A stretch of DNA of 59,746 nucleotides from Paracoccaceae bacterium (lineage in GTDB: Bacteria; Pseudomonadota; Alphaproteobacteria; Rhodobacterales; Rhodobacteraceae), in NCBI GenBank assembly GCA_020846995.1, contig JADLCV010000006.1:1-59746 (forward strand), in the 5' to 3' direction. The notes under the pieces were generated by a model. The model searched no databases. It was not told where the DNA came from and worked only from the letters and a program-made list of their open reading frames with translations. The position numbers and the translations under genes are program-made. How positions within the stretch are numbered: the first letter of the stretch is position 1; every line of letters begins with the position of its first letter. Below, in pieces: positions 1 to 59,746 of the stretch.

Positions 1-100
1 GACCTGGGTCATCGACACGACGACGCTCGGCGCGGCCGAGTCGGCGGTGGGGCGGATCATGGCCGCGGCCCGGGCGCGGCAGGGGGTGGAGGATGCGTGA
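1..100 (+). CDS. coaE: Dephospho-CoA kinase, C-terminal end only
   Basis: This open frame enters from the left edge (first full codon at base 2) and stops with TGA at 98-100. The 32 visible residues begin TWVIDTT and continue with an Ala/Arg-rich helix. This matches the end of CoaE, the last enzyme of coenzyme A synthesis, where a V-I-D-T strand precedes the C-terminal helix. Its last 8 bases overlap the dnaQ start, so the two are probably co-translated; coaE next to dnaQ is a common alphaproteobacterial arrangement. Only the tail is present, so the assignment rests on this short stretch plus the neighbour. Confidence 0.6.
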
Positions 101-779
101 GGTCGTGCTCGACACCGAGACGACGGGGCTTGAACCCGGCGAGGGTCACCGCATCGTCGAGATCGGCGCCGTCGAGCTCCTGAACCACCTGCCGACGGGG
201 GTGACCTTCCAGGCCTACCTCAATCCCGAGCGGCCCATGCCGCCCGAGGCGCAGGCGGTGCACGGCCTCTCCGACGCCTTCCTCGCCGACAAGCCGCGCT
301 TTCGCGAGGCGGCGGCGGGGTTCCTTGCCTTTCTCGGCGAGGCCCGGCTGGTCATCCACAACGCGGCGTTCGACCTCCGTTTCCTCAACGCCGAACTCGC
401 CCCCCTCGGCCAGCCCGCGCTCGCGTTGGAGCGCGTGACCGACACGCTCGCGCTCGCGCGGGCCCGTTTCCCGGGCGCGCCGGCCTCGCTCGACGCGCTC
501 TGCCGACGCTTCGGCATCGACAACTCGGGCCGGTCGCTGCACGGCGCCCTGCTCGACTGCCAGCTTCTCGCCGAGGTCTACCTGGAACTCGTGGGAGGCC
601 GCCAGCCGGGGCTCGGGCTCGACGGCCGGGCGGCGGAGGACGCCGGGCCGGCCGCCGCGGCGCCGCGCGCGGCCCGCCCGCGCCCGCTCGCCCCCCGGCA
701 GACGGCGGCCGAGGCCGCGGCCCACGCCGCGCTCGTCGCCGAACTCGGCCCCTCGTCGCTCTGGCCGGGCTACGACTGA
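93..779 (+). CDS. dnaQ: DNA polymerase III epsilon subunit (3'-5' proofreading exonuclease)
   Basis: This DEDD-family exonuclease of 228 residues removes misincorporated nucleotides for the replicative polymerase. The Exo I motif DTET gives D7 and E9, Exo II is HNAAFD (D94), and Exo III-epsilon is H150-x4-D155, so all catalytic acids are present. After about residue 172 comes an Ala/Pro/Arg-rich tail, the usual place for the polymerase alpha contact, though I see no clear binding motif in it. The ATG overlaps the coaE stop. It converges on secB, with only 4 bases between the two stops. Confidence 0.93.
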
Positions 780-783
780 GGGC

Positions 784-1308
784 TCAGGAGGTCACGGGCT
801 TGGCCGCCGGCTGGGTGGCGCGGCGGGCGAGTTCCTGGCGGTAGAGCGCGACGAAATCCACGAGATCGAGGTTGAAGGGCGGAAAGCCCCCGTCGCGCGT
901 CATGTCGGAGATGATGCGCCGCGCGAAGGGAAAGAGGAGGCGCGGGCACTCGATCATCAGGAAGGGATGAAGCTGGGCCTCGGGCAGGCCCTCGACATGG
1001 AAGATGCCGCCGTAGTCGAGTTCGAGGTGAAAGAGGCGCTCGCCCTTGACCTTGTTCGTCGACGAGACGGTGAACTTGGTCACGACCTCGAACTGGTGCT
1101 CGACGCTGCGCTTGCGGGCGTCGAGCGCGACCTGGACCTGGATCTCGGGCTGCACGTCGCCGCCCTGCAGGCCCTTCTGGGCGACGAGGTTCTCGAAGGA
1201 GAGGTCGCGGATGAACTGGCCCAGCACCTGCATGCGGACGGCCCCCGGCGGCGCCGCGGGTGCCGCTGCCGGCTGCGGCCGTTCGCCGCCGTTCGGGTTC
1301 TCGGCCAT
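784..1308 (-). CDS. secB: Protein-export chaperone SecB
   Basis: SecB keeps presecretory proteins unfolded in the cytoplasm and hands them to SecA. The protein has 174 residues. A Pro/Ala-rich N-terminus of about 25 residues precedes the SecB core (residues ~25-155), with the typical strands around FIRDLSFEN and the LLFPFARRIISD helix region. A short Ala/Pro tail follows. The ATG has a good ribosome site (AGGAGGA, 7 bases upstream). fxsA lies 57 bases upstream on the same strand, a pairing usual in Rhodobacterales. Confidence 0.95.
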   Translation of the reverse strand: MAENPNGGERPQPAAAPAAPPGAVRMQVLGQFIRDLSFENLVAQKGLQGGDVQPEIQVQVALDARKRSVEHQFEVVTKFTVSSTNKVKGERLFHLELDYGGIFHVEGLPEAQLHPFLMIECPRLLFPFARRIISDMTRDGGFPPFNLDLVDFVALYRQELARRATQPAAKPVTS

Positions 1309-1365
1309 CGCTGCGTCCTCCTGTCCCCTGCGCGCGGCCGTCTCTAGCAGGTCGGCCGTGCCCCC

Positions 1366-1827
1366 TCAATGGCGCGGGCGCCCGGGAAGGGTCGGGCGCC
1401 CGGGGGCGGGCGTCGTGATGTCGGTGAACTCGCCTTCGATCACATCTTCGCGCGCGCCCGGGCCCGGGCCGGCGCGGCCCGCGACGAGGTGCCGGGCGAG
1501 GGCGCGCAGCATCGCCGCCCGCACCGGCGGCAGCAGGAGGAGAAGGCCGAGCGTGTCGGTCAGGACCCCGGGCGCGAGCAGGAGGAGGCCCGCGAGCATG
1601 ATCGCCGCCCCGTGGGCGACCGGTGCCAGCGGCTGGTGCAGGCCCGCGGCGGCGGCGCGCAGGCCCGCCCCCGTGCGCAGGCCCTGACGGCGGATGACCG
1701 AGGCGCCGAGCACCCCCGTCCCGACCACGATCGCGAGCACCGGCCAGAGGCCGATCCAGCCGCCGATCTCGACGAGGAGCGCGATCTCGACGATCGGGAA
1801 GAGAAGGAGAAGAAGGAAAAGCCGCAT
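1366..1827 (-). CDS. fxsA: FxsA family membrane protein
   Basis: This small inner-membrane protein of 153 residues belongs to the FxsA (suppressor of F-exclusion of T7) family. The N-terminus MRLFLLLLLFPIVEIALLVE is the family signature. Hydrophobic segments lie near residues 1-20, 24-45 and 70-100, with the usual L-x-P-G-x-L-T-D-x-x-G motif in the third. The cytoplasmic tail is short and Pro/Gly-rich. An in-frame extension to 1947 exists, but the family start is the ATG at 1825-1827. It is divergent from the Tim44 gene across about 100 bases. Its biochemical role is not established in bacteria generally. Confidence 0.85.
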   Translation of the reverse strand: MRLFLLLLLFPIVEIALLVEIGGWIGLWPVLAIVVGTGVLGASVIRRQGLRTGAGLRAAAAGLHQPLAPVAHGAAIMLAGLLLLAPGVLTDTLGLLLLLPPVRAAMLRALARHLVAGRAGPGPGAREDVIEGEFTDITTPAPGRPTLPGRPRH

Positions 1828-1860
1828 CGCCGCCCGTCCGGCCCCGGGGCTCCGGTGGAC

Positions 1861-1888
1861 TTGCCGGGGTCGCCGTCCTACATAGGCA
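1861..1888 (+). promoter_or_regulatory. Possible sigma-70 promoter of the Tim44-domain gene
   Basis: TTGCCG at 1861-1866 and TAGGCA at 1883-1888 are separated by 16 bases and lie 43 bases before the Tim44 ATG. The TAG-first -10 resembles the better promoters elsewhere in this window. The match is only moderate. Confidence 0.35.
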
Positions 1889-1930
1889 GGGGCACCGACC
1901 TTGGCCAAGGCCCCGCCGATCGAGGACGAG

Positions 1931-2593
1931 ATGAGTTCCGCTGTCATTCAGCTCCTGGTGCTTGCGGCGATCGCGGTGTTCCTCATCCTCCGGCTGCGGA
2001 GCGTGCTCGGCACCCGCGAGGGCTTCGAGAAGCCGCCACTGCCCCTGCCGGGCGAGAGCCCGGCGCGCGGCCGGCGCGAGTTCGAGGTCATCGAGGGCGG
2101 GGTCGACGCCGACATCACCGACCACGTCAAGGACGGCAGCAAGGCCGCCAAGGCGCTGGCGGCGATGAAGGCGGCCGAACCCTCATTCCGCGTCGGCGAG
2201 TTCCTGCACGGCGCCCGGCAGGCCTACGAAATGATCCTCATGGCCTTCGAGAAGGGCGATCTCGACTCCGTGCTCCCCTACCTCTCCCGCGACGTCTACG
2301 AGAGCTTTCACGTCGTCGTCGAGACCCGCGAGCGCGAGGGACTGACGGTCCAGGCGAGCTTTCTCGGCGTGCGCGAACTGGCGCTGGTCGATGCGACCTT
2401 CAACCGCGAGACCTCGGATGCCGAGGTCACGATCCGCTTCGTGGGCGAATTGATCTCGGCCGTGCGCGACCGCAACGGCTCGGTCGTCGAGGGCGACGCC
2501 AACGAGATCAAGCGCCAGCGCGATGTCTGGACGTTTGCCCGCCGGATGGGCAGCGACGATCCCAACTGGCAGCTGGTGGCGACGGGCGAGTGA
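1931..2593 (+). CDS. Tim44-like domain membrane-anchored protein
   Basis: This protein of 220 residues has one N-terminal membrane anchor (residues ~4-22) and a Tim44-like domain at about 85-218. The core contains the family pattern KGDLDSVLPYLSRDVYESF. In mitochondria the Tim44 domain docks chaperones at the import channel; the alphaproteobacterial homologues are membrane-associated and less well understood. I chose the ATG at 1931 because the hydrophobic anchor starts there and a GAGGA lies just upstream. Another in-frame start 30 bases earlier gives only a short polar extension. It is followed after 34 bases by the Smr gene on the same strand. Confidence 0.85.
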   Translation: MSSAVIQLLVLAAIAVFLILRLRSVLGTREGFEKPPLPLPGESPARGRREFEVIEGGVDADITDHVKDGSKAAKALAAMKAAEPSFRVGEFLHGARQAYEMILMAFEKGDLDSVLPYLSRDVYESFHVVVETREREGLTVQASFLGVRELALVDATFNRETSDAEVTIRFVGELISAVRDRNGSVVEGDANEIKRQRDVWTFARRMGSDDPNWQLVATGE

Positions 2594-2627
2594 CGTCCGA
2601 AGGGGGCCGCGGGACGGGCCTGCCCCG

Positions 2628-3227
2628 ATGACGCGGCGGCGCCGGCTCCTGAGCCCCGAGGACGCGCAGCTCTGGGAGCGGCTCGCGGCGACGGTGCGGC
2701 CGCTGCACCCGTCGCTGCCGGCCGCGCTCGCCCTCACGCTCGCGCCGGCGCCGCTGCCGTCGCTTCCGCCCCCGGCGGGCGGCCCCGCCCTCCTGCCCTT
2801 CCGCATCGGCGAGCGGGCGGCAGGCGAGACCGCGACGCGCGTCCTGCCGGCGACCGAGGTGCCGCCGCCCGCGCTCGACCGCCGCCGGCTCGCGCGCCTC
2901 GCCCGCGGCGGCGCCCGGCCCGAGGCACGGCTCGACCTCCACGGCCTGACGGTGGCCGAGGCCGAGCCGGCACTCACCCGCTTCGTCCTTCGCTCGCAGG
3001 CCGAGGGGCGCCGGCTTGTGCTCGTCATCACCGGCAAGGGCCGAGCCGGCGGGGACGGGGCCCTCGCCGTGCCCGGGCGCCCGGGCCTCCTGCGCCGGCA
3101 GGTCCCGGTCTGGCTCTCGACCCCGCCGCTCGCGCTGGCGGTGACCGGGATCGCCGAGGCGCATCTGCGCCACGGCGGCGCCGGCGCCTTCTACGTCGGC
3201 CTGCGCCGGCCGCGGCCAGGGGGTTAG
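2628..3227 (+). CDS. Smr/MutS2-type domain protein (putative DNA/RNA nuclease)
   Basis: This protein of 199 residues has a Pro/Ala-rich N-terminal half and a C-terminal Smr domain (residues ~98-195). The conserved LDLHG is at 102-106, the GKG turn at 136-138 and the terminal HGGxGAFYV at 182-190. Stand-alone Smr proteins of this type are linked to nucleic-acid cleavage, but the substrate here is unknown. In many alphaproteobacteria mltA sits between the Tim44 gene and this gene; here only 34 bases separate them. Its stop overlaps the stop of the convergent lipoprotein hydrolase by 4 bases. Confidence 0.88.
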   Translation: MTRRRRLLSPEDAQLWERLAATVRPLHPSLPAALALTLAPAPLPSLPPPAGGPALLPFRIGERAAGETATRVLPATEVPPPALDRRRLARLARGGARPEARLDLHGLTVAEAEPALTRFVLRSQAEGRRLVLVITGKGRAGGDGALAVPGRPGLLRRQVPVWLSTPPLALAVTGIAEAHLRHGGAGAFYVGLRRPRPGG

Positions 3228-4342
3228 CCGGCGTTCTCGGCGAGGGTCTCGAACGGAAAGAGAATGATCCGCGTCGCCCGCCGCACGGTCAGGATGGTTC
3301 CCGGCAGAAGCCCCGGCCGCGCCCGGGGATCGCGATCGAAGGCCGCGCTGACGTCGCCGAGGACCGACAGAAGGCGGATCAGCGCCGGCGAATCGCCCAG
3401 CGCGAAGTGCCCGATCCCGCTCGAGAAGGCCGAGACGTCGAGCACCGTCACCTCGTAGTCGGAAAGCGCGCCGACATCGGCGAGGGTGCCGAGCCTTTCG
3501 CTCTGGCCGGTGAGGAGGGCCGAGATCGCAAGCGCCCGGTCGCGTTGCGAGGTGAAGATGAAGAACGGCCGCGGCAACCGTCCGATGCGGTCGGCCTGGG
3601 CGCGGAAGACGTCGACGTCGAGGTCGGGCGAGATCAGGACGACCCCGCCGATGCGGTCGAGGACGTCGCGGCGCCCGCCGATGGCAAGCTGGCGCAGCGT
3701 CTCCATCGCCACCGCCGAGCCCAGCGAATGGGCGACGACGATGATGCGGTCGGGTCGCGCGGACGCGACCTCGGCGAGGAGCGCCTCGAGCCCGTCGCGG
3801 GCGATGAGGGCCGAATCGCGGTCGTAGGCGTAGACGAGCGGCTTGCCCGCCGAGGGCCAGGCGAAATGGACCGGGACGCCCGGCAGGTCGTAGTCCTGGG
3901 CAAGCTGGGCGAGGCGATAGATCCCCTCGGCGTAGCGGGTGTTGTAGCCGTGGATGTAGACGACGGCATCGCGGCGCCCGGCCGGCAGGGCGGCGAGCGC
4001 GGTGCCGAGCTCCCGCCGGAACGCGGCCGCATCGGCGAAGGGCCGGGCGGCGACGGTCACGAACTCGCGCGCGGGGTCGGGGGTGGTGCCGGGACGCGGC
4101 CAGACGACGCCCCCGGGCTCGCGCAGGGGCGGGATGGCGATGTCGTAGCGGCCGTAACGGGCGACCCCGCCGCGGGCGGCGCCGAAACCGTCGGGCCCGG
4201 GCTCGACCGCGCGCGTCGTGCCGACGAAGACCGCGCGCGTGACCGCGACCTCCGCCGCCGCCGGCATGAGGGTGATGACCCCGCGTGGCGCACAGGCGGC
4301 GAGGAGGAGGACGAGACAGACGCCCGGAATCCACCGCGCCAT
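3224..4342 (-). CDS. Alpha/beta hydrolase lipoprotein (DUF900-type esterase)
   Basis: This 372-residue protein starts with a lipoprotein signal ending LLAAC (lipid-modified Cys17), so it should be membrane-anchored outside the cytoplasm. The body is an alpha/beta-hydrolase of the DUF900 type. It has HGYN at 131-134 (oxyanion region), AHSLG with nucleophile Ser206, a probable acid Asp268 in SQRD, and His312 in IGHF. The substrate cannot be read from the sequence. It lies downstream of hslU on the same strand, 57 bases away. Confidence 0.82.
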   Translation of the reverse strand: MARWIPGVCLVLLLAACAPRGVITLMPAAAEVAVTRAVFVGTTRAVEPGPDGFGAARGGVARYGRYDIAIPPLREPGGVVWPRPGTTPDPAREFVTVAARPFADAAAFRRELGTALAALPAGRRDAVVYIHGYNTRYAEGIYRLAQLAQDYDLPGVPVHFAWPSAGKPLVYAYDRDSALIARDGLEALLAEVASARPDRIIVVAHSLGSAVAMETLRQLAIGGRRDVLDRIGGVVLISPDLDVDVFRAQADRIGRLPRPFFIFTSQRDRALAISALLTGQSERLGTLADVGALSDYEVTVLDVSAFSSGIGHFALGDSPALIRLLSVLGDVSAAFDRDPRARPGLLPGTILTVRRATRIILFPFETLAENAG

Positions 4343-4399
4343 GCCGGCACCCCCGAGGGAATCGCTGTCGGCAAGCCTACACCGGCCGCGGCCGGCCCG

Positions 4400-5707
4400 T
4401 CAGAGCACGTAGCGGCTGAGGTCGGCCGAACGCGCGAGATCGCCAAGATGGGTCTCGACGAAGGCCGCATCGACCGTCACCGTCTCGCCGCCGCGGTCGG
4501 GCGCGGTGAAGGACAATTCCTCGAACACCCGTTCCATGACCGTGTAGAGGCGGCGGGCGCCGATGTTCTCGACCCCGCGGTTGACCTCGGCGGCGATGCG
4601 GGCGAGTGCGGCGACCCCGTCGGGGGTGAAGCCGACGGTGACCCCCTCGGTCGCCATCAGGGCCGCATACTGGCGCGTCAGGGCGTTGTCGGTCTCGGTC
4701 AGGATGCGCACGAAATCAGCCTCGGTCAGGGCCCTCAGCTCGACCCGGATCGGCAGCCGGCCCTGCAGTTCGGGCAGGAGGTCCGAGGGCTTGGCGATGT
4801 GGAAGGCGCCCGAGGCGATGAAGAGGATGTGGTCGGTCCGCACCGGCCCGTGGCGGGTCGAGACGGTCGTGCCCTCGATCAGCGGCAGGAGGTCGCGCTG
4901 CACGCCCTCGCGGCTGACGTCGGCGCCGCGGGTCTCGGCGCGGGCGCAGATCTTGTCGATCTCGTCGAGAAAGACGATGCCGTTCTCCTGCACCGCCTCG
5001 AGGGCCGCGGCCTTCACCGCCTCGTCGTCGAGAAGCTTGTCGGCCTCCTCGGCAACGAGGATTTCGTGGCTCTCGGCAACCGTCAGGCGCTTGTGCGCGC
5101 TGCGCCCGCCGAAGGCCTTCCCGATGAGGTCCTGGAGGCCCTGCATCTGCATCTCCATCCCCGGCCCGCCCATGGCCATGGCCGGGAACGGCAGCCCGCC
5201 GGGCTGGGCGAGGTCAAGCTCGATGACGGTGTCGTCAAGCTCGCCCGCGCGCAGGCGCCGGCGGAAGAGCTCGCGTGTGCCCTCGCGCGCGTCGCGGCCC
5301 GCCAGCGCCGCGATGACACGGTCCTCGGCGGCCGCCTGGGCGCGCGCCCGCACCTCCTCGCGCATTCGCGCCCGCGTCTCGATCATCGCCCCGTCGACGA
5401 GGTCGCGGACGATCTGGTCAACGTCGCGGCCGACATAGCCGACCTCGGTGAACTTGGTCGCCTCGACCTTGAGGAAGGGCGCCCGGGCAAGACGGGCGAG
5501 GCGGCGGGCGATCTCGGTCTTGCCGACGCCGGTCGGGCCGATCATGAGGATGTTCTTGGGATGGACCTCGTCGCGGATGTCGGCCGCAAGCTGCCGGCGC
5601 CGCCAGCGGTTGCGCAGCGCCACCGCCACCGCCCGCTTGGCCTCGCGCTGGCCGATGATGAAGCGGTCGAGTTCGGAGACGATCTCGCGGGGGGTGAGGG
5701 TGGTCAT
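4400..5707 (-). CDS. hslU: HslU, ATPase subunit of the HslUV protease
   Basis: This AAA+ unfoldase feeds proteins to the HslV peptidase in the cytoplasm. Of 435 residues, the visible motifs are Walker A GPTGVGKT (57-64), the pore loop GYVGRD (90-95), the inserted I-domain around 110-240, Walker B ending FLDEIDK near 250, and the C-terminal RYVL that docks into HslV. A ribosome site AAGGA precedes the ATG. It is 123 bases downstream of hslV and part of the trxA-hslV-hslU run. Confidence 0.97.
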
Positions 5708-5830
5708 GGATGCGGTCCTTCGCGGTGCCCCGTGTCCGGGGAGGGGCGGGCAGGAAGTCGGGGGCGAGGGCGCGGTAGCCGCGACCCGGCCGGACGGGCG
5801 GCCGCGCCCGCCCCGGCCACCTCCCGCGGG

Positions 5831-6385
5831 TCAGGCGCGGCTGATCCGTTCCACCGTCAGGTTGGTGTTGGTGTAGACGCAGATGTCGGCGGCGATGGCC
5901 ATGGCCTTGCGGGCGATGGTCTCGGCCGGAAGGTCGGTCTCGGCGAGGAGCGCGCGGGCGGCGGCGAGCGCGAACATCCCGCCCGAACCGATGGCGGCGG
6001 CGTCATGCTCGGGCGCAAGCACGTCGCCGGCGCCGGTGACGACGTAGATCTCGGCCCCGTCGGTGACGATCAGCATCGCCTCGAGGTTGCGCAGGACGCG
6101 GTCGGTCCGCCAGTCCTTGGCCAGTTCGACGCAGGCGCGCTGGATCTGGCCGGGGGCGGCCTCGAGCTTCTTCTCCAGCCGCTCGAGAAGCGCGAAGGCA
6201 TCCGCGGTCGAGCCGGCGAAGCCCGCGACGACTTCGGAGCCGCCGGGCGCGAGGCGGCGCAGCTTGCGCGCCGTGCCCTTGATGACGGTCGCCCCGAGGC
6301 TCACCTGGCCGTCGCCCGCGACCACGATCTCGCCGTCGCGGCGGACGGCGAGGATGGTGGTGCCGTGCCAGGGGCCTTCGGACAT
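5831..6385 (-). CDS. hslV: HslV, peptidase subunit of the HslUV protease
   Basis: HslV is an N-terminal-threonine peptidase related to proteasome beta subunits, and it forms the double hexamer capped by HslU. In this 184-residue reading, the propeptide MSEGPWHG is removed to expose Thr9 of the TTILAVRR motif. Conserved GDGQ, KGTARK and the C-terminal DICVYTN follow. I start at the ATG at 6385 because a GAAGG precedes it and family propeptides are this long. An ATG at 6403 overlaps the trxA stop as ATGA and would add six residues; either may be used. Confidence 0.95.
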
Positions 6386-6399
6386 GGCCGCGCCGGCCT

Positions 6400-6720
6400 T
6401 CATATGGCGCTGTCGATCCAGCTCTTGAGGCTCGCCTTGGGGGCGGCGCCAACCTTGTTCGAGACGACCTTGCCGCCCTTGAACAGGAACAGCGCCGGAA
6501 TGCCGCGCACGCCCATCTGGGCCGGGGTGCCCGGGTTCTCGTCGACGTTGACCTTGGCGATCTTCAGCCGGCCCTGGTATTCGGTCGCGAGTTCCTCGAG
6601 CGCCGGACCGATCATCCGGCAGGGGGCGCACCATTCGGCCCAGAAGTCGACGACGACGGGAACGGGCGAGTTGCGCACCTCGGCGTCGAAGGTGGCATCG
6701 GTGACGGCGACGGTGGCCAT
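6400..6720 (-). CDS. trxA: Thioredoxin
   Basis: This 106-residue cytoplasmic disulfide reductase has the active site at residues 30-34, WCAPC. The usual Gly between the cysteines is Ala. The preceding DFWAE and the cis-Pro75 in GIPALF are standard. The ATG at 6720 has AGGAG upstream; a longer in-frame opening to 6777 has no family similarity. A well-formed promoter sits just upstream, inside the last codons of addA, so trxA-hslV-hslU can be expressed independently of the addBA operon. Confidence 0.95.
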
Positions 6721-6748
6721 GCTCTGCTCCTGGCTGCGGGACCGGGCG

Positions 6749-6777
6749 AACCTATGGACGCACCCCGCGGGCGTCAA
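6749..6777 (-). promoter_or_regulatory. Sigma-70 promoter for trxA(-hslVU)
   Basis: On the minus strand TTGACG (6777-6772) and TAGGTT (6754-6749) are 17 bases apart and lie about 28 bases before the trxA ATG. The -35 overlaps the addA stop codon. Spacing and both hexamers are close to consensus, and it stands out in this GC-rich setting. Confidence 0.7.
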
Positions 6778-9700
6778 GGCGCGGCCCGGCGCAGGGCGGC
6801 CATGACCAGCGCGGGGGGCAGGGGCACAAGTTGCGCCGTCCGCGTCCAGAGCAGCGCGGTCTCGATCCGCCGGCCGGGAAAGATCTGCGCCAGCGCGGCG
6901 GCATAGGCGCCCATCTGGCGCAGGTATCCCTCGGGCACGTCCTCGGCGCGGTCGGGGACCGGCGCGCCCGACTTGAAGTCGATGGCAAGCACGCGGTCGG
7001 AGGCGATGAGGAGGCGGTCGATCTGGCCGGCGATGCGCCGGCCGCCGAGTTCGGGGAGGGCCGCCGTCACCGGCACCTCGGCGAGCGCGTCGGCGGCGAA
7101 GAGAGGGGCGAGCGCGGGAGCGGCGAGGACGGCCGCCGCCTCGGCGAGGATGCCGGGGATGTCGGCGGCCGGCGGGGCATCCTCGGCCGCGGCGAGAAGG
7201 TCGGCCGCGCGCCCCTCGCGCCCCTCGGCCGGCCAGGCGGGCAGATGCTCGAGGAGAAGATGCAGGGCGCGGCCGCGCCGGCGGGCGGCCTCGTCGCCCG
7301 CCCCCTCCCCGCCCGCTCCGGCCTCGGGGCCGCCGAGGGCCGAGGGGGCGAGCGGGGCGACCGCGGGGGTGGCCGGGGCGGGCGGCAGCCGGGCCCAGTC
7401 GGGCAGCGCGGGCAGGGGATCGGCCGGCGCCGGGGCCGCGGCCGCCGCGGCGGGCCAGGGCAGGAAGGCATGGCGCAGCCCCGGTCCGGCGGGGGTCGCG
7501 AGCGTCTCGGCCCCGGCGGCCTCGATCCCGCGGGCGACGCGGTCGTGCCAGGAGCCGGCGTCGGCCTTGCCCGCGGCGGCGACGATCAGCCAGCTCTGGG
7601 CCCGCGTCATGGCGACGTAGAGAAGCCGCCCGGCCTCGGCCGCGTCGCGGTCGGTGGCCGCCTCCTGGGCCGCGGCAAGGGGAGGGGGCGCCTCGTCGCG
7701 GGCCATCCGGGCGAGGGCGCCGGCCGCGGTCGCGAGGATTGCGGGGCCCTGCGGGGCCGGGCGGGAGGCGCTGTCGGGAAGGATGACGAGCGGCGCCTCG
7801 AGGCCCTTGGCGCCGTGGACGGTCATCACCCGGACGAGGTCGCCCGCGCCGTCGAGCTGGCGCTTGACCTCGAGATCGTCGGTTTCCATCCAGCGCAGGA
7901 AGCCCGTCAGGCTCGGCACCTCGGTGCGCTCGTAGGCGAGCGCCTGGGCGAGGAAGGCGTCGATGCCGTCCTCGGCCTCTGGGCCGAGGCGGGCGATGAG
8001 CCGCGCCCGGCCGTCGTGGCCGACAAGCGCGCGCTCGAGAAGGTCGTAGGGCCGCTCGAAATCGGCCCGGGCGCGCATCGCGTCGAGGAAGGCGAGCGTG
8101 GCCGGGTGCCGGGTGCGGGCCGCGCGCAGAGCCTGCCAGAGCGTCGCCCGCTCCGGCCGCGGGGCAGCGAGCGCCTCGAGCGCCGCCTCGCTCCAGCCGC
8201 AGAGCGGCGAGCGCAGGAGCGCGGCGAGGGCGAGGTCGTCCTCGGGCAGGGCGAGGAAGGAGAGGAGGGCGGCGAGGTCCTTCACCGCCAGTTCCGCCCC
8301 GACCCGCAGCCGGTCGGCGCCGGCGATGGGCAGGCCCAGCGCCTTGCAGGCCCGGATCAGCTCGGCAAAAAGCACCGAGCGGCGGCGGACCAGCACCATG
8401 ACGTCGCCGGCGCGGAGCGGCCGCACCCCGTCGCGGGCAGCCAGGGGCGTGCCGATCAGCCGGCCGATCTCGCCCGCCACCATGCGGGCGAGAAGCGTCT
8501 CGGGATGGTCGGCTTCGACGCGGTCGACGGGATCGTCCCAGGGCAGGTTGGCCGCGCGCTCGGGCGCCGGCACCAGCGGCCAGAGATCGACCCGCCCCGG
8601 CAGGTCGCCGCGGAAGGCGAGATGCCGGACCTCGCCGCCGAGGCCGGCACCGCGGCGTTCGTCGAAGGTCAGGTCGACGACGGCGAGGATCGCCGGCGAG
8701 GAGCGGAAGGAGTAGTCGAGCGAAAGCTCGACCAGCGGCCGCGGCGCCCCGGCGAGGCGGGCGCGGAAGCGGGCGCGGGTGGCGTCGAAGGCGGCAAGGT
8801 CGGCGCCCTGGAAGGAATAGATCGACTGCTTGCGGTCACCGACGACGAACAGGCTGCGGCCGCCGCCGCGACCGCCCTCGCCCGCCGTCATCTCTTCGGC
8901 AAGGCTCTCGATCAAGGACCATTGCAGGGGACTCGTGTCCTGGGCCTCGTCGATCAGAATGTGGTCGATGCCGCCGTCAAGCCGCCAGAGCACCCAGGCG
9001 GCCCGTCCGGGGTCGGCCAGAAGGTCCGCGGCGCCGAGGATGAGGTCGTCGAAGTCGAGCCAGCCGCGGGCCGCCTTGGCGGCGGCGTAGGCCGCAAGGA
9101 AGGGGCCGGCGAAGCGGTGGAGCGCGGCCGTGCGGGCCGCCGCCGCGAGCGCGAGGCGGAGCGGGCGGGCCGCCTCGATGCGGGCCATGAGCGCCTCGAG
9201 CGGGCCGCAGAGCGGGCCGAGCGCCTCGCGCGTCTCCCGGGTCGGGAAGGCGCCGAGCTTGGCCGCGAAGGGCGCCTTGGTCTTCGCGCCATAGAGGAAC
9301 GGGCCCTCGAGCGCCGCGACCGCCGCGACCGACGGCACCCAGGGGAGGAGCATGCGGAGCGTCTCGGCCGCCTTCGCGTCGCTCGTCGTGCCGGCCGCGA
9401 GGTGAGGCAGGAGGCCGGCGACAAGCGGCCCCTCGGCGCCGTCGAAGGCGCGGGCGAGGAGCGCGGCCTCGTCGAAGCCCGCGGGCAGGCCCATGGCCGC
9501 GCGGGCACGGGCGAGGTCGAGCCCGGGGCGGAAGTCGCGGCGGGCGCCGGCGACGGCCTCGAGCCGCTCGGCCACCTCGGCGCCGCCCCCGAGGAGGGCG
9601 AGCGCGTCGAGCGCGCCGGGATCGCTCTCGGCCAGCCCCTCGAGGACCTCGGCCCGGAGCAGGCGGCCCGCGCGCTCGTCGAGTTCCGTGAAGGCCGGGC

Positions 9701-10121
9701 TGACGCCGGCCTCGAGCGGGAAGCGGCGCAGGAGGCCGGCCGCGAAGGCGTGGATGGTCTGGATCCGCAGGCCCCCCGGGGTCTCGACCGCCTGCGCGAA
9801 AAGCCGCCGGGCGGCGGCGAGCCGGGCCGCCGGAAGCTCCCCCTCGACGCCCAGACGTGCGAGATCGTCGCCAAGCGGCCCGTCGTCGCCCATGGCCCAG
9901 CCGCCGAGGCGGGCAAAAAGGCGGTTCTGCATCTCGCCCGCCGCCGCCTTGGTGTAGGTCAGGCACAGGATGCGCTCGGGCGCCACCCCCTCGACGAGCA
10001 GGCGGGCGACGCGGTCGATCAGCACTTTGGTCTTGCCCGACCCGGCATTGGCCGCGAGCCACACCGAGGCGCCGGGATCGGCGGCCTGGCGCTGGCGCAG
10101 GTCGGGGTGGGAGGCGGTCAT
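6774..10121 (-). CDS. addA: AddA, helicase-nuclease subunit of the AddAB recombination enzyme
   Basis: With AddB this processes double-strand breaks to start RecA-dependent repair, replacing RecBCD. The 1,115-residue protein has a UvrD-type helicase: Walker A ANAGSGKT at 24-31, [11 protein letters not shown] just after residue 50, and Walker B DEAQDTSP near 392. Later motifs include [11 protein letters not shown] and [16 protein letters not shown]-terminal RecB-type nuclease has D1048-F-K1050, with QMGAYA following. The true start is the ATG overlapping the addB stop as ATGA, although the frame stays open far upstream. Confidence 0.95.
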
Positions 10122-13030
10122 GGCGCGGCCGCCGGCGCCGGGGGGTCGGAGGGTTCCCACTCGCCGAAGCGGGCGAGATGGTCGTAGTCGCCGGCGAAGC
10201 CCTCGCGCTTGACGGCGCGCCGCGACAGATAGGGCCGCTCGTCCGGCCAGTAGGCGGAAAGGAGGCGCACGAGCCCCGCCCAGACGCGGGCGGTCGTCCC
10301 GGGGGCAAGCTCGGCCGTGCGCACGTCCGCCTCGCCGCGCAGGCCGATGTGGGTGATGCGGGCGACCGGCGCGGCGGCCACGCCGGCGAAGGCGCCGCGC
10401 TCGGCCATCGCCGCCTCGACCGGCAGCTGGCGGTCGAAGAATTCCATCTCGGGGCCCGTGGGCAGGGCGCCGCTCTTGTAGTCGATGATGTGGAGGCGGC
10501 CGTCGGGAAGACCGTCGATGCGGTCGGCCCGCCCCCGCAGGCGCACCCCCGGCGGATCGACGACGATCTCGCCCTTCGCCTCGAGCGCGACCGCCCGCCC
10601 CGGGAGGGCGCCGAGGCGGGCGACGAGGCGGGGGGCGACGGCCGCGAACTGGGCCCGCCACAGGCGGCGGGCGGCGGGCCAGGCGACCTCGCGGGCGAGG
10701 TCCTCCTCGGCCAGCGCGACCAGCCGGGCGGCGGCGGCCGCAGCCTCCTCGGCCGCCGGACGGCCGGCAAGGAAGCGGGCCATGACCCCGTGCAGGATCT
10801 CGCCCCGCAAGCCGGCATCGGCGCCGGGGCCGAGCGCGTCGAGCGGGTCGAGGCGTAGGACATGGCGGGCATAGATCGCGTAGGGGTCGCGGATCAGGGT
10901 CTGGATCTCGGTCACCCGCAGCCGGCTCGGGCGAAGCGCGAGCGGGGGCCGCGGGGCCGGGCGGGTGGTGCGCGGCACCGCCGCGCCGGGGTGTTCGAGG
11001 GCGCGCGCGAGGGCGAGGGCGCGGGCCCCGCGGGCCCGCATCGCCGCGAGTGCGGCGTCCCCTCCCGCCAGCCCCGCCATCAGCGTCACGAGACGGTTCA
11101 GCCAGCGGGCGGGAACGGTCTCGGCCTCGGCATCGCGGACGGCGCGGCTCAGGACCGCCTGCGGCGCCGCCACCGCCTGCTGGAAGTCGTGGGCCGCGAG
11201 CCCGATCTGCCGCTCGGGCGGGAGGAGACCCGCCTTCTGCCGCATCGGCCGGCTGAGCCAGGGGTCGGGCGGAAGCGTCGCCGGCCAGCTTCCCTCGTTC
11301 AGCCCGCCGAGGAGGACGAGATCGACCCCGCCCACCCGGGCCTCGATCGTGCCCCGGATCATCACCCGGGGATCGACGCCCCTGGCCTCGCGCACCGCCC
11401 GGCCGGCGAGGACGGCCTCGAGCAGGGCGGAATACTCCGCGGCCGTCAGCGCCGGGCCGGCGGCGGCCTCGCGGGCGAGCGCCTCGATCGCCGCCCGCGC
11501 CTCGGCCCCCGCCTCCTCCTCCCAGAGAAGGCCCGCCCCGCGCGCCCCGGCCCCGGCGGCGAGCCCCTCGGCCAGCCGCAGGTGGCAGGCGAGACGGTCG
11601 GCGAGGGGGGCGGGGCCGCCCTCCCCGACCCCGGCGAGCAGCCCCTCGACCCAGGCGGCCCAGGCCCGGCGGGGGCCGTCCCCGCCCGCCCAGCGGGCGA
11701 GGTCGGCGGCGTCGGGATAGGCGGGCCCGCGCCGGCGCAGCCAGAGTTCGAGGTCGCGGGTGTGGAGGAGATGGGGCCCGCGGCCGTCCCCGCCATGGGC
11801 GAGCGGGTGCTTGAGGGCGGCAAGGAGCGCCGCCGCCGCCACCGGCCGGCCGCAAAGCGCCGCCGTCTCGCGCAGGAGCCGGCCGGGCGGCGACTGCGCC
11901 AGGGGTTCGCCGGCGCTGTCGTCGGCGCGGATGCCCCAGCGCAGGAGCGCGGCCGCGACCTGGCGGCCAAGCCCGCGGTCGGGGGTGACGAGCGCGACCC
12001 GCCGCCCCTCGCCGGCCGCCTCGCGCATGAGGACCGCGAGCGCCGTCGCCTCGGCCCGCGGCGAGGGCGCCTCGATGAGCGCGAGCCCCGCGCTCGCGGC
12101 ACCGAGATCGCCGAGCCCCGGCCCCTCGGCCCGCCAGGCGTCGGTGACCGGCGCGGGGCGGAGCGCGAGCGACACGAGCCGGTTTCTCGCCGCGTCGGGC
12201 GGGCCTGCGTCGACCCAGGGCGCAACCTCGGCCGGGCTGATGCCGAGGCGGTCGAGCAGGCGGCGGAAGCGGGTCTGGGGATGGTCCTCGGCGCCCGCCC
12301 CGGCGGCGAGCGCGGCCCAGGTCGCGGGTGGCATCGCGTCGTCGAAGCCCGGCAGCACCACTGCCCCCTGCGGCAGCCGGGCGACGGCCGCGATCAGCGC
12401 CGCCGTCGTCCCCCGCGAGCCCGTCGAGCCGGCGACGATCACGGCCCCGGCGGGCGGCGCCGCCGCCCAGCCGGCGGCGAGCGCGGCCACGGCCTGCGCC
12501 TGGCGGGCGCCGGGGTCGGGGGCGGCGGCCGGCCCCTCTGCGAGGTAGTCCGCGACGATGCCGAGGAAGGCCTGCGCGCGCTGCCAGTGGCGGGCGTGGC
12601 CGCCGGAGTCGAGGGCGGCGAGGGTGGCGGGGGCGACGCCTTCCTCGGCCATCTCGTCGATCAGCGCGGCAAGGCTCTCGGCGAGCGCGAAGGCGGCCGC
12701 CGGCGGGCCGAGGTCGGGGCTCGCGGCGAGGGCCGCGCGCGTCAGCCGGGCGAGCTCGAGGAGCCGGCGCAGCCGCGGGGCGGCCGGGGCCAGCCCGCCC
12801 GCCGCCGCCGCCCCGGGGTCGGTGACCAGGCGCAGCCGCGGCAGGAGTCGCGCCCCCTCCCCGGCGAGTGCCGCGGCGACCGCCCGCCGCATGCGGCCGC
12901 TGTTGAGGTAGACCTCGGCGCGGGCGAGGTCCTCGGGCGGGCGATCCGCGAAGCGCGCCACGAGCCCGCGGGCGAAGGCGCGGGCGAAGTCGACCCCCGG
13001 CGGCAGGGCGAAAAGCGGTCCCTCAGCCAT
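10118..13030 (-). CDS. addB: AddB, second subunit of the AddAB helicase-nuclease
   Basis: This 970-residue partner of AddA has an inactive helicase fold with a degenerate Walker-like GSTGSRG near residue 200. Its C-terminal RecB-type nuclease is marked by LHGVMARFL and IIDYKSG (Asp near 850). I see no cysteine cluster in the C-terminal domain, unlike Firmicute AddB, whose Cys residues hold an iron-sulfur cluster. Starts and stops are nested: 8 bases shared with murU upstream and 4 with addA downstream, implying tight co-translation. Confidence 0.92.
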   Translation of the reverse strand: MAEGPLFALPPGVDFARAFARGLVARFADRPPEDLARAEVYLNSGRMRRAVAAALAGEGARLLPRLRLVTDPGAAAAGGLAPAAPRLRRLLELARLTRAALAASPDLGPPAAAFALAESLAALIDEMAEEGVAPATLAALDSGGHARHWQRAQAFLGIVADYLAEGPAAAPDPGARQAQAVAALAAGWAAAPPAGAVIVAGSTGSRGTTAALIAAVARLPQGAVVLPGFDDAMPPATWAALAAGAGAEDHPQTRFRRLLDRLGISPAEVAPWVDAGPPDAARNRLVSLALRPAPVTDAWRAEGPGLGDLGAASAGLALIEAPSPRAEATALAVLMREAAGEGRRVALVTPDRGLGRQVAAALLRWGIRADDSAGEPLAQSPPGRLLRETAALCGRPVAAAALLAALKHPLAHGGDGRGPHLLHTRDLELWLRRRGPAYPDAADLARWAGGDGPRRAWAAWVEGLLAGVGEGGPAPLADRLACHLRLAEGLAAGAGARGAGLLWEEEAGAEARAAIEALAREAAAGPALTAAEYSALLEAVLAGRAVREARGVDPRVMIRGTIEARVGGVDLVLLGGLNEGSWPATLPPDPWLSRPMRQKAGLLPPERQIGLAAHDFQQAVAAPQAVLSRAVRDAEAETVPARWLNRLVTLMAGLAGGDAALAAMRARGARALALARALEHPGAAVPRTTRPAPRPPLALRPSRLRVTEIQTLIRDPYAIYARHVLRLDPLDALGPGADAGLRGEILHGVMARFLAGRPAAEEAAAAAARLVALAEEDLAREVAWPAARRLWRAQFAAVAPRLVARLGALPGRAVALEAKGEIVVDPPGVRLRGRADRIDGLPDGRLHIIDYKSGALPTGPEMEFFDRQLPVEAAMAERGAFAGVAAAPVARITHIGLRGEADVRTAELAPGTTARVWAGLVRLLSAYWPDERPYLSRRAVKREGFAGDYDHLARFGEWEPSDPPAPAAAP

Positions 13031-13730
13031 ACTCGCCCCCGCCCGCGATGAGGGCCTCGGCGGCGGCGAGGCCCGCGGGCGTGCCGACGTCGCACCAGCC
13101 GCCCGGGTGGAGAAGCCCGAAGGCCGTGCCGCGGGCGATCAGCCCGTCCCAGACCGCGTTGAGCGAGAAGGCGCGCCCGGGATGGGCGGCGACGGGGGCG
13201 GCGGCGATCGCCTGGGCGCCCGTGTAGACGAAGGGACCGGCGCGGGTAAGGCGGCCGTCGGCGGCCAGCGCGAAGTCGCCGGCGCCGCCGTGGCCGCGGG
13301 CGCGGGCGGCCGGGACGAGAAGGAGGAGCGCCTCGGCCCCCCCCGCCGCCGCCCCGGGCCAGGCCGCGGCGAGGGCCGCGAGCGGGTTTCTTCCGGTGAA
13401 GACGGCATCGGCGTTGAGCGTCAGGACGGCGGCGCCGCCGAGGGCGGGGAGTGCCGCCTTGAGCCCGCCGCCGGTCTCGAGGATCTCGGGCTCGTGGGCG
13501 ATGCGGACCTCGGGCCGGTTGGCGAGATGGGCGGCGATGGCGGCCGCCCGGTAGTGGGTGTTGACGACGACGCGGCCGATCCCCGCCGCGCTCGCGAGGG
13601 CGAGGGCGTGATCGAGGAGCGGCCGGCCGGCGACCGGAAGCATGGGCTTCGGCCGGTGGGCGACGAGCGCCCCCATGCGGGTCCCGAAACCCGCGGCGAA
13701 GACCATCAGCGCCGGGTGGGGCTCGGGCAT
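13023..13730 (-). CDS. murU: MurU-type nucleotidyltransferase (MurNAc-1-P uridylyltransferase)
   Basis: This 235-residue nucleotidyltransferase is expected to make UDP-MurNAc from MurNAc-1-phosphate, the second step of anabolic peptidoglycan recycling. The signature AAGFGTRM is at 12-19, RPKPM (Lys28) at 26-30, ETGGGL at 85-90 and the metal-site NADA at 106-109. It directly follows amgK, the matching kinase, which supports the function over other sugar nucleotidyltransferases. The start at 13730 overlaps amgK by 25 bases. A shorter start at 13706 (TGATG junction) loses eight residues and is possible. Confidence 0.85.
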   Translation of the reverse strand: MPEPHPALMVFAAGFGTRMGALVAHRPKPMLPVAGRPLLDHALALASAAGIGRVVVNTHYRAAAIAAHLANRPEVRIAHEPEILETGGGLKAALPALGGAAVLTLNADAVFTGRNPLAALAAAWPGAAAGGAEALLLLVPAARARGHGGAGDFALAADGRLTRAGPFVYTGAQAIAAAPVAAHPGRAFSLNAVWDGLIARGTAFGLLHPGGWCDVGTPAGLAAAEALIAGGGEYG

Positions 13731-14746
13731 CGCGCGACGATCCGGGAAAGGCGCCCGGGGTCCGGTTCGGGCAGGGTCGCGGCCACCACCGCGCGCAGTT
13801 CGGCCAGCGCCGGATGGGCGAGGTCGGCCGCGAGGTGGCCCCAGACGCGCGGGATCAGCGTCACATACTGGGGCTTGCCGTGAAGCATGGCGAGGCGGGC
13901 GAAGACCCCGAGGATGCGCAGGTTGCGCTGGGCGGCAAGGGCCGCGCAGGCGGCCGCGAAAGATTTGTCGGTGAGGCCCGCGGCGGCGGCGTAGCGCGCC
14001 CGCATCGCCGGGGCGAGGCCCGGGGCGAGGTCGCGGCGGGCATCCTCGAGGAGCGAGACGAGATCGTAGCCCGGATGCCCGGCCCGTGCGTCCTGGAAGT
14101 CGAGGAGCCCGACCCGCGCCGGTCCCCGTCGCGCGGGCAGCCAGATGAGGTTCTCGGCGTGGACGTCGCGGAGCGCGAGCACCGGCCGCCCGGGGGCGAG
14201 GGTGGCGAGCGCCCGCTCGGTCGCGGCGGCGAGGGCGGCGGCGGCGGCGCTCTCCGCGGCGGCGCCGGTCGCGCCCGTCCGGTACCACTCGGCGGCGAGC
14301 CCGGCGAGCCGGCCCATGGTCCCGGGGTCGTAGGCGGCGATGCCGGCCGGCGGGGGGTGGCGGTGGAGGTGGACGAGCGTGTCGACGGCGGCCTCGTAGA
14401 GCGCGGGCTCGGCTGCCGGGTCCTGCACGCAGAGGCGTGCGAAGAGGTCGTCGCCGAGGTCCTCGAGGAGGAGGAAGCCCGCCTCCCGGTCCTCGGCGAG
14501 GATGGCGGGCGGCGAGAGGCCGAGGCCGGAGAGGTGGCGGGCGATGGCGAGGAAGGGGCGGACGTCCTCGCCGCTCGCGGGGTCGGCGTCCATGAGGACC
14601 GCGCCCGCCCCCGAGGCGCGGGCGAGGCGCTCGTAGCGGCGCGGCGAGGCGTCCCCGGCGAGCGGCCGGCGCGTGGCCCCGCCCCAGCCCGCGGCGGCAA
14701 GGAAGGCCGCGGCCAGGGCCGCCCGGTCGGGGCCGGGGGCGCTCAC
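13706..14746 (-). CDS. amgK: AmgK-type amino-sugar anomeric kinase
   Basis: This aminoglycoside-phosphotransferase-fold kinase of 346 residues is predicted to phosphorylate MurNAc/GlcNAc at the anomeric position so that MurU can activate it. The catalytic loop is LRDVHAENLIW at 192-202 (Asp194, Asn199), and the metal-binding LLDFQDA follows with Asp216. It starts at a GTG overlapping the tsaE stop as GTGA. The amgK-murU pair next to tsaE and addB is a known alphaproteobacterial arrangement, and it can bypass part of the de novo UDP-MurNAc route. Confidence 0.87.
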   Translation of the reverse strand: MSAPGPDRAALAAAFLAAAGWGGATRRPLAGDASPRRYERLARASGAGAVLMDADPASGEDVRPFLAIARHLSGLGLSPPAILAEDREAGFLLLEDLGDDLFARLCVQDPAAEPALYEAAVDTLVHLHRHPPPAGIAAYDPGTMGRLAGLAAEWYRTGATGAAAESAAAAALAAATERALATLAPGRPVLALRDVHAENLIWLPARRGPARVGLLDFQDARAGHPGYDLVSLLEDARRDLAPGLAPAMRARYAAAAGLTDKSFAAACAALAAQRNLRILGVFARLAMLHGKPQYVTLIPRVWGHLAADLAHPALAELRAVVAATLPEPDPGRLSRIVARCPSPTRR

Positions 14747-15543
14747 CGGCCCTCGATCGCGGCCGCCGCGGCGGCGAGCGCGGCGAGGAGGCGGGCGTGG
14801 CGAGGGTGGGGGGCGGCGAGCGCGGCGATCCGGCCCTCCCCTTCGCCCGCAGGGCGGTCGGCGAGGACGAGGCGGAGGGCGTCGGCCGGGGCGAGGGGGC
14901 CCAGCCGGTCGGGCCATTCGACGAGGCAGAGGACGGCGCCGAAGGCCTCGGCAAGGCCCAGTTCCGCGACCTCGGCGGGGCCCGCGAGGCGGTAGAGGTC
15001 GGCATGCCAGATGCCGGCGGCGCCGTCCTCGTAGGTCTGCACGAGGGTGAAGCTCGGCGAGGGCACGTCCTCGGGCGCGAGCCCCGCGGCGGCCCGGCGG
15101 GCCCCGATGAGCGCCCGCGCGAGATCGGTCTTGCCGCTGCCGAGGGGTCCCTCGAGGAGGAGGACGTCGCCCGGCCCGAGCCGCGGGGCGAGCCAGGCGC
15201 CGAGCCGCTGCGTCGCCCCGGCATCGGGAAGGCAGAGGGTGACCGCGTCGGCCGCCCTCGCGGCGGCCGCAGTCGCCTCCCCGCCCTCGCCCGCCGCCAC
15301 CGCCCGGCCTTCCCGCCCCTCCGCTGCCGGCCTGCCGGCCCGCCCCGCCGCCGTCCCGCCGGCCGCGACCGGCGCGGCGGCGCCGGCGTCCGGGCCCGGG
15401 GTGGTGCCTTCCGCCCCGGTCGCCGCGACCCCGCCGGCCGCCACCGCCCGGCCGTTCCCGGCCGCGGCCGCGGCCGGCGTCGCGACGCGCGCGGGCGCCG
15501 CCGGCGGGCGGAGGGGCGGGAGCGCGGGAGGGGCTTCGGCCAT
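14743..15543 (-). CDS. tsaE: TsaE, ATPase for tRNA t6A modification, with long N-terminal extension
   Basis: TsaE helps TsaB/TsaD form threonylcarbamoyl-adenosine on tRNA. The family is usually ~150-165 residues, and this reading gives 266. The conserved part starts near residue 98: Walker A GPLGSGKT at 132-139, then SPSFTLV and the VEWPDRL segment. Residues 1-95 are almost only Ala/Gly/Pro/Arg with no fold. A GTG at 15300 would give 185 residues without most of the extension. No convincing ribosome site marks either start, so the true N-terminus is open. Confidence 0.85.
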   Translation of the reverse strand: MAEAPPALPPLRPPAAPARVATPAAAAAGNGRAVAAGGVAATGAEGTTPGPDAGAAAPVAAGGTAAGRAGRPAAEGREGRAVAAGEGGEATAAAARAADAVTLCLPDAGATQRLGAWLAPRLGPGDVLLLEGPLGSGKTDLARALIGARRAAAGLAPEDVPSPSFTLVQTYEDGAAGIWHADLYRLAGPAEVAELGLAEAFGAVLCLVEWPDRLGPLAPADALRLVLADRPAGEGEGRIAALAAPHPRHARLLAALAAAAAAIEGR

Positions 15544-15843
15544 GGTGGCGCGAGCATTGCCGGAGCCCCGGCGCGGGCGCAAGCCTGCGGCCGCGACGGC
15601 GGCCGGGCCACCCCTGCCGGGTCCGGCGGGCGGGCCCCAGCCGGGGTTCGCGCGGGCGCCGGTGCCGCGGTCCCGGACCGCAACCGGCCCGGCGCCCGCG
15701 ACGCCGCCGCGGCCGCGACGAGGCCCGCCGCCGGCGACGCGGCGCCCGCGCAGGCCCGGCCCGCGGGCGGACCTCCCGGCCCCGGCCGAAGTCGGCCCCC
15801 GTGCCGGCGCCGGTGCCGGTGGATCCGCCGCGGCAGGGGCCCG
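15544..15843 (-). other. 300-base GC-rich spacer between divL and tsaE
   Basis: No gene or clear promoter is recognised. The stretch is low-complexity, rich in GGC/GCC runs, and continues compositionally into the Ala/Gly-rich start of tsaE. On the minus strand the tsaE frame stays open a little further, to a TTG at 15582, so part of it might be translated. Confidence 0.4.
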
Positions 15844-17427
15844 TCAGGCGAGGGCGCGCAGCGATGCCGCGGTGGCGGCGCCGTCGGCGTCGGCGGCGGC
15901 GGCGGCGAGCGGGCGGAAGAGGGCAAGCGTCGCGCCCCCCGGCAGGGCCGCGAGCCGCAACTCGATGCGGCGGCCGTCGAGGAGCGTCGCCTCGCCCGTC
16001 TCGGCCGGCCGCGCGCCCGGCGTGGCGACGAAGCGGCGCGCCGCCGCCCAGAGCGACGTCGGCCGGGCCATCGCCTGCCAGGCGCGCGTCGCCTCGGCGA
16101 TGCCGATCTGGCCGAGCGAGCGGCCGGGGTCGCTGCCCCAGAGGCGGGCATAGGCATCGTTGGTGAGGACGAGGACCCCGGTCGGCGAGAACACCGCCAC
16201 CGCCCGGTCGAGGACGTCGAGCACGGCCTGGGCGGTGTCGATCTCGGCCCGGAAGCGGCGGGTGAGGGTGATCTCGGCCGAGATGTCCTCGATCAGGAAG
16301 GCGACCGCGCCGTCGGGATGGGGCCGGCCGGTGACGCGGTAGGTCTGGCCCGAGGGCAGCGTCCAGTTCTCCTCGTGGTGGCCGGCGGCGGCCGCGGTCT
16401 CGAGCGTCGTAATGCGCTCGCGCCAGCTCCGGTAATCGCGCGGCTCGGGGATGCGGCGCTTGTCGCGGAGCCCGTCGAGGAAGGCGGCAAGGCTCGGCCG
16501 GGTGGCGAGGAACTCCGGCGCGAGCGCGGTGAGTTCGGCGAGGGCGGGGTTGAAGAGCATGAGCTCGCGCCGGCGATCGAAGACCGCGAGCCCGATCGGG
16601 AGGTCGGCGAAGGTCTTGGTCAGGGTCTGGACGAAGTCGCGCAGGGCCGTCTCGGCCTGGACGGCGCTGTCGGCGGGCAGGCCGAAGTGGAGCTGCTCGG
16701 GCCCGAGCGGCAGGCTGTGGAGGTCGAACCAGCGCACCCGGCCCTCGGCGCCGGTGCGCACCCGCGCCCGCCGCCGGGCCGAGGCGGCCTGCGCCTCGGT
16801 CGGCGCCGCCTCGAAGAGGCGCGGCAGGGGCCAGGTCAGGACCTCGGCGGCGACGTCGCGCTCGGCCGCGAGCATGAGGTAGGCGCGGTTGGCCCAGGTC
16901 ACCGCCCCGTCGGCGGTCTGGCGCCAGACGAGGAGGGGGGCTTCCTCGACGGTGGCGCGGAGTTCGGCCAGCTCGCGCTCCATCAGCCGGTGGCTGGCAT
17001 GGTCGAGGGTCACGCTGCGGGGCCCGGCGGGGCCGCCGGCGAGGGTGACGCGGAGGATGGCTCCCTGCCGCTCGGCCTCGAGCCCGAAGGGCTCCTCGCC
17101 CGTGGCGGCGTGTTCGACCCGGCCCTCGGCCTCGAGGCGGGCAAGGGCGGTCTCGAGCCCCGGCAGGCGGCCCTGGAGGTAGCCGCGAAGGCGCGGCCAG
17201 GGGGCGCCGACCTCGGGCAGGAGGGCGAGGAGCGCCCGCGCCGGGGGGGTGGCATCGGCGATCTCGTCGCCCTCGAAGAGGAAGACCGCGGGCTCCGGTC
17301 CCGGGTCGGCGAGGGCGGGCGCGGGCTCTCGCCGCGGCGGCAGGGCCCAGAGGACGACGACGCCGACCCCTGCCGCCGCGATGCAGCTTGCCGCGAGCGC
17401 CACCGCCATCAGCCAGGGAAACGCCAT
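15844..17427 (-). CDS. divL: DivL-like PAS-domain protein lacking a kinase core
   Basis: This 527-residue protein has one N-terminal membrane segment (residues ~5-28) and three PAS-like modules at about 155-255, 272-385 and 400-505. It then ends without any HisKA or HATPase domain. The middle PAS has the LPIGLAVFD and FNPALAEL pattern, and the third has AVFSPTGVLVLTNDAYARLWG. It sits directly upstream of tsaE-amgK-murU-addB-addA, which is where DivL is encoded in several alphaproteobacteria. DivL modulates the CckA-ChpT-CtrA phosphorelay, and a kinase-less PAS form is known in Rhodobacter. A CtrA box lies 63 bases upstream. The name rests on synteny, domain plan and that site. Confidence 0.65.
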   Translation of the reverse strand: MAFPWLMAVALAASCIAAAGVGVVVLWALPPRREPAPALADPGPEPAVFLFEGDEIADATPPARALLALLPEVGAPWPRLRGYLQGRLPGLETALARLEAEGRVEHAATGEEPFGLEAERQGAILRVTLAGGPAGPRSVTLDHASHRLMERELAELRATVEEAPLLVWRQTADGAVTWANRAYLMLAAERDVAAEVLTWPLPRLFEAAPTEAQAASARRRARVRTGAEGRVRWFDLHSLPLGPEQLHFGLPADSAVQAETALRDFVQTLTKTFADLPIGLAVFDRRRELMLFNPALAELTALAPEFLATRPSLAAFLDGLRDKRRIPEPRDYRSWRERITTLETAAAAGHHEENWTLPSGQTYRVTGRPHPDGAVAFLIEDISAEITLTRRFRAEIDTAQAVLDVLDRAVAVFSPTGVLVLTNDAYARLWGSDPGRSLGQIGIAEATRAWQAMARPTSLWAAARRFVATPGARPAETGEATLLDGRRIELRLAALPGGATLALFRPLAAAAADADGAATAASLRALA

Positions 17428-17490
17428 CGCCCGCGCCTTCTGCCATGGTCCGGCCCCCGGGGGCCGCTGGCAGGAGCCTCGCCGGCAATG

Positions 17491-17506
17491 GTTAAGCCGC
17501 GGTTAA
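17491..17506 (-). promoter_or_regulatory. CtrA-binding box upstream of divL
   Basis: The minus strand reads TTAACCGCGGCTTAAC, an exact TTAA-N7-TTAAC, the full CtrA consensus. It lies in the 97-base gap between the regB stop and the divL ATG, 63 bases before divL. The plus strand also reads TTAA-N7-TTAA, so the site is nearly symmetric. TTAA is very rare in this sequence, which makes a chance pair at this spacing unlikely. On the minus strand TTCCGC and TAACCA flank it 17 bases apart, so CtrA could act at that promoter. Confidence 0.7.
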
Positions 17507-17524
17507 GGCAGGCGGAAGCGCTCC

Positions 17525-18907
17525 TCAGGCGAGGATCGGGCGGTTGGCGGCGAGGGCCTCGGCGGGGTCGGGGCTGATGCGCGCCCGCGGCCAGACCACC
17601 TCGACGACGGCGCCCGAGCGGTCCTCGCGCTCGGCCTCGGTCAGGAAGGGGTCGGCGCCGTTGCGGAAACGCAGCCGCGCCCCGGTCCGCTCGAGCAGCG
17701 TCTTGGCGATGAAGAGGCCGAGGCCCATGCCCTCGTATTCCGGCCGGCGGGCATCGGGGGCGGCGCGGCGGCTGCGGGTGAAGGGATCGCCGAGCCGCCC
17801 GATCACCTGCGGCGGAAAACCCTCGCCGTCGTCGACGATGCGGACGACGATCTCGGTCGCGCTCCACTCGGCATCGACCCAGACCTCGCTGCGGGCGAAA
17901 TCGACGGCGTTCTGGACGAGGTTGCGGAGCCCGTGGATGATCTCGGGGGCGCGCCGGACGAGGGGCTGGCGGGCCTCGCCGCCGGGGCCGAGGGTGTCGA
18001 AGTGGAGGGTCTTGCCGCGGCCGGCGTGGGGCTCGGCGGCCTCGCGCACGACGGCCCCGAGGGGGGCGTGGCGGAGGTGCGAATCGTCCTTTCCGGCCCG
18101 GCCCATCGAGCGCAGGATGTCGCGGCAGCGGTCGGCCTGGCCGCGGATGAGCTCGGCGTCCTCGCGCAAGGCCGGTCGGTCGCCGAGTTCGCTCGCCATC
18201 TCGGTCGAGACAAGCTTGATCGTCGCGAGGGGCGTGCCGAGTTCGTGGGCGGCGGCGGCGACGACCCCGCCGAGGTCGGTGAGCTTCTGCTCGCGGGCGA
18301 GCGCCATCTGGGTGGCGAGGAGGGCCTCGGCCATCGACCGCATCTCGACCGAGACACGGCGCGAGTAGATGCCGAGAAAGCCGATGCCGATGACGATCGC
18401 GAGCCAGTTGCCGAAGGCGATCAGGGGCGGAACGGCGAGGACCTCGCCGTCCGAGAAGCGCAGGGGCAGGCGGAAGAAGGCAAGAAGGCTGACGAGGGCG
18501 ACGGCGATGGCGCCGAGAAGGACGGTCGAGCGCAGGGTGAGGATGGTGGCCGAGATCGTCACCGGGGCGACGATGAGGAGGGCGAAGGGGTTGGAGAGCC
18601 CGCCGGTGAGATAGAGGAGGAGCGCGAGCTGGGCGACGTCGATCAGGAGCGTGAGCAGCGCCTCGACCTCAGAGAGCCGCTTGTTGGGGGGAAAGGCGAA
18701 GACGGCGATGAGGTTGGCGACGACGGCGGCGGCGACGGCGAGGTAGGCGAGCCCGAGCGGCAGGTCGAGGCCGTAGAAGCGGTGGGCCGCGGTGATCGCC
18801 ACGAGCTGGCCCGCGACCGCGAGCCAGCGCAGGAGGATGAGGGTCCGCAGGCGGATCCAGTCGCTCGGGGTGTCGCGGGCCGAAGGGCCGAGGAGGGGCG
18901 GGGACAT
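17525..18907 (-). CDS. regB: RegB/PrrB redox sensor histidine kinase
   Basis: This 460-residue membrane kinase senses redox state through the ubiquinone pool and a reactive cysteine, and phosphorylates RegA. About six membrane helices span residues 20-180, with the quinone-site motif GGLSNPF at 102-108. The phosphorylated His221 is in AAAHELGTPLATIK, and Cys261 in DRCRDILRS is at the family's redox-active position. The ATPase domain has LVQNAVDFA, DDGEGFP and GMGLGLFIA. The ATG at 18907 matches the usual family length; an in-frame extension to 18961 is not needed. It is divergent from senC. Confidence 0.96.
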   Translation of the reverse strand: MSPPLLGPSARDTPSDWIRLRTLILLRWLAVAGQLVAITAAHRFYGLDLPLGLAYLAVAAAVVANLIAVFAFPPNKRLSEVEALLTLLIDVAQLALLLYLTGGLSNPFALLIVAPVTISATILTLRSTVLLGAIAVALVSLLAFFRLPLRFSDGEVLAVPPLIAFGNWLAIVIGIGFLGIYSRRVSVEMRSMAEALLATQMALAREQKLTDLGGVVAAAAHELGTPLATIKLVSTEMASELGDRPALREDAELIRGQADRCRDILRSMGRAGKDDSHLRHAPLGAVVREAAEPHAGRGKTLHFDTLGPGGEARQPLVRRAPEIIHGLRNLVQNAVDFARSEVWVDAEWSATEIVVRIVDDGEGFPPQVIGRLGDPFTRSRRAAPDARRPEYEGMGLGLFIAKTLLERTGARLRFRNGADPFLTEAEREDRSGAVVEVVWPRARISPDPAEALAANRPILA

Positions 18908-18960
18908 GGCCGATCCTGCCTGGGCGGCGGGTCCAAGTGTCACAGGGGCGCGCCGCCCCA

Positions 18961-18989
18961 TTGTTAGACGGCCCGCTTTCCCCGATCAA
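18961..18989 (-). promoter_or_regulatory. regB promoter, possibly shared face-to-face with a senC promoter
   Basis: On the minus strand TTGATC (18989-18984), 17 bases, then TAACAA (18966-18961) lies 54 bases before the regB ATG. Read on the plus strand the same two hexamers are TTGTTA and GATCAA, also 17 apart, facing senC. The two genes may therefore compete for one stretch of DNA. An adjacent GCGGCGGGTCC...GTCAC stretch (about 18926-18946) loosely resembles a RegA site, but this is weak. Confidence 0.5.
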
Positions 18990-19068
18990 TCGCCGGGCCC
19001 GGGGCGGGGGCGCGCGCGTCCGCCCCGGGCGGGGTGCCGGCCCCCGGGGGGCCGGGTGCGGGGGGCCG

Positions 19069-19704
19069 ATGACGGACCGGACGTTGATGCGGCTTTATGC
19101 GGGCTCGGCGGCGGCGCTGGTGGCGGTGCTGCTGGGCGGGCTTCTCTTTCTCGTCCTCACCGGGCGGGCCGAGGACCGCTTTGCCGCCTGTCGCGAGTCG
19201 GCGGTGGCGGGCGGGGCAACGATCGGGGGGCCCTTCACGCTCGTCGACCAGACCGGCCGGACGGTCACCGACGCCGAGGTGCTGGCGGCGCCCTCGCTCG
19301 TCTACTTCGGCTATACCTTCTGCCCCGACGTCTGCCCGATGGACATGGCCCGCAACGTCGCCGCGGCCGACCTCCTCGGCGGGCGCGGGCTGAAGACGAC
19401 CCCGGTCTTCATCTCGGTCGATCCCGGGCGCGACACCCCCGCGAGGCTGGCCGACTGGGCGGAGTTCCTCGGCGGGGGCGTCGTCGCCCTGACCGGGACC
19501 GAGGCGCAGGTCGGCGAGGCCGTCCGCGCCTACCGCGCCTTCGCCAAGGTCCACGAGGACACCGGCGACGGGCTCTATGTCGTCGACCACAGCACCTTCA
19601 CCTATCTCACCCTGCCCGGGCACGGCTTTGTCGAGGTCTTCCGGCGCGAGGCGACGCCCGAGGGCATGGCCGACGCGGTGGCCTGCTTCATCGGCGCATC
19701 CTGA
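19069..19704 (+). CDS. senC: SenC/PrrC (SCO1-type) copper-binding thioredoxin-fold protein
   Basis: This 211-residue protein is anchored by one membrane helix (residues ~7-30), with the rest in the periplasm. The SCO copper site is complete: C85-P-D-V-C89 in YTFCPDVCP, plus His174 in VVDHSTF. Family members deliver copper to cytochrome oxidase assembly, and in Rhodobacter SenC/PrrC is tied to cbb3 oxidase and the Reg/Prr signal. A GC-rich palindrome (19038-19056) lies just before the ATG and could fold over the start region. regA follows after 90 bases with its own promoter. Confidence 0.92.
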   Translation: MTDRTLMRLYAGSAAALVAVLLGGLLFLVLTGRAEDRFAACRESAVAGGATIGGPFTLVDQTGRTVTDAEVLAAPSLVYFGYTFCPDVCPMDMARNVAAADLLGGRGLKTTPVFISVDPGRDTPARLADWAEFLGGGVVALTGTEAQVGEAVRAYRAFAKVHEDTGDGLYVVDHSTFTYLTLPGHGFVEVFRREATPEGMADAVACFIGAS

Positions 19705-19734
19705 AGCGCGCCGCCCCGGAGGGCCGGCTCCGGT

Positions 19735-19763
19735 TTGACCATCGCTGCCGTCCGGCCTAGATT
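19735..19763 (+). promoter_or_regulatory. Sigma-70 promoter for regA
   Basis: TTGACC (19735-19740), a 17-base spacer, and TAGATT (19758-19763) lie 31 bases before the regA ATG, in the senC-regA gap. This is one of the best sigma-70 matches in the window. It suggests regA is transcribed on its own as well as from senC. Confidence 0.75.
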
Positions 19764-19794
19764 CGGCCGGGACGTGGCGGAGGGGGAAGCCCGC

Positions 19795-20349
19795 ATGGCC
19801 GACGATCAGGTCGCCGACCTCGGCGAGGACCGCTCGCTTCTGCTCGTGGACGACGACGAGGCCTTTCTCAAGCGGCTGGCGCGGGCGATGGAGAAGCGCG
19901 GCTTCGCCGTCGAGACCGCCGGCAGCGTCGGCGAGGGCAAGGCCGCGGCCGCGGCCCGGCCGCCCGCCCATGCCGTCGTCGACCTCCGGCTCGAGGACGG
20001 GAACGGCCTCGATGTCGTCGAGGCGCTCCGCCTGCGCCGGCCCGACTGCCGGATCGTCGTGCTGACCGGTTACGGGGCGATCGCGACCGCGGTCGCGGCG
20101 GTCAAGATCGGCGCCACCGACTACCTCTCCAAGCCCGCCGATGCCGACGACATCGTCAACGCCCTGCTCGCGCGCGGCCACGACCTGCCGGCGCCGCCCG
20201 AGAACCCGATGTCGGCCGACCGCGTCCGCTGGGAGCACATCCAGCGCGTCTACGAGCTCTGCGAGCGCAACGTCAGCGAGACGGCGCGGCGGCTCAACAT
20301 GCACCGCCGCACCCTCCAGCGCATCCTCGCCAAGCGCAGCCCGCGCTGA
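19795..20349 (+). CDS. regA: RegA/PrrA global redox response regulator
   Basis: This 184-residue partner of RegB controls genes for carbon and nitrogen fixation, respiration and, where present, photosynthesis. The receiver domain has the acidic pocket DDDE at 19-22, phospho-acceptor Asp63 in VVDLRLEDG, Thr91 in LTGYG and Lys113 in YLSKPAD. A Pro-rich hinge (PAPPENP) leads to the Fis-type helix-turn-helix in NVSETARRLNMHRRTLQRI at the C-terminus. The ATG at 19795 has a GGAGGGGG-type site upstream. hvrA and ahcY, often next in this locus, are absent here. Confidence 0.97.
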   Translation: MADDQVADLGEDRSLLLVDDDEAFLKRLARAMEKRGFAVETAGSVGEGKAAAAARPPAHAVVDLRLEDGNGLDVVEALRLRRPDCRIVVLTGYGAIATAVAAVKIGATDYLSKPADADDIVNALLARGHDLPAPPENPMSADRVRWEHIQRVYELCERNVSETARRLNMHRRTLQRILAKRSPR

Positions 20350-20354
20350 GGGCG

Positions 20355-20372
20355 GGCCCGCGGCGGCGGGCC
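20355..20372. terminator. Stem-loop between convergent regA and glycosyltransferase genes
   Basis: GGCCCGC, loop GGCG, GCGGGCC: a perfect 7-base-pair hairpin filling the 23-base gap between the two stop codons. It lacks a T-run but could end transcription from both sides. Confidence 0.5.
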
Positions 20373-21071
20373 TCAGGCAACCCCCGCCTCGGCCCGCCAG
20401 GCGGCGGCCTCGTCCAGCCACTCGCGGGCATAGTCGACGTGCTGCCAGGTCTCGAACCAGGGCCCGCCGCGGGTATGGTGGACGGCCTGCGGGTAGCCCG
20501 TCGCGGGCTTCGCATACCAGCCCTCGAGCCAGTTCCAGCCCATGGGAAGGGCCCCGATCTCCTCGTCGCGGGCCCATTGCATGCGGTGCAGGAAGGCGCC
20601 GCTCTCGCGGTTCACGACCTCGGGGGTGAGCCTGCGGGTCGCGGGATGGTCGCAGTTGTAGAGCATGAACGACGACCAGTTCTTGCGCGGATAGGGCGAC
20701 TGCGGGATGCCGTCCATCTTGCTCGTCTCCTGCGGCCGGTAGTCGTGCTGGACGCAGAGGACGGCGTATTTCGGATCCATGCTGGCCTGCAGCTCGGCGA
20801 TGTCGCCGAAGAAGATGAAGTCGCAGTCGACGAAGACCGCCCAGCCCCGGTAGCCGGCGAGATGGGGCACGAGAAAGCGGGTGTAGGTGAACTCGGTCGA
20901 GGCGAGGGGGTCGATCGGCCGGGTGTAGAGGCCCTGGGCGACGAGGTCGGCGAGGCGGATCGGAATCACCTCGACGGGGATCGAGGCATGGCGGAGGAGC
21001 GACCGGCGCGCCACCTGATAGGCGATGTCCTCGCGCGAATCCCAGCCGATGTAGACACGGAACGGGGCCAT
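20373..21071 (-). CDS. Glycosyltransferase-like protein (GT-A fold, DxD)
   Basis: This 232-residue soluble protein begins RVYIGWDSRED and has the metal-binding D82-C-D84 in VDCDFIFFGDI, typical of GT-A glycosyltransferases of the GT8/stress-protein type. The WNWLEGW segment near the C-terminus fits the same group. Donor and acceptor are unknown; the neighbouring waaA and sulfotransferase suggest surface polysaccharide or LPS. GGAGG precedes the ATG at 21071; the longer open frame is not coding-like. A GA-repeat (AGAGAGAGAGG) forms part of its leader. Confidence 0.72.
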   Translation of the reverse strand: MAPFRVYIGWDSREDIAYQVARRSLLRHASIPVEVIPIRLADLVAQGLYTRPIDPLASTEFTYTRFLVPHLAGYRGWAVFVDCDFIFFGDIAELQASMDPKYAVLCVQHDYRPQETSKMDGIPQSPYPRKNWSSFMLYNCDHPATRRLTPEVVNRESGAFLHRMQWARDEEIGALPMGWNWLEGWYAKPATGYPQAVHHTRGGPWFETWQHVDYAREWLDEAAAWRAEAGVA

Positions 21072-21120
21072 CCTGCCCTCCTCTCTCTCTCGGGTTTGCG
21101 TCGCGGGCCTTCTTGGGCCC

Positions 21121-21184
21121 CGGCGCCGCCGGGGGCAAGGGGGGCAGGCCTCGCGCCGGCGCCCCTTGCCCCCGGGCGGCGCCG
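21121..21184 (-). terminator. Large inverted repeat after waaA
   Basis: The arms 21121-21142 and 21162-21184 are complementary over 22 base pairs with a single unpaired base, around a 19-base loop. The hairpin starts 3 bases after the waaA stop on the minus strand and lies about 50 bases before the glycosyltransferase ATG. It probably ends or stabilises the waaA transcript. There is no T-run after it. Confidence 0.55.
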
Positions 21185-21186
21185 CC

Positions 21187-22539
21187 TCAGGGCCGGAGGC
21201 GGCGGGGACCGGCCAGAAGCGCCGCGACGGCCGCCGCGGCGCGGTCGAGCGCGGCCTGCGCGGCCGCCGCGGCCGCCGCCGCCGCCGCCACCCGAGGGGC
21301 GCGGAAGTCCGCATCCTGCGCCGCCACCACGGCCCGGGCCAGCCCGGCCGCGTCGTCGACCGCAAGCGTCGCCCCCGCCGCCTCGAGCGCGGCGTAGCTC
21401 TCGGCGAAGTTGCCGAGGTTCGGCCCGTGCAGCACGACCGCCCCGAGGGCGATTGCCTCCCAGGGGTTCTTGCCGGTCAGGACGCGGCCCTCGACGGGCA
21501 GCGAATGGCCCATGAAGGCGACCGGCGCGAGGCGGAACCAGAGCCCCATGTCGCCGATCGTGTCGGCGAGGTAGACGGCGGTCGCCGGGCCGGGGGGCTC
21601 GCCGCGGCTGCGGCGGGCGAGGAGGGGGGCATCGAAGCGGGCCCGCGCCTCGGCCTCGGTCGCGTCGGCGAGGTCGGGCTGGCGGGGGGCGAGGATCAGG
21701 AGCAGGTCGGGGAGCCGCTCGCGCGCCGCCGCATGGGCGTCGAGGATCTGCGCCTCCTCGAGCCGGTGGGTCGAGCCCGCGACCCAGCGCGGCCGGCCGT
21801 CGAGGAGGGTCTCGAGCCGGGCCCGCTCCTCGGCCCGGTCGGGGAGCGGGGCCGAGGCGGTCTTGAGGACGCCCATGTGCTCGAGCCGGCCGGCGGGAGC
21901 GCCGAGGGCGACGAAGCGGTCCCGGCTCGCCTCGTTCTGCATCAGGATGCGGTCGAAGAGGGCGTAGACGCCGCGGTAGAGCGCCGGCAGACGCTTGCGC
22001 CGCCGGAAGCCGCGGTTGGTGACGCGGGCGTTGATGAGCAGCATGGGAATGCCGCGGGCATGGGTCTCGGTCAGCGTCAGGGGCCAGAGGTCGCGCTCGC
22101 TGACGATCGCGGCGTCGGGGCGCCAGTGGTCGAGGAAGGCCGCGACCGGCCCCGGCGCGTCGGCGGGCGCGAACTGGTGGATGACGCGCGCGGGCAGGCC
22201 GGCCTTGGCCAGCGCCTCGGCCGAGGTCCGGGTGATCGTGGTCAGGAGGAAATGCGCCCCCGCCATCTCCTCGCCGAGCCGCTGGAGGAGGGTGAGAAGG
22301 GCGAGGCTCTCGCCGACGCTGACGGCGTGGAACCACAGGAGCGTGCCCGCCGGGCGCGGCCGCCCGGGCCGGCCGAGCTTCTCGGCGACCCGCGCGGGAT
22401 CCTCCTTGCCGGCCCGCGTGCGGCGGGCGAGCGCAAGCCGCCAGAAGGGCCCCGAGAGGCGCGCCGCCCCGAGGTAGGCCGCGAGCAGGGGCGCCCGCGG
22501 CCGCCCCGGCCCTGCCGGCCCCCGCCCCGCTCCCGCCAT
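21187..22539 (-). CDS. waaA: 3-deoxy-D-manno-octulosonic acid (Kdo) transferase
   Basis: This enzyme transfers Kdo to lipid A precursor at the cytoplasmic face of the inner membrane, the first core step of LPS. It has 450 residues. The SVGE motif with the catalytic Glu77 is in WFHAVSVGES. The GT-B second half shows GSTH (near 255), MGHSL and the sugar-nucleotide region NPWEAIALGA, HGPNLGNF. The N-terminal 20 residues are Pro/Gly/Arg-rich, and the usual long membrane anchor is only weakly formed around 17-30. The tail is Ala-rich. Confidence 0.93.
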   Translation of the reverse strand: MAGAGRGPAGPGRPRAPLLAAYLGAARLSGPFWRLALARRTRAGKEDPARVAEKLGRPGRPRPAGTLLWFHAVSVGESLALLTLLQRLGEEMAGAHFLLTTITRTSAEALAKAGLPARVIHQFAPADAPGPVAAFLDHWRPDAAIVSERDLWPLTLTETHARGIPMLLINARVTNRGFRRRKRLPALYRGVYALFDRILMQNEASRDRFVALGAPAGRLEHMGVLKTASAPLPDRAEERARLETLLDGRPRWVAGSTHRLEEAQILDAHAAARERLPDLLLILAPRQPDLADATEAEARARFDAPLLARRSRGEPPGPATAVYLADTIGDMGLWFRLAPVAFMGHSLPVEGRVLTGKNPWEAIALGAVVLHGPNLGNFAESYAALEAAGATLAVDDAAGLARAVVAAQDADFRAPRVAAAAAAAAAAQAALDRAAAAVAALLAGPRRLRP

Positions 22540-22622
22540 CCCCCGGCCCTCCCCGCCGCCGCCCGCCCTGCCCCGCCCCCTAGCGCATCGCCGGGGCGAA
22601 GGGAATCGCCCCCTCGGGCGCG

Positions 22623-22658
22623 CCCCCCGGGGGAAGGGGGCCCGCGGGCCCCGGGGGG
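22623..22658 (-). terminator. Hairpin after the HIT-family gene
   Basis: CCCCCCGGGG (22623-22632) pairs with CCCCGGGGGG (22649-22658). A second palindrome, GGGCCCGCGGGCCC (22638-22651), overlaps the loop and second arm. It lies 7 bases past the HIT stop on the minus strand and before waaA, so it probably separates the two transcripts. Confidence 0.45.
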
Positions 22659-22665
22659 GCTCATG

Positions 22666-23049
22666 TCAGCCGGCGTAGGGCAGCATCCGCCCCAGCACGC
22701 GACCGCCGAGGACGTGGACGTGGAGGTGCTGCACCTCCTGGATGCCGGCCTCGCCGGCATTGGCGATCAGCCGGTAGCCGCCGCCCGCCGCCCCCGGGGC
22801 CAGCCCCTGCATGGCGCAGACGCGGCCGATGGCGCGGGCGAAGTCGGCGATCTCGGCGTCGCTCGCCGCGGCGGTGAAGTGGTCGAAGGTGACGTAGGGC
22901 CCCTTGGGGATGACGAGGACATGCTCGGGCGCCTGCGGGCGGATGTCGCGGAAGGCGAGCGAATGCTCGGTCTCGAGGATGCGGGTGCAGGAAATCTCGC
23001 CCCTCAGGATGCGGGCGAAGATGTTGTCGCGGTCGTAGGCGTAGGGCAT
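22666..23049 (-). CDS. HIT-family (histidine triad) nucleotide hydrolase
   Basis: This 127-residue protein of the Hint branch hydrolyses the phosphoramidate link of adenosine 5'-monophosphoramidates. It begins DNIFARILRGEI, the Hint signature, and ends with the triad H108-L-H110-V-H112 in QHLHVHVLGG. It is 15 bases downstream of the GT14-type gene on the same strand, so likely co-transcribed, although no functional tie is obvious. Confidence 0.93.
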   Translation of the reverse strand: MPYAYDRDNIFARILRGEISCTRILETEHSLAFRDIRPQAPEHVLVIPKGPYVTFDHFTAAASDAEIADFARAIGRVCAMQGLAPGAAGGGYRLIANAGEAGIQEVQHLHVHVLGGRVLGRMLPYAG

Positions 23050-23064
23050 GGGCGTCCTTTCCTT

Positions 23065-24642
23065 TCAGTCATGAAACAGGCCTTCGGCCTCGATGATGCC
23101 GCGCGCCGTCGCCTCGGCGATGCCGAGGAAGGCGGCCAGGGCGGCGGTGTTCTGCTCGGCCGGAGCTGATTCGTAGAGGCGGTGGACATGGGCGAAGCCC
23201 GCGTCGCGGATCTGCTCGCTCTCGAAGCGGATGTCGTAGCGGAGCGTCGGCAGCAGGCGGGCGACGGTCGAGGCCGGCGTCTCCCACCCCGCGAGGCCGA
23301 CGCGGCGGGCGTGACCGATGAGGTAGTCGTCGGAGAAGGCGCACTGCACCTCGAGCAGCCGCGAGGTCGCCTTGTCGGCGTAGAAGTCGTTCAGAAGCTC
23401 GATGTTGGCGGTGTCGAGGCACATCACCAGCCGGTTGCCGCCGAACCAGTCGAAGAGCAGCCGCATCAGCGCCCGGCGGTGGCGGGTGCGCTTCTCGATC
23501 GTGGTCTGGATGCCGCCGAGGTCGGGCAGCGGCGTCGTCTCCTCGTTGAAGAGGTAGTCGACCGCCGGCAGCCCGGTCGCGCGCCGGATGCGCTCGGCAA
23601 GCCGCTTGGCGACGTGCCATTTCTTGCAGGCGATGATGAGCAGTTCGCGCTCGCGGCCGAGCGAGCCCTCGGTCTCCCAGAAGCGGGGGGCAAAGCGGCG
23701 CCCGATGCGGCCGCGGCCGGTCAGGAAGCCGTGCAGCCGCCGCCCCTCGTCGGAGATGCGGAAGGTCGCGCCGCGGGTCGCGTAAAGCTCGCCGAGCCGC
23801 TCCTTGAGTTCGGCCGCCTCGGGCGAGATCTTGCGGGCGAACAGGAAATCCTGCGAGAGTAGGAGGTCGTGGTGGTCGTTGTAGAAGGTAACCGGCATGC
23901 CGTAGTCGCTGAAGAGGAGGAAGGTGGGCGTGCGCCGGCGGATCTCGACGTCGGGCACGAGATGGGGCACGAGGGTCTGGAAGAAGGTCTCGTCGGGAAT
24001 CCAGGTGGTGCGGAAGAAGGCCGCGATGTCGGGCCGCCCGGCCACGAAGTCGAGGATCGCCGAAAGCGTGGCGCGCCGCAGGCACCACCACTGCGAGCCG
24101 ATCATGACGTCGATGTCCTCGGGGATGCGCCGCCTCAGCCCCAGCCGCCGCTGCGCCTCGAGGCTCGCGTAGAAAAGCCGCTTGTGGCGCCGCTCATTGA
24201 GGTAGTGGCGGAAGATCAGCCGCTCCTCCCGCATCCCGGTCTTGATCCAGCCCGAGTTGAAGAAGTCGAAGCTTTCGATGTGGTCGGCGTCGCTGCGGTC
24301 GAGCCAGGCGTGGATGTATTCGGCCGACTTGATCGGCATGCAGTCGCCCGAGATCATGTAGACGTGGGTCGCCGCGGGAAAGGCCGCAAGCGCCGCGCGC
24401 ACCGCCTCGAGCGTCGCCGCGACGAGCGACCACTCGCCCCAGCCGCAGCGGATGCGCCGGGCCGCGAAGGTGACGCGGTCGTTTGCCGCCAGCCCCTTGC
24501 GGATCGTCTCGAACTGGGCCGCCGGGGCGTTGGCGTCGAAGTGGATGGCGACGACGTCGCCCGCCGCGGTCAGCCGCCGGGCCTGGGCGACGACGCCCTC
24601 GGGGTCGCGGTGGGCAAGCAGGACATAGGCGATGCGGGCCAT
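23065..24642 (-). CDS. GT14-type beta-1,6-N-acetylglucosaminyltransferase-like protein
   Basis: This protein has 525 residues. The first ~260 resemble the Branch/xylosyltransferase (GT14) fold: start ARIAYVLLAHRDP, AIHFDANAP, MISGDCMPIKS, and WWCLRRATL followed by WIPDETFFQT. The remaining ~260 residues have no fold I recognise; they contain LLIIACKKWHVAKRLAERI and may be a second activity acting on nucleotides or sugars. It is likely a surface glycan enzyme. The start at 24642 fits the family N-terminus; an ATG at 24651 adds three residues. It is divergent from a sulfotransferase gene. Confidence 0.75.
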   Translation of the reverse strand: MARIAYVLLAHRDPEGVVAQARRLTAAGDVVAIHFDANAPAAQFETIRKGLAANDRVTFAARRIRCGWGEWSLVAATLEAVRAALAAFPAATHVYMISGDCMPIKSAEYIHAWLDRSDADHIESFDFFNSGWIKTGMREERLIFRHYLNERRHKRLFYASLEAQRRLGLRRRIPEDIDVMIGSQWWCLRRATLSAILDFVAGRPDIAAFFRTTWIPDETFFQTLVPHLVPDVEIRRRTPTFLLFSDYGMPVTFYNDHHDLLLSQDFLFARKISPEAAELKERLGELYATRGATFRISDEGRRLHGFLTGRGRIGRRFAPRFWETEGSLGRERELLIIACKKWHVAKRLAERIRRATGLPAVDYLFNEETTPLPDLGGIQTTIEKRTRHRRALMRLLFDWFGGNRLVMCLDTANIELLNDFYADKATSRLLEVQCAFSDDYLIGHARRVGLAGWETPASTVARLLPTLRYDIRFESEQIRDAGFAHVHRLYESAPAEQNTAALAAFLGIAEATARGIIEAEGLFHD

Positions 24643-24670
24643 GGCTCCCATCCCGGGGAGGGGTCCCGGC

Positions 24671-24704
24671 CACTTCAGGACTACCCCGATCCGGCATTGA
24701 AGTG
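24671..24704. promoter_or_regulatory. Possible operator between divergent GT14 and sulfotransferase genes
   Basis: CACTTCA (24671-24677) and TGAAGTG (24698-24704) form a 7-base inverted repeat with a 20-base gap, almost centred between the two start codons. The surrounding stretch is the most AT-rich part of this gap. No known regulator motif is recognised. Confidence 0.4.
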
Positions 24705-24761
24705 ACAGGATTTCTTTGCTGTTGTCGACAGGGGCGGGCGAGGGCGGCGGGGGGTGAGGCG

Positions 24762-25583
24762 ATGGGCTTTCCGGGCACGTGGATGACCGAGAGCGCGAGC
24801 ATGGTTTACCGGGTGGTGCCGAAATGCGCCTGCTCGACCATCGGCCAGGTGATGCACTTCTCCGACCACGGCCGCTTCTACGACGGCGACATCCACGACG
24901 CCGACCGCGGCCTGCACAAATGGTCGCAGGAAGCGAGCCAGGCCCTGATTGAGGCCACCGTCCGCGACCACCGCGCCTTTGCCTTCACCGCCGTCAGGAA
25001 CCCCTACAGCCGCATCCTGTCGTCGTTCTTCGACAAGATCTGCGGCATCCAGCGCAACGGCCGGCGCTACCGCGGCAACCTCGTGCCGCTGCTTGCCCAG
25101 CGCTACGGCGTCGCCACCGGCACGCCCGAGGCGAACTTCGAGGATTTCGACCAGGTCGCGAGCTTCCGCCGCTTTCTCCTCTTCGCCCGCGACACCATCC
25201 GCTGGAAAAAGCCGATGGAGCCCGACATCCACTGGTCGGCGATGTCCTCGCACATCGCGACCTTCATCGCCAACGGCGGCCGCTACGACCACGTCTTTGC
25301 CATCGAGCGGTTCGCGGAAGGGATGCAGGCGGTGCTCGACCGGGTGGCGACCCCGGTCCGGGTGGACCTCGCGGCCATCCCCCGCTTCAACGAGAGCGAA
25401 GGCCACGGGCCCAGGCGCGCCCATCCCGTCGACGCCTATTTCGACGACCTCTCCCGCCATCTCATGTGGGAAGTCTACCGCCGCGACTTCCAGCTTTTCC
25501 GCTACGATTTCGACAACCCCGCGAACCCCCTCCCGGCCGGGCCGGTCGATCTCCGCGAGCTCCACCTCAAGCTGGCCGAGTAG
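24762..25583 (+). CDS. Sulfotransferase family protein (family 2 type)
   Basis: This 273-residue protein should transfer sulfate from PAPS to an acceptor, probably a glycan. The 5'-phosphosulfate loop is PKCACST at 20-26 and the 3'-phosphate site is R79-N-P-Y-S-R in FTAVRNPYSRILSSF. A GGTGAGG lies just before the ATG. Paired divergently with a GT14-like transferase and close to waaA, it may sulfate a surface polysaccharide. No signal peptide or membrane anchor is seen, so it acts in the cytoplasm. Confidence 0.85.
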   Translation: MGFPGTWMTESASMVYRVVPKCACSTIGQVMHFSDHGRFYDGDIHDADRGLHKWSQEASQALIEATVRDHRAFAFTAVRNPYSRILSSFFDKICGIQRNGRRYRGNLVPLLAQRYGVATGTPEANFEDFDQVASFRRFLLFARDTIRWKKPMEPDIHWSAMSSHIATFIANGGRYDHVFAIERFAEGMQAVLDRVATPVRVDLAAIPRFNESEGHGPRRAHPVDAYFDDLSRHLMWEVYRRDFQLFRYDFDNPANPLPAGPVDLRELHLKLAE

Positions 25584-25612
25584 GGGGGCGGGGCCCCGGC
25601 CCCGGCCGCGGG

Positions 25613-26602
25613 TCAGGCGAGCCCCTCGATGCGGAAGAGCGCGCGCAGGTCGGCCTCGGGGCGGGCGCCGATGTGGCCGATGACCTCGGCCGCGGCGACG
25701 ATGCCCATGCGGAGGCAGATGGCGAGGTCGCGGCCGCCGGCGAGCCCGGCGAGGAAGCCGGCCGCGAACTGGTCGCCGGCGCCGGTCGCGTCCACGGGCA
25801 CGACCGCGCGCACCGGCACCTCGACGCGCTGGCCGCCGGCGATGGCGATGACGCTCGCCCCCGAGCGGGTGCAGACGACGAGCGGGCAGGCGGCGGCGGC
25901 GGCGGCGAGCGCGTCCTCGAGGTCGTTGGCCTCGTAGAGCGAGACCCATTCCGACTGGTTGCCGATGACATAGTCCATCTCGGCGCCGACGAGGCGGCGG
26001 AAGTCGGCGCGGTGGCGATCGACGCAGAAGGGGTCGGAGAGGGCGATGCCGGCCCGCCCGCCGGCCCCCCGGCAGGCGCGGGCGGCCTTGAGGAAGGCGG
26101 CCTTGCCCTTGTCCTTGTCGAAGAGGTAGCCCTCGAGGAAGACGATCTCGGAGGCGGCCATCACGCCCTCGTCGACGTCGCCGGGGGCGACCTCGGCCGA
26201 GATGCCGAGGTAGGTGTTCATCGACCGCTCGCCGTCGGGGGTGACGAAGATCATCGACCGCGAGGTCGGCAGACCGCCGTCGGCGACCGGGCGGTTGGGG
26301 AAGGCGGTGCCGAGCCGCTCGGTGTCGGCGGCGAAGAAGCGGCCGAGATCGTCGTCGGCGACGCGCCCGACGAAGACCGTGGCGAGCCCGATGTTGCCAA
26401 GCCCGGCGAGGGTGTTGGCGACCGACCCGCCGGCGGCGCTGCGGCGCGAGCGCATGGCAGCGTAGAGCGTCTCGGCACGGACGCGCTCGACCAGCGTCAT
26501 GATGCCCTTGCGGATGCCGTGGTCGGCAAGGAAGCCGTCCTCGACCGGGCAGATGACATCGACGACGGCGTTGCCGATGCCGGCGACCTTGTAGCGTTTC
26601 AC
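25613..26602 (-). CDS. PfkB-family carbohydrate/adenosine kinase
   Basis: This 329-residue ribokinase-fold enzyme begins YKVAGIGNAVVDV and has GGSVANTLAGL for substrate binding. DATGAGD at 271-277 gives the catalytic base Asp277 and the anion hole. Alphaproteobacterial proteins of this type are usually annotated adenosine kinase; ribose or another sugar cannot be excluded. Its ATG overlaps the nth stop as ATGA, placing it last in the run from the SPOR lipoprotein gene. Confidence 0.85.
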   Translation of the reverse strand: MKRYKVAGIGNAVVDVICPVEDGFLADHGIRKGIMTLVERVRAETLYAAMRSRRSAAGGSVANTLAGLGNIGLATVFVGRVADDDLGRFFAADTERLGTAFPNRPVADGGLPTSRSMIFVTPDGERSMNTYLGISAEVAPGDVDEGVMAASEIVFLEGYLFDKDKGKAAFLKAARACRGAGGRAGIALSDPFCVDRHRADFRRLVGAEMDYVIGNQSEWVSLYEANDLEDALAAAAAACPLVVCTRSGASVIAIAGGQRVEVPVRAVVPVDATGAGDQFAAGFLAGLAGGRDLAICLRMGIVAAAEVIGHIGARPEADLRALFRIEGLA

Positions 26603-27294
26603 GCGGTCTTTCCTTCCCAGGGGCAGAGATCGTTGATCGGGCAGCCGGGGCAGTCCGGCTTGCGGGCGGTGCAGGTGTAGCGGCCGTGCAGGATCAGCCA
26701 GTGGTGGGCATCAAGCTGGAAGGGGGCGGGGACGTTGTCCTCGAGCGCGCGCTCGACCGCCGCGGGCGTCGTCCCGGGGGCGATGCCGGTGCGGTTGGCG
26801 ACGCGCAGGACGTGGGTGTCGACCGCCTGCGCCGGCAGCCGCCACCAGACGTTGAGGACGACGTTCGCGGTCTTGCGCCCGACGCCGGGCAGCGCCTGGA
26901 GGGCGGCCCGCGACGACGGCACCTCGCCCCCGTGGCGTTCGACGAGGATGCGCGAGAGGGCGATGACGTTCCTCGCCTTGGTGCGAAAGAGGCCGACGGT
27001 GCGGATGTGGCCGGCGAGCGCCTCCTCGCCCAGCGCGAGCATCCTCGCGGGCGTGTCGGCGACGGCGAAGAGGCCGCGGGTGGCGGCGTTGACCGAGCGG
27101 TCGGTCGCCTGCGCCGAGAGCACGACGGCGACGAGCAGGGTGAAGGCGCTCCGGTGCTCGAGTTCGCCCCGCGGCGCCGGCCGGGCGGCCCGCAGCCGGG
27201 CGAAGACGGCCGCAAGGGCATCGTGGTCAAGCTGTCCCGTCACCGTCGCCCTGGGCCGGGTCCGCCCGTCGCGGGCCATGGGTGGGGAGGTCAT
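26599..27294 (-). CDS. nth: Endonuclease III (DNA glycosylase/AP lyase)
   Basis: It removes oxidised pyrimidines and cuts abasic sites. Of 231 residues, the helix-hairpin-helix LPGVGRKT (135-142) carries catalytic Lys141, and Asp159 is in VDTHV. The iron-sulfur ligands are C208-x6-C215-x2-C218-x5-C224. I use the ATG at 27294 because it overlaps the AEC stop as ATGA; the frame remains open far upstream but is not nth-like there. About 25 residues precede the conserved core. Confidence 0.95.
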   Translation of the reverse strand: MTSPPMARDGRTRPRATVTGQLDHDALAAVFARLRAARPAPRGELEHRSAFTLLVAVVLSAQATDRSVNAATRGLFAVADTPARMLALGEEALAGHIRTVGLFRTKARNVIALSRILVERHGGEVPSSRAALQALPGVGRKTANVVLNVWWRLPAQAVDTHVLRVANRTGIAPGTTPAAVERALEDNVPAPFQLDAHHWLILHGRYTCTARKPDCPGCPINDLCPWEGKTA

Positions 27295-28226
27295 CCCGCC
27301 CCCCCGAGAAGCGTGAGCCAGGCCCAGGCGGTGACGATCGAGCCGGCGGTGGCGACGAGAACCGAGGCTGCGGCGACGCGCTTGGCGACGCCGTAGAGGC
27401 TCGCGAAGACGTAGCCGTTGATCCCGGGCGCCATGGCGGCGGTGACGACGGCCGAGCGGAAGGAGGCCTCGGACAGGCCGAGGGCGCGGCCGAAGCCCCA
27501 GGCGAGCGCGGGATGGAGGAGGAGCGAGACGGCGCAGACCCAGGCGATGGTGCGGAGGTCGCCCTCGGGGCGGTAGCGGCAGAGGATGCCGCCGAGCCCG
27601 AAGAGCGCCGTCGGCAGCGCCGCCCGCACCATGAGGTCGAGCGCGCTCCACACCGGCCCGGGCAGCGGCAGCCCGGCGAGGTTGACGGCGAGCCCGCCGC
27701 CGATCGCCAGGACGAGGATGTTGCGGAACATCGCCCGCGCGACCCGCCAGGGCAGGCCCGCGAGGGCCCCGCGGGCGCGGACGACCTCCATCGCCGTCAC
27801 CCCGAGGCCGTAGCAGAAGGGGGCATGGACGGCGAGGATCGCATAGTTGCCGGCGAGGGCCGCGGGGCCGTAGGCACGTTCCATGATCGGCAGGCCGAGC
27901 ATGATCGAGTTCGAGAAGAGGCAGACGAAGCCGATCGCGACCGCATCCTCCCACGGCCGGGCAAAGACGAGCCGGGCCCCGAGAAGCCCGGCGAGGAAGG
28001 AGAACGTCGCCGCCGAGTAGTAGGCGGCGATGAGGCGGGGGTCGAAGCCCTGGCCGAGGTCGAGCCGGGCGAGCGCGGCAAAGAGCAGGCAGGGGATCGC
28101 GAACTGGAGCGTGAAGGTCATCAGCCCGTCGACGGCGGCGGGCGTGAACCAGCCCCTGCGGGCGGCGCCGTAGCCCGCGCCGATGACGAGGAAGACCGGC
28201 AGGATGGTGCCGACGAGGGCCTGCAC
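27291..28226 (-). CDS. AEC-family transporter (auxin efflux carrier type)
   Basis: This 311-residue inner-membrane protein has about ten hydrophobic helices in the two-times-five pattern of the AEC/Mem_trans family. The characteristic NSIMLGLP is near residue 107 and ITAWAW-type hydrophobics are at the end. Bacterial members carry malonate, malate or other organic acids; the substrate is unknown here. It starts at a GTG preceded by GAGGAG, which overlaps the stop of the MBL gene. It is translationally coupled to nth. Confidence 0.82.
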   Translation of the reverse strand: MQALVGTILPVFLVIGAGYGAARRGWFTPAAVDGLMTFTLQFAIPCLLFAALARLDLGQGFDPRLIAAYYSAATFSFLAGLLGARLVFARPWEDAVAIGFVCLFSNSIMLGLPIMERAYGPAALAGNYAILAVHAPFCYGLGVTAMEVVRARGALAGLPWRVARAMFRNILVLAIGGGLAVNLAGLPLPGPVWSALDLMVRAALPTALFGLGGILCRYRPEGDLRTIAWVCAVSLLLHPALAWGFGRALGLSEASFRSAVVTAAMAPGINGYVFASLYGVAKRVAAASVLVATAGSIVTAWAWLTLLGGAG

Positions 28227-28232
28227 GGGGTC

Positions 28233-29030
28233 CTACTCCTCGATCCGGAACGCCATCCCGTCATGGGCGGGGATGACGTGGGCGGGGGTCTCGGCGAGAA
28301 GCGTGTCGTGGTCGAGGTCGATGTGCAGGTTGGTGAGGATCGCCCGGGCCGGGCGGGCGCGGGCGATCCACTCGAGCGTCAGGGCGAGATGGGCGTGGGT
28401 CGGGTGGGGCGTGCGCCGCAGGGCATCGACGATGAGGACCTCGAGCCCCTCGAGGAGGGGCCAGGCATCGGCGGGGATGGCGACGACGTCGGGCAGGTAG
28501 GCGATGGGCCCGATGCGGAAGCCGAGCGCATCGGTCGGCCCGTGGCTGACGCGGAACGGCAGGAAACCGACCGGCCCGCCCGCCCCCGTCACCGTCACCG
28601 GCCCGCGGATCGCGTGGAGGTCGAGGATCGGCGGGTAGGGCGAGCCCTCGGGCTGGACGAAGGCATAGCCGAAGCGGGCGAGGAGCGCGTCCTGGGTCGG
28701 CCCGTCGGCCCACACCGGCAGCCGCCGGCGCATGTTGAAGACGACCTGGCGGAGGTCGTCGAGGCCGTGGACGTGGTCGGCATGGGCGTGGGTGTAGACG
28801 ACGCCGTCAAGCTCGCCCACCCCGGCGGCAAGGAGCTGGTCACGCATGTCGGGCGAGGTATCGACGAGCACCCGGGTGAGGCCGCTCGCCCCCTCGCGGG
28901 TGACGAGGAGCGAGCAGCGGCTGCGCCGGTTGAGCGGGTTGGCGGGATCGCAGGCCCCCCAGTGGCCGCCGATCCGCGGCACCCCGCCCGAGGAGCCGCA
29001 GCCGAGGATGCGGAAGACGGTCGCGGCCAT
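28233..29030 (-). CDS. MBL-fold metallo-hydrolase (PhnP-like)
   Basis: This 265-residue metallo-beta-lactamase-fold enzyme has H81-x-H83-x-D85-H86 in YTHAHADHVHG, further ligands in the VSHG segment, and a final IPAHDG. It begins with the family's LGCGSSGGVPR turn, resembling PhnP cyclic phosphodiesterase. Its place directly after tatD, with a one-base TGATG overlap, is widely conserved in alphaproteobacteria and hints at nucleic-acid or nucleotide hydrolysis. There is no phn cluster nearby. Confidence 0.85.
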   Translation of the reverse strand: MAATVFRILGCGSSGGVPRIGGHWGACDPANPLNRRSRCSLLVTREGASGLTRVLVDTSPDMRDQLLAAGVGELDGVVYTHAHADHVHGLDDLRQVVFNMRRRLPVWADGPTQDALLARFGYAFVQPEGSPYPPILDLHAIRGPVTVTGAGGPVGFLPFRVSHGPTDALGFRIGPIAYLPDVVAIPADAWPLLEGLEVLIVDALRRTPHPTHAHLALTLEWIARARPARAILTNLHIDLDHDTLLAETPAHVIPAHDGMAFRIEE

Positions 29031-29845
29031 CAGGCGCGCGGCCGCGCCGCGCGGGCGAAGAGGCGGTCGAAGTTCCGCGAGGTGAGGGCGGCGAACTCGC
29101 CGTAGTCGAGGCCGAGCAGGGCCGCGCCGACGCGGGCGGTGTGGACGACATGGGCGGGCTCGTTCCGCCGGCCGCGGTGGGGCGGGGGGGCGAGGTAGGG
29201 GGCGTCGGTCTCGACGAGAAGGCGCTCGGGCGGGGCGGCGGCGAGGATCGCCCGCAGCGCCTCCGACTTCGGGAAGGCGGCGATCCCCGACATCGAGAGG
29301 TAGAAGCCGAGGCCGAGCGCCGTCTCGGCGAGCGCGGGGCCCGAGGAATAGCAGTGCATGACGGCCGCGAAGGGGCCGGCGGCATGTTCCTCGGACAGGA
29401 TGCGGGCCATGTCGGCATCGGCGTCGCGGGCGTGGATGACGAGCGGCAGGCCGGTCGCGCGGGCGGCGGCGATGTGGTTGCGCAGCGACGCCTGCTGGGC
29501 GTCGCGGCTTTCGGGGGTGTAGTGGTAGTCGAGCCCGGATTCGCCGATGGCGACCATGAGGGGGTCGCGGGCGAGGCGGGCGAGTTCCTCCGCCGCCGCC
29601 GGCGGGCCCGCGGCGGCATTCATGGGGTGGGTGCCGGCGGCATAGAAGACGCCGGGATGGTCGCGGGCGATGGCCGCCACCCGCGGCACGTCCTGAAGGC
29701 GGGTGGCGATGGTCAGGATGCGCGTGACGCCGGCGGCGGCGGCGCGGGCGATGACCGCCCCGACCTCGCCCGCGAAGTCGGGGACGTCGAGATGACAGTG
29801 GCTGTCGACGATCTCGGGCGGGGGGGCGTCGTCTCTGGCGGGCAT
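29030..29845 (-). CDS. tatD: TatD-family metal-dependent deoxyribonuclease
   Basis: This 271-residue TIM-barrel hydrolase has metal ligands H16 and H18 in VDSHCHLD and Glu102 in AIGESGLDYHY. The later His residues are in VIHARDAD and VMHCYSS, and the C-terminal Asp is in ETDAPYL. TatD enzymes are 3'-5' DNA exonucleases used in repair and DNA degradation. It lies 40 bases after holB; metG, which often separates the two, is instead 28 kb away at the far end of this window. Confidence 0.92.
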   Translation of the reverse strand: MPARDDAPPPEIVDSHCHLDVPDFAGEVGAVIARAAAAGVTRILTIATRLQDVPRVAAIARDHPGVFYAAGTHPMNAAAGPPAAAEELARLARDPLMVAIGESGLDYHYTPESRDAQQASLRNHIAAARATGLPLVIHARDADADMARILSEEHAAGPFAAVMHCYSSGPALAETALGLGFYLSMSGIAAFPKSEALRAILAAAPPERLLVETDAPYLAPPPHRGRRNEPAHVVHTARVGAALLGLDYGEFAALTSRNFDRLFARAARPRA

Positions 29846-29885
29846 GGCCGGGGCTGCCGGGGCGCGGATGGACCGGACGGCGGGC

Positions 29886-31016
29886 TTACCGGGCGGCGCC
29901 CTCGTTCAGTGCCAGGAGCATATCGACCAGAAGCGCGGCGGGGTCAAGGTTGACCGCCCGCCCGGCCCGGGCGCGGGCGAGAAACGCGGGCGGTCGCGCC
30001 GCCCAGGCACGGGCGGCGGCGACGTCGGGGGCGAGGCGGGCGAGGATCCGGGCCTCGCCCGGCGCCGCCTCGGCCGCCGGCGGACGGCCCGTGGCCCCGG
30101 TCCGGGCGAGGCGGGCGAGGAAGGTCTCGACGAGGTCAAGCACGAGCTCGAAGGCCCGGGGATCGCGGCCCGCGGTCTCGGCCAGCGCCAGCGCGGCCGG
30201 CCGGTCAAGGCGGGGCATGCCGGCGAAAAGCGCGACGATGCGGCCGTAGAGCGCGAGCCCCTCGCCCGCCGTCAGCGCCACCGCCGCCCCCGCCGAGCCT
30301 CGGGAAAGCTCGACCAGCGCGGCCATCTCCGCCGGTGGCTCCACCCCGGCGCCGGCGAGCGCGCGGGCGAGGTCGGCGGAGCCGAGGGGGGCGCAGCGCA
30401 GGACCCGGCAGCGCGAGCGGATGGTCGGCAGGAGCGCCGCCGGCTGGTGGCTGACCAGGAGGAGGACGGCGCCCTCGGGCGGTTCCTCGAGGATCTTGAG
30501 GAGGGCGTTGGCGGCCGCCGGGTTGAGGTCGTCGGCGGCGTCGACGATCACGACCCGGCGGCCGCCATCGGCGGCCGAGAGGGCAAGGAAGCGCAGGAGC
30601 TCGCGCACCTCGTCGACGGTGATGACAGCCCGCAGGCGGCCGCGGTCGTCGTCCCAGCCGCGGCGGAGGAGCTTCAGCCGCGGCTCGGTCAGGGCGGCGA
30701 CGCGGCGGGCCGTGGGATGGTCGGGGGCGACGTCGAGCGAGAGGGGCGGCGGCGGCGGCGCGAGGAGGCCGCGATCGTCGCCCGCGGCGGGCGCGGCGAG
30801 GAGGAAGCGGGCGATGCGCCAGGCGAGCGTCGCCTTGCCCACCCCCCGCGGTCCGGTGATGAGCCAGCCGTGCGGGAGCCGGCCCCCGGCATGGGCGGCG
30901 AGGAACGCGGCCTCGGCCGGGCCCTGCCCGTGAAGCGCGGGGGCGTGGCGGGGATGGGGGGTGCCCTCGGCGCGGTCGGCCTCGGCCCCGGCCTCGCCCC
31001 CGGCGCCCGTGCTCAT
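29886..31016 (-). CDS. holB: DNA polymerase III delta' subunit (clamp loader)
   Basis: This 376-residue clamp-loader subunit has GPRGVGKAT (55-63) as its P-loop-like segment and a central LNPAAANALLKILEEPP, the most conserved delta' stretch. SRC in TIRSRCRVL is the arginine-finger region. The ATG overlaps the tmk stop as ATGA. In this GC-rich genome several loops (for example GLLAPPPPPLSLD) are expanded with Pro/Ala. Confidence 0.92.
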   Translation of the reverse strand: MSTGAGGEAGAEADRAEGTPHPRHAPALHGQGPAEAAFLAAHAGGRLPHGWLITGPRGVGKATLAWRIARFLLAAPAAGDDRGLLAPPPPPLSLDVAPDHPTARRVAALTEPRLKLLRRGWDDDRGRLRAVITVDEVRELLRFLALSAADGGRRVVIVDAADDLNPAAANALLKILEEPPEGAVLLLVSHQPAALLPTIRSRCRVLRCAPLGSADLARALAGAGVEPPAEMAALVELSRGSAGAAVALTAGEGLALYGRIVALFAGMPRLDRPAALALAETAGRDPRAFELVLDLVETFLARLARTGATGRPPAAEAAPGEARILARLAPDVAAARAWAARPPAFLARARAGRAVNLDPAALLVDMLLALNEGAAR

Positions 31017-31660
31017 GCCAGCGCCCGGCCGACGAGGGCGAGGATGTCGGCCGCCACCTCGCCCTCGGGCCGGGCTCCGTCGATCGTGCGGATGCGCCCG
31101 GGGTGGGCGGCGGCGAGGGCGAGGAAGCCCGCCCGCAGCGCCGTCTGGAAGGCCGCGCCGCGGCCCTCGAAACGCTGCTCGGCGCCGCCGCGGGCCCGGC
31201 CGCGGGCGAGGGCGAGGGCGGGGTCCATGTCGATGAGGACGGTGAGGTCGGGCTCGCGGGCGATGAAGGCCGCGTGCAGCCGCTCGATCTCGGCCGCCAG
31301 GTCGGGGCGGGCGAGACCCTGGTAGACGCGGGTCGAATCGGCGAAGCGGTCGGACAGCACGAGGGCGCCGCGGGCCAGCGCCGGCAGGATGGTGCGCTCG
31401 AGATGGTCGCGGCGGGCGGCGGTGAAGAGCAGGACCTCGGTCTCGGCCGACCAGCGCCGGCCCTCGCCCTCGACGAGAAGGCGCCGGATCTCCTCGGCCC
31501 CGGGCGAGCCGCCGGGCTCGCGCGTGGTCAGGACCTCGTGCCCCGCGGCCCGGAGGGCGGCGGCGAGAAGGCGGATCTGGGTCGACTTGCCGGCCCCGTC
31601 GACGCCCTCGAGGCTGAGGAAGTGCCCCCGCCCCTCGCGCCGGCGCGGCAGGGCGCTCAT
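31013..31660 (-). CDS. tmk: Thymidylate kinase
   Basis: It phosphorylates dTMP to dTDP. The protein has 215 residues: P-loop EGVDGAGKST at 18-27, TREPGGSPGAEEIR, the DR(F/Y)-type motif in LSDRFADST, and a LID GRARGGAEQRFE. No ribosome site is obvious before the ATG at 31660, but the protein N-terminus fits from there. It is coupled to holB downstream. Confidence 0.95.
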   Translation of the reverse strand: MSALPRRREGRGHFLSLEGVDGAGKSTQIRLLAAALRAAGHEVLTTREPGGSPGAEEIRRLLVEGEGRRWSAETEVLLFTAARRDHLERTILPALARGALVLSDRFADSTRVYQGLARPDLAAEIERLHAAFIAREPDLTVLIDMDPALALARGRARGGAEQRFEGRGAAFQTALRAGFLALAAAHPGRIRTIDGARPEGEVAADILALVGRALA

Positions 31661-31725
31661 GCCGGGCGCCGCCGGCGCTGGCCCCCGCCCCGGCGCGCCC
31701 GGCCGGCGGCGGGCGCCGCCATCGC

Positions 31726-32886
31726 CTAGAGCCCCGCCGCCGGGGCGGCAAGGCGGTCGTAGAGGACCGCGATCGCCGTCCGCAGGCGGACGATGAGGCC
31801 GCCGCGCGCGACCCCGGCCTCGGCAAAGAGCGGGAAGCGGCGCTCGGGCAGGTCGGGGGCGGTGACGACAAGCTCGGCGAGCGGCTGGCCGGCCGCGACC
31901 GGCGCCGCCACCGGGCCGCGGAAGACCACCCGCGCCTCGACCGCGTCCCGGGCGAGCGCCGGCAGCACCACCCGGACGGGTTCGGCCGCGACGAGGCCGA
32001 CGGTCGGGGCGGCGCCCATCCACACCGGCACCTCGGCCACCCGGCGCCCGGCCGGCGCCACCTCCCGCTCGACGAACTGGCGGAAGGCCCAGTTGATGAC
32101 CTTCTCGGCCTCCTCGCGCCGGGCGCGGTCGTCGGCGAGCCCGGCGATGGCGAAGATGACCCGCCGGCCGCCCTGCACGGCCGAGCCGACGAGGCCGAAG
32201 CCGGCCTCGGCGGTGTGGCCCGTCTTCAGCCCGTCGGCGCCAAGCCCGAGCGCGAGCAGGGGGTTGCGGTTGAAGCGGTTCTCCGGGGCGCGGCCCTTGT
32301 AGGCGAATTCGGTCTCGGCAAAGAGCCGGTAGAGGTCGGGGTGGTCGCGCACCATGAGCTCGGCGATGCGGACGAGATCGCGCATCGCCATCCGGTGCTC
32401 GGGGTGGGGCCAGCCCGAGGCGTTGACGAGATGGGTCCCGGTGAGCCCGAGCGCGGCGGCGCGCTCGTTCATCAGCCGGGCGAAGGCCGCCTCGGTCCCC
32501 CCGAGCCCCTCGGCGACGACGACGCTCGCGTCGTTGCCCGAGTTGACGATGATGCCGAGGACGAGGTCGTGTGCCGTCGGCCGGTCGCGCTCGTCGAGGA
32601 ACATGGTCGAGCCGCCCATGGCCTTGGCCCGGCTCGAGACCGCGAAGGGCGTGTCGGGGGCCACCCGGCCGTCGTCGATGGCCTCGAAGAGCATGAGGAG
32701 CGTCATCAGCTTCGACATCGAGGCCGGCGGCACCGGCACCTCGCCGTTCTTGTCGAGGAGGACGGTGCCGGTCGTGTAGTCGAGGACGTAGGCGGCGGTG
32801 GCGCGCGTCTCGAAGGCGCGGACGGGCAGGGCGAGGAGCACGGCAAGGCCGAGGGCGAGGGCAGGCCGGATGGGCGCTGGCGTCAT
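31726..32886 (-). CDS. dacA: D-alanyl-D-alanine carboxypeptidase (penicillin-binding protein 5/6 type)
   Basis: This 386-residue exported enzyme trims the terminal D-Ala of peptidoglycan pentapeptides. A signal peptide covers residues 1-24. The three active-site motifs are S56-M-S-K59, S116-G-N118 and K221-T-G223. A beta-rich C-terminal domain follows, ending in an amphipathic helix (LIVRLRTAIAVLYDRL) that should rest on the periplasmic face of the membrane. The neighbouring SPOR lipoprotein upstream also concerns the cell wall. Confidence 0.94.
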   Translation of the reverse strand: MTPAPIRPALALGLAVLLALPVRAFETRATAAYVLDYTTGTVLLDKNGEVPVPPASMSKLMTLLMLFEAIDDGRVAPDTPFAVSSRAKAMGGSTMFLDERDRPTAHDLVLGIIVNSGNDASVVVAEGLGGTEAAFARLMNERAAALGLTGTHLVNASGWPHPEHRMAMRDLVRIAELMVRDHPDLYRLFAETEFAYKGRAPENRFNRNPLLALGLGADGLKTGHTAEAGFGLVGSAVQGGRRVIFAIAGLADDRARREEAEKVINWAFRQFVEREVAPAGRRVAEVPVWMGAAPTVGLVAAEPVRVVLPALARDAVEARVVFRGPVAAPVAAGQPLAELVVTAPDLPERRFPLFAEAGVARGGLIVRLRTAIAVLYDRLAAPAAGL

Positions 32887-32913
32887 GCGGCGGTCTCCGT
32901 CGGGCCGGTCGCC

Positions 32914-33801
32914 CTAGCGGGCGACGAAATAGGCATCCTGGTAGCCGAGCGCCCGCACCCGGGCGAGGAGCGCCGCGCGCGCCTCGGCCCCCTCGGCCGG
33001 GCCGACGACGACCCGCCAGAAGGTCTTGCCGCGGCTTTCCTCGCGGCGGATGGCGGCGGCAAGACCCGCCGCCTCCATCGCGCCCCCGGCGCGGCGGGCA
33101 TTGGCCTCGACACTGAAGAGGCCGATCTGGAGGAACTGCCCCCCGGTCGTGGCGGCGGCAGGGGCGGGGGCGGCGGCAGGGGCGGGGGCGGGAGGGGGGG
33201 CGGCCGCGGCGACGGGCGGCGCGGCCGCAGCGGGTGGCGCGGACGCGGCGGGCGGGGGGGGCGCCTCCGGCGGCAGGGCCGGGGCATCGAGCGGGGCGGT
33301 CCCGACCGCGGCCGGCGCGAGCGTCGCCGTGGGGTCGGGCGCGGGGGTCTCGGGGGCCTCCTCGCGCCTGAGCGCCACCACCTCGAGTTCGGCCGGCGCC
33401 CCGGCGATGAGGCCGAGGGCCGCGGCGGCGTCGGAGGAGACCTGGAGCACGGGCCCGGGGTTCTCGCGCTCGCGCCGGAAGAGGGCCCCGATGACGAAGG
33501 CGCCGGAGACGGGGTTGCGGATGATGACGCGCTCGGGGTCCCTGATCCCGGGATAGGCGACCCAGACCCCGCCGAGCGAGGGCCGCCCGTCCCAGAGCCC
33601 GGGCTCGACGACGCGGAAGACCTCGGGCGCCTCGACGTCGTGCTCGACGATGCGGACCCCGGCCGGGGTGTCGTCCGCGGCGGCGGCCGCCGCCCCCTCG
33701 CCGCCGAGGCCGAAGGGAAGCCGCGCGCCCTCGCCGCAGCCCCCGAGCGCCGTCGCGGCAAGCCCCAGAAACCCCAGCGCCCTGACCATACCGATCCGCA
33801 T
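32914..33801 (-). CDS. SPOR-domain lipoprotein
   Basis: This 295-residue protein has a lipoprotein signal ending LGGC (Cys22), a central globular part (about 50-150), a very Pro/Ala-rich linker (about 155-220) and a C-terminal SPOR domain (222-295). SPOR domains bind denuded septal peptidoglycan. The central part has VWVAYPGIRD and VIIRNPVSG, reminiscent of the RlpA double-psi region, but I cannot confirm it. AGGGGG sits five bases before the ATG. It heads the run leading to dacA. Confidence 0.83.
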   Translation of the reverse strand: MRIGMVRALGFLGLAATALGGCGEGARLPFGLGGEGAAAAAADDTPAGVRIVEHDVEAPEVFRVVEPGLWDGRPSLGGVWVAYPGIRDPERVIIRNPVSGAFVIGALFRRERENPGPVLQVSSDAAAALGLIAGAPAELEVVALRREEAPETPAPDPTATLAPAAVGTAPLDAPALPPEAPPPPAASAPPAAAAPPVAAAAPPPAPAPAAAPAPAAATTGGQFLQIGLFSVEANARRAGGAMEAAGLAAAIRREESRGKTFWRVVVGPAEGAEARAALLARVRALGYQDAYFVAR

Positions 33802-33963
33802 GATTGCCCCCTGCAAGGCCCCTCTGCGGGCGCCGCCGGGGCTGTCCCCCCCGCTCCGGCGCCCCTGCTCGCGCGGGGCGGACTCTAGCCGGTCCCGGTG
33901 CCGAAAGGAAGCGCGCCGGGCGGGCGGGCGCGGCCGGCGGCGGTCACACGCCGTTGAGCGGGG

Positions 33964-34848
33964 CTAGAGCCGGTAGAGGCGGGTGGCGGTGTCGTGGAGG
34001 ACGGCGCGGCGGTCGGCGGCGGCGAGCCGGGCGAGGGCGGCAAGATGGGCGTCGAGCAGGCGGCGGTAATCCGTCCACAGCTTCTCGATCGGGAAGTTCG
34101 AGCCCCAGGCGCAGCGCTCCGGGCCGAAGGCGTCGAGCGCCACGGCGGTGACCTCGGCGATCAGGGCCGGGTCGACGGCGTGGACGAAGGTGCCGAGGGC
34201 CGAGAGCTTGGTCGCGACGTTGGGGCAGGCGGCGAGGGCCGCGAGCCCCGTCCGCCACTCCGCCCGGCCGGCGGCCGAAGGGTCCTCGGGCATGCCCGCG
34301 TGCATGAGCACGAACTGGACCCCGGGCAGGGCGCGGGCGAGCGAGACGGCCGCGGCCACCTGGGAGGCGAAGACCTGAAGCTCGAAGACGAGGCCGAGGG
34401 CGGGGAGGCGGGCGAGATTCGCCCGCAGCATCGGGTCGAGGGCGAGGTCGGGGCGGGCGGCGAAGCGATACTGGGGATTGGCGTGCCAGTGAAGCTGCTG
34501 GCGGACGCCGCGCACGCCCGGAACGGCGGCGAGGGCGGCGAGGCGGTCGGCGCAGTCGGGCGCGAGAAGGTCGGCGAAGGCGACGGTGGCGTGGGGAAAG
34601 CCGTGGGCGGCGGCGACGGACGCGACCCAGCGCGCCTCCTCGAGCCCCCGCCCGGGGGCCCAGTTGGCCTGGACGTAGACCGAGCGCACGACGCCCGTGC
34701 CGGCGATGTCGGCGAGATACTCGGCGATGGCGTAGTCGCGCCGCAGGGGGCCGTAGCGGCCGAAGATGCGCGGCTGCTCGGGGCCGAGAAGCCAGGGCAG
34801 GTCGGCCTGCCGCCAGATGTGGTGGTGGGCATCGACGATCGCGGTCAT
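33964..34848 (-). CDS. Amidohydrolase family 2 protein (lactonase-like)
   Basis: This 294-residue TIM-barrel hydrolase of the COG3618 type has the metal motif H8-x-H10 in VDAHHHIW, QLHWHANP in the middle and WGSNFPIEKLW near the end. Relatives open sugar lactones such as fuconolactone or galactarolactone. It is divergent from an SMP-30 gene, also a lactonase family, across 132 bases. No sugar dehydrogenase or transporter is next to them, so the substrate is open. Confidence 0.8.
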   Translation of the reverse strand: MTAIVDAHHHIWRQADLPWLLGPEQPRIFGRYGPLRRDYAIAEYLADIAGTGVVRSVYVQANWAPGRGLEEARWVASVAAAHGFPHATVAFADLLAPDCADRLAALAAVPGVRGVRQQLHWHANPQYRFAARPDLALDPMLRANLARLPALGLVFELQVFASQVAAAVSLARALPGVQFVLMHAGMPEDPSAAGRAEWRTGLAALAACPNVATKLSALGTFVHAVDPALIAEVTAVALDAFGPERCAWGSNFPIEKLWTDYRRLLDAHLAALARLAAADRRAVLHDTATRLYRL

Positions 34849-34980
34849 TCCCGGCGGGCTCCCCTGCAGCGCGGGACGAAGCCTGCCGTCCCTCTCCCTC
34901 CGGAGCAAGCCCTGCCCCTTGCCGGCCGGCCGCCGGGCGGGCAGGGTCGCGGCCGGCGGCGCGGAGCGGGGGGATGGACG

Positions 34981-35871
34981 ATGCCGGTGACGATCTTCGA
35001 CGACCGCGCCTGTGTCCTCGGCGAGGGGGCGCTCTGGCATCCCGGCCGGAGCCGGCTCTACTGGTTCGACATCGACCGCCGCCGGCTCCTTGGCCGCGAT
35101 GACGCCGGGCCGCGCGAATGGGCCTTCGCCGAGCAGGTCAGCGCCGCCGGCTGGATCGACGACGGCCGCCTCCTCGTCGCCTCGGAAACGGCACTCCTCG
35201 ACTTCGACCTTGCCCGCGGGGCGGGCCGCAGGCTCGCGGCGCTCGACGCCGGGAACCCGGCCACGCGCTCGAACGACGGCCGCGCCGATCCCCGCGGGGG
35301 GTTCTGGATCGGCACCATGGGCAAGGGGGGCGCGCGCGGGCTGGGCGCGATCTGGCGCTGGCACCGGGGCGAGCTGCGGCGGCTCTTCGCGCCGGTCTCG
35401 ATCCCCAACGCCATCTGCTTCGACCCCGCCGGCGGCTGGGCCCAGTTCGCCGACACCGCCACCGGCGCGGTCATGCGGGTGGCGCTCGACGGCGCCGGCT
35501 GGCCCCGCGGCGAGCCCGTGGTCTTCCTCGATCTCGCGCCCCTGGGGCTGAAACCCGACGGGGCCGTCGTCGATGCCGGGGGCGCGACCTGGATCGCGCT
35601 CTGGGGCGGCGGGGGTGTGGGCGTCTGGGGGCCGGACGGGAGCCCGCGCGCCCGCATCGCCCTGCCGGCCCTGCAGGTGACCTGTCCGGCCTTCGGGGGC
35701 GCGGGGATGGCAACACTTTATGCCACCTCGGCCCGCGTCGGCCTCGGCGACCGGGCCGGGCCCCGCGACGGCGCGACCTTCGCGATCGCGGGCTGCGGGC
35801 CCGGCCTGCCCGAGCCGCGGGTCGAGGCGGCGCCGCCGGTGGAGGCGGACGGGGCGGCGTGCGCCTCCTGA
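34981..35871 (+). CDS. SMP-30/gluconolactonase family beta-propeller hydrolase
   Basis: This 296-residue six-bladed propeller has the family pattern LGEGALWHPGRSRLYWFDI at the start. It contains the metal-site N-D of SNDGRADPRGGFWIGTMG, and SIPNAICFDP in the middle. Members hydrolyse aldonolactones in sugar oxidation. The ATG at 34981 is chosen from the conserved N-terminus. The last 13 bases overlap the start of the next gene on the same strand. Confidence 0.88.
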   Translation: MPVTIFDDRACVLGEGALWHPGRSRLYWFDIDRRRLLGRDDAGPREWAFAEQVSAAGWIDDGRLLVASETALLDFDLARGAGRRLAALDAGNPATRSNDGRADPRGGFWIGTMGKGGARGLGAIWRWHRGELRRLFAPVSIPNAICFDPAGGWAQFADTATGAVMRVALDGAGWPRGEPVVFLDLAPLGLKPDGAVVDAGGATWIALWGGGGVGVWGPDGSPRARIALPALQVTCPAFGGAGMATLYATSARVGLGDRAGPRDGATFAIAGCGPGLPEPRVEAAPPVEADGAACAS

Positions 35872-36818
35872 CGCTCAACGTCCAGAACCTGCGCCTGCGC
35901 CGCGATGCGGCCGGGCGGCCGCGGCTCGACGGGGCCCGCGACGGCGACGCCGGGGAGGGGGAGGGCGCCCTCGACCTCGCCGACCGGCGGCTCACGGCCG
36001 GGCTCGTCGCCGGGGCGGCGGCCGATGTCGTCTGCCTCCAGGAGGTGTTCGACCGCGCCACGCTCGACTTCTTCGCCGACCATTTCCTCGCCCCGGCCGG
36101 CGCCACCGGCTACCGTCACCGCGTCTGCCGCGAGGGCAACGACGGGCGCGGGCGCAACCTCGCCCTTCTGTCGCGGCTGGCGCTTGCCCGTGTCGCGAGC
36201 CACGCCGCCGCCACGCCCGCGGGCCTGGGCCTCGTCCCGCCGCCGGGCCTGCACGCCGACCGGCCGCTTTTCCGGCGCGACTGCCTCGTGGCCGAGGCGG
36301 GCGGGCTCGTCCTCTTCGCCGTCCACCTCAAGGCCCCCTGGCCCGATCCCGCCCGCGCCCGGGCGGTGCGGCGGCTCGAGGCCGAGGCCGTGCGCCGGCT
36401 GGTCGAGCGGCGCTTCGCCGATCCCGCGCAGGGGCTGTGGCTGATCCTCGGCGACCTCAACGAGTCCGCCGGGGCGGGGGAGGAGGGCGCGGGGGCGGGA
36501 GGGGAGGGCGAGGGCCCGGCGGTCGCGCCGCTCCTTCCGCCCTTCGCGGTCGATCTCCTCGGCCGCCTGCCGCGCAGGGAGCGCTGGACCTTCCACCTCG
36601 CGGGGGAGGAGGGCGAGGGGGGCTACGGCTGCCCCGACGGGCTCCTCGCCTCGCCGGCCCTCGCCCGCCGCTATCCCGCGGCCGTGCCCGAGGTCCTGCG
36701 CATGGGCCTCGCCCGCGCCGCCCGCCGCCACGCCGGCCCGCGCCTTGCGGGCGTCGGCGAGGAGCGGCCGCACGCGAGCGACCACGCCGGGGTCGCGATC
36801 AGCTTTCCCGGCCTCTGA
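35859..36818 (+). CDS. Endonuclease/exonuclease/phosphatase-fold hydrolase
   Basis: This 319-residue protein has the EEP-fold signatures TLNVQN near the start, Glu62 in CLQEVF, GDLNES near 198 and the terminal SDH near 306-308. These place it with Mg-dependent nucleases and phosphodiesterases. The substrate is unknown. It starts at a GTG inside the SMP-30 gene with GGAGG 13 bases upstream. Two internal segments (residues ~24-40 and ~203-220) are Gly/Glu-rich insertions. It converges on argF, 18 bases apart. Confidence 0.78.
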   Translation: MRLLTLNVQNLRLRRDAAGRPRLDGARDGDAGEGEGALDLADRRLTAGLVAGAAADVVCLQEVFDRATLDFFADHFLAPAGATGYRHRVCREGNDGRGRNLALLSRLALARVASHAAATPAGLGLVPPPGLHADRPLFRRDCLVAEAGGLVLFAVHLKAPWPDPARARAVRRLEAEAVRRLVERRFADPAQGLWLILGDLNESAGAGEEGAGAGGEGEGPAVAPLLPPFAVDLLGRLPRRERWTFHLAGEEGEGGYGCPDGLLASPALARRYPAAVPEVLRMGLARAARRHAGPRLAGVGEERPHASDHAGVAISFPGL

Positions 36819-36836
36819 CGGCCGCCGCGCCCGGCC

Positions 36837-37763
36837 TCACACCCCGAGGCACCAGCCGAGGATCGCCTTCTGGGCGTGGAGGCGGTTCTCGGCCTCGTCC
36901 CAGACGACCGAGGCGGGCCCGTCCATCACCGCGTTGGTGACCTCCTCGCCGCGGTGGGCGGGCAGGCAGTGCATGAACAGCGCCCCCGGCGCTGCCACCG
37001 CCATCAGGCGCTCGTTGACCTGGTAGGGACGCAGGAGGTTGTGGCGCCGCTCGCGCGCCGACTGGCTGTCGTGCATCGACACCCAGGTGTCGGTGACGAC
37101 GAGGTCGGCGCCGGCGACCGCGACCATGGGGTCGCGCTCGATCGCGATGCGGCGGCCGGCGGCGCGGGCGAAGCGCACCGGCCCGTCGGCGGGGTCGAGC
37201 AGGGCCGGGCCGGTGAAGGTGAGATCGAAGCCGAACTGCCCGGCCGCGTGCAGCCACGAGGCGCAGACGTTGTTGCCGTCGCCCGCCCACACCACCCGGC
37301 GGCCGGCGACCGCGCCGCGGTGCTCCTCCCAGGTCATGACGTCGGCCATGATCTGGCAGGGGTGGGACTGGTTCGTGAGGCCGTTGACGACCGGCACCGT
37401 CGCATGTTCGGCCATCTCGGCCAGGACCGCCTCGTCGAAGGTGCGCAGCATGATGGCGTCGACGTAGCGGGAAAGCACGCGGGCGGTGTCGGCGATGGTC
37501 TCGCCATGGCCAAGCTGCATCTCGCTGCCCGAGAGCACCATCGTCTGCCCGCCCATCTGGCGGATGCCGACGTCGAAGGAGACGCGGGTGCGGGTCGAGG
37601 GCTTCTCGAAGATCAGGGCCACGATCCGCCCGGAGAGCGGCTGGAGGTCGTCGGGCGCGCCCCGGGGACGGCCGGCGCGGGCGGCCTTCAGCGCCCGGGC
37701 GCGGTCGACGATGGCGCGCAGGGCGAGGGCGTCGGTGGTGTGGAGGTCGAGGAAATGGGGCAT
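36837..37763 (-). CDS. argF: Ornithine carbamoyltransferase
   Basis: It makes citrulline from ornithine and carbamoyl phosphate in arginine synthesis. Of 308 residues, the carbamoyl-phosphate loop is S56-T-R-T-R60, then H134-P-C-Q137, DTWVSM at 225-230 and the ornithine-side H265-C-L-P268. The residues after DTWVSM read HD rather than the more common G, which I believe is normal in Rhodobacterales. It follows argD by 32 bases. Confidence 0.95.
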
Positions 37764-37795
37764 GGCGGGCGGCGGATCGGGGGCGGGGCCGGGCG

Positions 37796-38977
37796 TCAGG
37801 CGGCGGCGGCGGCAAGGCGCCCGGCGGCGCGGTCGAGGCGGGCGACCCCCTCGGCGATCTCGTCGTCGGCGATCGTCAGCGGCGGCAGCAGGCGGACGAC
37901 GTTGTCGCCGCCGAGGACCGTCAGGACCCCCTCGGCGTGGCCGGCGGCGACGACGTCGGTGTTGGGCCGGCGGCACTTCAGCCCGAGCATCAGCCCCTGG
38001 CCGCGGACGGCCTCGAAGACCCCCGGATGGGCGGCGACGAGCCCCTCGAGGCGCTGGCGGAAGAGGCCCGCCTTGCGCCGGACCTCGGCGAGAAAGCCCT
38101 CGTCGGCGACGATGTCCATGACCGCGAGCCCGACGGCGCAGGCGAGCGGGTTGCCGCCGTAGGTCGAGCCGTGGCTGCCCGCCGTCATCGCCGCCGAGGC
38201 GGCGGCCGTCGCGAGCAGCGCCCCGAGCGGGAAGCCGCCGCCGATGCCCTTGGCGACCATCATGATGTCGGGCCGGATCCCGGCCCATTCATGGGCGAAG
38301 AGACGGCCCGTCCGGCCCATGCCGCACTGGACCTCGTCGAGGACGAGGAGCGCCCCGGTCGCGTCGCAGGCGGCCCGGAGGCCGCGCAGGAAGGCGTCTG
38401 GCAGGGGCCGGATGCCGCCCTCGCCCTGCACCGGCTCGACCATCACGGCCGCCGTGCGGTCGCTCAGCGCCGCCTTGAGCGCGGCCTCGTCGCCCCAGGG
38501 CAGGTGGCGGAAGCCCGGCATCAGGGGGCCGAAGCCCGCGGCGAGCTTGGCGCCCCCGGCGGCGGCGATGGCGCCCGTCGAACGGCCGTGGAAGGCGCCC
38601 TCGAAGGCGAGGATCTCGATGCGGTCGGGGTCGCCCCGGGCGACCCAGTGGCGGCGGACCATCTTGATCGCGAGTTCGGCCGCCTCGGTCCCCGAGTTGG
38701 TGAAGAAGACGGTGTCGGCGAAGGTCGCATCGACGAGCCGGCGGGCCAGCCGCTCCTGCTCCTCGATGCGGTAGAGGTTCGAGACGTGCCAGAGCCGGCC
38801 GGCCTGCGCCGTCAGCGCCGCGACGAGCGCGGGGTTGGCATGGCCGAGGGCGTTGACCGCGATCCCCGCCCCGAGGTCGAGGAAGCGGCGGCCGTCCGCC
38901 TCGACGAGCCAGGCGCCCTCACCGCGCACGAAGGTGAGGGGCGAGCGGTTGTAGGTCGGCAGGACGGCAGAGGTCAT
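37796..38977 (-). CDS. argD: Acetylornithine aminotransferase
   Basis: This 393-residue PLP enzyme of arginine synthesis may also act on succinyldiaminopimelate. The fold-type I motifs are [14 protein letters not shown] (92-105), VEPVQGEGG (180-188), the cofactor Asp214 in [14 protein letters not shown] and Lys243 in [13 protein letters not shown]. The ATG at 38977 has GAGGGAG upstream. A promoter about 200 bases upstream (39178-39206) would give a long leader. Confidence 0.95.
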
Positions 38978-39092
38978 GCGTCGGGCTCCCTCGGGGGCTG
39001 GGCCGGTCCGGGCGGGCCGGCGGGGGGACGGTGCGCCAGGCACCGGGACGAGTCAACGGAAGGGGAAGGGTCGGGATCGTGCCGCCAAGGAT

Positions 39093-39110
39093 CCCGCCCC
39101 CGGGGGCGGG
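39093..39110 (-). terminator. Perfect palindrome that could end an orphan transcript
   Basis: CCCGCCCCCGGGGGCGGG is self-complementary over 18 bases. On the minus strand it is followed by ATCCTT. It lies 60-80 bases downstream of the expected start of the 39178-39206 promoter, which would make a transcript of about 80 bases if it terminates. Confidence 0.35.
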
Positions 39111-39177
39111 GCGCGGCAGGGGGGGTCAGACGCCTCGGCGTCGCCCGAAGTGGCGCAGGGACGGGCACATGGGGAGT

Positions 39178-39206
39178 TGCCTAGCGCGGAACGCCCGGCC
39201 TGTAAA
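39178..39206 (-). promoter_or_regulatory. Strong sigma-70 promoter without an adjacent gene
   Basis: On the minus strand TTTACA (39206-39201), a 17-base spacer and TAGGCA (39183-39178). The expected start near 39171 is about 194 bases before argD. It either drives argD with a long structured leader or a small RNA. Confidence 0.6.
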
Positions 39207-39467
39207 GCGGCCCCCGGCGGGCGTCGGCCCGCCGCCCCCGACCGCCGCCGTCATCCCCGCGCCCGCGGCCGCGCCGGCCGCGGCCATGGCGACCGCCCCC
39301 GTCCCCGGGCCCGGCCGGGAAGCGCGCGGCGCCGGGTCGCGACCCCCGGCCGGGGCCGGGCCGGCACGGCCGGGGCGCCGCCGTCAGGCCCCGCCGAGGG
39401 AGGCGCCGGGGTCGGCCATGGGGCCCGCCCCGTCCCCGGGCCCGGCCCGAGGCCCGGGGCGCCGCCG

Positions 39468-40649
39468 TCAGACCCGGGCGAGGGCCGCCGTGATGTCGGC
39501 CATCAGGTCGCCCTCGTCCTCGAGCCCGACCGAGAAGCGCACGAGGCCCGGGGTGATGCCGAGGGCGAGCCGCGCCGCCTCGCCCAGCCGCTGGTGGGTG
39601 GTGGTCGCGGGATGGGTGACGATCGAGCGGCTGTCGCCGAGGTTGTTCGAGATCGTGGCGATGCGAAGCCCGTCGAGGAAGCGGAAGGCCCCCTCCTTGC
39701 CGCCCGCGACCTCGAGGCCGAAGACGGTGCCGCCGGCCTCCATCTGGCGGCGGGCGAGGGCGTGCTGGGGGTGCGAGGGCAGGTGCGGGTAAAGCACCCG
39801 GACGACCGCGGGGTGGCCCTCGAGCGCACGGGCGAGGCCGAGCGCGGCCGCCGCCTGGGCCCGCACGCGAAGGTCGAGCGTCTCGAGCCCCTTCAGCATC
39901 AGCCAGGCGGTGAAGGGGCTCATGGCCCCGCCGGTGTGCTTGAGCCAGGGCTCGGCGGTCTTGCGCACGAAGGCGCGGCTGCCGCAGATCACCCCGCCGA
40001 GGGCCCGGCCCTGGCCGTCGACGTGCTTGGTCGTCGAGTAGACGACGACATCGACGCCGAGCCGCTGGGTGTCGGTGAAGAGTGGCGTGGCAAAGACGTT
40101 GTCGACGACGACGAGGGCGCCCGCGGCGCGGGCGATGGCGGCGACGGCGGCGATGTCGATGACCTCGAGCGTGGGGTTGGACACCGATTCGAAGAAGACC
40201 GCCCGGGTGCCCGGGCGCACCGCCCGCCGCCACTGGTCAAGGTTGGTGCCGTCGACCAGCGCGGTCGTGACCCCGAAGCGGGGCAGGATGTCCTCGACGA
40301 CGTAGAGGCAGGAGCCGAAGAGCGCCCGCGACGACACGACATGGTCGCCCGCCTTCAGCATCGACAGGAGCGCGCCGCTGACCGCGGCCATGCCCGAGGC
40401 GGTGGCGAAGGCGTCCTCGGTGCCCTCGACCGCCGCCATGCGGTCCTCGAACATGCGCACGGTGGGGTTGCCGTGGCGGGCGTAGACGAACTCGTCCGGC
40501 CCGGCGGCGATGAAGCGGGCCTCGGCCTCCTCGGCGGTCGCGTAGGCGAAGCCCTGGGTGAGGAAGATCGCCTCGGCCATCTCGCCATACTGGCTGCGCC
40601 GCGTCCCGGCGTGGACCAGCCGCGTCCGCCGGCTGTAGCTCTCGGTCAT
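39468..40649 (-). CDS. metZ: O-succinylhomoserine sulfhydrylase
   Basis: This 393-residue PLP enzyme makes homocysteine from O-succinylhomoserine and sulfide, the direct sulfhydrylation route to methionine. It has Y56-A-R58 from the neighbouring subunit, ATASGMAAV around 83-90, VVDNVFATP with the cofactor Asp, and Lys208 in YSTTKHVDGQGR. Cystathionine gamma-synthase/beta-lyase relatives share these motifs; the start sequence and QGFAYATAEEAE fit MetZ best. Its promoter is probably at 40704-40732. Confidence 0.87.
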   Translation of the reverse strand: MTESYSRRTRLVHAGTRRSQYGEMAEAIFLTQGFAYATAEEAEARFIAAGPDEFVYARHGNPTVRMFEDRMAAVEGTEDAFATASGMAAVSGALLSMLKAGDHVVSSRALFGSCLYVVEDILPRFGVTTALVDGTNLDQWRRAVRPGTRAVFFESVSNPTLEVIDIAAVAAIARAAGALVVVDNVFATPLFTDTQRLGVDVVVYSTTKHVDGQGRALGGVICGSRAFVRKTAEPWLKHTGGAMSPFTAWLMLKGLETLDLRVRAQAAAALGLARALEGHPAVVRVLYPHLPSHPQHALARRQMEAGGTVFGLEVAGGKEGAFRFLDGLRIATISNNLGDSRSIVTHPATTTHQRLGEAARLALGITPGLVRFSVGLEDEGDLMADITAALARV

Positions 40650-40703
40650 CGCTTGCCCCTTCGCTTCCCCGCGCCCGCCGCCGGCCGGGCGGTGGCGGCG
40701 GCC

Positions 40704-40732
40704 TTCCTAGGCCAGATCGGGCGGCAGGGGAA
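40704..40732 (-). promoter_or_regulatory. Possible metZ promoter
   Basis: On the minus strand TTCCCC (40732-40727), 17 bases, TAGGAA (40709-40704). It is about 55 bases before the metZ ATG. The -35 is poor, while the -10 has the TAG start seen in other promoters here. Confidence 0.35.
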
Positions 40733-40895
40733 CCGGCCGGGGCGGGGCGGGGCGCCGGTGCCGCGAAACCTCCCCGCCGCCTCCCCAATCCCGCCGCGAT
40801 CGGGGGCGAGAAGGGCGGCATGGCAGAGGAAGCCAGCCCGGGTGCCGCGGCAACATAGCCCCCACCCAGCCCGCGGCGCCCGGGCGAAAGACCCG

Positions 40896-40931
40896 GCGGC
40901 CCCCGCCCGGATGGTCCGGGCGGGGGGCCGC
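40896..40931 (-). terminator. Intrinsic-type terminator after epmA
   Basis: A 16-base-pair stem with one bulged base has arms at 40896-40911 and 40915-40931 around a 3-base loop. It lies 25 bases past the epmA stop on the minus strand, and GTCTTTCG follows. This is one of the strongest hairpins in the window. Confidence 0.6.
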
Positions 40932-40956
40932 CGCACCGCCCCCGGGGCGGCGGCGG

Positions 40957-42000
40957 TCAGGGCACGGGCGTCCACAGCACCGCCTCGAGCCGCGGGGCGG
41001 CGGTCGCGAGCATCACCAGCCGGTCGAAGCCGAGCGCGATCCCCGCCGCCTGCGGCATGACGGCGAGGGCCGCGAGGAAATCCTCGTCAAGGGGATAGCG
41101 CTCACCCCAGACGCGGGCCTTCTCGTCCATCTCGGCCGCGAAGCGGCGGCGCTGCTCGGCCGCGTCGGTCAGCTCGCCGAAGCCGTTGGCGAGCTCCACC
41201 CCGCAGGCATAAAGCTCGAACCGCTCGGCCAGGCGGGCGTCGTCGGGGGCGCGGCGGGCAAGCGCCGCCTCGGCCGCGGGATAGCGGTCGAGGATCGTCG
41301 GCCGGCCGATGCCGAGGCGCGGCTCGACCCGCTCGACGAGGATCCGCGAGAGCATGTCCGACCAGCCGTCGTCGGCCGCGGTGCGGATGCCGGCGGCGGC
41401 ACAGCGGGCGGCGAGGGCGGCCGCCTCGGGCGTGCCGTCGGGGCCGAGGGTGGCGAGGAGGTCGATGCCCGCATGGGCCTCGACCGCGGCCGCGAGGGTC
41501 ACCCGCTCGGGTGCCGCGAAGGGGTCGCAGTCGCGGTCGCGCCAGCGGAGAAGCCCGGTCCCCGCCGCCGCGGCCGCCCGCGCGAGGAGGGCCGCGCAGT
41601 CCGCCATCAGCCGCGCGTAGGGCTCGCCCGCGCGATACCACTCGAGCATCGTGAACTCGGGATGGTGGAGCGGCCCGCGCTCGCGGTTGCGCCAGACATG
41701 GGCGAAGGCGAAGATGCGCGTCTCGCCGGCGGCGAGAAGCTTCTTCATCGCGAACTCCGGGCTCGTGTGCAGGAAGCGCGGCCGGACGGTTCCGTCGGGG
41801 CCCGTGGCCGCGGTCGCGAAGGCGTGGAGATGGGCCTCGTTGCCCGGGCTCACGGCCAGCGCCGCGGGATCGACCTCGACGAAGCCGCGCCCCTCGAACC
41901 ACTCCCCGAGGGCCCGGCGGATGCGGTTCCGCGCGAGGAGGAGCGGGCGGCGGTCGGCGTGGACGGCGGGCGCCCACCAGGGCGAGGACGGCAGGGGCAA
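40957..42000 (-). CDS. epmA: EF-P lysine lysyltransferase EpmA (GenX/PoxA)
   Basis: This 347-residue class II lysyl-tRNA-synthetase paralogue lacks the anticodon-binding domain. It attaches beta-lysine (or lysine) to a conserved Lys of EF-P. The motifs are FLHTSPEFAMKKLL, FAHVWRNRERGPLHHPEFTMLEWYR (motif 2 region) and GIALGFDRLVML (motif 3). It starts at a TTG; no ATG or GTG is available before an upstream stop, and GAAGG sits seven bases before the TTG. It is divergent from efp, its substrate. The companion aminomutase gene epmB is not in this window. Confidence 0.92.
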   Translation of the reverse strand: MPLPSSPWWAPAVHADRRPLLLARNRIRRALGEWFEGRGFVEVDPAALAVSPGNEAHLHAFATAATGPDGTVRPRFLHTSPEFAMKKLLAAGETRIFAFAHVWRNRERGPLHHPEFTMLEWYRAGEPYARLMADCAALLARAAAAAGTGLLRWRDRDCDPFAAPERVTLAAAVEAHAGIDLLATLGPDGTPEAAALAARCAAAGIRTAADDGWSDMLSRILVERVEPRLGIGRPTILDRYPAAEAALARRAPDDARLAERFELYACGVELANGFGELTDAAEQRRRFAAEMDEKARVWGERYPLDEDFLAALAVMPQAAGIALGFDRLVMLATAAPRLEAVLWTPVP

Positions 42001-42102
42001 GGGCGAACCTTCGGACTGGCGATTCGGTGCCGGATGCGCTAGCTCGCGGCCACCGGCCCGGCCCTAGGCCCGGCCGCCGCTGCAAGCAAGGATGTCCGAT
42101 TC

Positions 42103-42669
42103 GTGAAAGTGATCGCCTCGAGCCTCCGCAAGGGCAACGTCGTCGACATGGACGGCCGCCTCTACGTCGTCCTCTCGGCCCAGAACTTCCACCCCGGCAA
42201 GGGCACGCCGGTGACCCAGGTCGAGATGCGGCGCATCTCCGACGGGGTGAAGGTCTCGGAACGCTGGAAGACGACCGAGCAGGTCGAGCGGGCGACGGTC
42301 GACGAGCGCGAATACGACTACCTTTATGCCGACGCCGAGGGCTACCACTTCATGCAGCCCGAGACCTACGACCAGGTGGTGGTCGGTGCCGACATCGTCG
42401 GCGACGGCAAGGTCTACCTCCAGGAGGGGATGCGCTGCTGGCTGAAGACCCACGAGGGCGTGCCGATCGCCATCGAGTATCCCCAGAAGATCACCGTCGA
42501 GGTCACCGAGACCGAGCCGGTGGTGAAGGGGCAGACGGCAAGCTCGTCCTACAAGCCGGCGATGACCTCGAACGGACTGCGCATCATGGTGCCGCCGCAC
42601 ATCGACGTCGGCACCCGCGTCGTCATCAGCACCGACGACAACAGCTATGTCGAGCGCGCCAAGGACTGA
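42103..42669 (+). CDS. efp: Translation elongation factor P
   Basis: EF-P relieves ribosome stalling at polyproline. The 188-residue protein has three beta-barrel domains. The modified Lys33 sits at the tip of the loop NFHPGKGTP, in agreement with the EpmA gene next door. It ends SYVERAKD. The start is a GTG with AAGGA about 11 bases upstream. A four-codon reading frame (ATG at 42092) ends in a TGA overlapping this GTG, which could couple or dampen initiation. Many proteins here contain proline runs, so EF-P should matter. Confidence 0.96.
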
Positions 42670-42697
42670 CGGCCGGCGCCGCGGCGCAGCAGGAACC

Positions 42698-42727
42698 TTG
42701 ACGGACGGGGCCCCGCCGCGCTAGCAG
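42698..42727 (+). promoter_or_regulatory. Probable promoter of the GntR regulator gene
   Basis: TTGACG (42698-42703), an 18-base spacer, and TAGCAG (42722-42727) lie 49 bases before the ATG. The -35 is near consensus and the -10 is of the TAG type. Confidence 0.5.
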
Positions 42728-42776
42728 CCTGCGATGCGATCCGGCGCCGCGCGCCGGTCAGGGTCAGGGGTCGGCG

Positions 42777-43553
42777 ATGGACAGCATCCACATCAGGACG
42801 CATGCCGGGCGTGCGGCGGTGGAGTTGCGCCGGCGCATCCTTGCCGGTGTCCTGCCGGGCGGGACGCGGCTTTTCGAGGTGACGGTCGCCGAGTCGCTCG
42901 CCATCTCGCGCACCCCGGTGCGCGAGGCCATGGGCCGGCTGGCCGAGGAGGGGCTGCTCGAGCGGCTGGCCGGCGGCGGCTTCGCGGTGCGAAGCTTCTC
43001 GATCGCCGACGTCGTCGACGCGATCGAACTCCGGGCCGTGCTCGAGGGGACGGCGGCGCGGCTGGCGGCCGAGCGGGGCGTGCCCGGGCCGCGCCTCGAG
43101 GCGATCGGCGCCCTCGTCGCGCGGCTCGACCGCAGCCTCGGCGACGGTTTCGAGCGGCTCGACTTCGACGCCTTCGTCGAGGTCAATGGCGAGTTCCACG
43201 ACGCCCTCGCCGCGCTCGCCGGAAGCGACATCCTGCGCCGCGAACTGGCGCGGACGATCCGGCTTCCCTTCGCCTCCCATTCCTCGCACCTCGCCGCTCC
43301 CGCCGAGGCGCAGGCGACGTGGGCGATGCTGCATTTCGCGCAGGAGCAGCACCGCAACATCGTCGCCGCCATCGCCGCCCGCGAGGGCGCGCGCGCCGAG
43401 GCGATTGCGCGCGAGCACGCGCGGGTGCCGCGCCGCCGTATCGAGGCCCTCGTCTCCGGCGGGCCCGAGGCGGCCGGCCATTTCCCCGGCCTCGCCCTCG
43501 TCGTCGACGAGGCGCTGCCGGCCTGCGGGCCGCCCTGCCGCGACGTCGCCTGA
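42777..43553 (+). CDS. GntR-family (FCD-domain) transcriptional regulator
   Basis: This 258-residue regulator has an N-terminal winged helix (residues ~10-75, with LRRRILAGVLPGG and SRTPVREAMGRL) and an all-helical FCD ligand domain (about 85-225). The FCD metal ligands are plausible at D133/H139 in VNGEFHDALA and at the later EQHRNI. FCD regulators sense small carboxylic or amino acids. It begins the accessory locus and is followed on the same strand, 207 bases later, by the MTHFR-like gene. Confidence 0.88.
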   Translation: MDSIHIRTHAGRAAVELRRRILAGVLPGGTRLFEVTVAESLAISRTPVREAMGRLAEEGLLERLAGGGFAVRSFSIADVVDAIELRAVLEGTAARLAAERGVPGPRLEAIGALVARLDRSLGDGFERLDFDAFVEVNGEFHDALAALAGSDILRRELARTIRLPFASHSSHLAAPAEAQATWAMLHFAQEQHRNIVAAIAAREGARAEAIAREHARVPRRRIEALVSGGPEAAGHFPGLALVVDEALPACGPPCRDVA

Positions 43554-43760
43554 CGGGCGCCGCCGGCAGCCCCGGCCGGGGCCTCGGGGGGACCTTTCGC
43601 TGCACCGCAGAAATCTTTTCCGGCGCTGACGCAAATCGCACCTGGATGTCGCTTTCGGACCGGGCCGCGAGGCGCCCGGGGGCTATGCGCACGGGCGGCG
43701 GACGCGCCGGTGCGGTCGCCCGATTCGGCCCTGGGGCCGCCCGCGACAAGGACATCCGCC

Positions 43761-44690
43761 ATGGCGCTTCTGAGCTTTCTCCGCCCCCGTCCGGCCGCCG
43801 CCGGCACGCCGCCGGGGGTGGCGCGGGACCTCCTCGAGGGCGTCTCGATCGAGGTCATGCCGCGCACGGCGGCCAAGGTGGCCGACTTCCGCGCCCTCCT
43901 GCCGCGCGGCACCCGCGTCTATGTCGCCCATCTCGACGGCACCCCGATCGACGACATGGTGGCGACGGCGCGGCGGCTGACCGACGAGGGCTTCCGGGCC
44001 ATGCCGCACGTCCCCGCCCGTCTCGTCGCCGACCGCGCCATGCTGGCGACCTGGCTCTCCCGCTACCGCGACGAGGCCGGCGTCGACCAGGCGCTCGTCC
44101 TCGCGGGCGGCATCGCCCGGCCGCATGGCGCCTTCGCCTCGTCGATGGACCTCCTCGGGACGGGGCTCTTCGACCGCCACGGCTTCACCCGCCTGCACGT
44201 CGCCGGCCATCCCGAGGGCAACCGCGACATCGACCCCGACGGCGGCAGCCGGGCCGTCGATGCCGCGCTCGCCTGGAAGCAGGACCTCGCCCGCCGCAGC
44301 GGGGCCGATATGGCGATCGTCACCCAGTTCGCCTTCGATGCCGCCCCGGTCATCGCCTGGGCCGGGCGCCTCCGGGCGGCGGGCATCGGCCTGCCCATCC
44401 ATCTCGGCGTCGCCGGCCCGGCCAAGCTCCAGACCCTCATCAGGTTCGCCGTCGCCTGCGGCGTCGGGCCCTCGCTCCGCGTGCTCGAGCGGCGCGCGCT
44501 CGACATGCGCAAGCTCCTCCTGCCCTACACCCCCGACGAGCTTCTGGCCGCGATCGGTGCCTGGCGGGCCCGGACCCCGGACTGCCCGGTGGCGGCGATC
44601 CACCTCTTCCCCCTCGGCGGCATCGCCGCGACGGCCGAGTGGCTCGCGGCGCGGGGCGCCGCCGGGGCCCCGGCGGTGGCGCAGGCCTGA
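43761..44690 (+). CDS. Methylenetetrahydrofolate reductase family protein (divergent)
   Basis: This 309-residue TIM-barrel flavoprotein has the outline of MetF: IEVMPRTA with Glu31, HLDGTP, VAGHPEGN (147-154), IVTQFAFD (186-193) and LPIHLGVAGP. It departs from biosynthetic MetF at key places. The LRGD stretch, whose Asp contacts folate and flavin, reads VLAGG at 113-117, and the usual E-F-F-P-P-K is E-V-M-P-R-T. It may therefore act in one-carbon catabolism or on another pterin. AAGGA precedes the ATG. It converges on an AraC regulator gene. Confidence 0.72.
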   Translation: MALLSFLRPRPAAAGTPPGVARDLLEGVSIEVMPRTAAKVADFRALLPRGTRVYVAHLDGTPIDDMVATARRLTDEGFRAMPHVPARLVADRAMLATWLSRYRDEAGVDQALVLAGGIARPHGAFASSMDLLGTGLFDRHGFTRLHVAGHPEGNRDIDPDGGSRAVDAALAWKQDLARRSGADMAIVTQFAFDAAPVIAWAGRLRAAGIGLPIHLGVAGPAKLQTLIRFAVACGVGPSLRVLERRALDMRKLLLPYTPDELLAAIGAWRARTPDCPVAAIHLFPLGGIAATAEWLAARGAAGAPAVAQA

Positions 44691-44698
44691 ACGTCCGC

Positions 44699-44727
44699 GG
44701 GCGCCGGCCTCCCGGCCGCGGGCGCCC
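44699..44727. terminator. Bidirectional stem-loop between MTHFR-like and AraC genes
   Basis: GGGCGCC-GGCC, a 4-base loop, then GGCC, a 3-base bulge, and GGCGCCC. It fills the gap between two converging stop codons. Confidence 0.5.
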
Positions 44728-45570
44728 TCAGGGCCGCGGCCGGGCGACATGGACGCTGCGGCGGTAGTCCGAGGGGGCGACGACGCCGTTGGCGATGAAG
44801 AAGCGCGAGAAGCTCGACTGGCTGGCAAAGCCGAGGTCGAGGCCGATGTCGGCCACCGCGTCGTGGCTGCCCGACAGCCGCTCGATCGCCCGCTCCATGC
44901 GCAGGGCGTTGAGGTAGGTGTTGGGGGTGAGCCCCATCGTCTCGCGGAAGAGCTTGTAGAAATGGGGCCGCGACAGCCCCGATTCGCGCGCCACCTCGTC
45001 GAGGCCCAGCTCCTCGCCCAGCCGCTCGCGCATGAGGTTGAGCGAGCGGCGGACGCGGAAGTCCCAGGCCTGCGGCACCCGGCCGAGGAAGGCCGCACCC
45101 TCCTCCGTCCACTGCCAGGACTGGTCGAAGCAGGCCTGGGTCAGCTCGGCGAGCGCCCCCTGCACCGACTGGTCGGTGATGATCTCGGCCAGCATGGTGC
45201 GGGCGACATGGGCGATGCGGCGGGCGATCGGGGCCGCAACCTCGATGCCGACGCGCCCGAAGCGCAGGCTCGAGGTGGCGCTGCGCGCGGCCTCGATGAA
45301 CCACACCGGCTTGATGTAGAGTACGAGCGCGAGGGTGTTGGTCGCGGCCCGGACCGGGCGGTAGAAATGGGGCTGCCAGGGGCTGATCGCCACCGCCTGT
45401 CCGGGCCCGATCGGGTAGGGGCGGCCGTCGATCACCGCCTCGGCCGGCGGGCCCTGGACGTGGAAGATGAGATGGCCCTCGCGGTGGGCATGGATGACCA
45501 TCGCCCGGTCCATGTCGTAAAGGCAGACCCGGCCGAAGGTGCCGTGCAGCACGGCCACTGAGGTGCTCAT
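44728..45570 (-). CDS. AraC-family transcriptional regulator
   Basis: This 280-residue protein has an N-terminal cupin-like ligand domain (HAHREGHLIFHVQG, then GPGQAVAISPWQPHFY). Its C-terminal double helix-turn-helix covers about 175-275 (LDEVARESGLSRPHFYKLFRE and DIGLDLGFASQSSFSRFF). GGGAGGA precedes the ATG at 45570. It probably controls the neighbouring dehydrogenase/transport genes, but the inducer is unknown. Confidence 0.9.
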   Translation of the reverse strand: MSTSVAVLHGTFGRVCLYDMDRAMVIHAHREGHLIFHVQGPPAEAVIDGRPYPIGPGQAVAISPWQPHFYRPVRAATNTLALVLYIKPVWFIEAARSATSSLRFGRVGIEVAAPIARRIAHVARTMLAEIITDQSVQGALAELTQACFDQSWQWTEEGAAFLGRVPQAWDFRVRRSLNLMRERLGEELGLDEVARESGLSRPHFYKLFRETMGLTPNTYLNALRMERAIERLSGSHDAVADIGLDLGFASQSSFSRFFIANGVVAPSDYRRSVHVARPRP

Positions 45571-45643
45571 CGCCCGGTCCTCCCTGAATCGCACGAACTC
45601 CCGGTGCGAAGGCTAGCAAATCGGCGGCCGGAAGCGACAGGCA

Positions 45644-46771
45644 TCACAGCGCCGCCTCGAGCATGGCGCGGTAGTCGGCGGCCGAGGCGAGGCGGGGGTT
45701 GGTCAGGTTGGCGGGGTCGGCCTCGGCCCGCCGCGCGACGCGGTCAAGCTGGGCCCCGTCAAGCCCGAGCGGCCCGAGCCGCGCGGGCAGCGGCAGGCGT
45801 TCGGCCAGCCGCAGGAGTGCCTCGGGCAGGTCGGCGCCGGGGGCGAGGCCGAGGGCCGCGGCGACGGCCGCGAAGCGCTCGCGCCCGGCCGGGGCGTTGA
45901 AGGCGAGGACCGGCGGCAGCAGCGCCGCGTGGAGGCTGCCGTGGCGGGGGGCGGCGGCGCCGCGCGCCTCCTCGAGGGCGTGGGCGAGGGCGTGGACGCC
46001 GCCGAGCCCCTTCTGGTCGGCAAGGGCGCCGTTCAGGGCCGCGGCGAGAAGCTCGCGGCGGGCGCCGAGGTCGGTGCCGTCGGCGACCGCGGGCTCGAGA
46101 TGGCGCCCGGCCCGCCGCAGCCCCTCGAGCGCGATGCCGTCGGCAGGCGGGTTGAAGGCGTTGCCGAGGAAGGTCTCGAGGCAGTGGGTGAGGGCGTCGA
46201 GCCCGGCCGCCGCCGTCGCCGCCGGGGTGTCGGCGGCCGCCAGCGTGGGGTCGCAGAGCGCCGCCGCGGGCACGAGGCGGCGGTCGCGCAGCCAGTGGTG
46301 CCGTCCGGCCGCGGTCAGGACGCGCACCGCGGCGCGGACGCCGGCCCCGCTGTCGGCCGTCGTCGGCACCGCGATCACCGGCCGCGCCCGGCCACCCCCC
46401 GCACCACCCGCGCCGCCCGCACCCGCGAGCAGCGCCGCGATGCCGGCGCCGGCGCCGGCCAGGCCCGCGATCTTGCCCGCGTCGATCGCCCCCGCCCCGC
46501 CGACGGCGATCACGCAGTCGCACCCCTCGGCCGCAAGGGTCAGGGCGGCGGCGGCGCAATCGGCCTCGCGCGCCGGCCCGGACGGGGGAACGAAGGCCGC
46601 CGCCGCCCGCGTTCCCCGCGGCAGCGACAGCATCAGCCGGTCGAGTGCCTCCGGCCCGTCGGCAACGACCAGCGGCCGGCTGGCGCCGAGCAGCGCGAGT
46701 TCGGATTCGAGCGCGTCCTCGAGGACGCGGTCGGCGAAATGCACTCGCGTCAGGTAGGTGATGAGCGACAT
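45644..46771 (-). CDS. Iron-containing (group III) alcohol dehydrogenase family protein
   Basis: This 375-residue NAD-dependent enzyme has metal ligands D192-x3-H196 in LDALTHCLE, H264 in VHALAHALEE and H277 in PRHGSLHAALLP. The nucleotide turn is GGAGAIDAGK (91-100). A Gly/Ala run at 106-126 looks like a lineage-specific loop expansion. Family members include 1,3-propanediol, methanol, lactaldehyde and maleylacetate-type reductases, so the substrate cannot be given. It lies downstream of a solute-binding protein gene, with a hairpin between them. Confidence 0.85.
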   Translation of the reverse strand: MSLITYLTRVHFADRVLEDALESELALLGASRPLVVADGPEALDRLMLSLPRGTRAAAAFVPPSGPAREADCAAAALTLAAEGCDCVIAVGGAGAIDAGKIAGLAGAGAGIAALLAGAGGAGGAGGGRARPVIAVPTTADSGAGVRAAVRVLTAAGRHHWLRDRRLVPAAALCDPTLAAADTPAATAAAGLDALTHCLETFLGNAFNPPADGIALEGLRRAGRHLEPAVADGTDLGARRELLAAALNGALADQKGLGGVHALAHALEEARGAAAPRHGSLHAALLPPVLAFNAPAGRERFAAVAAALGLAPGADLPEALLRLAERLPLPARLGPLGLDGAQLDRVARRAEADPANLTNPRLASAADYRAMLEAAL

Positions 46772-46791
46772 GGCGGGAGGCCCGCATGGAC

Positions 46792-46817
46792 ACGGGCGGC
46801 CGCGCCGGGCCGCCCGT
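46792..46817 (-). terminator. Intercistronic hairpin between SBP and alcohol dehydrogenase genes
   Basis: ACGGGCGGCC and GGCCGCCCGT pair perfectly around a 6-base loop, 66 bases past the SBP stop and 20 before the dehydrogenase ATG. Such hairpins often hold binding-protein mRNA at higher levels than distal genes. There is no T-run. Confidence 0.55.
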
Positions 46818-46883
46818 CAGGGGTTTCGCGGCTCCGGCCCCGCGCCGGCCGCAGCGGCGGCGCGGCCGGCGCCGGCCCCGGGC

Positions 46884-48143
46884 TCAGCGCCCGGCGAGGG
46901 CGTTGCAGTCGGGCGTGTCGCGGCTCGGCAGGCCGAGGGCGCGGAACTCGTCGGCGGTCATGCCGAGAGTCTGGGTGACGTTGTCCACCCGCGCCTTGAG
47001 CACGCTCGTGAGCCCGCCCTGGCCGTCCTCGACCACCTCGGTCACGAAGACCGTGCCCGCGGCCTGGCGGTTCTCGTTCAGCGTCACGGTGCCGAGCGGG
47101 GTGGCGAGCGGCATCGTCGCCAGCGCCTCCTTGAAGCGCGCCTGGCCGTTCGAGAGGTCGCCGTCGACGGCGTCAAGCGCCTGGATCATGGCCAGCGTGG
47201 CGATGTAGTAGCCGATGCCGAAAAGCGACGGGGTCGGGAAGCGGTCGGCCTCGGGGAAGGTGTCCTGGTAGAGCTTGACATAGTCCTGCCAGGCCGGGCT
47301 CGGGTCGTCGATGGCGAACGGTCCCGAGGTCGGCGTGCCGACGAGCGCGTCCTTGGCCCGGCCCTTGGAGGTCAGCACCGTCTGGTCGGCCATGATCGTG
47401 CCGCCGATCAGGTTGGTGTGGGCCCCGGCCTGCTCGTACTGGTTGAGGAAGTTGATGGCGTCGGTGCCGCCGACGCCAAGGTAGATGGCATCGACATCCT
47501 CGGGCAGGGCCGCGATCACCGCCCCGAAGTCCGACGAGCCGAGCGGCACCCAGAAGCGCTCGGCGATCTCGCCCCCGGCCTTGCAGAAGTCGACCGCGAA
47601 GCCCATGAAGTTGGTGTAGCCGAAGGAGTAGTCGGCGGCGACGGTGGCGACGCGCTTCCAGCCCTTCTCGTTGACGACGTAGGAGCCGAGGCCGTAGCCC
47701 CACTGGTTGCCGTCGAGGTTGAAGCGGAAGAAGTTCGGCGCCGGATCGACCCAGGTCGTCTCGAGCGCGCCCGAGATGCCGTTGATCACCGTCCGGTCGG
47801 GGATCGTCTTGGCGAAGTCGCGCATGGCGATGCCCTCGGAGCCCGACAGCGGCCCGAGGATGATGTCGACCCCGTCCTGCTCGACCAGCCGGCGGGCCTG
47901 GCGGACGACGGTGTCGGGGGTGGTGTCGGTGGGAACGACGACGGTCTCGATCTTCTTGCCGTCGATGGTGTAGTTCACCTGCCTCAGCGCGAGATCGACG
48001 TTGAGGATGCTGTCCTTGCCGCCGGCGGCGAAGGTGCCTTCCACGGCTGCCAGGATGCCGACCTTGATGGTGTCCTGCGCCAGCGCCATCCCGGGCGCGA
48101 CCAGCGCTGCCACCGAGACGGTGGCGATCAGAGCCTTCCGCAT
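46884..48143 (-). CDS. ABC-transporter solute-binding protein (branched-chain amino acid type)
   Basis: This 419-residue periplasmic protein has a signal peptide of about 22 residues ending ALA before QDTIKVG. The type I periplasmic-binding fold shows IILGPLSGSEGIAMRDF and NFFRFNLDGNQ. No permease or ATPase is on this strand, so it probably uses the LivHMGF-type transporter encoded divergently at 51.5-54.9 kb, which has its own binding protein. GGGAGG precedes the ATG. It lies between the ALDH and alcohol dehydrogenase genes. Confidence 0.88.
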   Translation of the reverse strand: MRKALIATVSVAALVAPGMALAQDTIKVGILAAVEGTFAAGGKDSILNVDLALRQVNYTIDGKKIETVVVPTDTTPDTVVRQARRLVEQDGVDIILGPLSGSEGIAMRDFAKTIPDRTVINGISGALETTWVDPAPNFFRFNLDGNQWGYGLGSYVVNEKGWKRVATVAADYSFGYTNFMGFAVDFCKAGGEIAERFWVPLGSSDFGAVIAALPEDVDAIYLGVGGTDAINFLNQYEQAGAHTNLIGGTIMADQTVLTSKGRAKDALVGTPTSGPFAIDDPSPAWQDYVKLYQDTFPEADRFPTPSLFGIGYYIATLAMIQALDAVDGDLSNGQARFKEALATMPLATPLGTVTLNENRQAAGTVFVTEVVEDGQGGLTSVLKARVDNVTQTLGMTADEFRALGLPSRDTPDCNALAGR

Positions 48144-48328
48144 GTCCGAACCTCCCCAATGCGTCGCGCGGCGGGGCCGGGGCAGCAACCCCCGGGTGTG
48201 AAGGCCGCGCGATCGCTCCATGCCGAGGCCGCCACGATAAGGCGGGCCGGGCGGGGAGACGGAACACCGGCCGTCCCGCCCCATATCCGGCGGTCTGATT
48301 CTTGGCCCCGTCCCCCGTCCCCGTGCCC

Positions 48329-49852
48329 TCAGTCGAGTTCGAAGCGCACGCCCTGGGCGAGCGGCAGGCTGGTGCCGTGGTTGATCGTGTTGGTGGCCCG
48401 CCGCATGTAGCCCTTCCAGGCGTCCGAGCCCGATTCGCGTCCGCCTCCGGTCTCCTTCTCGCCGCCGAAGGCGCCGCCGATCTCGGCCCCCGAGGGGCCG
48501 ATGTTGACGTTGGCGATGCCGCAGTCCGACCCCGCCGCCGAGAGGAAGGTCTCGGCCTCGCGCAGGTCGTTGGTGAAGATCGACGACGAGAGCCCCTGGG
48601 GGACGGCGTTGTGGAGCGCGATCGCCTCGGCGAGATCCCGGTAGCGCAGGACGTAGAGGATGGGCGCGAAGGTCTCGCGCATGACGATGTCGGGCTGACC
48701 CGGCATGAGGACGAGGGCAGGGCGGCGGTAGACGCCCTCGGCGCAGCCGGCGACCGTCACCGCCTCGCCCCCCGTCACCTCGCCCCCCGCTGCCCGCGCC
48801 GCGGCGAGGGCCGCGTCCATCGCCCGGCCCGCCGCCTCGTCGACGAGCGGACCGACGAGCGTGCCCTCCTCGAGCGGGTTGCCGACCCGGACCGAGCCGT
48901 AGGCGCGCCGCAGCCGGGCCACGAGCGCGTCGGCGATCGTCTCGTGGACGATCAGCCGGCGCAGCGTCGTGCAGCGCTGGCCGGCCGTGCCCATGGCCGC
49001 GAAGGCCACCCCCCGCACCGTCAGCTCGAGGTCGGCCGAGGGGCAGACGATCGCCGCGTTGTTGCCGCCAAGCTCGAGGATCGCGCGGCCGAAGCGGGCG
49101 GCGACGCGGGGCCCGACGCGGCGGCCCATGGCCGTCGATCCGGTGGCCGAGACGAGGGCCACGCGGACATCGTCGACGAGCGCCTCGCCAAGCTCGCGGC
49201 CGCCGGGCAGGACGGCGGCGAGGCCCTCGGGGGCGGCGTGGCCGGCGGCGCGGAAGCGGGCCTCCGCGCGCCCGAGGAGGGCATGGGCTGCGAGGGCCGA
49301 GAGCGTCGCCTTCTCGGAGGGCTTCCACAGCACCGGGTTGCCGCAGACCAGCGCGAGGGCCGCGTTCCACGACCAGACCGCGACCGGGAAGTTGAAGGCC
49401 GAGATGATCCCGACCGGCCCGAGCGGGTGCCAGGTCTCCATCATCCGGTGGGCGGGCCGCTCGGAGGCGATCGTCAGCCCGTGCAGCTGGCGCGAGAGGC
49501 CGACGGCGAAGTCGCAGATGTCGATCATCTCCTGGACCTCGCCGAGGCCCTCCGAGACGATCTTGCCGACCTCGGCCGAGACGATGCGGCCGAGGGCCGC
49601 CTTCTCGCGGCGGAGTTCCTCGCCGAAGAGGCGGACGAGTTCGCCGCGGATGGGCGCCGGGACCAGCCGCCAGGCGCGGAAGGCCGCGGTGGCGGCGGTG
49701 ATGGCGGCGGCGGCCTCGGCCGCGGTCGCCGCGCGGACGCGCGCGAGGGTCTCGCCGGTGACGGCCGAGCGGGCGGTGAGGTCGCCGGCGAGCGCGGCGG
49801 GGGGCACGCCCAGGGTCTCGAGCGTGCGCATGATGGTGCTGGCGAGCGGCAT
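48329..49852 (-). CDS. Aldehyde dehydrogenase, ALDH7 (alpha-aminoadipic semialdehyde / P6C dehydrogenase) type
   Basis: This 507-residue NAD-dependent dehydrogenase has catalytic Cys294 in GTAGQRCTTLRR and general base Glu260 in LELGGNNA. Other motifs are GVIISAFNFPVAVWSWN-like cofactor contacts and VSATGSTAMGR. The N-N in LGGNNA and the GQRCTTLRR block are the hallmarks of ALDH7 (antiquitin/AmaB) rather than succinate or betaine aldehyde enzymes. It thus could oxidise aminoadipate semialdehyde or a related amino-aldehyde. GGGAGGAAAGG precedes the ATG. Confidence 0.85.
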   Translation of the reverse strand: MPLASTIMRTLETLGVPPAALAGDLTARSAVTGETLARVRAATAAEAAAAITAATAAFRAWRLVPAPIRGELVRLFGEELRREKAALGRIVSAEVGKIVSEGLGEVQEMIDICDFAVGLSRQLHGLTIASERPAHRMMETWHPLGPVGIISAFNFPVAVWSWNAALALVCGNPVLWKPSEKATLSALAAHALLGRAEARFRAAGHAAPEGLAAVLPGGRELGEALVDDVRVALVSATGSTAMGRRVGPRVAARFGRAILELGGNNAAIVCPSADLELTVRGVAFAAMGTAGQRCTTLRRLIVHETIADALVARLRRAYGSVRVGNPLEEGTLVGPLVDEAAGRAMDAALAAARAAGGEVTGGEAVTVAGCAEGVYRRPALVLMPGQPDIVMRETFAPILYVLRYRDLAEAIALHNAVPQGLSSSIFTNDLREAETFLSAAGSDCGIANVNIGPSGAEIGGAFGGEKETGGGRESGSDAWKGYMRRATNTINHGTSLPLAQGVRFELD

Positions 49853-50225
49853 CCTTTCCTCCCTGTCGCGGTCTGCCCGGGCTCTCTGCCACGCAGGGCC
49901 GCCGATGCCCAGCCCCGGGGGCCGGGCACGGCGACGCAGGCGGCCGGGCGGGCCGGCGGGCCCCGGCGCCCCCCCGCCCGTCCCGCCCGGCCCGGTCCCG
50001 CCGGGAAGGCCCCCCCGGGGGGGTCGGGCGCAGCGGCGCGTCCGCGGGCGACCGGCGCGGGGCCCGCCTCCCCGCGCGGGCGCCGCGCCGCCGCCCCGCG
50101 GGGCGGGATATAGACGGCGTCGATGCCGGGTATCGGGCCCCTTGCCAACTTCCTTCTTGTGCGACGCCCCGCCATGGGCAAGGTTCGGGCCCCGACCAGG
50201 CGTCGGCACCAAGAGGGAGGAGACC
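49853..50225. other. 373-base divergent control region between ALDH and ABC operons
   Basis: It contains an extreme GC block (about 49905-50100) with C7G7 at 50010-50023 and no gene. Closer to the plus-strand operon are a lone good -10, TATAGA at 50109-50114 (no good -35), and a hairpin at 50135-50193 in the presumed leader. Binding sites for the nearby GntR or AraC regulators may lie here, but I cannot define one. Confidence 0.5.
50135..50193 (+). promoter_or_regulatory. Leader hairpin before the solute-binding protein gene
   Basis: GGGCCCCTTGCC (50135-50146) pairs with GGCAAGG (50177-50183) and, past a short bulge, GGGCCC (50187-50192). It lies between the candidate -10 and the ribosome site of the 50226 gene, so it could affect that mRNA. 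Confidence 0.4.
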
Positions 50226-51473
50226 ATGTTGAACCGCCGCGACATCCTTGTCGGAGCAACGGCACTCGCCGCCACGGCCGGGCTGCGACCGTCCTTCGCC
50301 CAGGCCGACGAGATCCGCATCGGCGCCATCTATCCCTTCTCGGGCTCGGGCGCGCAGATCGGCGTCGAGGCCAAGTATGCCATCGACACCGGCGAGCGCC
50401 TCGTCAACGAATCCTTCGACCTGAACCTCCTCCGGGCCCGCGATGCCGGGCTTCCGGCCCTTGGCGGCGCGAAGATCCGCATCATCTACGCCGACCACCA
50501 GGCCGACCCCCAGAAGGGCCGCGCCGAGGCCGAGCGGCTCATCACCCAGGAAGGCGTCGTCGGGCTGATCGGCACCTACTACAGTTCGGTCGCGGCCGTG
50601 GTGTCGCAGGTCGCCGAGCGCTACCAGGTGCCCTTCATCGCCGCCGAATCGTCCTCGCCCACGCTCCACCGCCAGGGGCTGAGGTATTTCTTCCGCGCCG
50701 GGCCGCACGACGAGCTCTACACCAACGCGATGTTCGAGTTCATGGACTCGCTCAAGGACTCGGGCCGGGCCCCGGTCGGCTCGATCGCGCTCTTCTACGA
50801 GGACACGCTCTTCGGCACCGAGACGGCACGGGTCCAGAAGGAACTCGCGGCGGCGCGCAGCATCCCCGTCGTCGCCGACGTCAAGTATCGCGCCAACTCG
50901 CCCTCGCTCGCCACCGAGGTCCAGATCCTCAAGTCGAGCAACCCCGACGTGGTGATGGCGACCTCCTACACGACCGACGCGATCCTCTTCATCAAGACCG
51001 CGAACGAGCTCGGCTTCCGTCCCAAGGGCGTCATCTGCCAGGATGCGGGCTACTACGAGCCGGCCTTCCTCGCCGCCGTCGGCCCGCTCGCCAACGGCCT
51101 CATCAGCCGGGCCACCTACGCCCCCGACTTCGCCGGCCGCCGGCCCGAGGTCCAGGTCGTCAACGATATCTTCAAGGCGATGTCGGGCAAGGACTTCAAC
51201 GACAGCACCTCGCGCGAGTTCACGGCCGTGCAGATCATGGCCGAGGCGATCAACCGGGCGGCCTCGCGCGAGGGGCCGGCGATCCGCGACGCGCTTGCCG
51301 CCCTCGACGTCCCGGGCGAGCTCACGATCATGCCGTGGGAGCGCATCAAGTTCGGCGAGGACGGCCAGAACAGCTTCGTCAAGCTGGTGATGATGCAGTG
51401 CAAGGACGGGGTCTACCGGACGGTCTGGCCGGGCCAGTATGCCTCGACCGAGCTCGTCTGGCCGATCAGCTGA
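50226..51473 (+). CDS. ABC-transporter solute-binding protein, first gene of the Liv-type operon
   Basis: This 415-residue protein has a leader with NRRDILVGA, a twin-arginine-like motif, ending AQA before DEIRIGA. Tat or Sec export are both possible. The type I periplasmic-binding fold shows IGTYYSSVAAVVSQVAE and AAESSSPTLHRQG. The set of contact residues around AESSSP differs from the other binding protein at 46.9-48.1 kb, so the two probably bind different ligands. GGGAGGAG lies 5 bases before the ATG. livH follows after 37 bases. Confidence 0.9.
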   Translation: MLNRRDILVGATALAATAGLRPSFAQADEIRIGAIYPFSGSGAQIGVEAKYAIDTGERLVNESFDLNLLRARDAGLPALGGAKIRIIYADHQADPQKGRAEAERLITQEGVVGLIGTYYSSVAAVVSQVAERYQVPFIAAESSSPTLHRQGLRYFFRAGPHDELYTNAMFEFMDSLKDSGRAPVGSIALFYEDTLFGTETARVQKELAAARSIPVVADVKYRANSPSLATEVQILKSSNPDVVMATSYTTDAILFIKTANELGFRPKGVICQDAGYYEPAFLAAVGPLANGLISRATYAPDFAGRRPEVQVVNDIFKAMSGKDFNDSTSREFTAVQIMAEAINRAASREGPAIRDALAALDVPGELTIMPWERIKFGEDGQNSFVKLVMMQCKDGVYRTVWPGQYASTELVWPIS

Positions 51474-51510
51474 TCACCATCGGCGCGCGCGAGACCCGGG
51501 AGACCCGTCC

Positions 51511-52389
51511 ATGACCGCCCAGATCGTCCTCCAGGTCCTCCTGAGCGGTCTCCTGATGGGCCTCATCTATGCCCTCGTGGCCTCGGGGCTCGCGCTCATC
51601 TTCGGGCTCATGGACGTCGTCAACTTCGCCCATGGCGACTTCCTGATGGTCGCCATGTACGCGCTGTTCGTCCTCGTCGCGATGTCGGGCGCCGACCCGC
51701 TCCTCCTCGCGCCCGTCGTCACGCTCGTGCTCTTCGCCTTCGGGGCGGCAATCTATCTCGGCATCGTCCGCTTCGCCATGCGGGTGCAGACCAACCGCGG
51801 CATGGTCCAGGTCTTCACGACCTTCGGGCTCGGCCTCCTCCTCCAGGGCCTTGCCCAGACCATCTTCACCCCCGACTACCGCAGCGTCGACGGCGGCATC
51901 GTCGCCGGCAAGTCGGTGGCGCTCGGGGGCATCATCCTGCCCATGCCCCATGTCGTCGGGGCGCTGATCTCGCTTGCCGCCTTTGGGCTGATCTGGCTTC
52001 TCATCAACCGCACCGACCTCGGCAAGGCGCTCGAGGCGACGCGCGAGGACGCCGACGCCGTCGCCCTCGTCGGCATCGACCGGAACCGGGTGTTCGCGAT
52101 CGGCTGGGGGCTCGGCTCGGCCCTCGTCGGGCTCTCGGCCTCGATCCTCGCGACCTTCTTCTACATCTTCCCGGGCGTCGGCAACAGCTTCGTCCTGATC
52201 GCCTTCGTCACCGTCGCCCTCGGCGGCTTCGGCAGCGTCTACGGGGCCCTGGCGGCGGGCGTGCTGATCGGCCTCATCGAGGCGATGACCGCGCTCCTCG
52301 TCGCGCCGTCGCTGAAGATGCTCGGGGTCTTCGCGGTCTACCTCGCGGTCGTCACCTTCCGGCCCCGCGGGCTTTTCGGGTCGATGTGA
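51511..52389 (+). CDS. livH: Branched-chain-type ABC transporter permease, LivH family
   Basis: This 292-residue inner-membrane protein has about eight helices. It has the family start LLSGLLMGLIYALVASGLALIFGLMDVVNFAHGDFLM and the EAA-like loop region TREDADAVALVGID contacting the ATPases. It forms the channel with LivM. Family members import leucine-type amino acids but also urea, amides and aromatic acids, so the name describes homology only. Confidence 0.92.
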   Translation: MTAQIVLQVLLSGLLMGLIYALVASGLALIFGLMDVVNFAHGDFLMVAMYALFVLVAMSGADPLLLAPVVTLVLFAFGAAIYLGIVRFAMRVQTNRGMVQVFTTFGLGLLLQGLAQTIFTPDYRSVDGGIVAGKSVALGGIILPMPHVVGALISLAAFGLIWLLINRTDLGKALEATREDADAVALVGIDRNRVFAIGWGLGSALVGLSASILATFFYIFPGVGNSFVLIAFVTVALGGFGSVYGALAAGVLIGLIEAMTALLVAPSLKMLGVFAVYLAVVTFRPRGLFGSM

Positions 52390-52423
52390 CGCCGCCGGCA
52401 AGCTGAAGGAACGGAGCCCCCAC

Positions 52424-53428
52424 GTGGCCCAGCCGCAGACCATCCCCGCCCCGATCACGGCCTTCACCTCGCGCCGGCGGCGCCAGCTTGCCGTCGCGCT
52501 CGCGGTCGCGCTCGCACTCGCACTCCTGCCGCTCGCGGTCGCCGACGTCTTCGTCATGAACATCCTCGTGCTGACAATCCTCTTCGCGTCGCTGTCGCAG
52601 AGCTGGAACATCCTCGGCGGCTATTGCGGGCAGATCTCGCTCGGCCATGCGGTCTATTTCGGCATCGGCGCCTATGTGACGGTGGCGCTCTTCGTCGACT
52701 TCGGCATCCTGCCGTGGTTCGGGATGCTGGCCGGGGCGGCGATCGCCGTCGTCCTCGCCCTCGCCCTCGGCTATCCCTGCTTCCGCCTCGCCGGGCACTA
52801 CTACACGATCGCCACCATCGTCATCGCCGAGGCGGCGCTGCTCCTTGTCGCCAACGCCGAGTGGACGGGCGGCGCCGTCGGGCTCCAGCTCCCGTTCGCG
52901 CCCGACAGCTGGGCGACGCTGCAGTTCGGCCGCACCAAGCTGCCCTACTACTACCTCGCGCTGGGCCTCGCCGTCGCAACCTGGATCGTCAGCTGGGTGA
53001 TCGAGGACACCCGCGCCGGCTACTGGTGGCGCGCCGTCAACAGCGACATCGCCGCGGCCCAGAGCCTCGGGGTCAACGTCTTCCGCTCGAAGATGGCGGC
53101 CTCGGCGGTCTCGGCCTTCTTCACGGCCGTCGCCGGCGGGGTCTATGCCTTCTTCGTCTCCTACATCGACCCCACGAGCGTGATGAGCTTCCACATCTCG
53201 CTCCTGATCTCGCTGCCCGCGGTCCTCGGCGGCATCGGCACGCTCTGGGGCCCGGCGCTCGGGGCGATCGTGCTCATCCCCATGGGCGAGCTCACCCGCA
53301 GCTACTTCGGCGGCACCGGGCTCGGCACCAACCTCATCGTCTACGGCGTCCTCGTCATGGCGATCTCGCTCCTGCGGCCGCAGGGGCTCGTCAGCCTCGT
53401 CCACCTCTTCGTGCCGCGGCGGGCGTGA
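52424..53428 (+). CDS. livM: Branched-chain-type ABC transporter permease, LivM family
   Basis: This second channel subunit has 334 residues and about nine helices. It has the family motif SWNILGGYCGQISLGHAVYFGIGAY and the loop WWRAVNSDIAAAQSLGVN. It starts at a GTG with GGAG upstream and ends in a TGATG junction with livG. About 18 residues of polar N-terminus precede the first helix. Confidence 0.92.
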   Translation: MAQPQTIPAPITAFTSRRRRQLAVALAVALALALLPLAVADVFVMNILVLTILFASLSQSWNILGGYCGQISLGHAVYFGIGAYVTVALFVDFGILPWFGMLAGAAIAVVLALALGYPCFRLAGHYYTIATIVIAEAALLLVANAEWTGGAVGLQLPFAPDSWATLQFGRTKLPYYYLALGLAVATWIVSWVIEDTRAGYWWRAVNSDIAAAQSLGVNVFRSKMAASAVSAFFTAVAGGVYAFFVSYIDPTSVMSFHISLLISLPAVLGGIGTLWGPALGAIVLIPMGELTRSYFGGTGLGTNLIVYGVLVMAISLLRPQGLVSLVHLFVPRRA

Positions 53429-54156
53429 TGGAGGGCCCCCCGCTCCTCGAGGTCGACGGCGTCACGCGCCGCTTCGGCAGCCTTGTCGCCAACGACGACG
53501 TCCGCTTCACCGTGCCGCGCGGCGGCCTGATCGGGCTCATCGGCCCCAACGGGGCGGGGAAGTCCACGCTCTTCAACCTCATCGCCGGTGTCTTTGCGCC
53601 CAGTGCCGGGCGCATTGTCTTCGACGGCACCGACATCACCCGGCTCCCGGCCCCCGCCCGCTGCGCCCTCGGCATCGCCCGCACCTTCCAGGTCGTGCGC
53701 AGCTTCAACGCCATGACCGTGCTCGACAACGTCCTCGTCGGGGCGCTCGTGCGCGATGCCGACACCCGGGCCGCGCGCTTCCGGGCCCACGAGATGCTCG
53801 TCTTCACCGGGCTCGACGGCCGCGCAAGGGCGCTCGCGGGCGAGCTCACCTCGCCCGAGAAGCGCCGCCTCGAGATGGCCCGGGCGCTGGCGACTAGGCC
53901 CAAGCTCCTCCTCCTCGACGAGGTCATGGCCGGCCTCACCCCGACCGAGGCGCGCGAGGGCATCGAGCTTGTGCGGCGGGTGCGCGCGAGCGGCATCACC
54001 GTCATCATGGTCGAGCATGTCATGGAGGTGGTGATGCCGCTTGTCGATCACGCCATCGTCCTCGACCTCGGCCGGGTGATCGCGAGCGGCCGGCCCGACG
54101 CCGTCGTGCGCGACCCCCGCGTCATCGAATCCTATCTCGGGGCCGGCCATGCTTGA
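53428..54156 (+). CDS. livG: Branched-chain-type ABC transporter ATPase, LivG family
   Basis: This 242-residue ATPase has Walker A GPNGAGKST (39-47), Walker B LLLLDE (160-165) and switch His197 in MVEHVME. The ABC signature is degenerate: ELTSPEKRR (139-147) instead of LSGGQ, and the Pro after the Walker B Glu is Val. Its partner LivF has a perfect signature, so one of the two composite ATP sites may be weakened. The start overlaps the livM stop by one base. Confidence 0.92.
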   Translation: MEGPPLLEVDGVTRRFGSLVANDDVRFTVPRGGLIGLIGPNGAGKSTLFNLIAGVFAPSAGRIVFDGTDITRLPAPARCALGIARTFQVVRSFNAMTVLDNVLVGALVRDADTRAARFRAHEMLVFTGLDGRARALAGELTSPEKRRLEMARALATRPKLLLLDEVMAGLTPTEAREGIELVRRVRASGITVIMVEHVMEVVMPLVDHAIVLDLGRVIASGRPDAVVRDPRVIESYLGAGHA

Positions 54157-54853
54157 GGTCCGCCATCTCGCCGCCGGCTACCACGGCCTCGTCGCCCTCG
54201 CCGATGTCTCCTTCGGCGTCGCGGCGGGCGAGATCCTCGTCGTCGCCGGCGCCAACGGGGCGGGCAAGTCGACCGTCCTCAAGACCGTCGCCGGGGTGGT
54301 CCCCGCGCGGAGCGGCACCATCACCTTCGACGGGGCGCGCATCGACCATCTGGCGGCGCACCGGATCACCCGGCTGGGGATGGCCTTCGTGCCCGAGGAG
54401 CGGCGCCTCTTCCCGCGCATGACGGTGCGCGACAACCTCCGCCTCGGCAGCTACCTGCACCGCCGGCGCGCCGACCGCGAGGCCCCGCTCGCCACCGTCC
54501 TGCGCCTCTTTCCGCGGCTCGAGGAGCGGATGGACCAGCTTGCCGCGACGCTCTCGGGGGGCGAGCAGCAGATGCTCGCGATCGGGCGGGCGCTGATGAC
54601 TCGGCCGCGGCTCCTCATGCTCGACGAGCCCTCGCAGGGGATCATGCCGCGGCTCGTCGCCGAGATCTTCCGCGCCATCGAGGAGGTGCGCCGGGCCGGC
54701 ATCACCATCCTGCTCGTCGAGCAGCGGCTGACCGAAAGCCTGGCCATCGCCGACAAGGCCATCATCCTGCGGACCGGCCGCATCGTCGTCGCCGGCACGG
54801 CCGCCGAGGTCCGGGCCAACCCCGAGGTCCGCAGCGCCTACCTTGGCATGTAG
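54149..54853 (+). CDS. livF: Branched-chain-type ABC transporter ATPase, LivF family
   Basis: This 234-residue ATPase has Walker A GANGAGKST (34-42), signature LSGGEQQ (135-141), Walker B LLMLDEP and the LivF-typical VEQ at the switch position. It overlaps livG by 8 bases. It completes the set SBP-LivH-LivM-LivG-LivF. Confidence 0.94.
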   Translation: MLEVRHLAAGYHGLVALADVSFGVAAGEILVVAGANGAGKSTVLKTVAGVVPARSGTITFDGARIDHLAAHRITRLGMAFVPEERRLFPRMTVRDNLRLGSYLHRRRADREAPLATVLRLFPRLEERMDQLAATLSGGEQQMLAIGRALMTRPRLLMLDEPSQGIMPRLVAEIFRAIEEVRRAGITILLVEQRLTESLAIADKAIILRTGRIVVAGTAAEVRANPEVRSAYLGM

Positions 54854-54882
54854 GCCCCGCGCGCGGCCGGCAGCGGCGGCCC

Positions 54883-54912
54883 TTGCCGTCGCGGGGGCGA
54901 TCCGCTTAGGTC
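54883..54912 (+). promoter_or_regulatory. Possible promoter of fghA
   Basis: TTGCCG (54883-54888), 18 bases, TAGGTC (54907-54912), 41 bases before the ATG. Alternatively TTAGGT at a 17-base spacing. It suggests that fghA can be expressed apart from the transporter operon. Confidence 0.45.
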
Positions 54913-54953
54913 GGGGCGGCGGCCGCGGTCCTGCGGCCGGGCGGGGAGGGGCC

Positions 54954-55784
54954 ATGCGGATCGTGTCGGAGCAGCGCGCCTTCGGAGGCGTGCAGTCGGT
55001 CTGTGCCCACCCGTCGGAGACCTGCGGCTGCGACATGACCTTCGGGCTCTACCTGCCGCCCCAGGCCCGGGACGGCAAGGTGCCGGTCCTGTGGTTCCTC
55101 GCCGGGCTGACCTGCACGCACGAGAACGCCATGCTCAAGGCCGGCGCCCAGGCCCATGCCGCCGAGCAGGGTTTTGCCCTGATCTTCCCCGACACGAGCC
55201 CGCGCGGCGCCGGCGTGCCCGACGATCCGGCCTTCGACCTCGGCCAGGGCGCGGGCTTCTACGTCAACGCCACCGAGGCGCCGTGGGACGCGCATTTCGC
55301 GATGTGGGACTACGTCACCGAGGAGCTTCCCGCCCTGGTCTTCCCGCGCTTCCCGCTCGATCCCGACCTCCAGGCGATCAGCGGCCATTCGATGGGCGGC
55401 CACGGGGCGCTGACGATCGCGATGGCCTTCCCCGAACGCTTCGCCGCCGTCTCGGCCTTTGCCCCGATCGCCAATCCGGTGCGCTCGGCCTGGGGGCAGA
55501 AGCAGTTCCGGGCCTATCTCGGCGAGGACACGACCGCCTGGGAGCCCCATGACGCCACCCTGATGATGGAGGACGTGGGCTTTCCCGGCCCGGTGCTGAT
55601 CGACCAGGGCGGCGCCGATCCCTACCTCGACCTCCTGATGCCCGAGGCGCTTGCCGCCGCCATGGCGGCGCGCCGCCAGCCCGGCGCCTTCCGCGTCCAG
55701 GCGGGCTACGACCACAGCTATTTCTTCGTCGCGAGCTTCATCGCCGACCATCTCGACTTCCACGCCCGGGCGATGGCCGACTGA
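54954..55784 (+). CDS. fghA: S-formylglutathione hydrolase
   Basis: This 276-residue esterase-D-type enzyme splits S-formylglutathione to formate and glutathione, the second step of glutathione-dependent formaldehyde oxidation. The triad is Ser146 in SGHSMGGHGAL, Asp222 in GGADPYL and His254 in GYDHSYFF. LAGLTCTHEN is the typical oxyanion strand. The formaldehyde-specific dehydrogenase partner is not in this window. Next to a possible one-carbon locus, it suggests that formaldehyde is a by-product. Confidence 0.94.
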   Translation: MRIVSEQRAFGGVQSVCAHPSETCGCDMTFGLYLPPQARDGKVPVLWFLAGLTCTHENAMLKAGAQAHAAEQGFALIFPDTSPRGAGVPDDPAFDLGQGAGFYVNATEAPWDAHFAMWDYVTEELPALVFPRFPLDPDLQAISGHSMGGHGALTIAMAFPERFAAVSAFAPIANPVRSAWGQKQFRAYLGEDTTAWEPHDATLMMEDVGFPGPVLIDQGGADPYLDLLMPEALAAAMAARRQPGAFRVQAGYDHSYFFVASFIADHLDFHARAMAD

Positions 55785-55880
55785 CCCCCGCCCGGGCCTC
55801 CGCGCCTGCCGCCGGCGGGCGCAGGGGCCGGATGCCGCACCCCCCTCCCGCCACCACCCCTCTCCCGCCGAGGCCCGACC

Positions 55881-56846
55881 GTGCAGCCCGCCCTCGCCCC
55901 GCAGAACAACACCGCCGGGGTCCTGTCCGTGATCGCCGGAAGCTTCTGCTTCTCGGTCAACGACATGGGGGTGAAGCTCCTGAGCGGGGACTATGCCCTC
56001 CACCAGCTCGTGCTGATGCGGGGGGTGGTGGCGCTCGCGGTGGCGCTCGTCCTCCTCGTGCCGCTCGACGGCGGCTTCGCCGTCCTGCGCACCCGCCGGC
56101 CGGGGGCGCATCTCCTGCGCGGGATCCTCATCGTCGTCAGCAACGCCTGCTACTTCCTCGCCCTCGTGACCCTGCCGCTCGCCGACGTGCTGGCGATCTT
56201 CTTCGTCGCTCCCCTCCTCATCACCGCCCTCTCGGTGCCGCTCCTGGGCGAGAAGGTGGGGATGCGGCGCTGGGCCTCGGTCGCCGTCGGCCTCGTCGGC
56301 GTCGTCGTCATGGTGCGCCCGGGCGACGAGACCTTCCGGCCCGAGGCGCTCCTGCCGCTCGTCTCGGCGCTCGCCTATTCGGTGACCTCGCTCGTCACCC
56401 GCCGCATCGGCGGGACCGAGCGGGCCTCGGCCATGGCGCTCTACATCCAGCTGGCCTTCATCCTCGTCAGCGGCGCCTTCGGGCTTGCGCTGGGCGACGG
56501 CCGGCTGGCCGGAGAGGGGGGGGCGACGCTCGCCTTCCTCCTCCGCGGCTGGGCCATGCCGTCGGGGGCCGACCTTGCCGTCATCACGCTGATCGGCGTC
56601 GTCAGCGCCTGCGGCAGCTGGCTGGTCGCGCAGGGCTACCGCATCTGCGAAGCCGGGCTCGCGGCGCCGTTCGAGTATTCGGCCCTGCCGCTCGCCGTCT
56701 TCTGGGGTGCCGCGGTCTTCGGCGACTGGCCGGCCACGACCGCCTGGGCCGGGATGGTGCTGATCGTGGGCTCGGGCCTCTACATGCTGTGGCGCGAATC
56801 GATCCGCGGCCGCCGCATCGCCGCCCGCCGGCCGGCCGGGCGCTGA
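55881..56846 (+). CDS. EamA/DMT-family permease
   Basis: This 321-residue inner-membrane protein has ten helices in two EamA repeats (about 15-145 and 160-305). It has AIFFVAPLLITALSVPLLGEKVG in the first and EYSALPLAVFWGAAVFGDWP in the second. The family exports or imports varied metabolites. It starts at a GTG; no close ribosome site is clear. It converges on the small membrane protein gene. Confidence 0.88.
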   Translation: MQPALAPQNNTAGVLSVIAGSFCFSVNDMGVKLLSGDYALHQLVLMRGVVALAVALVLLVPLDGGFAVLRTRRPGAHLLRGILIVVSNACYFLALVTLPLADVLAIFFVAPLLITALSVPLLGEKVGMRRWASVAVGLVGVVVMVRPGDETFRPEALLPLVSALAYSVTSLVTRRIGGTERASAMALYIQLAFILVSGAFGLALGDGRLAGEGGATLAFLLRGWAMPSGADLAVITLIGVVSACGSWLVAQGYRICEAGLAAPFEYSALPLAVFWGAAVFGDWPATTAWAGMVLIVGSGLYMLWRESIRGRRIAARRPAGR

Positions 56847-56856
56847 GGGCGCCCCC

Positions 56857-57069
56857 TCAGCCCGGGTTGCGCATCGCCGGGCGTGCGAGGGAGCGGTCCG
56901 GCGCCGGCGCCCGTTCGCGATGGGCATTAAGGGCGAGCGCGAGCGTCGCCGCGGCGCCCCCGAAGGCATAGACGAGGAGCGCGAGCCAGAACGGCAGCCC
57001 CGCCGTCCAGATCGCCGCGGCCGCCACCAGCCCCGCGCCCGACCCGCCCATCAACGCCCCGAGAGCCAT
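56857..57069 (-). CDS. Small two-helix membrane protein, unknown function
   Basis: This 70-residue reading from the ATG at 57069 has two hydrophobic segments (about 5-22 and 26-47) and a basic, Pro-rich tail. It resembles no family I can name; its plan is similar to small AtpI-like or DUF-type membrane proteins. An in-frame TTG at 57126 would add 19 residues. Codon use looks coding, but evidence is limited to the open frame and the helices. Confidence 0.45.
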   Translation of the reverse strand: MALGALMGGSGAGLVAAAAIWTAGLPFWLALLVYAFGGAAATLALALNAHRERAPAPDRSLARPAMRNPG

Positions 57070-57227
57070 GCCCGCCCCAAGCCCGTCCCCGCCGGCCTTC
57101 CTGCCGCAGCCGGACCCTAGCCTCAACCGGAGATTGAGTCAAAATTGTGACCGCGGGATGGCCGGTCCGGACCCATCTTCCTGTCCGGCCGTGGCCCGCA
57201 GGCACCAGTGCCGGCGCGACAACGACA

Positions 57228-57253
57228 AGGCCCGGGCCGCGGGGCCCGGGCCT
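57228..57253 (-). terminator. Intrinsic-type terminator of the Cys-tail protein gene
   Basis: An 11-base-pair perfect stem AGGCCCGGGCC / GGCCCGGGCCT around a 4-base loop lies 23 bases past the stop on the minus strand. It is followed by TTGTCGTTGTC. Confidence 0.65.
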
Positions 57254-57276
57254 GCCGGCCGGAGGTGGGAGAGGGC

Positions 57277-57696
57277 TCAGTAGCAGAGCCAGGCGTATTC
57301 GCACCAGCCGTTCCAGTAGCACTGCCAGGCCCAGACGCAGCCGCCGCGATACTGGGCCTCGGCGGCGGGGCGGATCTCGTCGATCATGGCCAGAAGGTTC
57401 GCGTCGTCGCCGGCCATCCCGGCGGCTTCGTCGAGGACGGCGCCGAGGTCGATCGGCTGGCCGTCGGCGCCGAGGATCTGGGTCTGGACCGTGGTCATCA
57501 TCCGAACCGCGGCGATGATGGCGAGCGCATCGCCCTTGGCGCGACCGTAGGCGAGAAGGTCTTGCGCCGTCTCGAGCGTGATCCGCTGCTCGGTCTGCTC
57601 GGTCGAGAGCGCGGCCTGCGCAGCCTGGGCCGAGGCGACGGGGGCGACGGAGAGGCTGCCGAAGACAAGCGCGACGGCGAGGACGAGACGTTTCAT
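57277..57696 (-). CDS. Small secreted protein with C-terminal Cys/aromatic hexad repeat, unknown function
   Basis: This 139-residue protein has a signal peptide (1-23, ending VASA). A helical middle (about 33-112) has a Y-G-R-x-K-G-D-A motif. The tail is remarkable: cysteines at 120, 126, 132 and 138 give three hexads and a remnant, CVWAWQ / CYWNGW / CEYAWL / CY, with an aromatic at position 3 of each full hexad. AGGAG precedes the ATG, a promoter and a terminator flank it, so it is a self-contained gene. The even cysteines and export suggest disulfides or metal binding, which is inference. Confidence 0.8.
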   Translation of the reverse strand: MKRLVLAVALVFGSLSVAPVASAQAAQAALSTEQTEQRITLETAQDLLAYGRAKGDALAIIAAVRMMTTVQTQILGADGQPIDLGAVLDEAAGMAGDDANLLAMIDEIRPAAEAQYRGGCVWAWQCYWNGWCEYAWLCY

Positions 57697-57786
57697 CGAA
57701 AGCTCCTGTCAGGGTGCAAGCGTGGCTGCGGCGCGGGCCCAAGGTGGGGAGGGGGGAGGAAGCGCCCGACCTCGCAGCGCGGGCTG

Positions 57787-57816
57787 ATCATGCCCCCGCC
57801 GGGGCCCGCCGGGCAA
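57787..57816 (-). promoter_or_regulatory. Promoter of the Cys-tail protein gene
   Basis: On the minus strand TTGCCC (57816-57811), an 18-base spacer, CATGAT (57792-57787), about 90 bases before the ATG. Each hexamer matches consensus at four of six positions. Confidence 0.45.
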
Positions 57817-57887
57817 GTGACGAATGCCTTCATCGACTTCGCCCGCCGGCGCCGCCCTTCCCCGCGCCCCGGGGGTCGGGGCGGGCC

Positions 57888-59597
57888 TCAGCGGCGGCCG
57901 GCGAAGCGGACCTGCCAGTCGGCGCGCTCCTCGTCGGTGATCTTGCGGAAGAGGACGTCGGGGGTCGCGAAGGGGTGGCCGGGAGGAAGACGGGTGAGCG
58001 CGGCGCCGAGGTCGTCGGGCCAGGCCCAGTCCTCGCAGCCGAGCGCACCCATCATCGCCGCGGCCGCGTCGGGAATGAAGGGCCGTGCGAGGATCGCGTA
58101 AAGCCGGATCAGGTTCAGCGCCAGGCGGACCGCCGCCGCCGCCGCCGCGGGATCGGTCCGGACCACCGTCCAGGGGGCGGCCGCCTGGAGGTATTCGTTG
58201 CCTGCGACCCAGATCGCCCGCAGTTCGGCCGCGGCCTTGCGGATCTCGATCGCGTCCATGTGGCCCTCGAAGGCGTCAAGCCGCTGCCCGAGGTCGGCCG
58301 CCAGCGTCGCCTCGCGCGGGCCCCACGTGCCCCCTTCGGGCACGCTCTCGCCGAACTTGGCGCGGCAGAACTTCGTCACCCGGCTGACGAGGTTGCCGAG
58401 GACGTCGGCGAGGTCCTTGTTGACGGCGGCCTGGAAGTTCTCCCAGGTGAACTCGGCATCGGCGTTCTCGGGGGCGTGCGAGAGGAGCCACCAGCGCCAG
58501 TAGTCGGCGGGCAGGATCGCCAGGGCCTGGTCCATGAACACCCCGCGGCCCCGCGAGGTCGAGAACTGCCCGCCGTCGTAGTTGAGGTAGTTGAACGACT
58601 TGATGTAGTCGACAAGCTTCCAGGGCTCGCCCGAGCCGAGGATCGTGGCGGGGAACGAGAGGGTATGGAAGGGGACGTTGTCCTTGCCCATGAACTGGAT
58701 GTAGGTGACGTCGCCGGCGCCGCGGTCGGTGCGCCACCAGCGCTCCCAGTCGCGGCCCTTGCCGGCCGCCACCCATTCCTGGGCGCAGGCGATGTATTCG
58801 ATCGGGGCATCGAACCAGACGTAGAAGACCTTGCCCTCCATCCCCGTCCACGGCGCCCCGGGGAACTGGACCGGCACCCCCCAGGCGAGGTCGCGGGTGA
58901 TGCCGCGGTCCTGGAGGCCGTCGCCGTCGTTCAGCCACTTCCTCGCGATCGAGGTGGTGAGGATCGGCCAGCCGGTCTTGCCGTCGATCCAGGCCGCGAG
59001 GCGGTCGCGCATCGCCGACTGGCGCAGGGAGAGGTGGCGGGTGGCCCGGAGCTCGAGGTCGGTCGCGCCCGAGATCGCCGAACGGGGGTTGATGAGCTCG
59101 CCCGGGTCGAGCTGCTTGGTGCAGTTGTCGCACTGGTCGCCGCGGGCGTCGGTGAAGCCGCAGTTGGGGCAGGTGCCCTCGATGTAGCGGTCGGGCAGGA
59201 AGCGGCCGTCGGCGACCGAATACATCTGCCGCTCGGTCACCTCGCTGATGAGCCCGGCGGCGGCGAGGCGAAGGGCGAAGTGCTGGGTCAGGCGGTGGTT
59301 CTCGGGGCTCGACGAGCGGCCGAAATGGTCGAAGGAGAGGCGGAAGCCCTGCGACAGGCGGGCCTGGACGGCGTGCATCTCGGCGCAGTATTCGGCCACC
59401 GGCCGGCCGGCCCGGGCGGCGGCGAGTTCGGCCGGCGTCCCGTGTTCGTCGGTGGCGCAGAGGAAGAGGACCTCATGCCCGCGCCCGCGCAGGTAGCGGG
59501 CATGGAGGTCGGCCGGCAGCTGGCTGCCGATCAGGTTGCCGAGATGCTTGATGCCGTTGATGTAGGGGATGGCGGAGGTGATCAGGTAGCGGGCCAC
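57888..59597 (-). CDS. metG: Methionyl-tRNA synthetase
   Basis: This 569-residue class I synthetase charges tRNA-Met. It has the HIGH-equivalent HLGN at 18-21 in [11 protein letters not shown], and zinc ligands C143-x2-C146 and C156-x2-C159. The KMSKS-equivalent is QFSTS near 345 ([11 protein letters not shown]), which lacks both lysines; I recall the same form in other Rhodobacterales, so it is a lineage trait. It ends after the anticodon-binding helical domain, without a C-terminal dimerisation/tRNA-binding module. A possible -10 (TAGAGG) lies about 36 bases upstream. Confidence 0.96.
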
Positions 59598-59746
59598 GGA
59601 CGCATCCCCTTCGGTTGCTCCGCCGCCCTCTAGCGCAGCCCCGCGCCAAGGGCCAGCGCCCGCGCCCCCCCGGGAGAATCCTGCGGCGTCGGGCGCGGCC
59701 GCGGCGCCCTGCCCGGGGGCGGCGGCCGGGGGAGATGGAGGCCGGA

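What the first reader, a model, noticed from the sequence alone, without database searches (positions are those of the whole stretch)
57277..57696. Secreted small protein with a C-x5-C-x5-C-x5-C aromatic hexad tail
Seen: after a signal peptide and a short helical body, the last 20 residues carry four cysteines exactly six apart (120, 126, 132, 138), with Trp/Tyr between them. Such regular spacing is not explained by any family I know. The gene has its own promoter-like sequence, a good ribosome site and a strong terminator. Inference: the tail could bind metal or haem, form a disulfide ladder, or anchor to envelope material. It may be a new ribosomally made structural or redox motif.
Basis: partly seen in the sequence, partly recalled or inferred. 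Interest (0 to 1): 0.65.

Follow-up and report, generated by a model that had tools for sequence, protein, structure and literature searches.

The report
Caspase-associated secreted protein with cysteine hairpin
This is a small secreted bacterial protein whose odd, evenly spaced cysteine tail is predicted to fold as a hairpin clipped by two disulfide bonds, and its unnamed family is repeatedly encoded right next to secreted caspase-like proteases, which suggests it works with them.

Summary
A 139-aa ORF on the minus strand (57277-57696) has a signal peptide, a helical body and a tail CVWAWQCYWNGWCEYAWLCY with Cys at 120/126/132/138. Homologues in Mesorhizobium plasmids and in one other alphaproteobacterial lineage keep four Cys and end in Cys-Tyr, although the bodies are only 24-44% identical. 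The spacing is not a strict hexad: one homologue has 5-7-5, and three have a single Cys pair. AlphaFold, run on the whole protein and on the isolated tail (pLDDT about 91), gives a beta-hairpin with strands exactly C120-C126 and C132-C138. This implies C120-C138 and C126-C132 disulfides around stacked aromatics; haem or metal binding is not supported. The body belongs to an unnamed family (no Pfam, NCBIfam, PADLOC or PDB match) that usually carries a larger beta-rich C-terminal domain instead. 22 of 49 family genes lie directly beside a secreted caspase (Peptidase_C14) gene, others beside CHAT or trypsin-like protease genes; two tail-bearing members and one with a caspase remnant are among these. 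The window copy itself is not next to a protease gene. Best reading: a partner or substrate of secreted caspase-type proteases, whose hairpin may be released after a basic residue. The function is inferred.

The parts
57277..57696 (-). CDS of the secreted 139-aa protein (stop codon 57277-57279)
   Evidence: dN/dS 0.195 against congener
57628..57696 (-). Sec-type signal peptide, residues 1-23 (MKRLVLAVALVFGSLSVAPVASA|Q), cleavage by inspection
   Evidence: sequence; residues 1-27 disordered in the model
57346..57603 (-). alpha-helical body, residues 32-117 (helices 32-54, 57-68, 84-95, 99-117)
   Evidence: AlphaFold model; profile homologous to bodies of caspase-linked proteins, hhalign probability 99.2, E 3.5e-19
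57343..57348 (-). R117-G118 junction between body and tail; basic residue conserved here across the family (candidate protease site or helix cap)
   Evidence: 48 of 49 members have K/R in this stretch, 37 of 49 K/R-G
57319..57339 (-). beta-strand 1 of the tail, C120-C126 (CVWAWQC)
57304..57318 (-). turn of the hairpin, YWNGW (residues 127-131)
57283..57303 (-). beta-strand 2 of the tail, C132-C138 (CEYAWLC), followed by terminal Tyr139
57703..57707 (-). ribosome-binding site AGGAG
   Evidence: sequence
57229..57252 (-). GC-rich hairpin after the stop, terminator-like but without a T run
   Evidence: sequence; hairpin also present in L008; consensus scan negative
57888..59597 (-). neighbouring methionyl-tRNA synthetase gene (metG) upstream on the same strand; order kept in the congener
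   Evidence: identified by inspection of the sequence

Best explanation
A Sec-exported protein in two parts. The four-helix body is the shared domain of an undescribed family of exported partners of caspase-like (Peptidase_C14) and CHAT proteases. The C-terminal 20 residues form an aromatic beta-hairpin closed by two disulfides, C120-C138 and C126-C132, made in the oxidising periplasm, with W122-W136 and W124-Y134 stacked between the two rungs. In most relatives the same place is taken by a beta-rich domain of about 90 residues. Most likely mechanism: the body docks to a secreted caspase-type protease, while the C-terminal beta module is the recognition or cargo element, probably freed by cleavage after the basic residue at the junction (R117-G118 here). 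Shown: the ORF, the conservation of the tail, the body homology, the gene linkage of the family to proteases. Predicted: the hairpin and its disulfides. Inferred: docking, cleavage, release, and that the window copy acts in trans on proteases encoded elsewhere in its genome.
For: Tail with four Cys conserved in distant homologues: Mesorhizobium CYWQYYCYWNGYCEYAYYCY and G040 CYYQYYCNAWGYCWYQYYCY, bodies 24-44% identical. Equal outer spacings (5 and 5) are kept while the middle varies (5 or 7), as a hairpin with two rungs demands. AlphaFold hairpin with strands exactly Cys-to-Cys in the whole protein and in the isolated tail, pLDDT about 91. Body homology between tail-bearing and domain-bearing members, no sequences shared. 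22 of 49 family ORFs directly beside a caspase gene, often overlapping by about 4 nt; caspase identity by Pfam and His-Cys dyad mostly intact. CHAT and trypsin-like neighbours. Co-occurrence: caspase in 21 of 22 family-positive against 118 of 274 family-negative genomes, Fisher P 1.1e-6. Tail-bearing members next to a caspase: Mesorhizobium AR07 and G040:C15, plus a remnant in INR15. Conserved K/R at the junction fits proteases that cut after basic residues (orthocaspases: PMC6426788).
Against: The window copy and four other tail-bearing loci have no caspase gene within about 6 kb where that much sequence was held, so the link for this copy rests on relatives. The basic-Gly junction sits at the end of the last helix and may just be a helix cap. 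No disulfide, cleavage or expression data exist. The structure rests on a two-sequence alignment and a single sequence. G040:C7 has no K/R immediately before the tail. One caspase next to the family (G205) did not show the Cys motif sought.
Confidence: 0.42

Rival explanations
1. Binding or anchoring protein without proteolysis: the aromatic disulfide hairpin binds envelope material (peptidoglycan, outer-membrane protein, polysaccharide) or another protein and the helical body is a scaffold. The protease linkage reflects a shared envelope stress or quality-control setting.
For: Many tail-bearing copies stand alone; the surface is rich in Trp/Tyr, which often bind sugars or lipids; the body resembles common helical-hairpin scaffolds.
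Against: 22 of 49 family genes are directly beside caspase genes, tighter than a shared stress setting would need; the conserved basic junction is not explained except as a helix cap.
Confidence: 0.27
2. Precursor of a beta-hairpin peptide (bacteriocin or signal) released by a protease, as arenicin-type peptides are released from BRICHOS precursors.
For: Signal peptide, helical pro-part, basic site and a C-terminal hairpin with a two-rung Cys pattern, with a protease gene next door in two lineages. Capitellacin has the same overall order: signal, BRICHOS, Lys-Arg site, 20-residue hairpin (PMC7761999).
Against: Net charge -1 against cationic known hairpin antimicrobials (PMC13001179); no immunity or exporter gene was recognised nearby; paralogues carry a beta domain at the same place; the metG neighbourhood is kept in the congener, unlike a mobile bacteriocin.
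Confidence: 0.13
3. Metal, haem or redox protein using the four regularly spaced Cys.
For: Four Cys and many aromatics in 20 residues.
Against: No CxxC, CxxCH or His in the tail; single-pair relatives exist; the predicted fold pairs the Cys with each other.
Confidence: 0.06
4. Intermolecular disulfide cross-linker: tails of several molecules join into a covalent assembly.
For: Even Cys spacing places all four on one face of the strands, so cross-linking is possible.
Against: The isolated tail is predicted to fold on itself with high confidence; short forms have only one pair.
Confidence: 0.07

Closest known systems
Beta-hairpin antimicrobial peptides (tachyplesin, protegrin, arenicin/capitellacin precursors)
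   Same: About 20-residue C-terminal hairpin closed by two mirror-paired disulfides, after a signal peptide and a pro-domain with a basic cleavage site (PMC7761999, PMC13001179)
   Different: Bacterial; slightly anionic, not cationic; 5-5-5 Cys spacing; helical body instead of BRICHOS or cathelin; most family members carry a beta domain there instead
Tryptophan zipper (trpzip) designed hairpins
   Same: Cross-strand Trp/Tyr pairs and an Asn-Gly turn (resemblance from memory and from the predicted pairing)
   Different: Natural, with a disulfide rung at each end, attached to a secreted protein
Secreted orthocaspase/metacaspase (Peptidase_C14) loci of Alphaproteobacteria
   Same: Relatives of this protein are adjacent to such genes
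   Different: This protein is not a protease; no description of such a partner was found in the searched library
EACC1-associated caspase (NF047832)
   Same: The Mesorhizobium caspase beside the hairpin gene matches it weakly (26 bits)
   Different: Far below its cut-off of 140 bits, so not a member

Membership tests
Beta-hairpin antimicrobial peptide precursor | Hairpin with two cross-strand disulfides at the C-terminus | tested here: inconclusive
   Predicted strands C120-C126 / C132-C138; disulfides not measured
Beta-hairpin antimicrobial peptide precursor | Cationic mature peptide | tested here: not met
   Tail net charge -1
Beta-hairpin antimicrobial peptide precursor | Antimicrobial activity | not testable with these tools
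   needs a bench assay
Multihaem or cytochrome c type protein | CxxCH haem motif | tested here: not met
   No CxxC and no His in the tail
Unnamed caspase-associated helical body family (defined here) | Homologous helical body | tested here: met
   A1 profile hits in 22 of 296 genomes; hhalign E 3.5e-19
Unnamed caspase-associated helical body family (defined here) | Gene directly beside a caspase or CHAT gene | tested here: not met
   Not for the window copy; met for 22 of 49 relatives. A tendency of the family, not required for membership
Known Pfam, NCBIfam, PADLOC or PDB family | Profile or sequence match | tested here: not met
   Only weak sub-threshold matches, or none
PPC (pre-peptidase C-terminal) domain in the tail-less relatives | Pfam PPC match | tested here: not met
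   Two such proteins gave no Pfam family; likeness is by eye only
TPR or LpoP-like helical fold for the body | Significant structural match | tested here: inconclusive
   Best Foldseek E 1.1 (LpoP); VIA Z up to 9.2 to designed helical bundles, under the level trusted for helical models

The most novel reading that the evidence does not exclude
Secreted bacterial caspase-type proteases have a dedicated exported partner that releases, after cleavage at a basic junction, either a beta domain or a doubly disulfide-stapled aromatic hairpin peptide, which acts as signal or effector: a bacterial caspase pathway with a peptide output.
Probability: 0.13. Interest if true: 0.85.

Novelty: new variant of a known kind. 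Interest (0 to 1): 0.52.

Why it matters
The roles and natural substrates of bacterial caspase homologues are largely open. An exported, undescribed family that travels with secreted caspase, CHAT and trypsin-like proteases, and carries a conserved basic junction before a swappable C-terminal module, gives a concrete candidate substrate or partner to test. A natural genetically encoded Trp/Tyr hairpin with two disulfide rungs would also be an unusual, very stable mini-fold for bacteria.

Tried and rejected
Haem or metal site: no motif. Strict hexad repeat: rejected, spacing 5-7-5 and single-pair forms exist. Chance: rejected. Known family: Pfam, NCBIfam, PADLOC and PDB gave nothing usable. Viral origin: no relative in viral contigs; the tail had no credible match in phages. 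Body fold: no significant match; Foldseek of the isolated tail found nothing. Four-Cys pattern scans of 385 class and 292 order genomes added no credible tail beyond the window and G040; other matches were chance, some with stops inside. Family scans around guessed relatives of Mesorhizobium added one tail-less member. Palindrome argument: the two strands look alike both mirrored and directly, so sequence alone does not prove a hairpin.

Full report
Observation. The ORF 57277-57696 is on the minus strand and encodes MKRLVLAVALVFGSLSVAPVASAQ...AQYRGGCVWAWQCYWNGWCEYAWLCY. The four cysteines are the only ones in the protein and lie exactly six apart. Shuffled versions of the protein reach this with P about 1.5e-5. 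Against the congener copy (L008, Rhodobacteraceae bacterium isolate PRO13) dN/dS is 0.195 overall and 0.14 in the body; the tail has one silent change and one V/I change. The ribosome site AGGAG is present. No sigma-70 promoter or T-run terminator was found by consensus, although a strong hairpin follows the stop codon in both congeners.

Relatives with the tail. A protein search of 61 genomes found the congener, a shorter homologue in G028 (ending CARNGFCY) and a distant one in G040, of another family of the class, ending CYYQYYCNAWGYCWYQYYCY. A plasmid search found two Mesorhizobium copies ending CYWQYYCYWNGYCEYAYYCY. G040 has a second copy ending CSYQDYCTQDAPPYCWQEYYCY, where the middle gap is seven. 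G708 ends CGPLWCY and G431 ends CYGPYGVGWC. All but G431 end in Cys-Tyr. The outer spacings in four-Cys members are always 5 and 5; the middle is 5 or 7. No match exists in Pfam, NCBIfam, PADLOC or PDB sequence.

Structure. AlphaFold on the window protein plus the congener gives four helices (32-117) followed by strands 120-126 and 132-138 (mean pLDDT 76). The last 30 residues alone, as a single sequence, give the same two strands with pLDDT about 91. In that hairpin register C120 faces C138 and C126 faces C132, W122 faces W136 and W124 faces Y134, with YWNGW as the turn. Disulfides are inferred from geometry and export, not modelled or measured. This explains why outer spacings are equal and the middle one may vary. 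The strands are also similar when read directly, so the sequence alone would not decide. The body has no significant fold match.

The wider family. A profile of the tail-bearing proteins found 22 of 296 genomes of the window's own family positive, mostly with a different C-terminus: a beta-rich domain ending in ..YxLxTN. It resembles pre-peptidase C-terminal domains by eye, but Pfam gave no match. Bodies of tail-bearing and domain-bearing members, aligned as separate sets, match with hhalign probability 99.2 and E 3.5e-19.

Protease linkage. Among 49 family ORFs, 22 lie directly beside a caspase gene on the same strand, usually just upstream and often overlapping by about 4 nt; one of these (G000:C191) was itself found through its caspase, so the unbiased count is 21 of 48, and some loci hold more than one member. 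The caspases are Pfam Peptidase_C14 with signal peptides and mostly intact His and Cys motifs. CHAT proteins flank members in G099, G205 and G727, and a trypsin-like protease one in G680. Caspase genes occur in 21 of 22 family-positive against 118 of 274 family-negative genomes (Fisher P 1.1e-6). Tail-bearing examples: Mesorhizobium AR07 (caspase directly upstream), G040:C15 (caspase start immediately after the tail gene), and Mesorhizobium INR15, where only remnants of the caspase gene are left upstream. For a random gene the chance of such a neighbour is about 0.15-0.5 percent (an estimate from gene counts), so two of seven tail lineages is already unlikely (P 5e-5 to 5e-4).

The window copy stands beside metG, as in the congener, without a caspase gene. 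Its genome carries three Peptidase_C14 genes elsewhere, one of them paired with a body-family protein (L044) and one followed by a trypsin-like protease (L043). Acting in trans is inference.

Junction. A Lys or Arg occurs at the body-tail boundary in 48 of 49 members and is followed by Gly in 37. Orthocaspases are reported to cut after basic residues (PMC6426788), and trypsin-like proteases do so too (general knowledge). This suggests cleavage, but the position is also the end of the last helix, where Gly is common.

Comparison. The nearest architecture is that of animal hairpin peptides such as capitellacin: signal peptide, pro-domain, basic site, 20-residue hairpin (PMC7761999). The tail here is not cationic, so membership fails; a similar way of working remains possible. 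Library searches found no description of such a caspase partner, but subscription papers are mostly not held.

Verdict. Real, conserved and undescribed; the mechanism is open. Hairpin with two disulfides: about 0.75. Family tied to secreted caspase-type proteases: about 0.9. This copy acting as a partner or substrate of such a protease: about 0.4.

Noticed in passing
L044:4240-7022 (G000:C191): In the window's own genome a body-family gene with a beta-rich C-terminus lies 12 nt upstream of a secreted caspase gene, with an HtrA-like serine protease gene on the opposite strand.
   Followed up: partly
L043:479-3703 (G000:C162): A secreted caspase gene followed directly by a secreted trypsin-like protease gene; the same kind of pair occurs near body-family genes in G680, G727 and G028.
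   Followed up: partly
L049:2614-12000 (G205): A cluster of three body-family genes, a caspase gene in which the Cys motif was not found, and a TPR-CHAT gene.
   Followed up: partly
L045:5973-7196 (G000:C81) and L052 (G001): A body-family gene with beta-rich C-terminus directly follows a MerR-type regulator gene (CueR-like by eye) in both congeners.
   Followed up: no
L050:5846-7113 and L085:5237-6411: The two single-pair Cys-tail genes (G028, G708) both sit next to a gene for an NYN/LabA-like protein (by eye), which suggests an inherited locus.
   Followed up: no
L028:3789-4723: Mesorhizobium INR15 plasmid keeps the hairpin gene while the adjacent caspase gene is broken into remnants.
   Followed up: partly
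window 51439-54853: A branched-chain amino acid ABC transporter operon, followed by an S-formylglutathione hydrolase gene (by eye); the latter also lies within 4 kb of the tail gene in G708.
   Followed up: no
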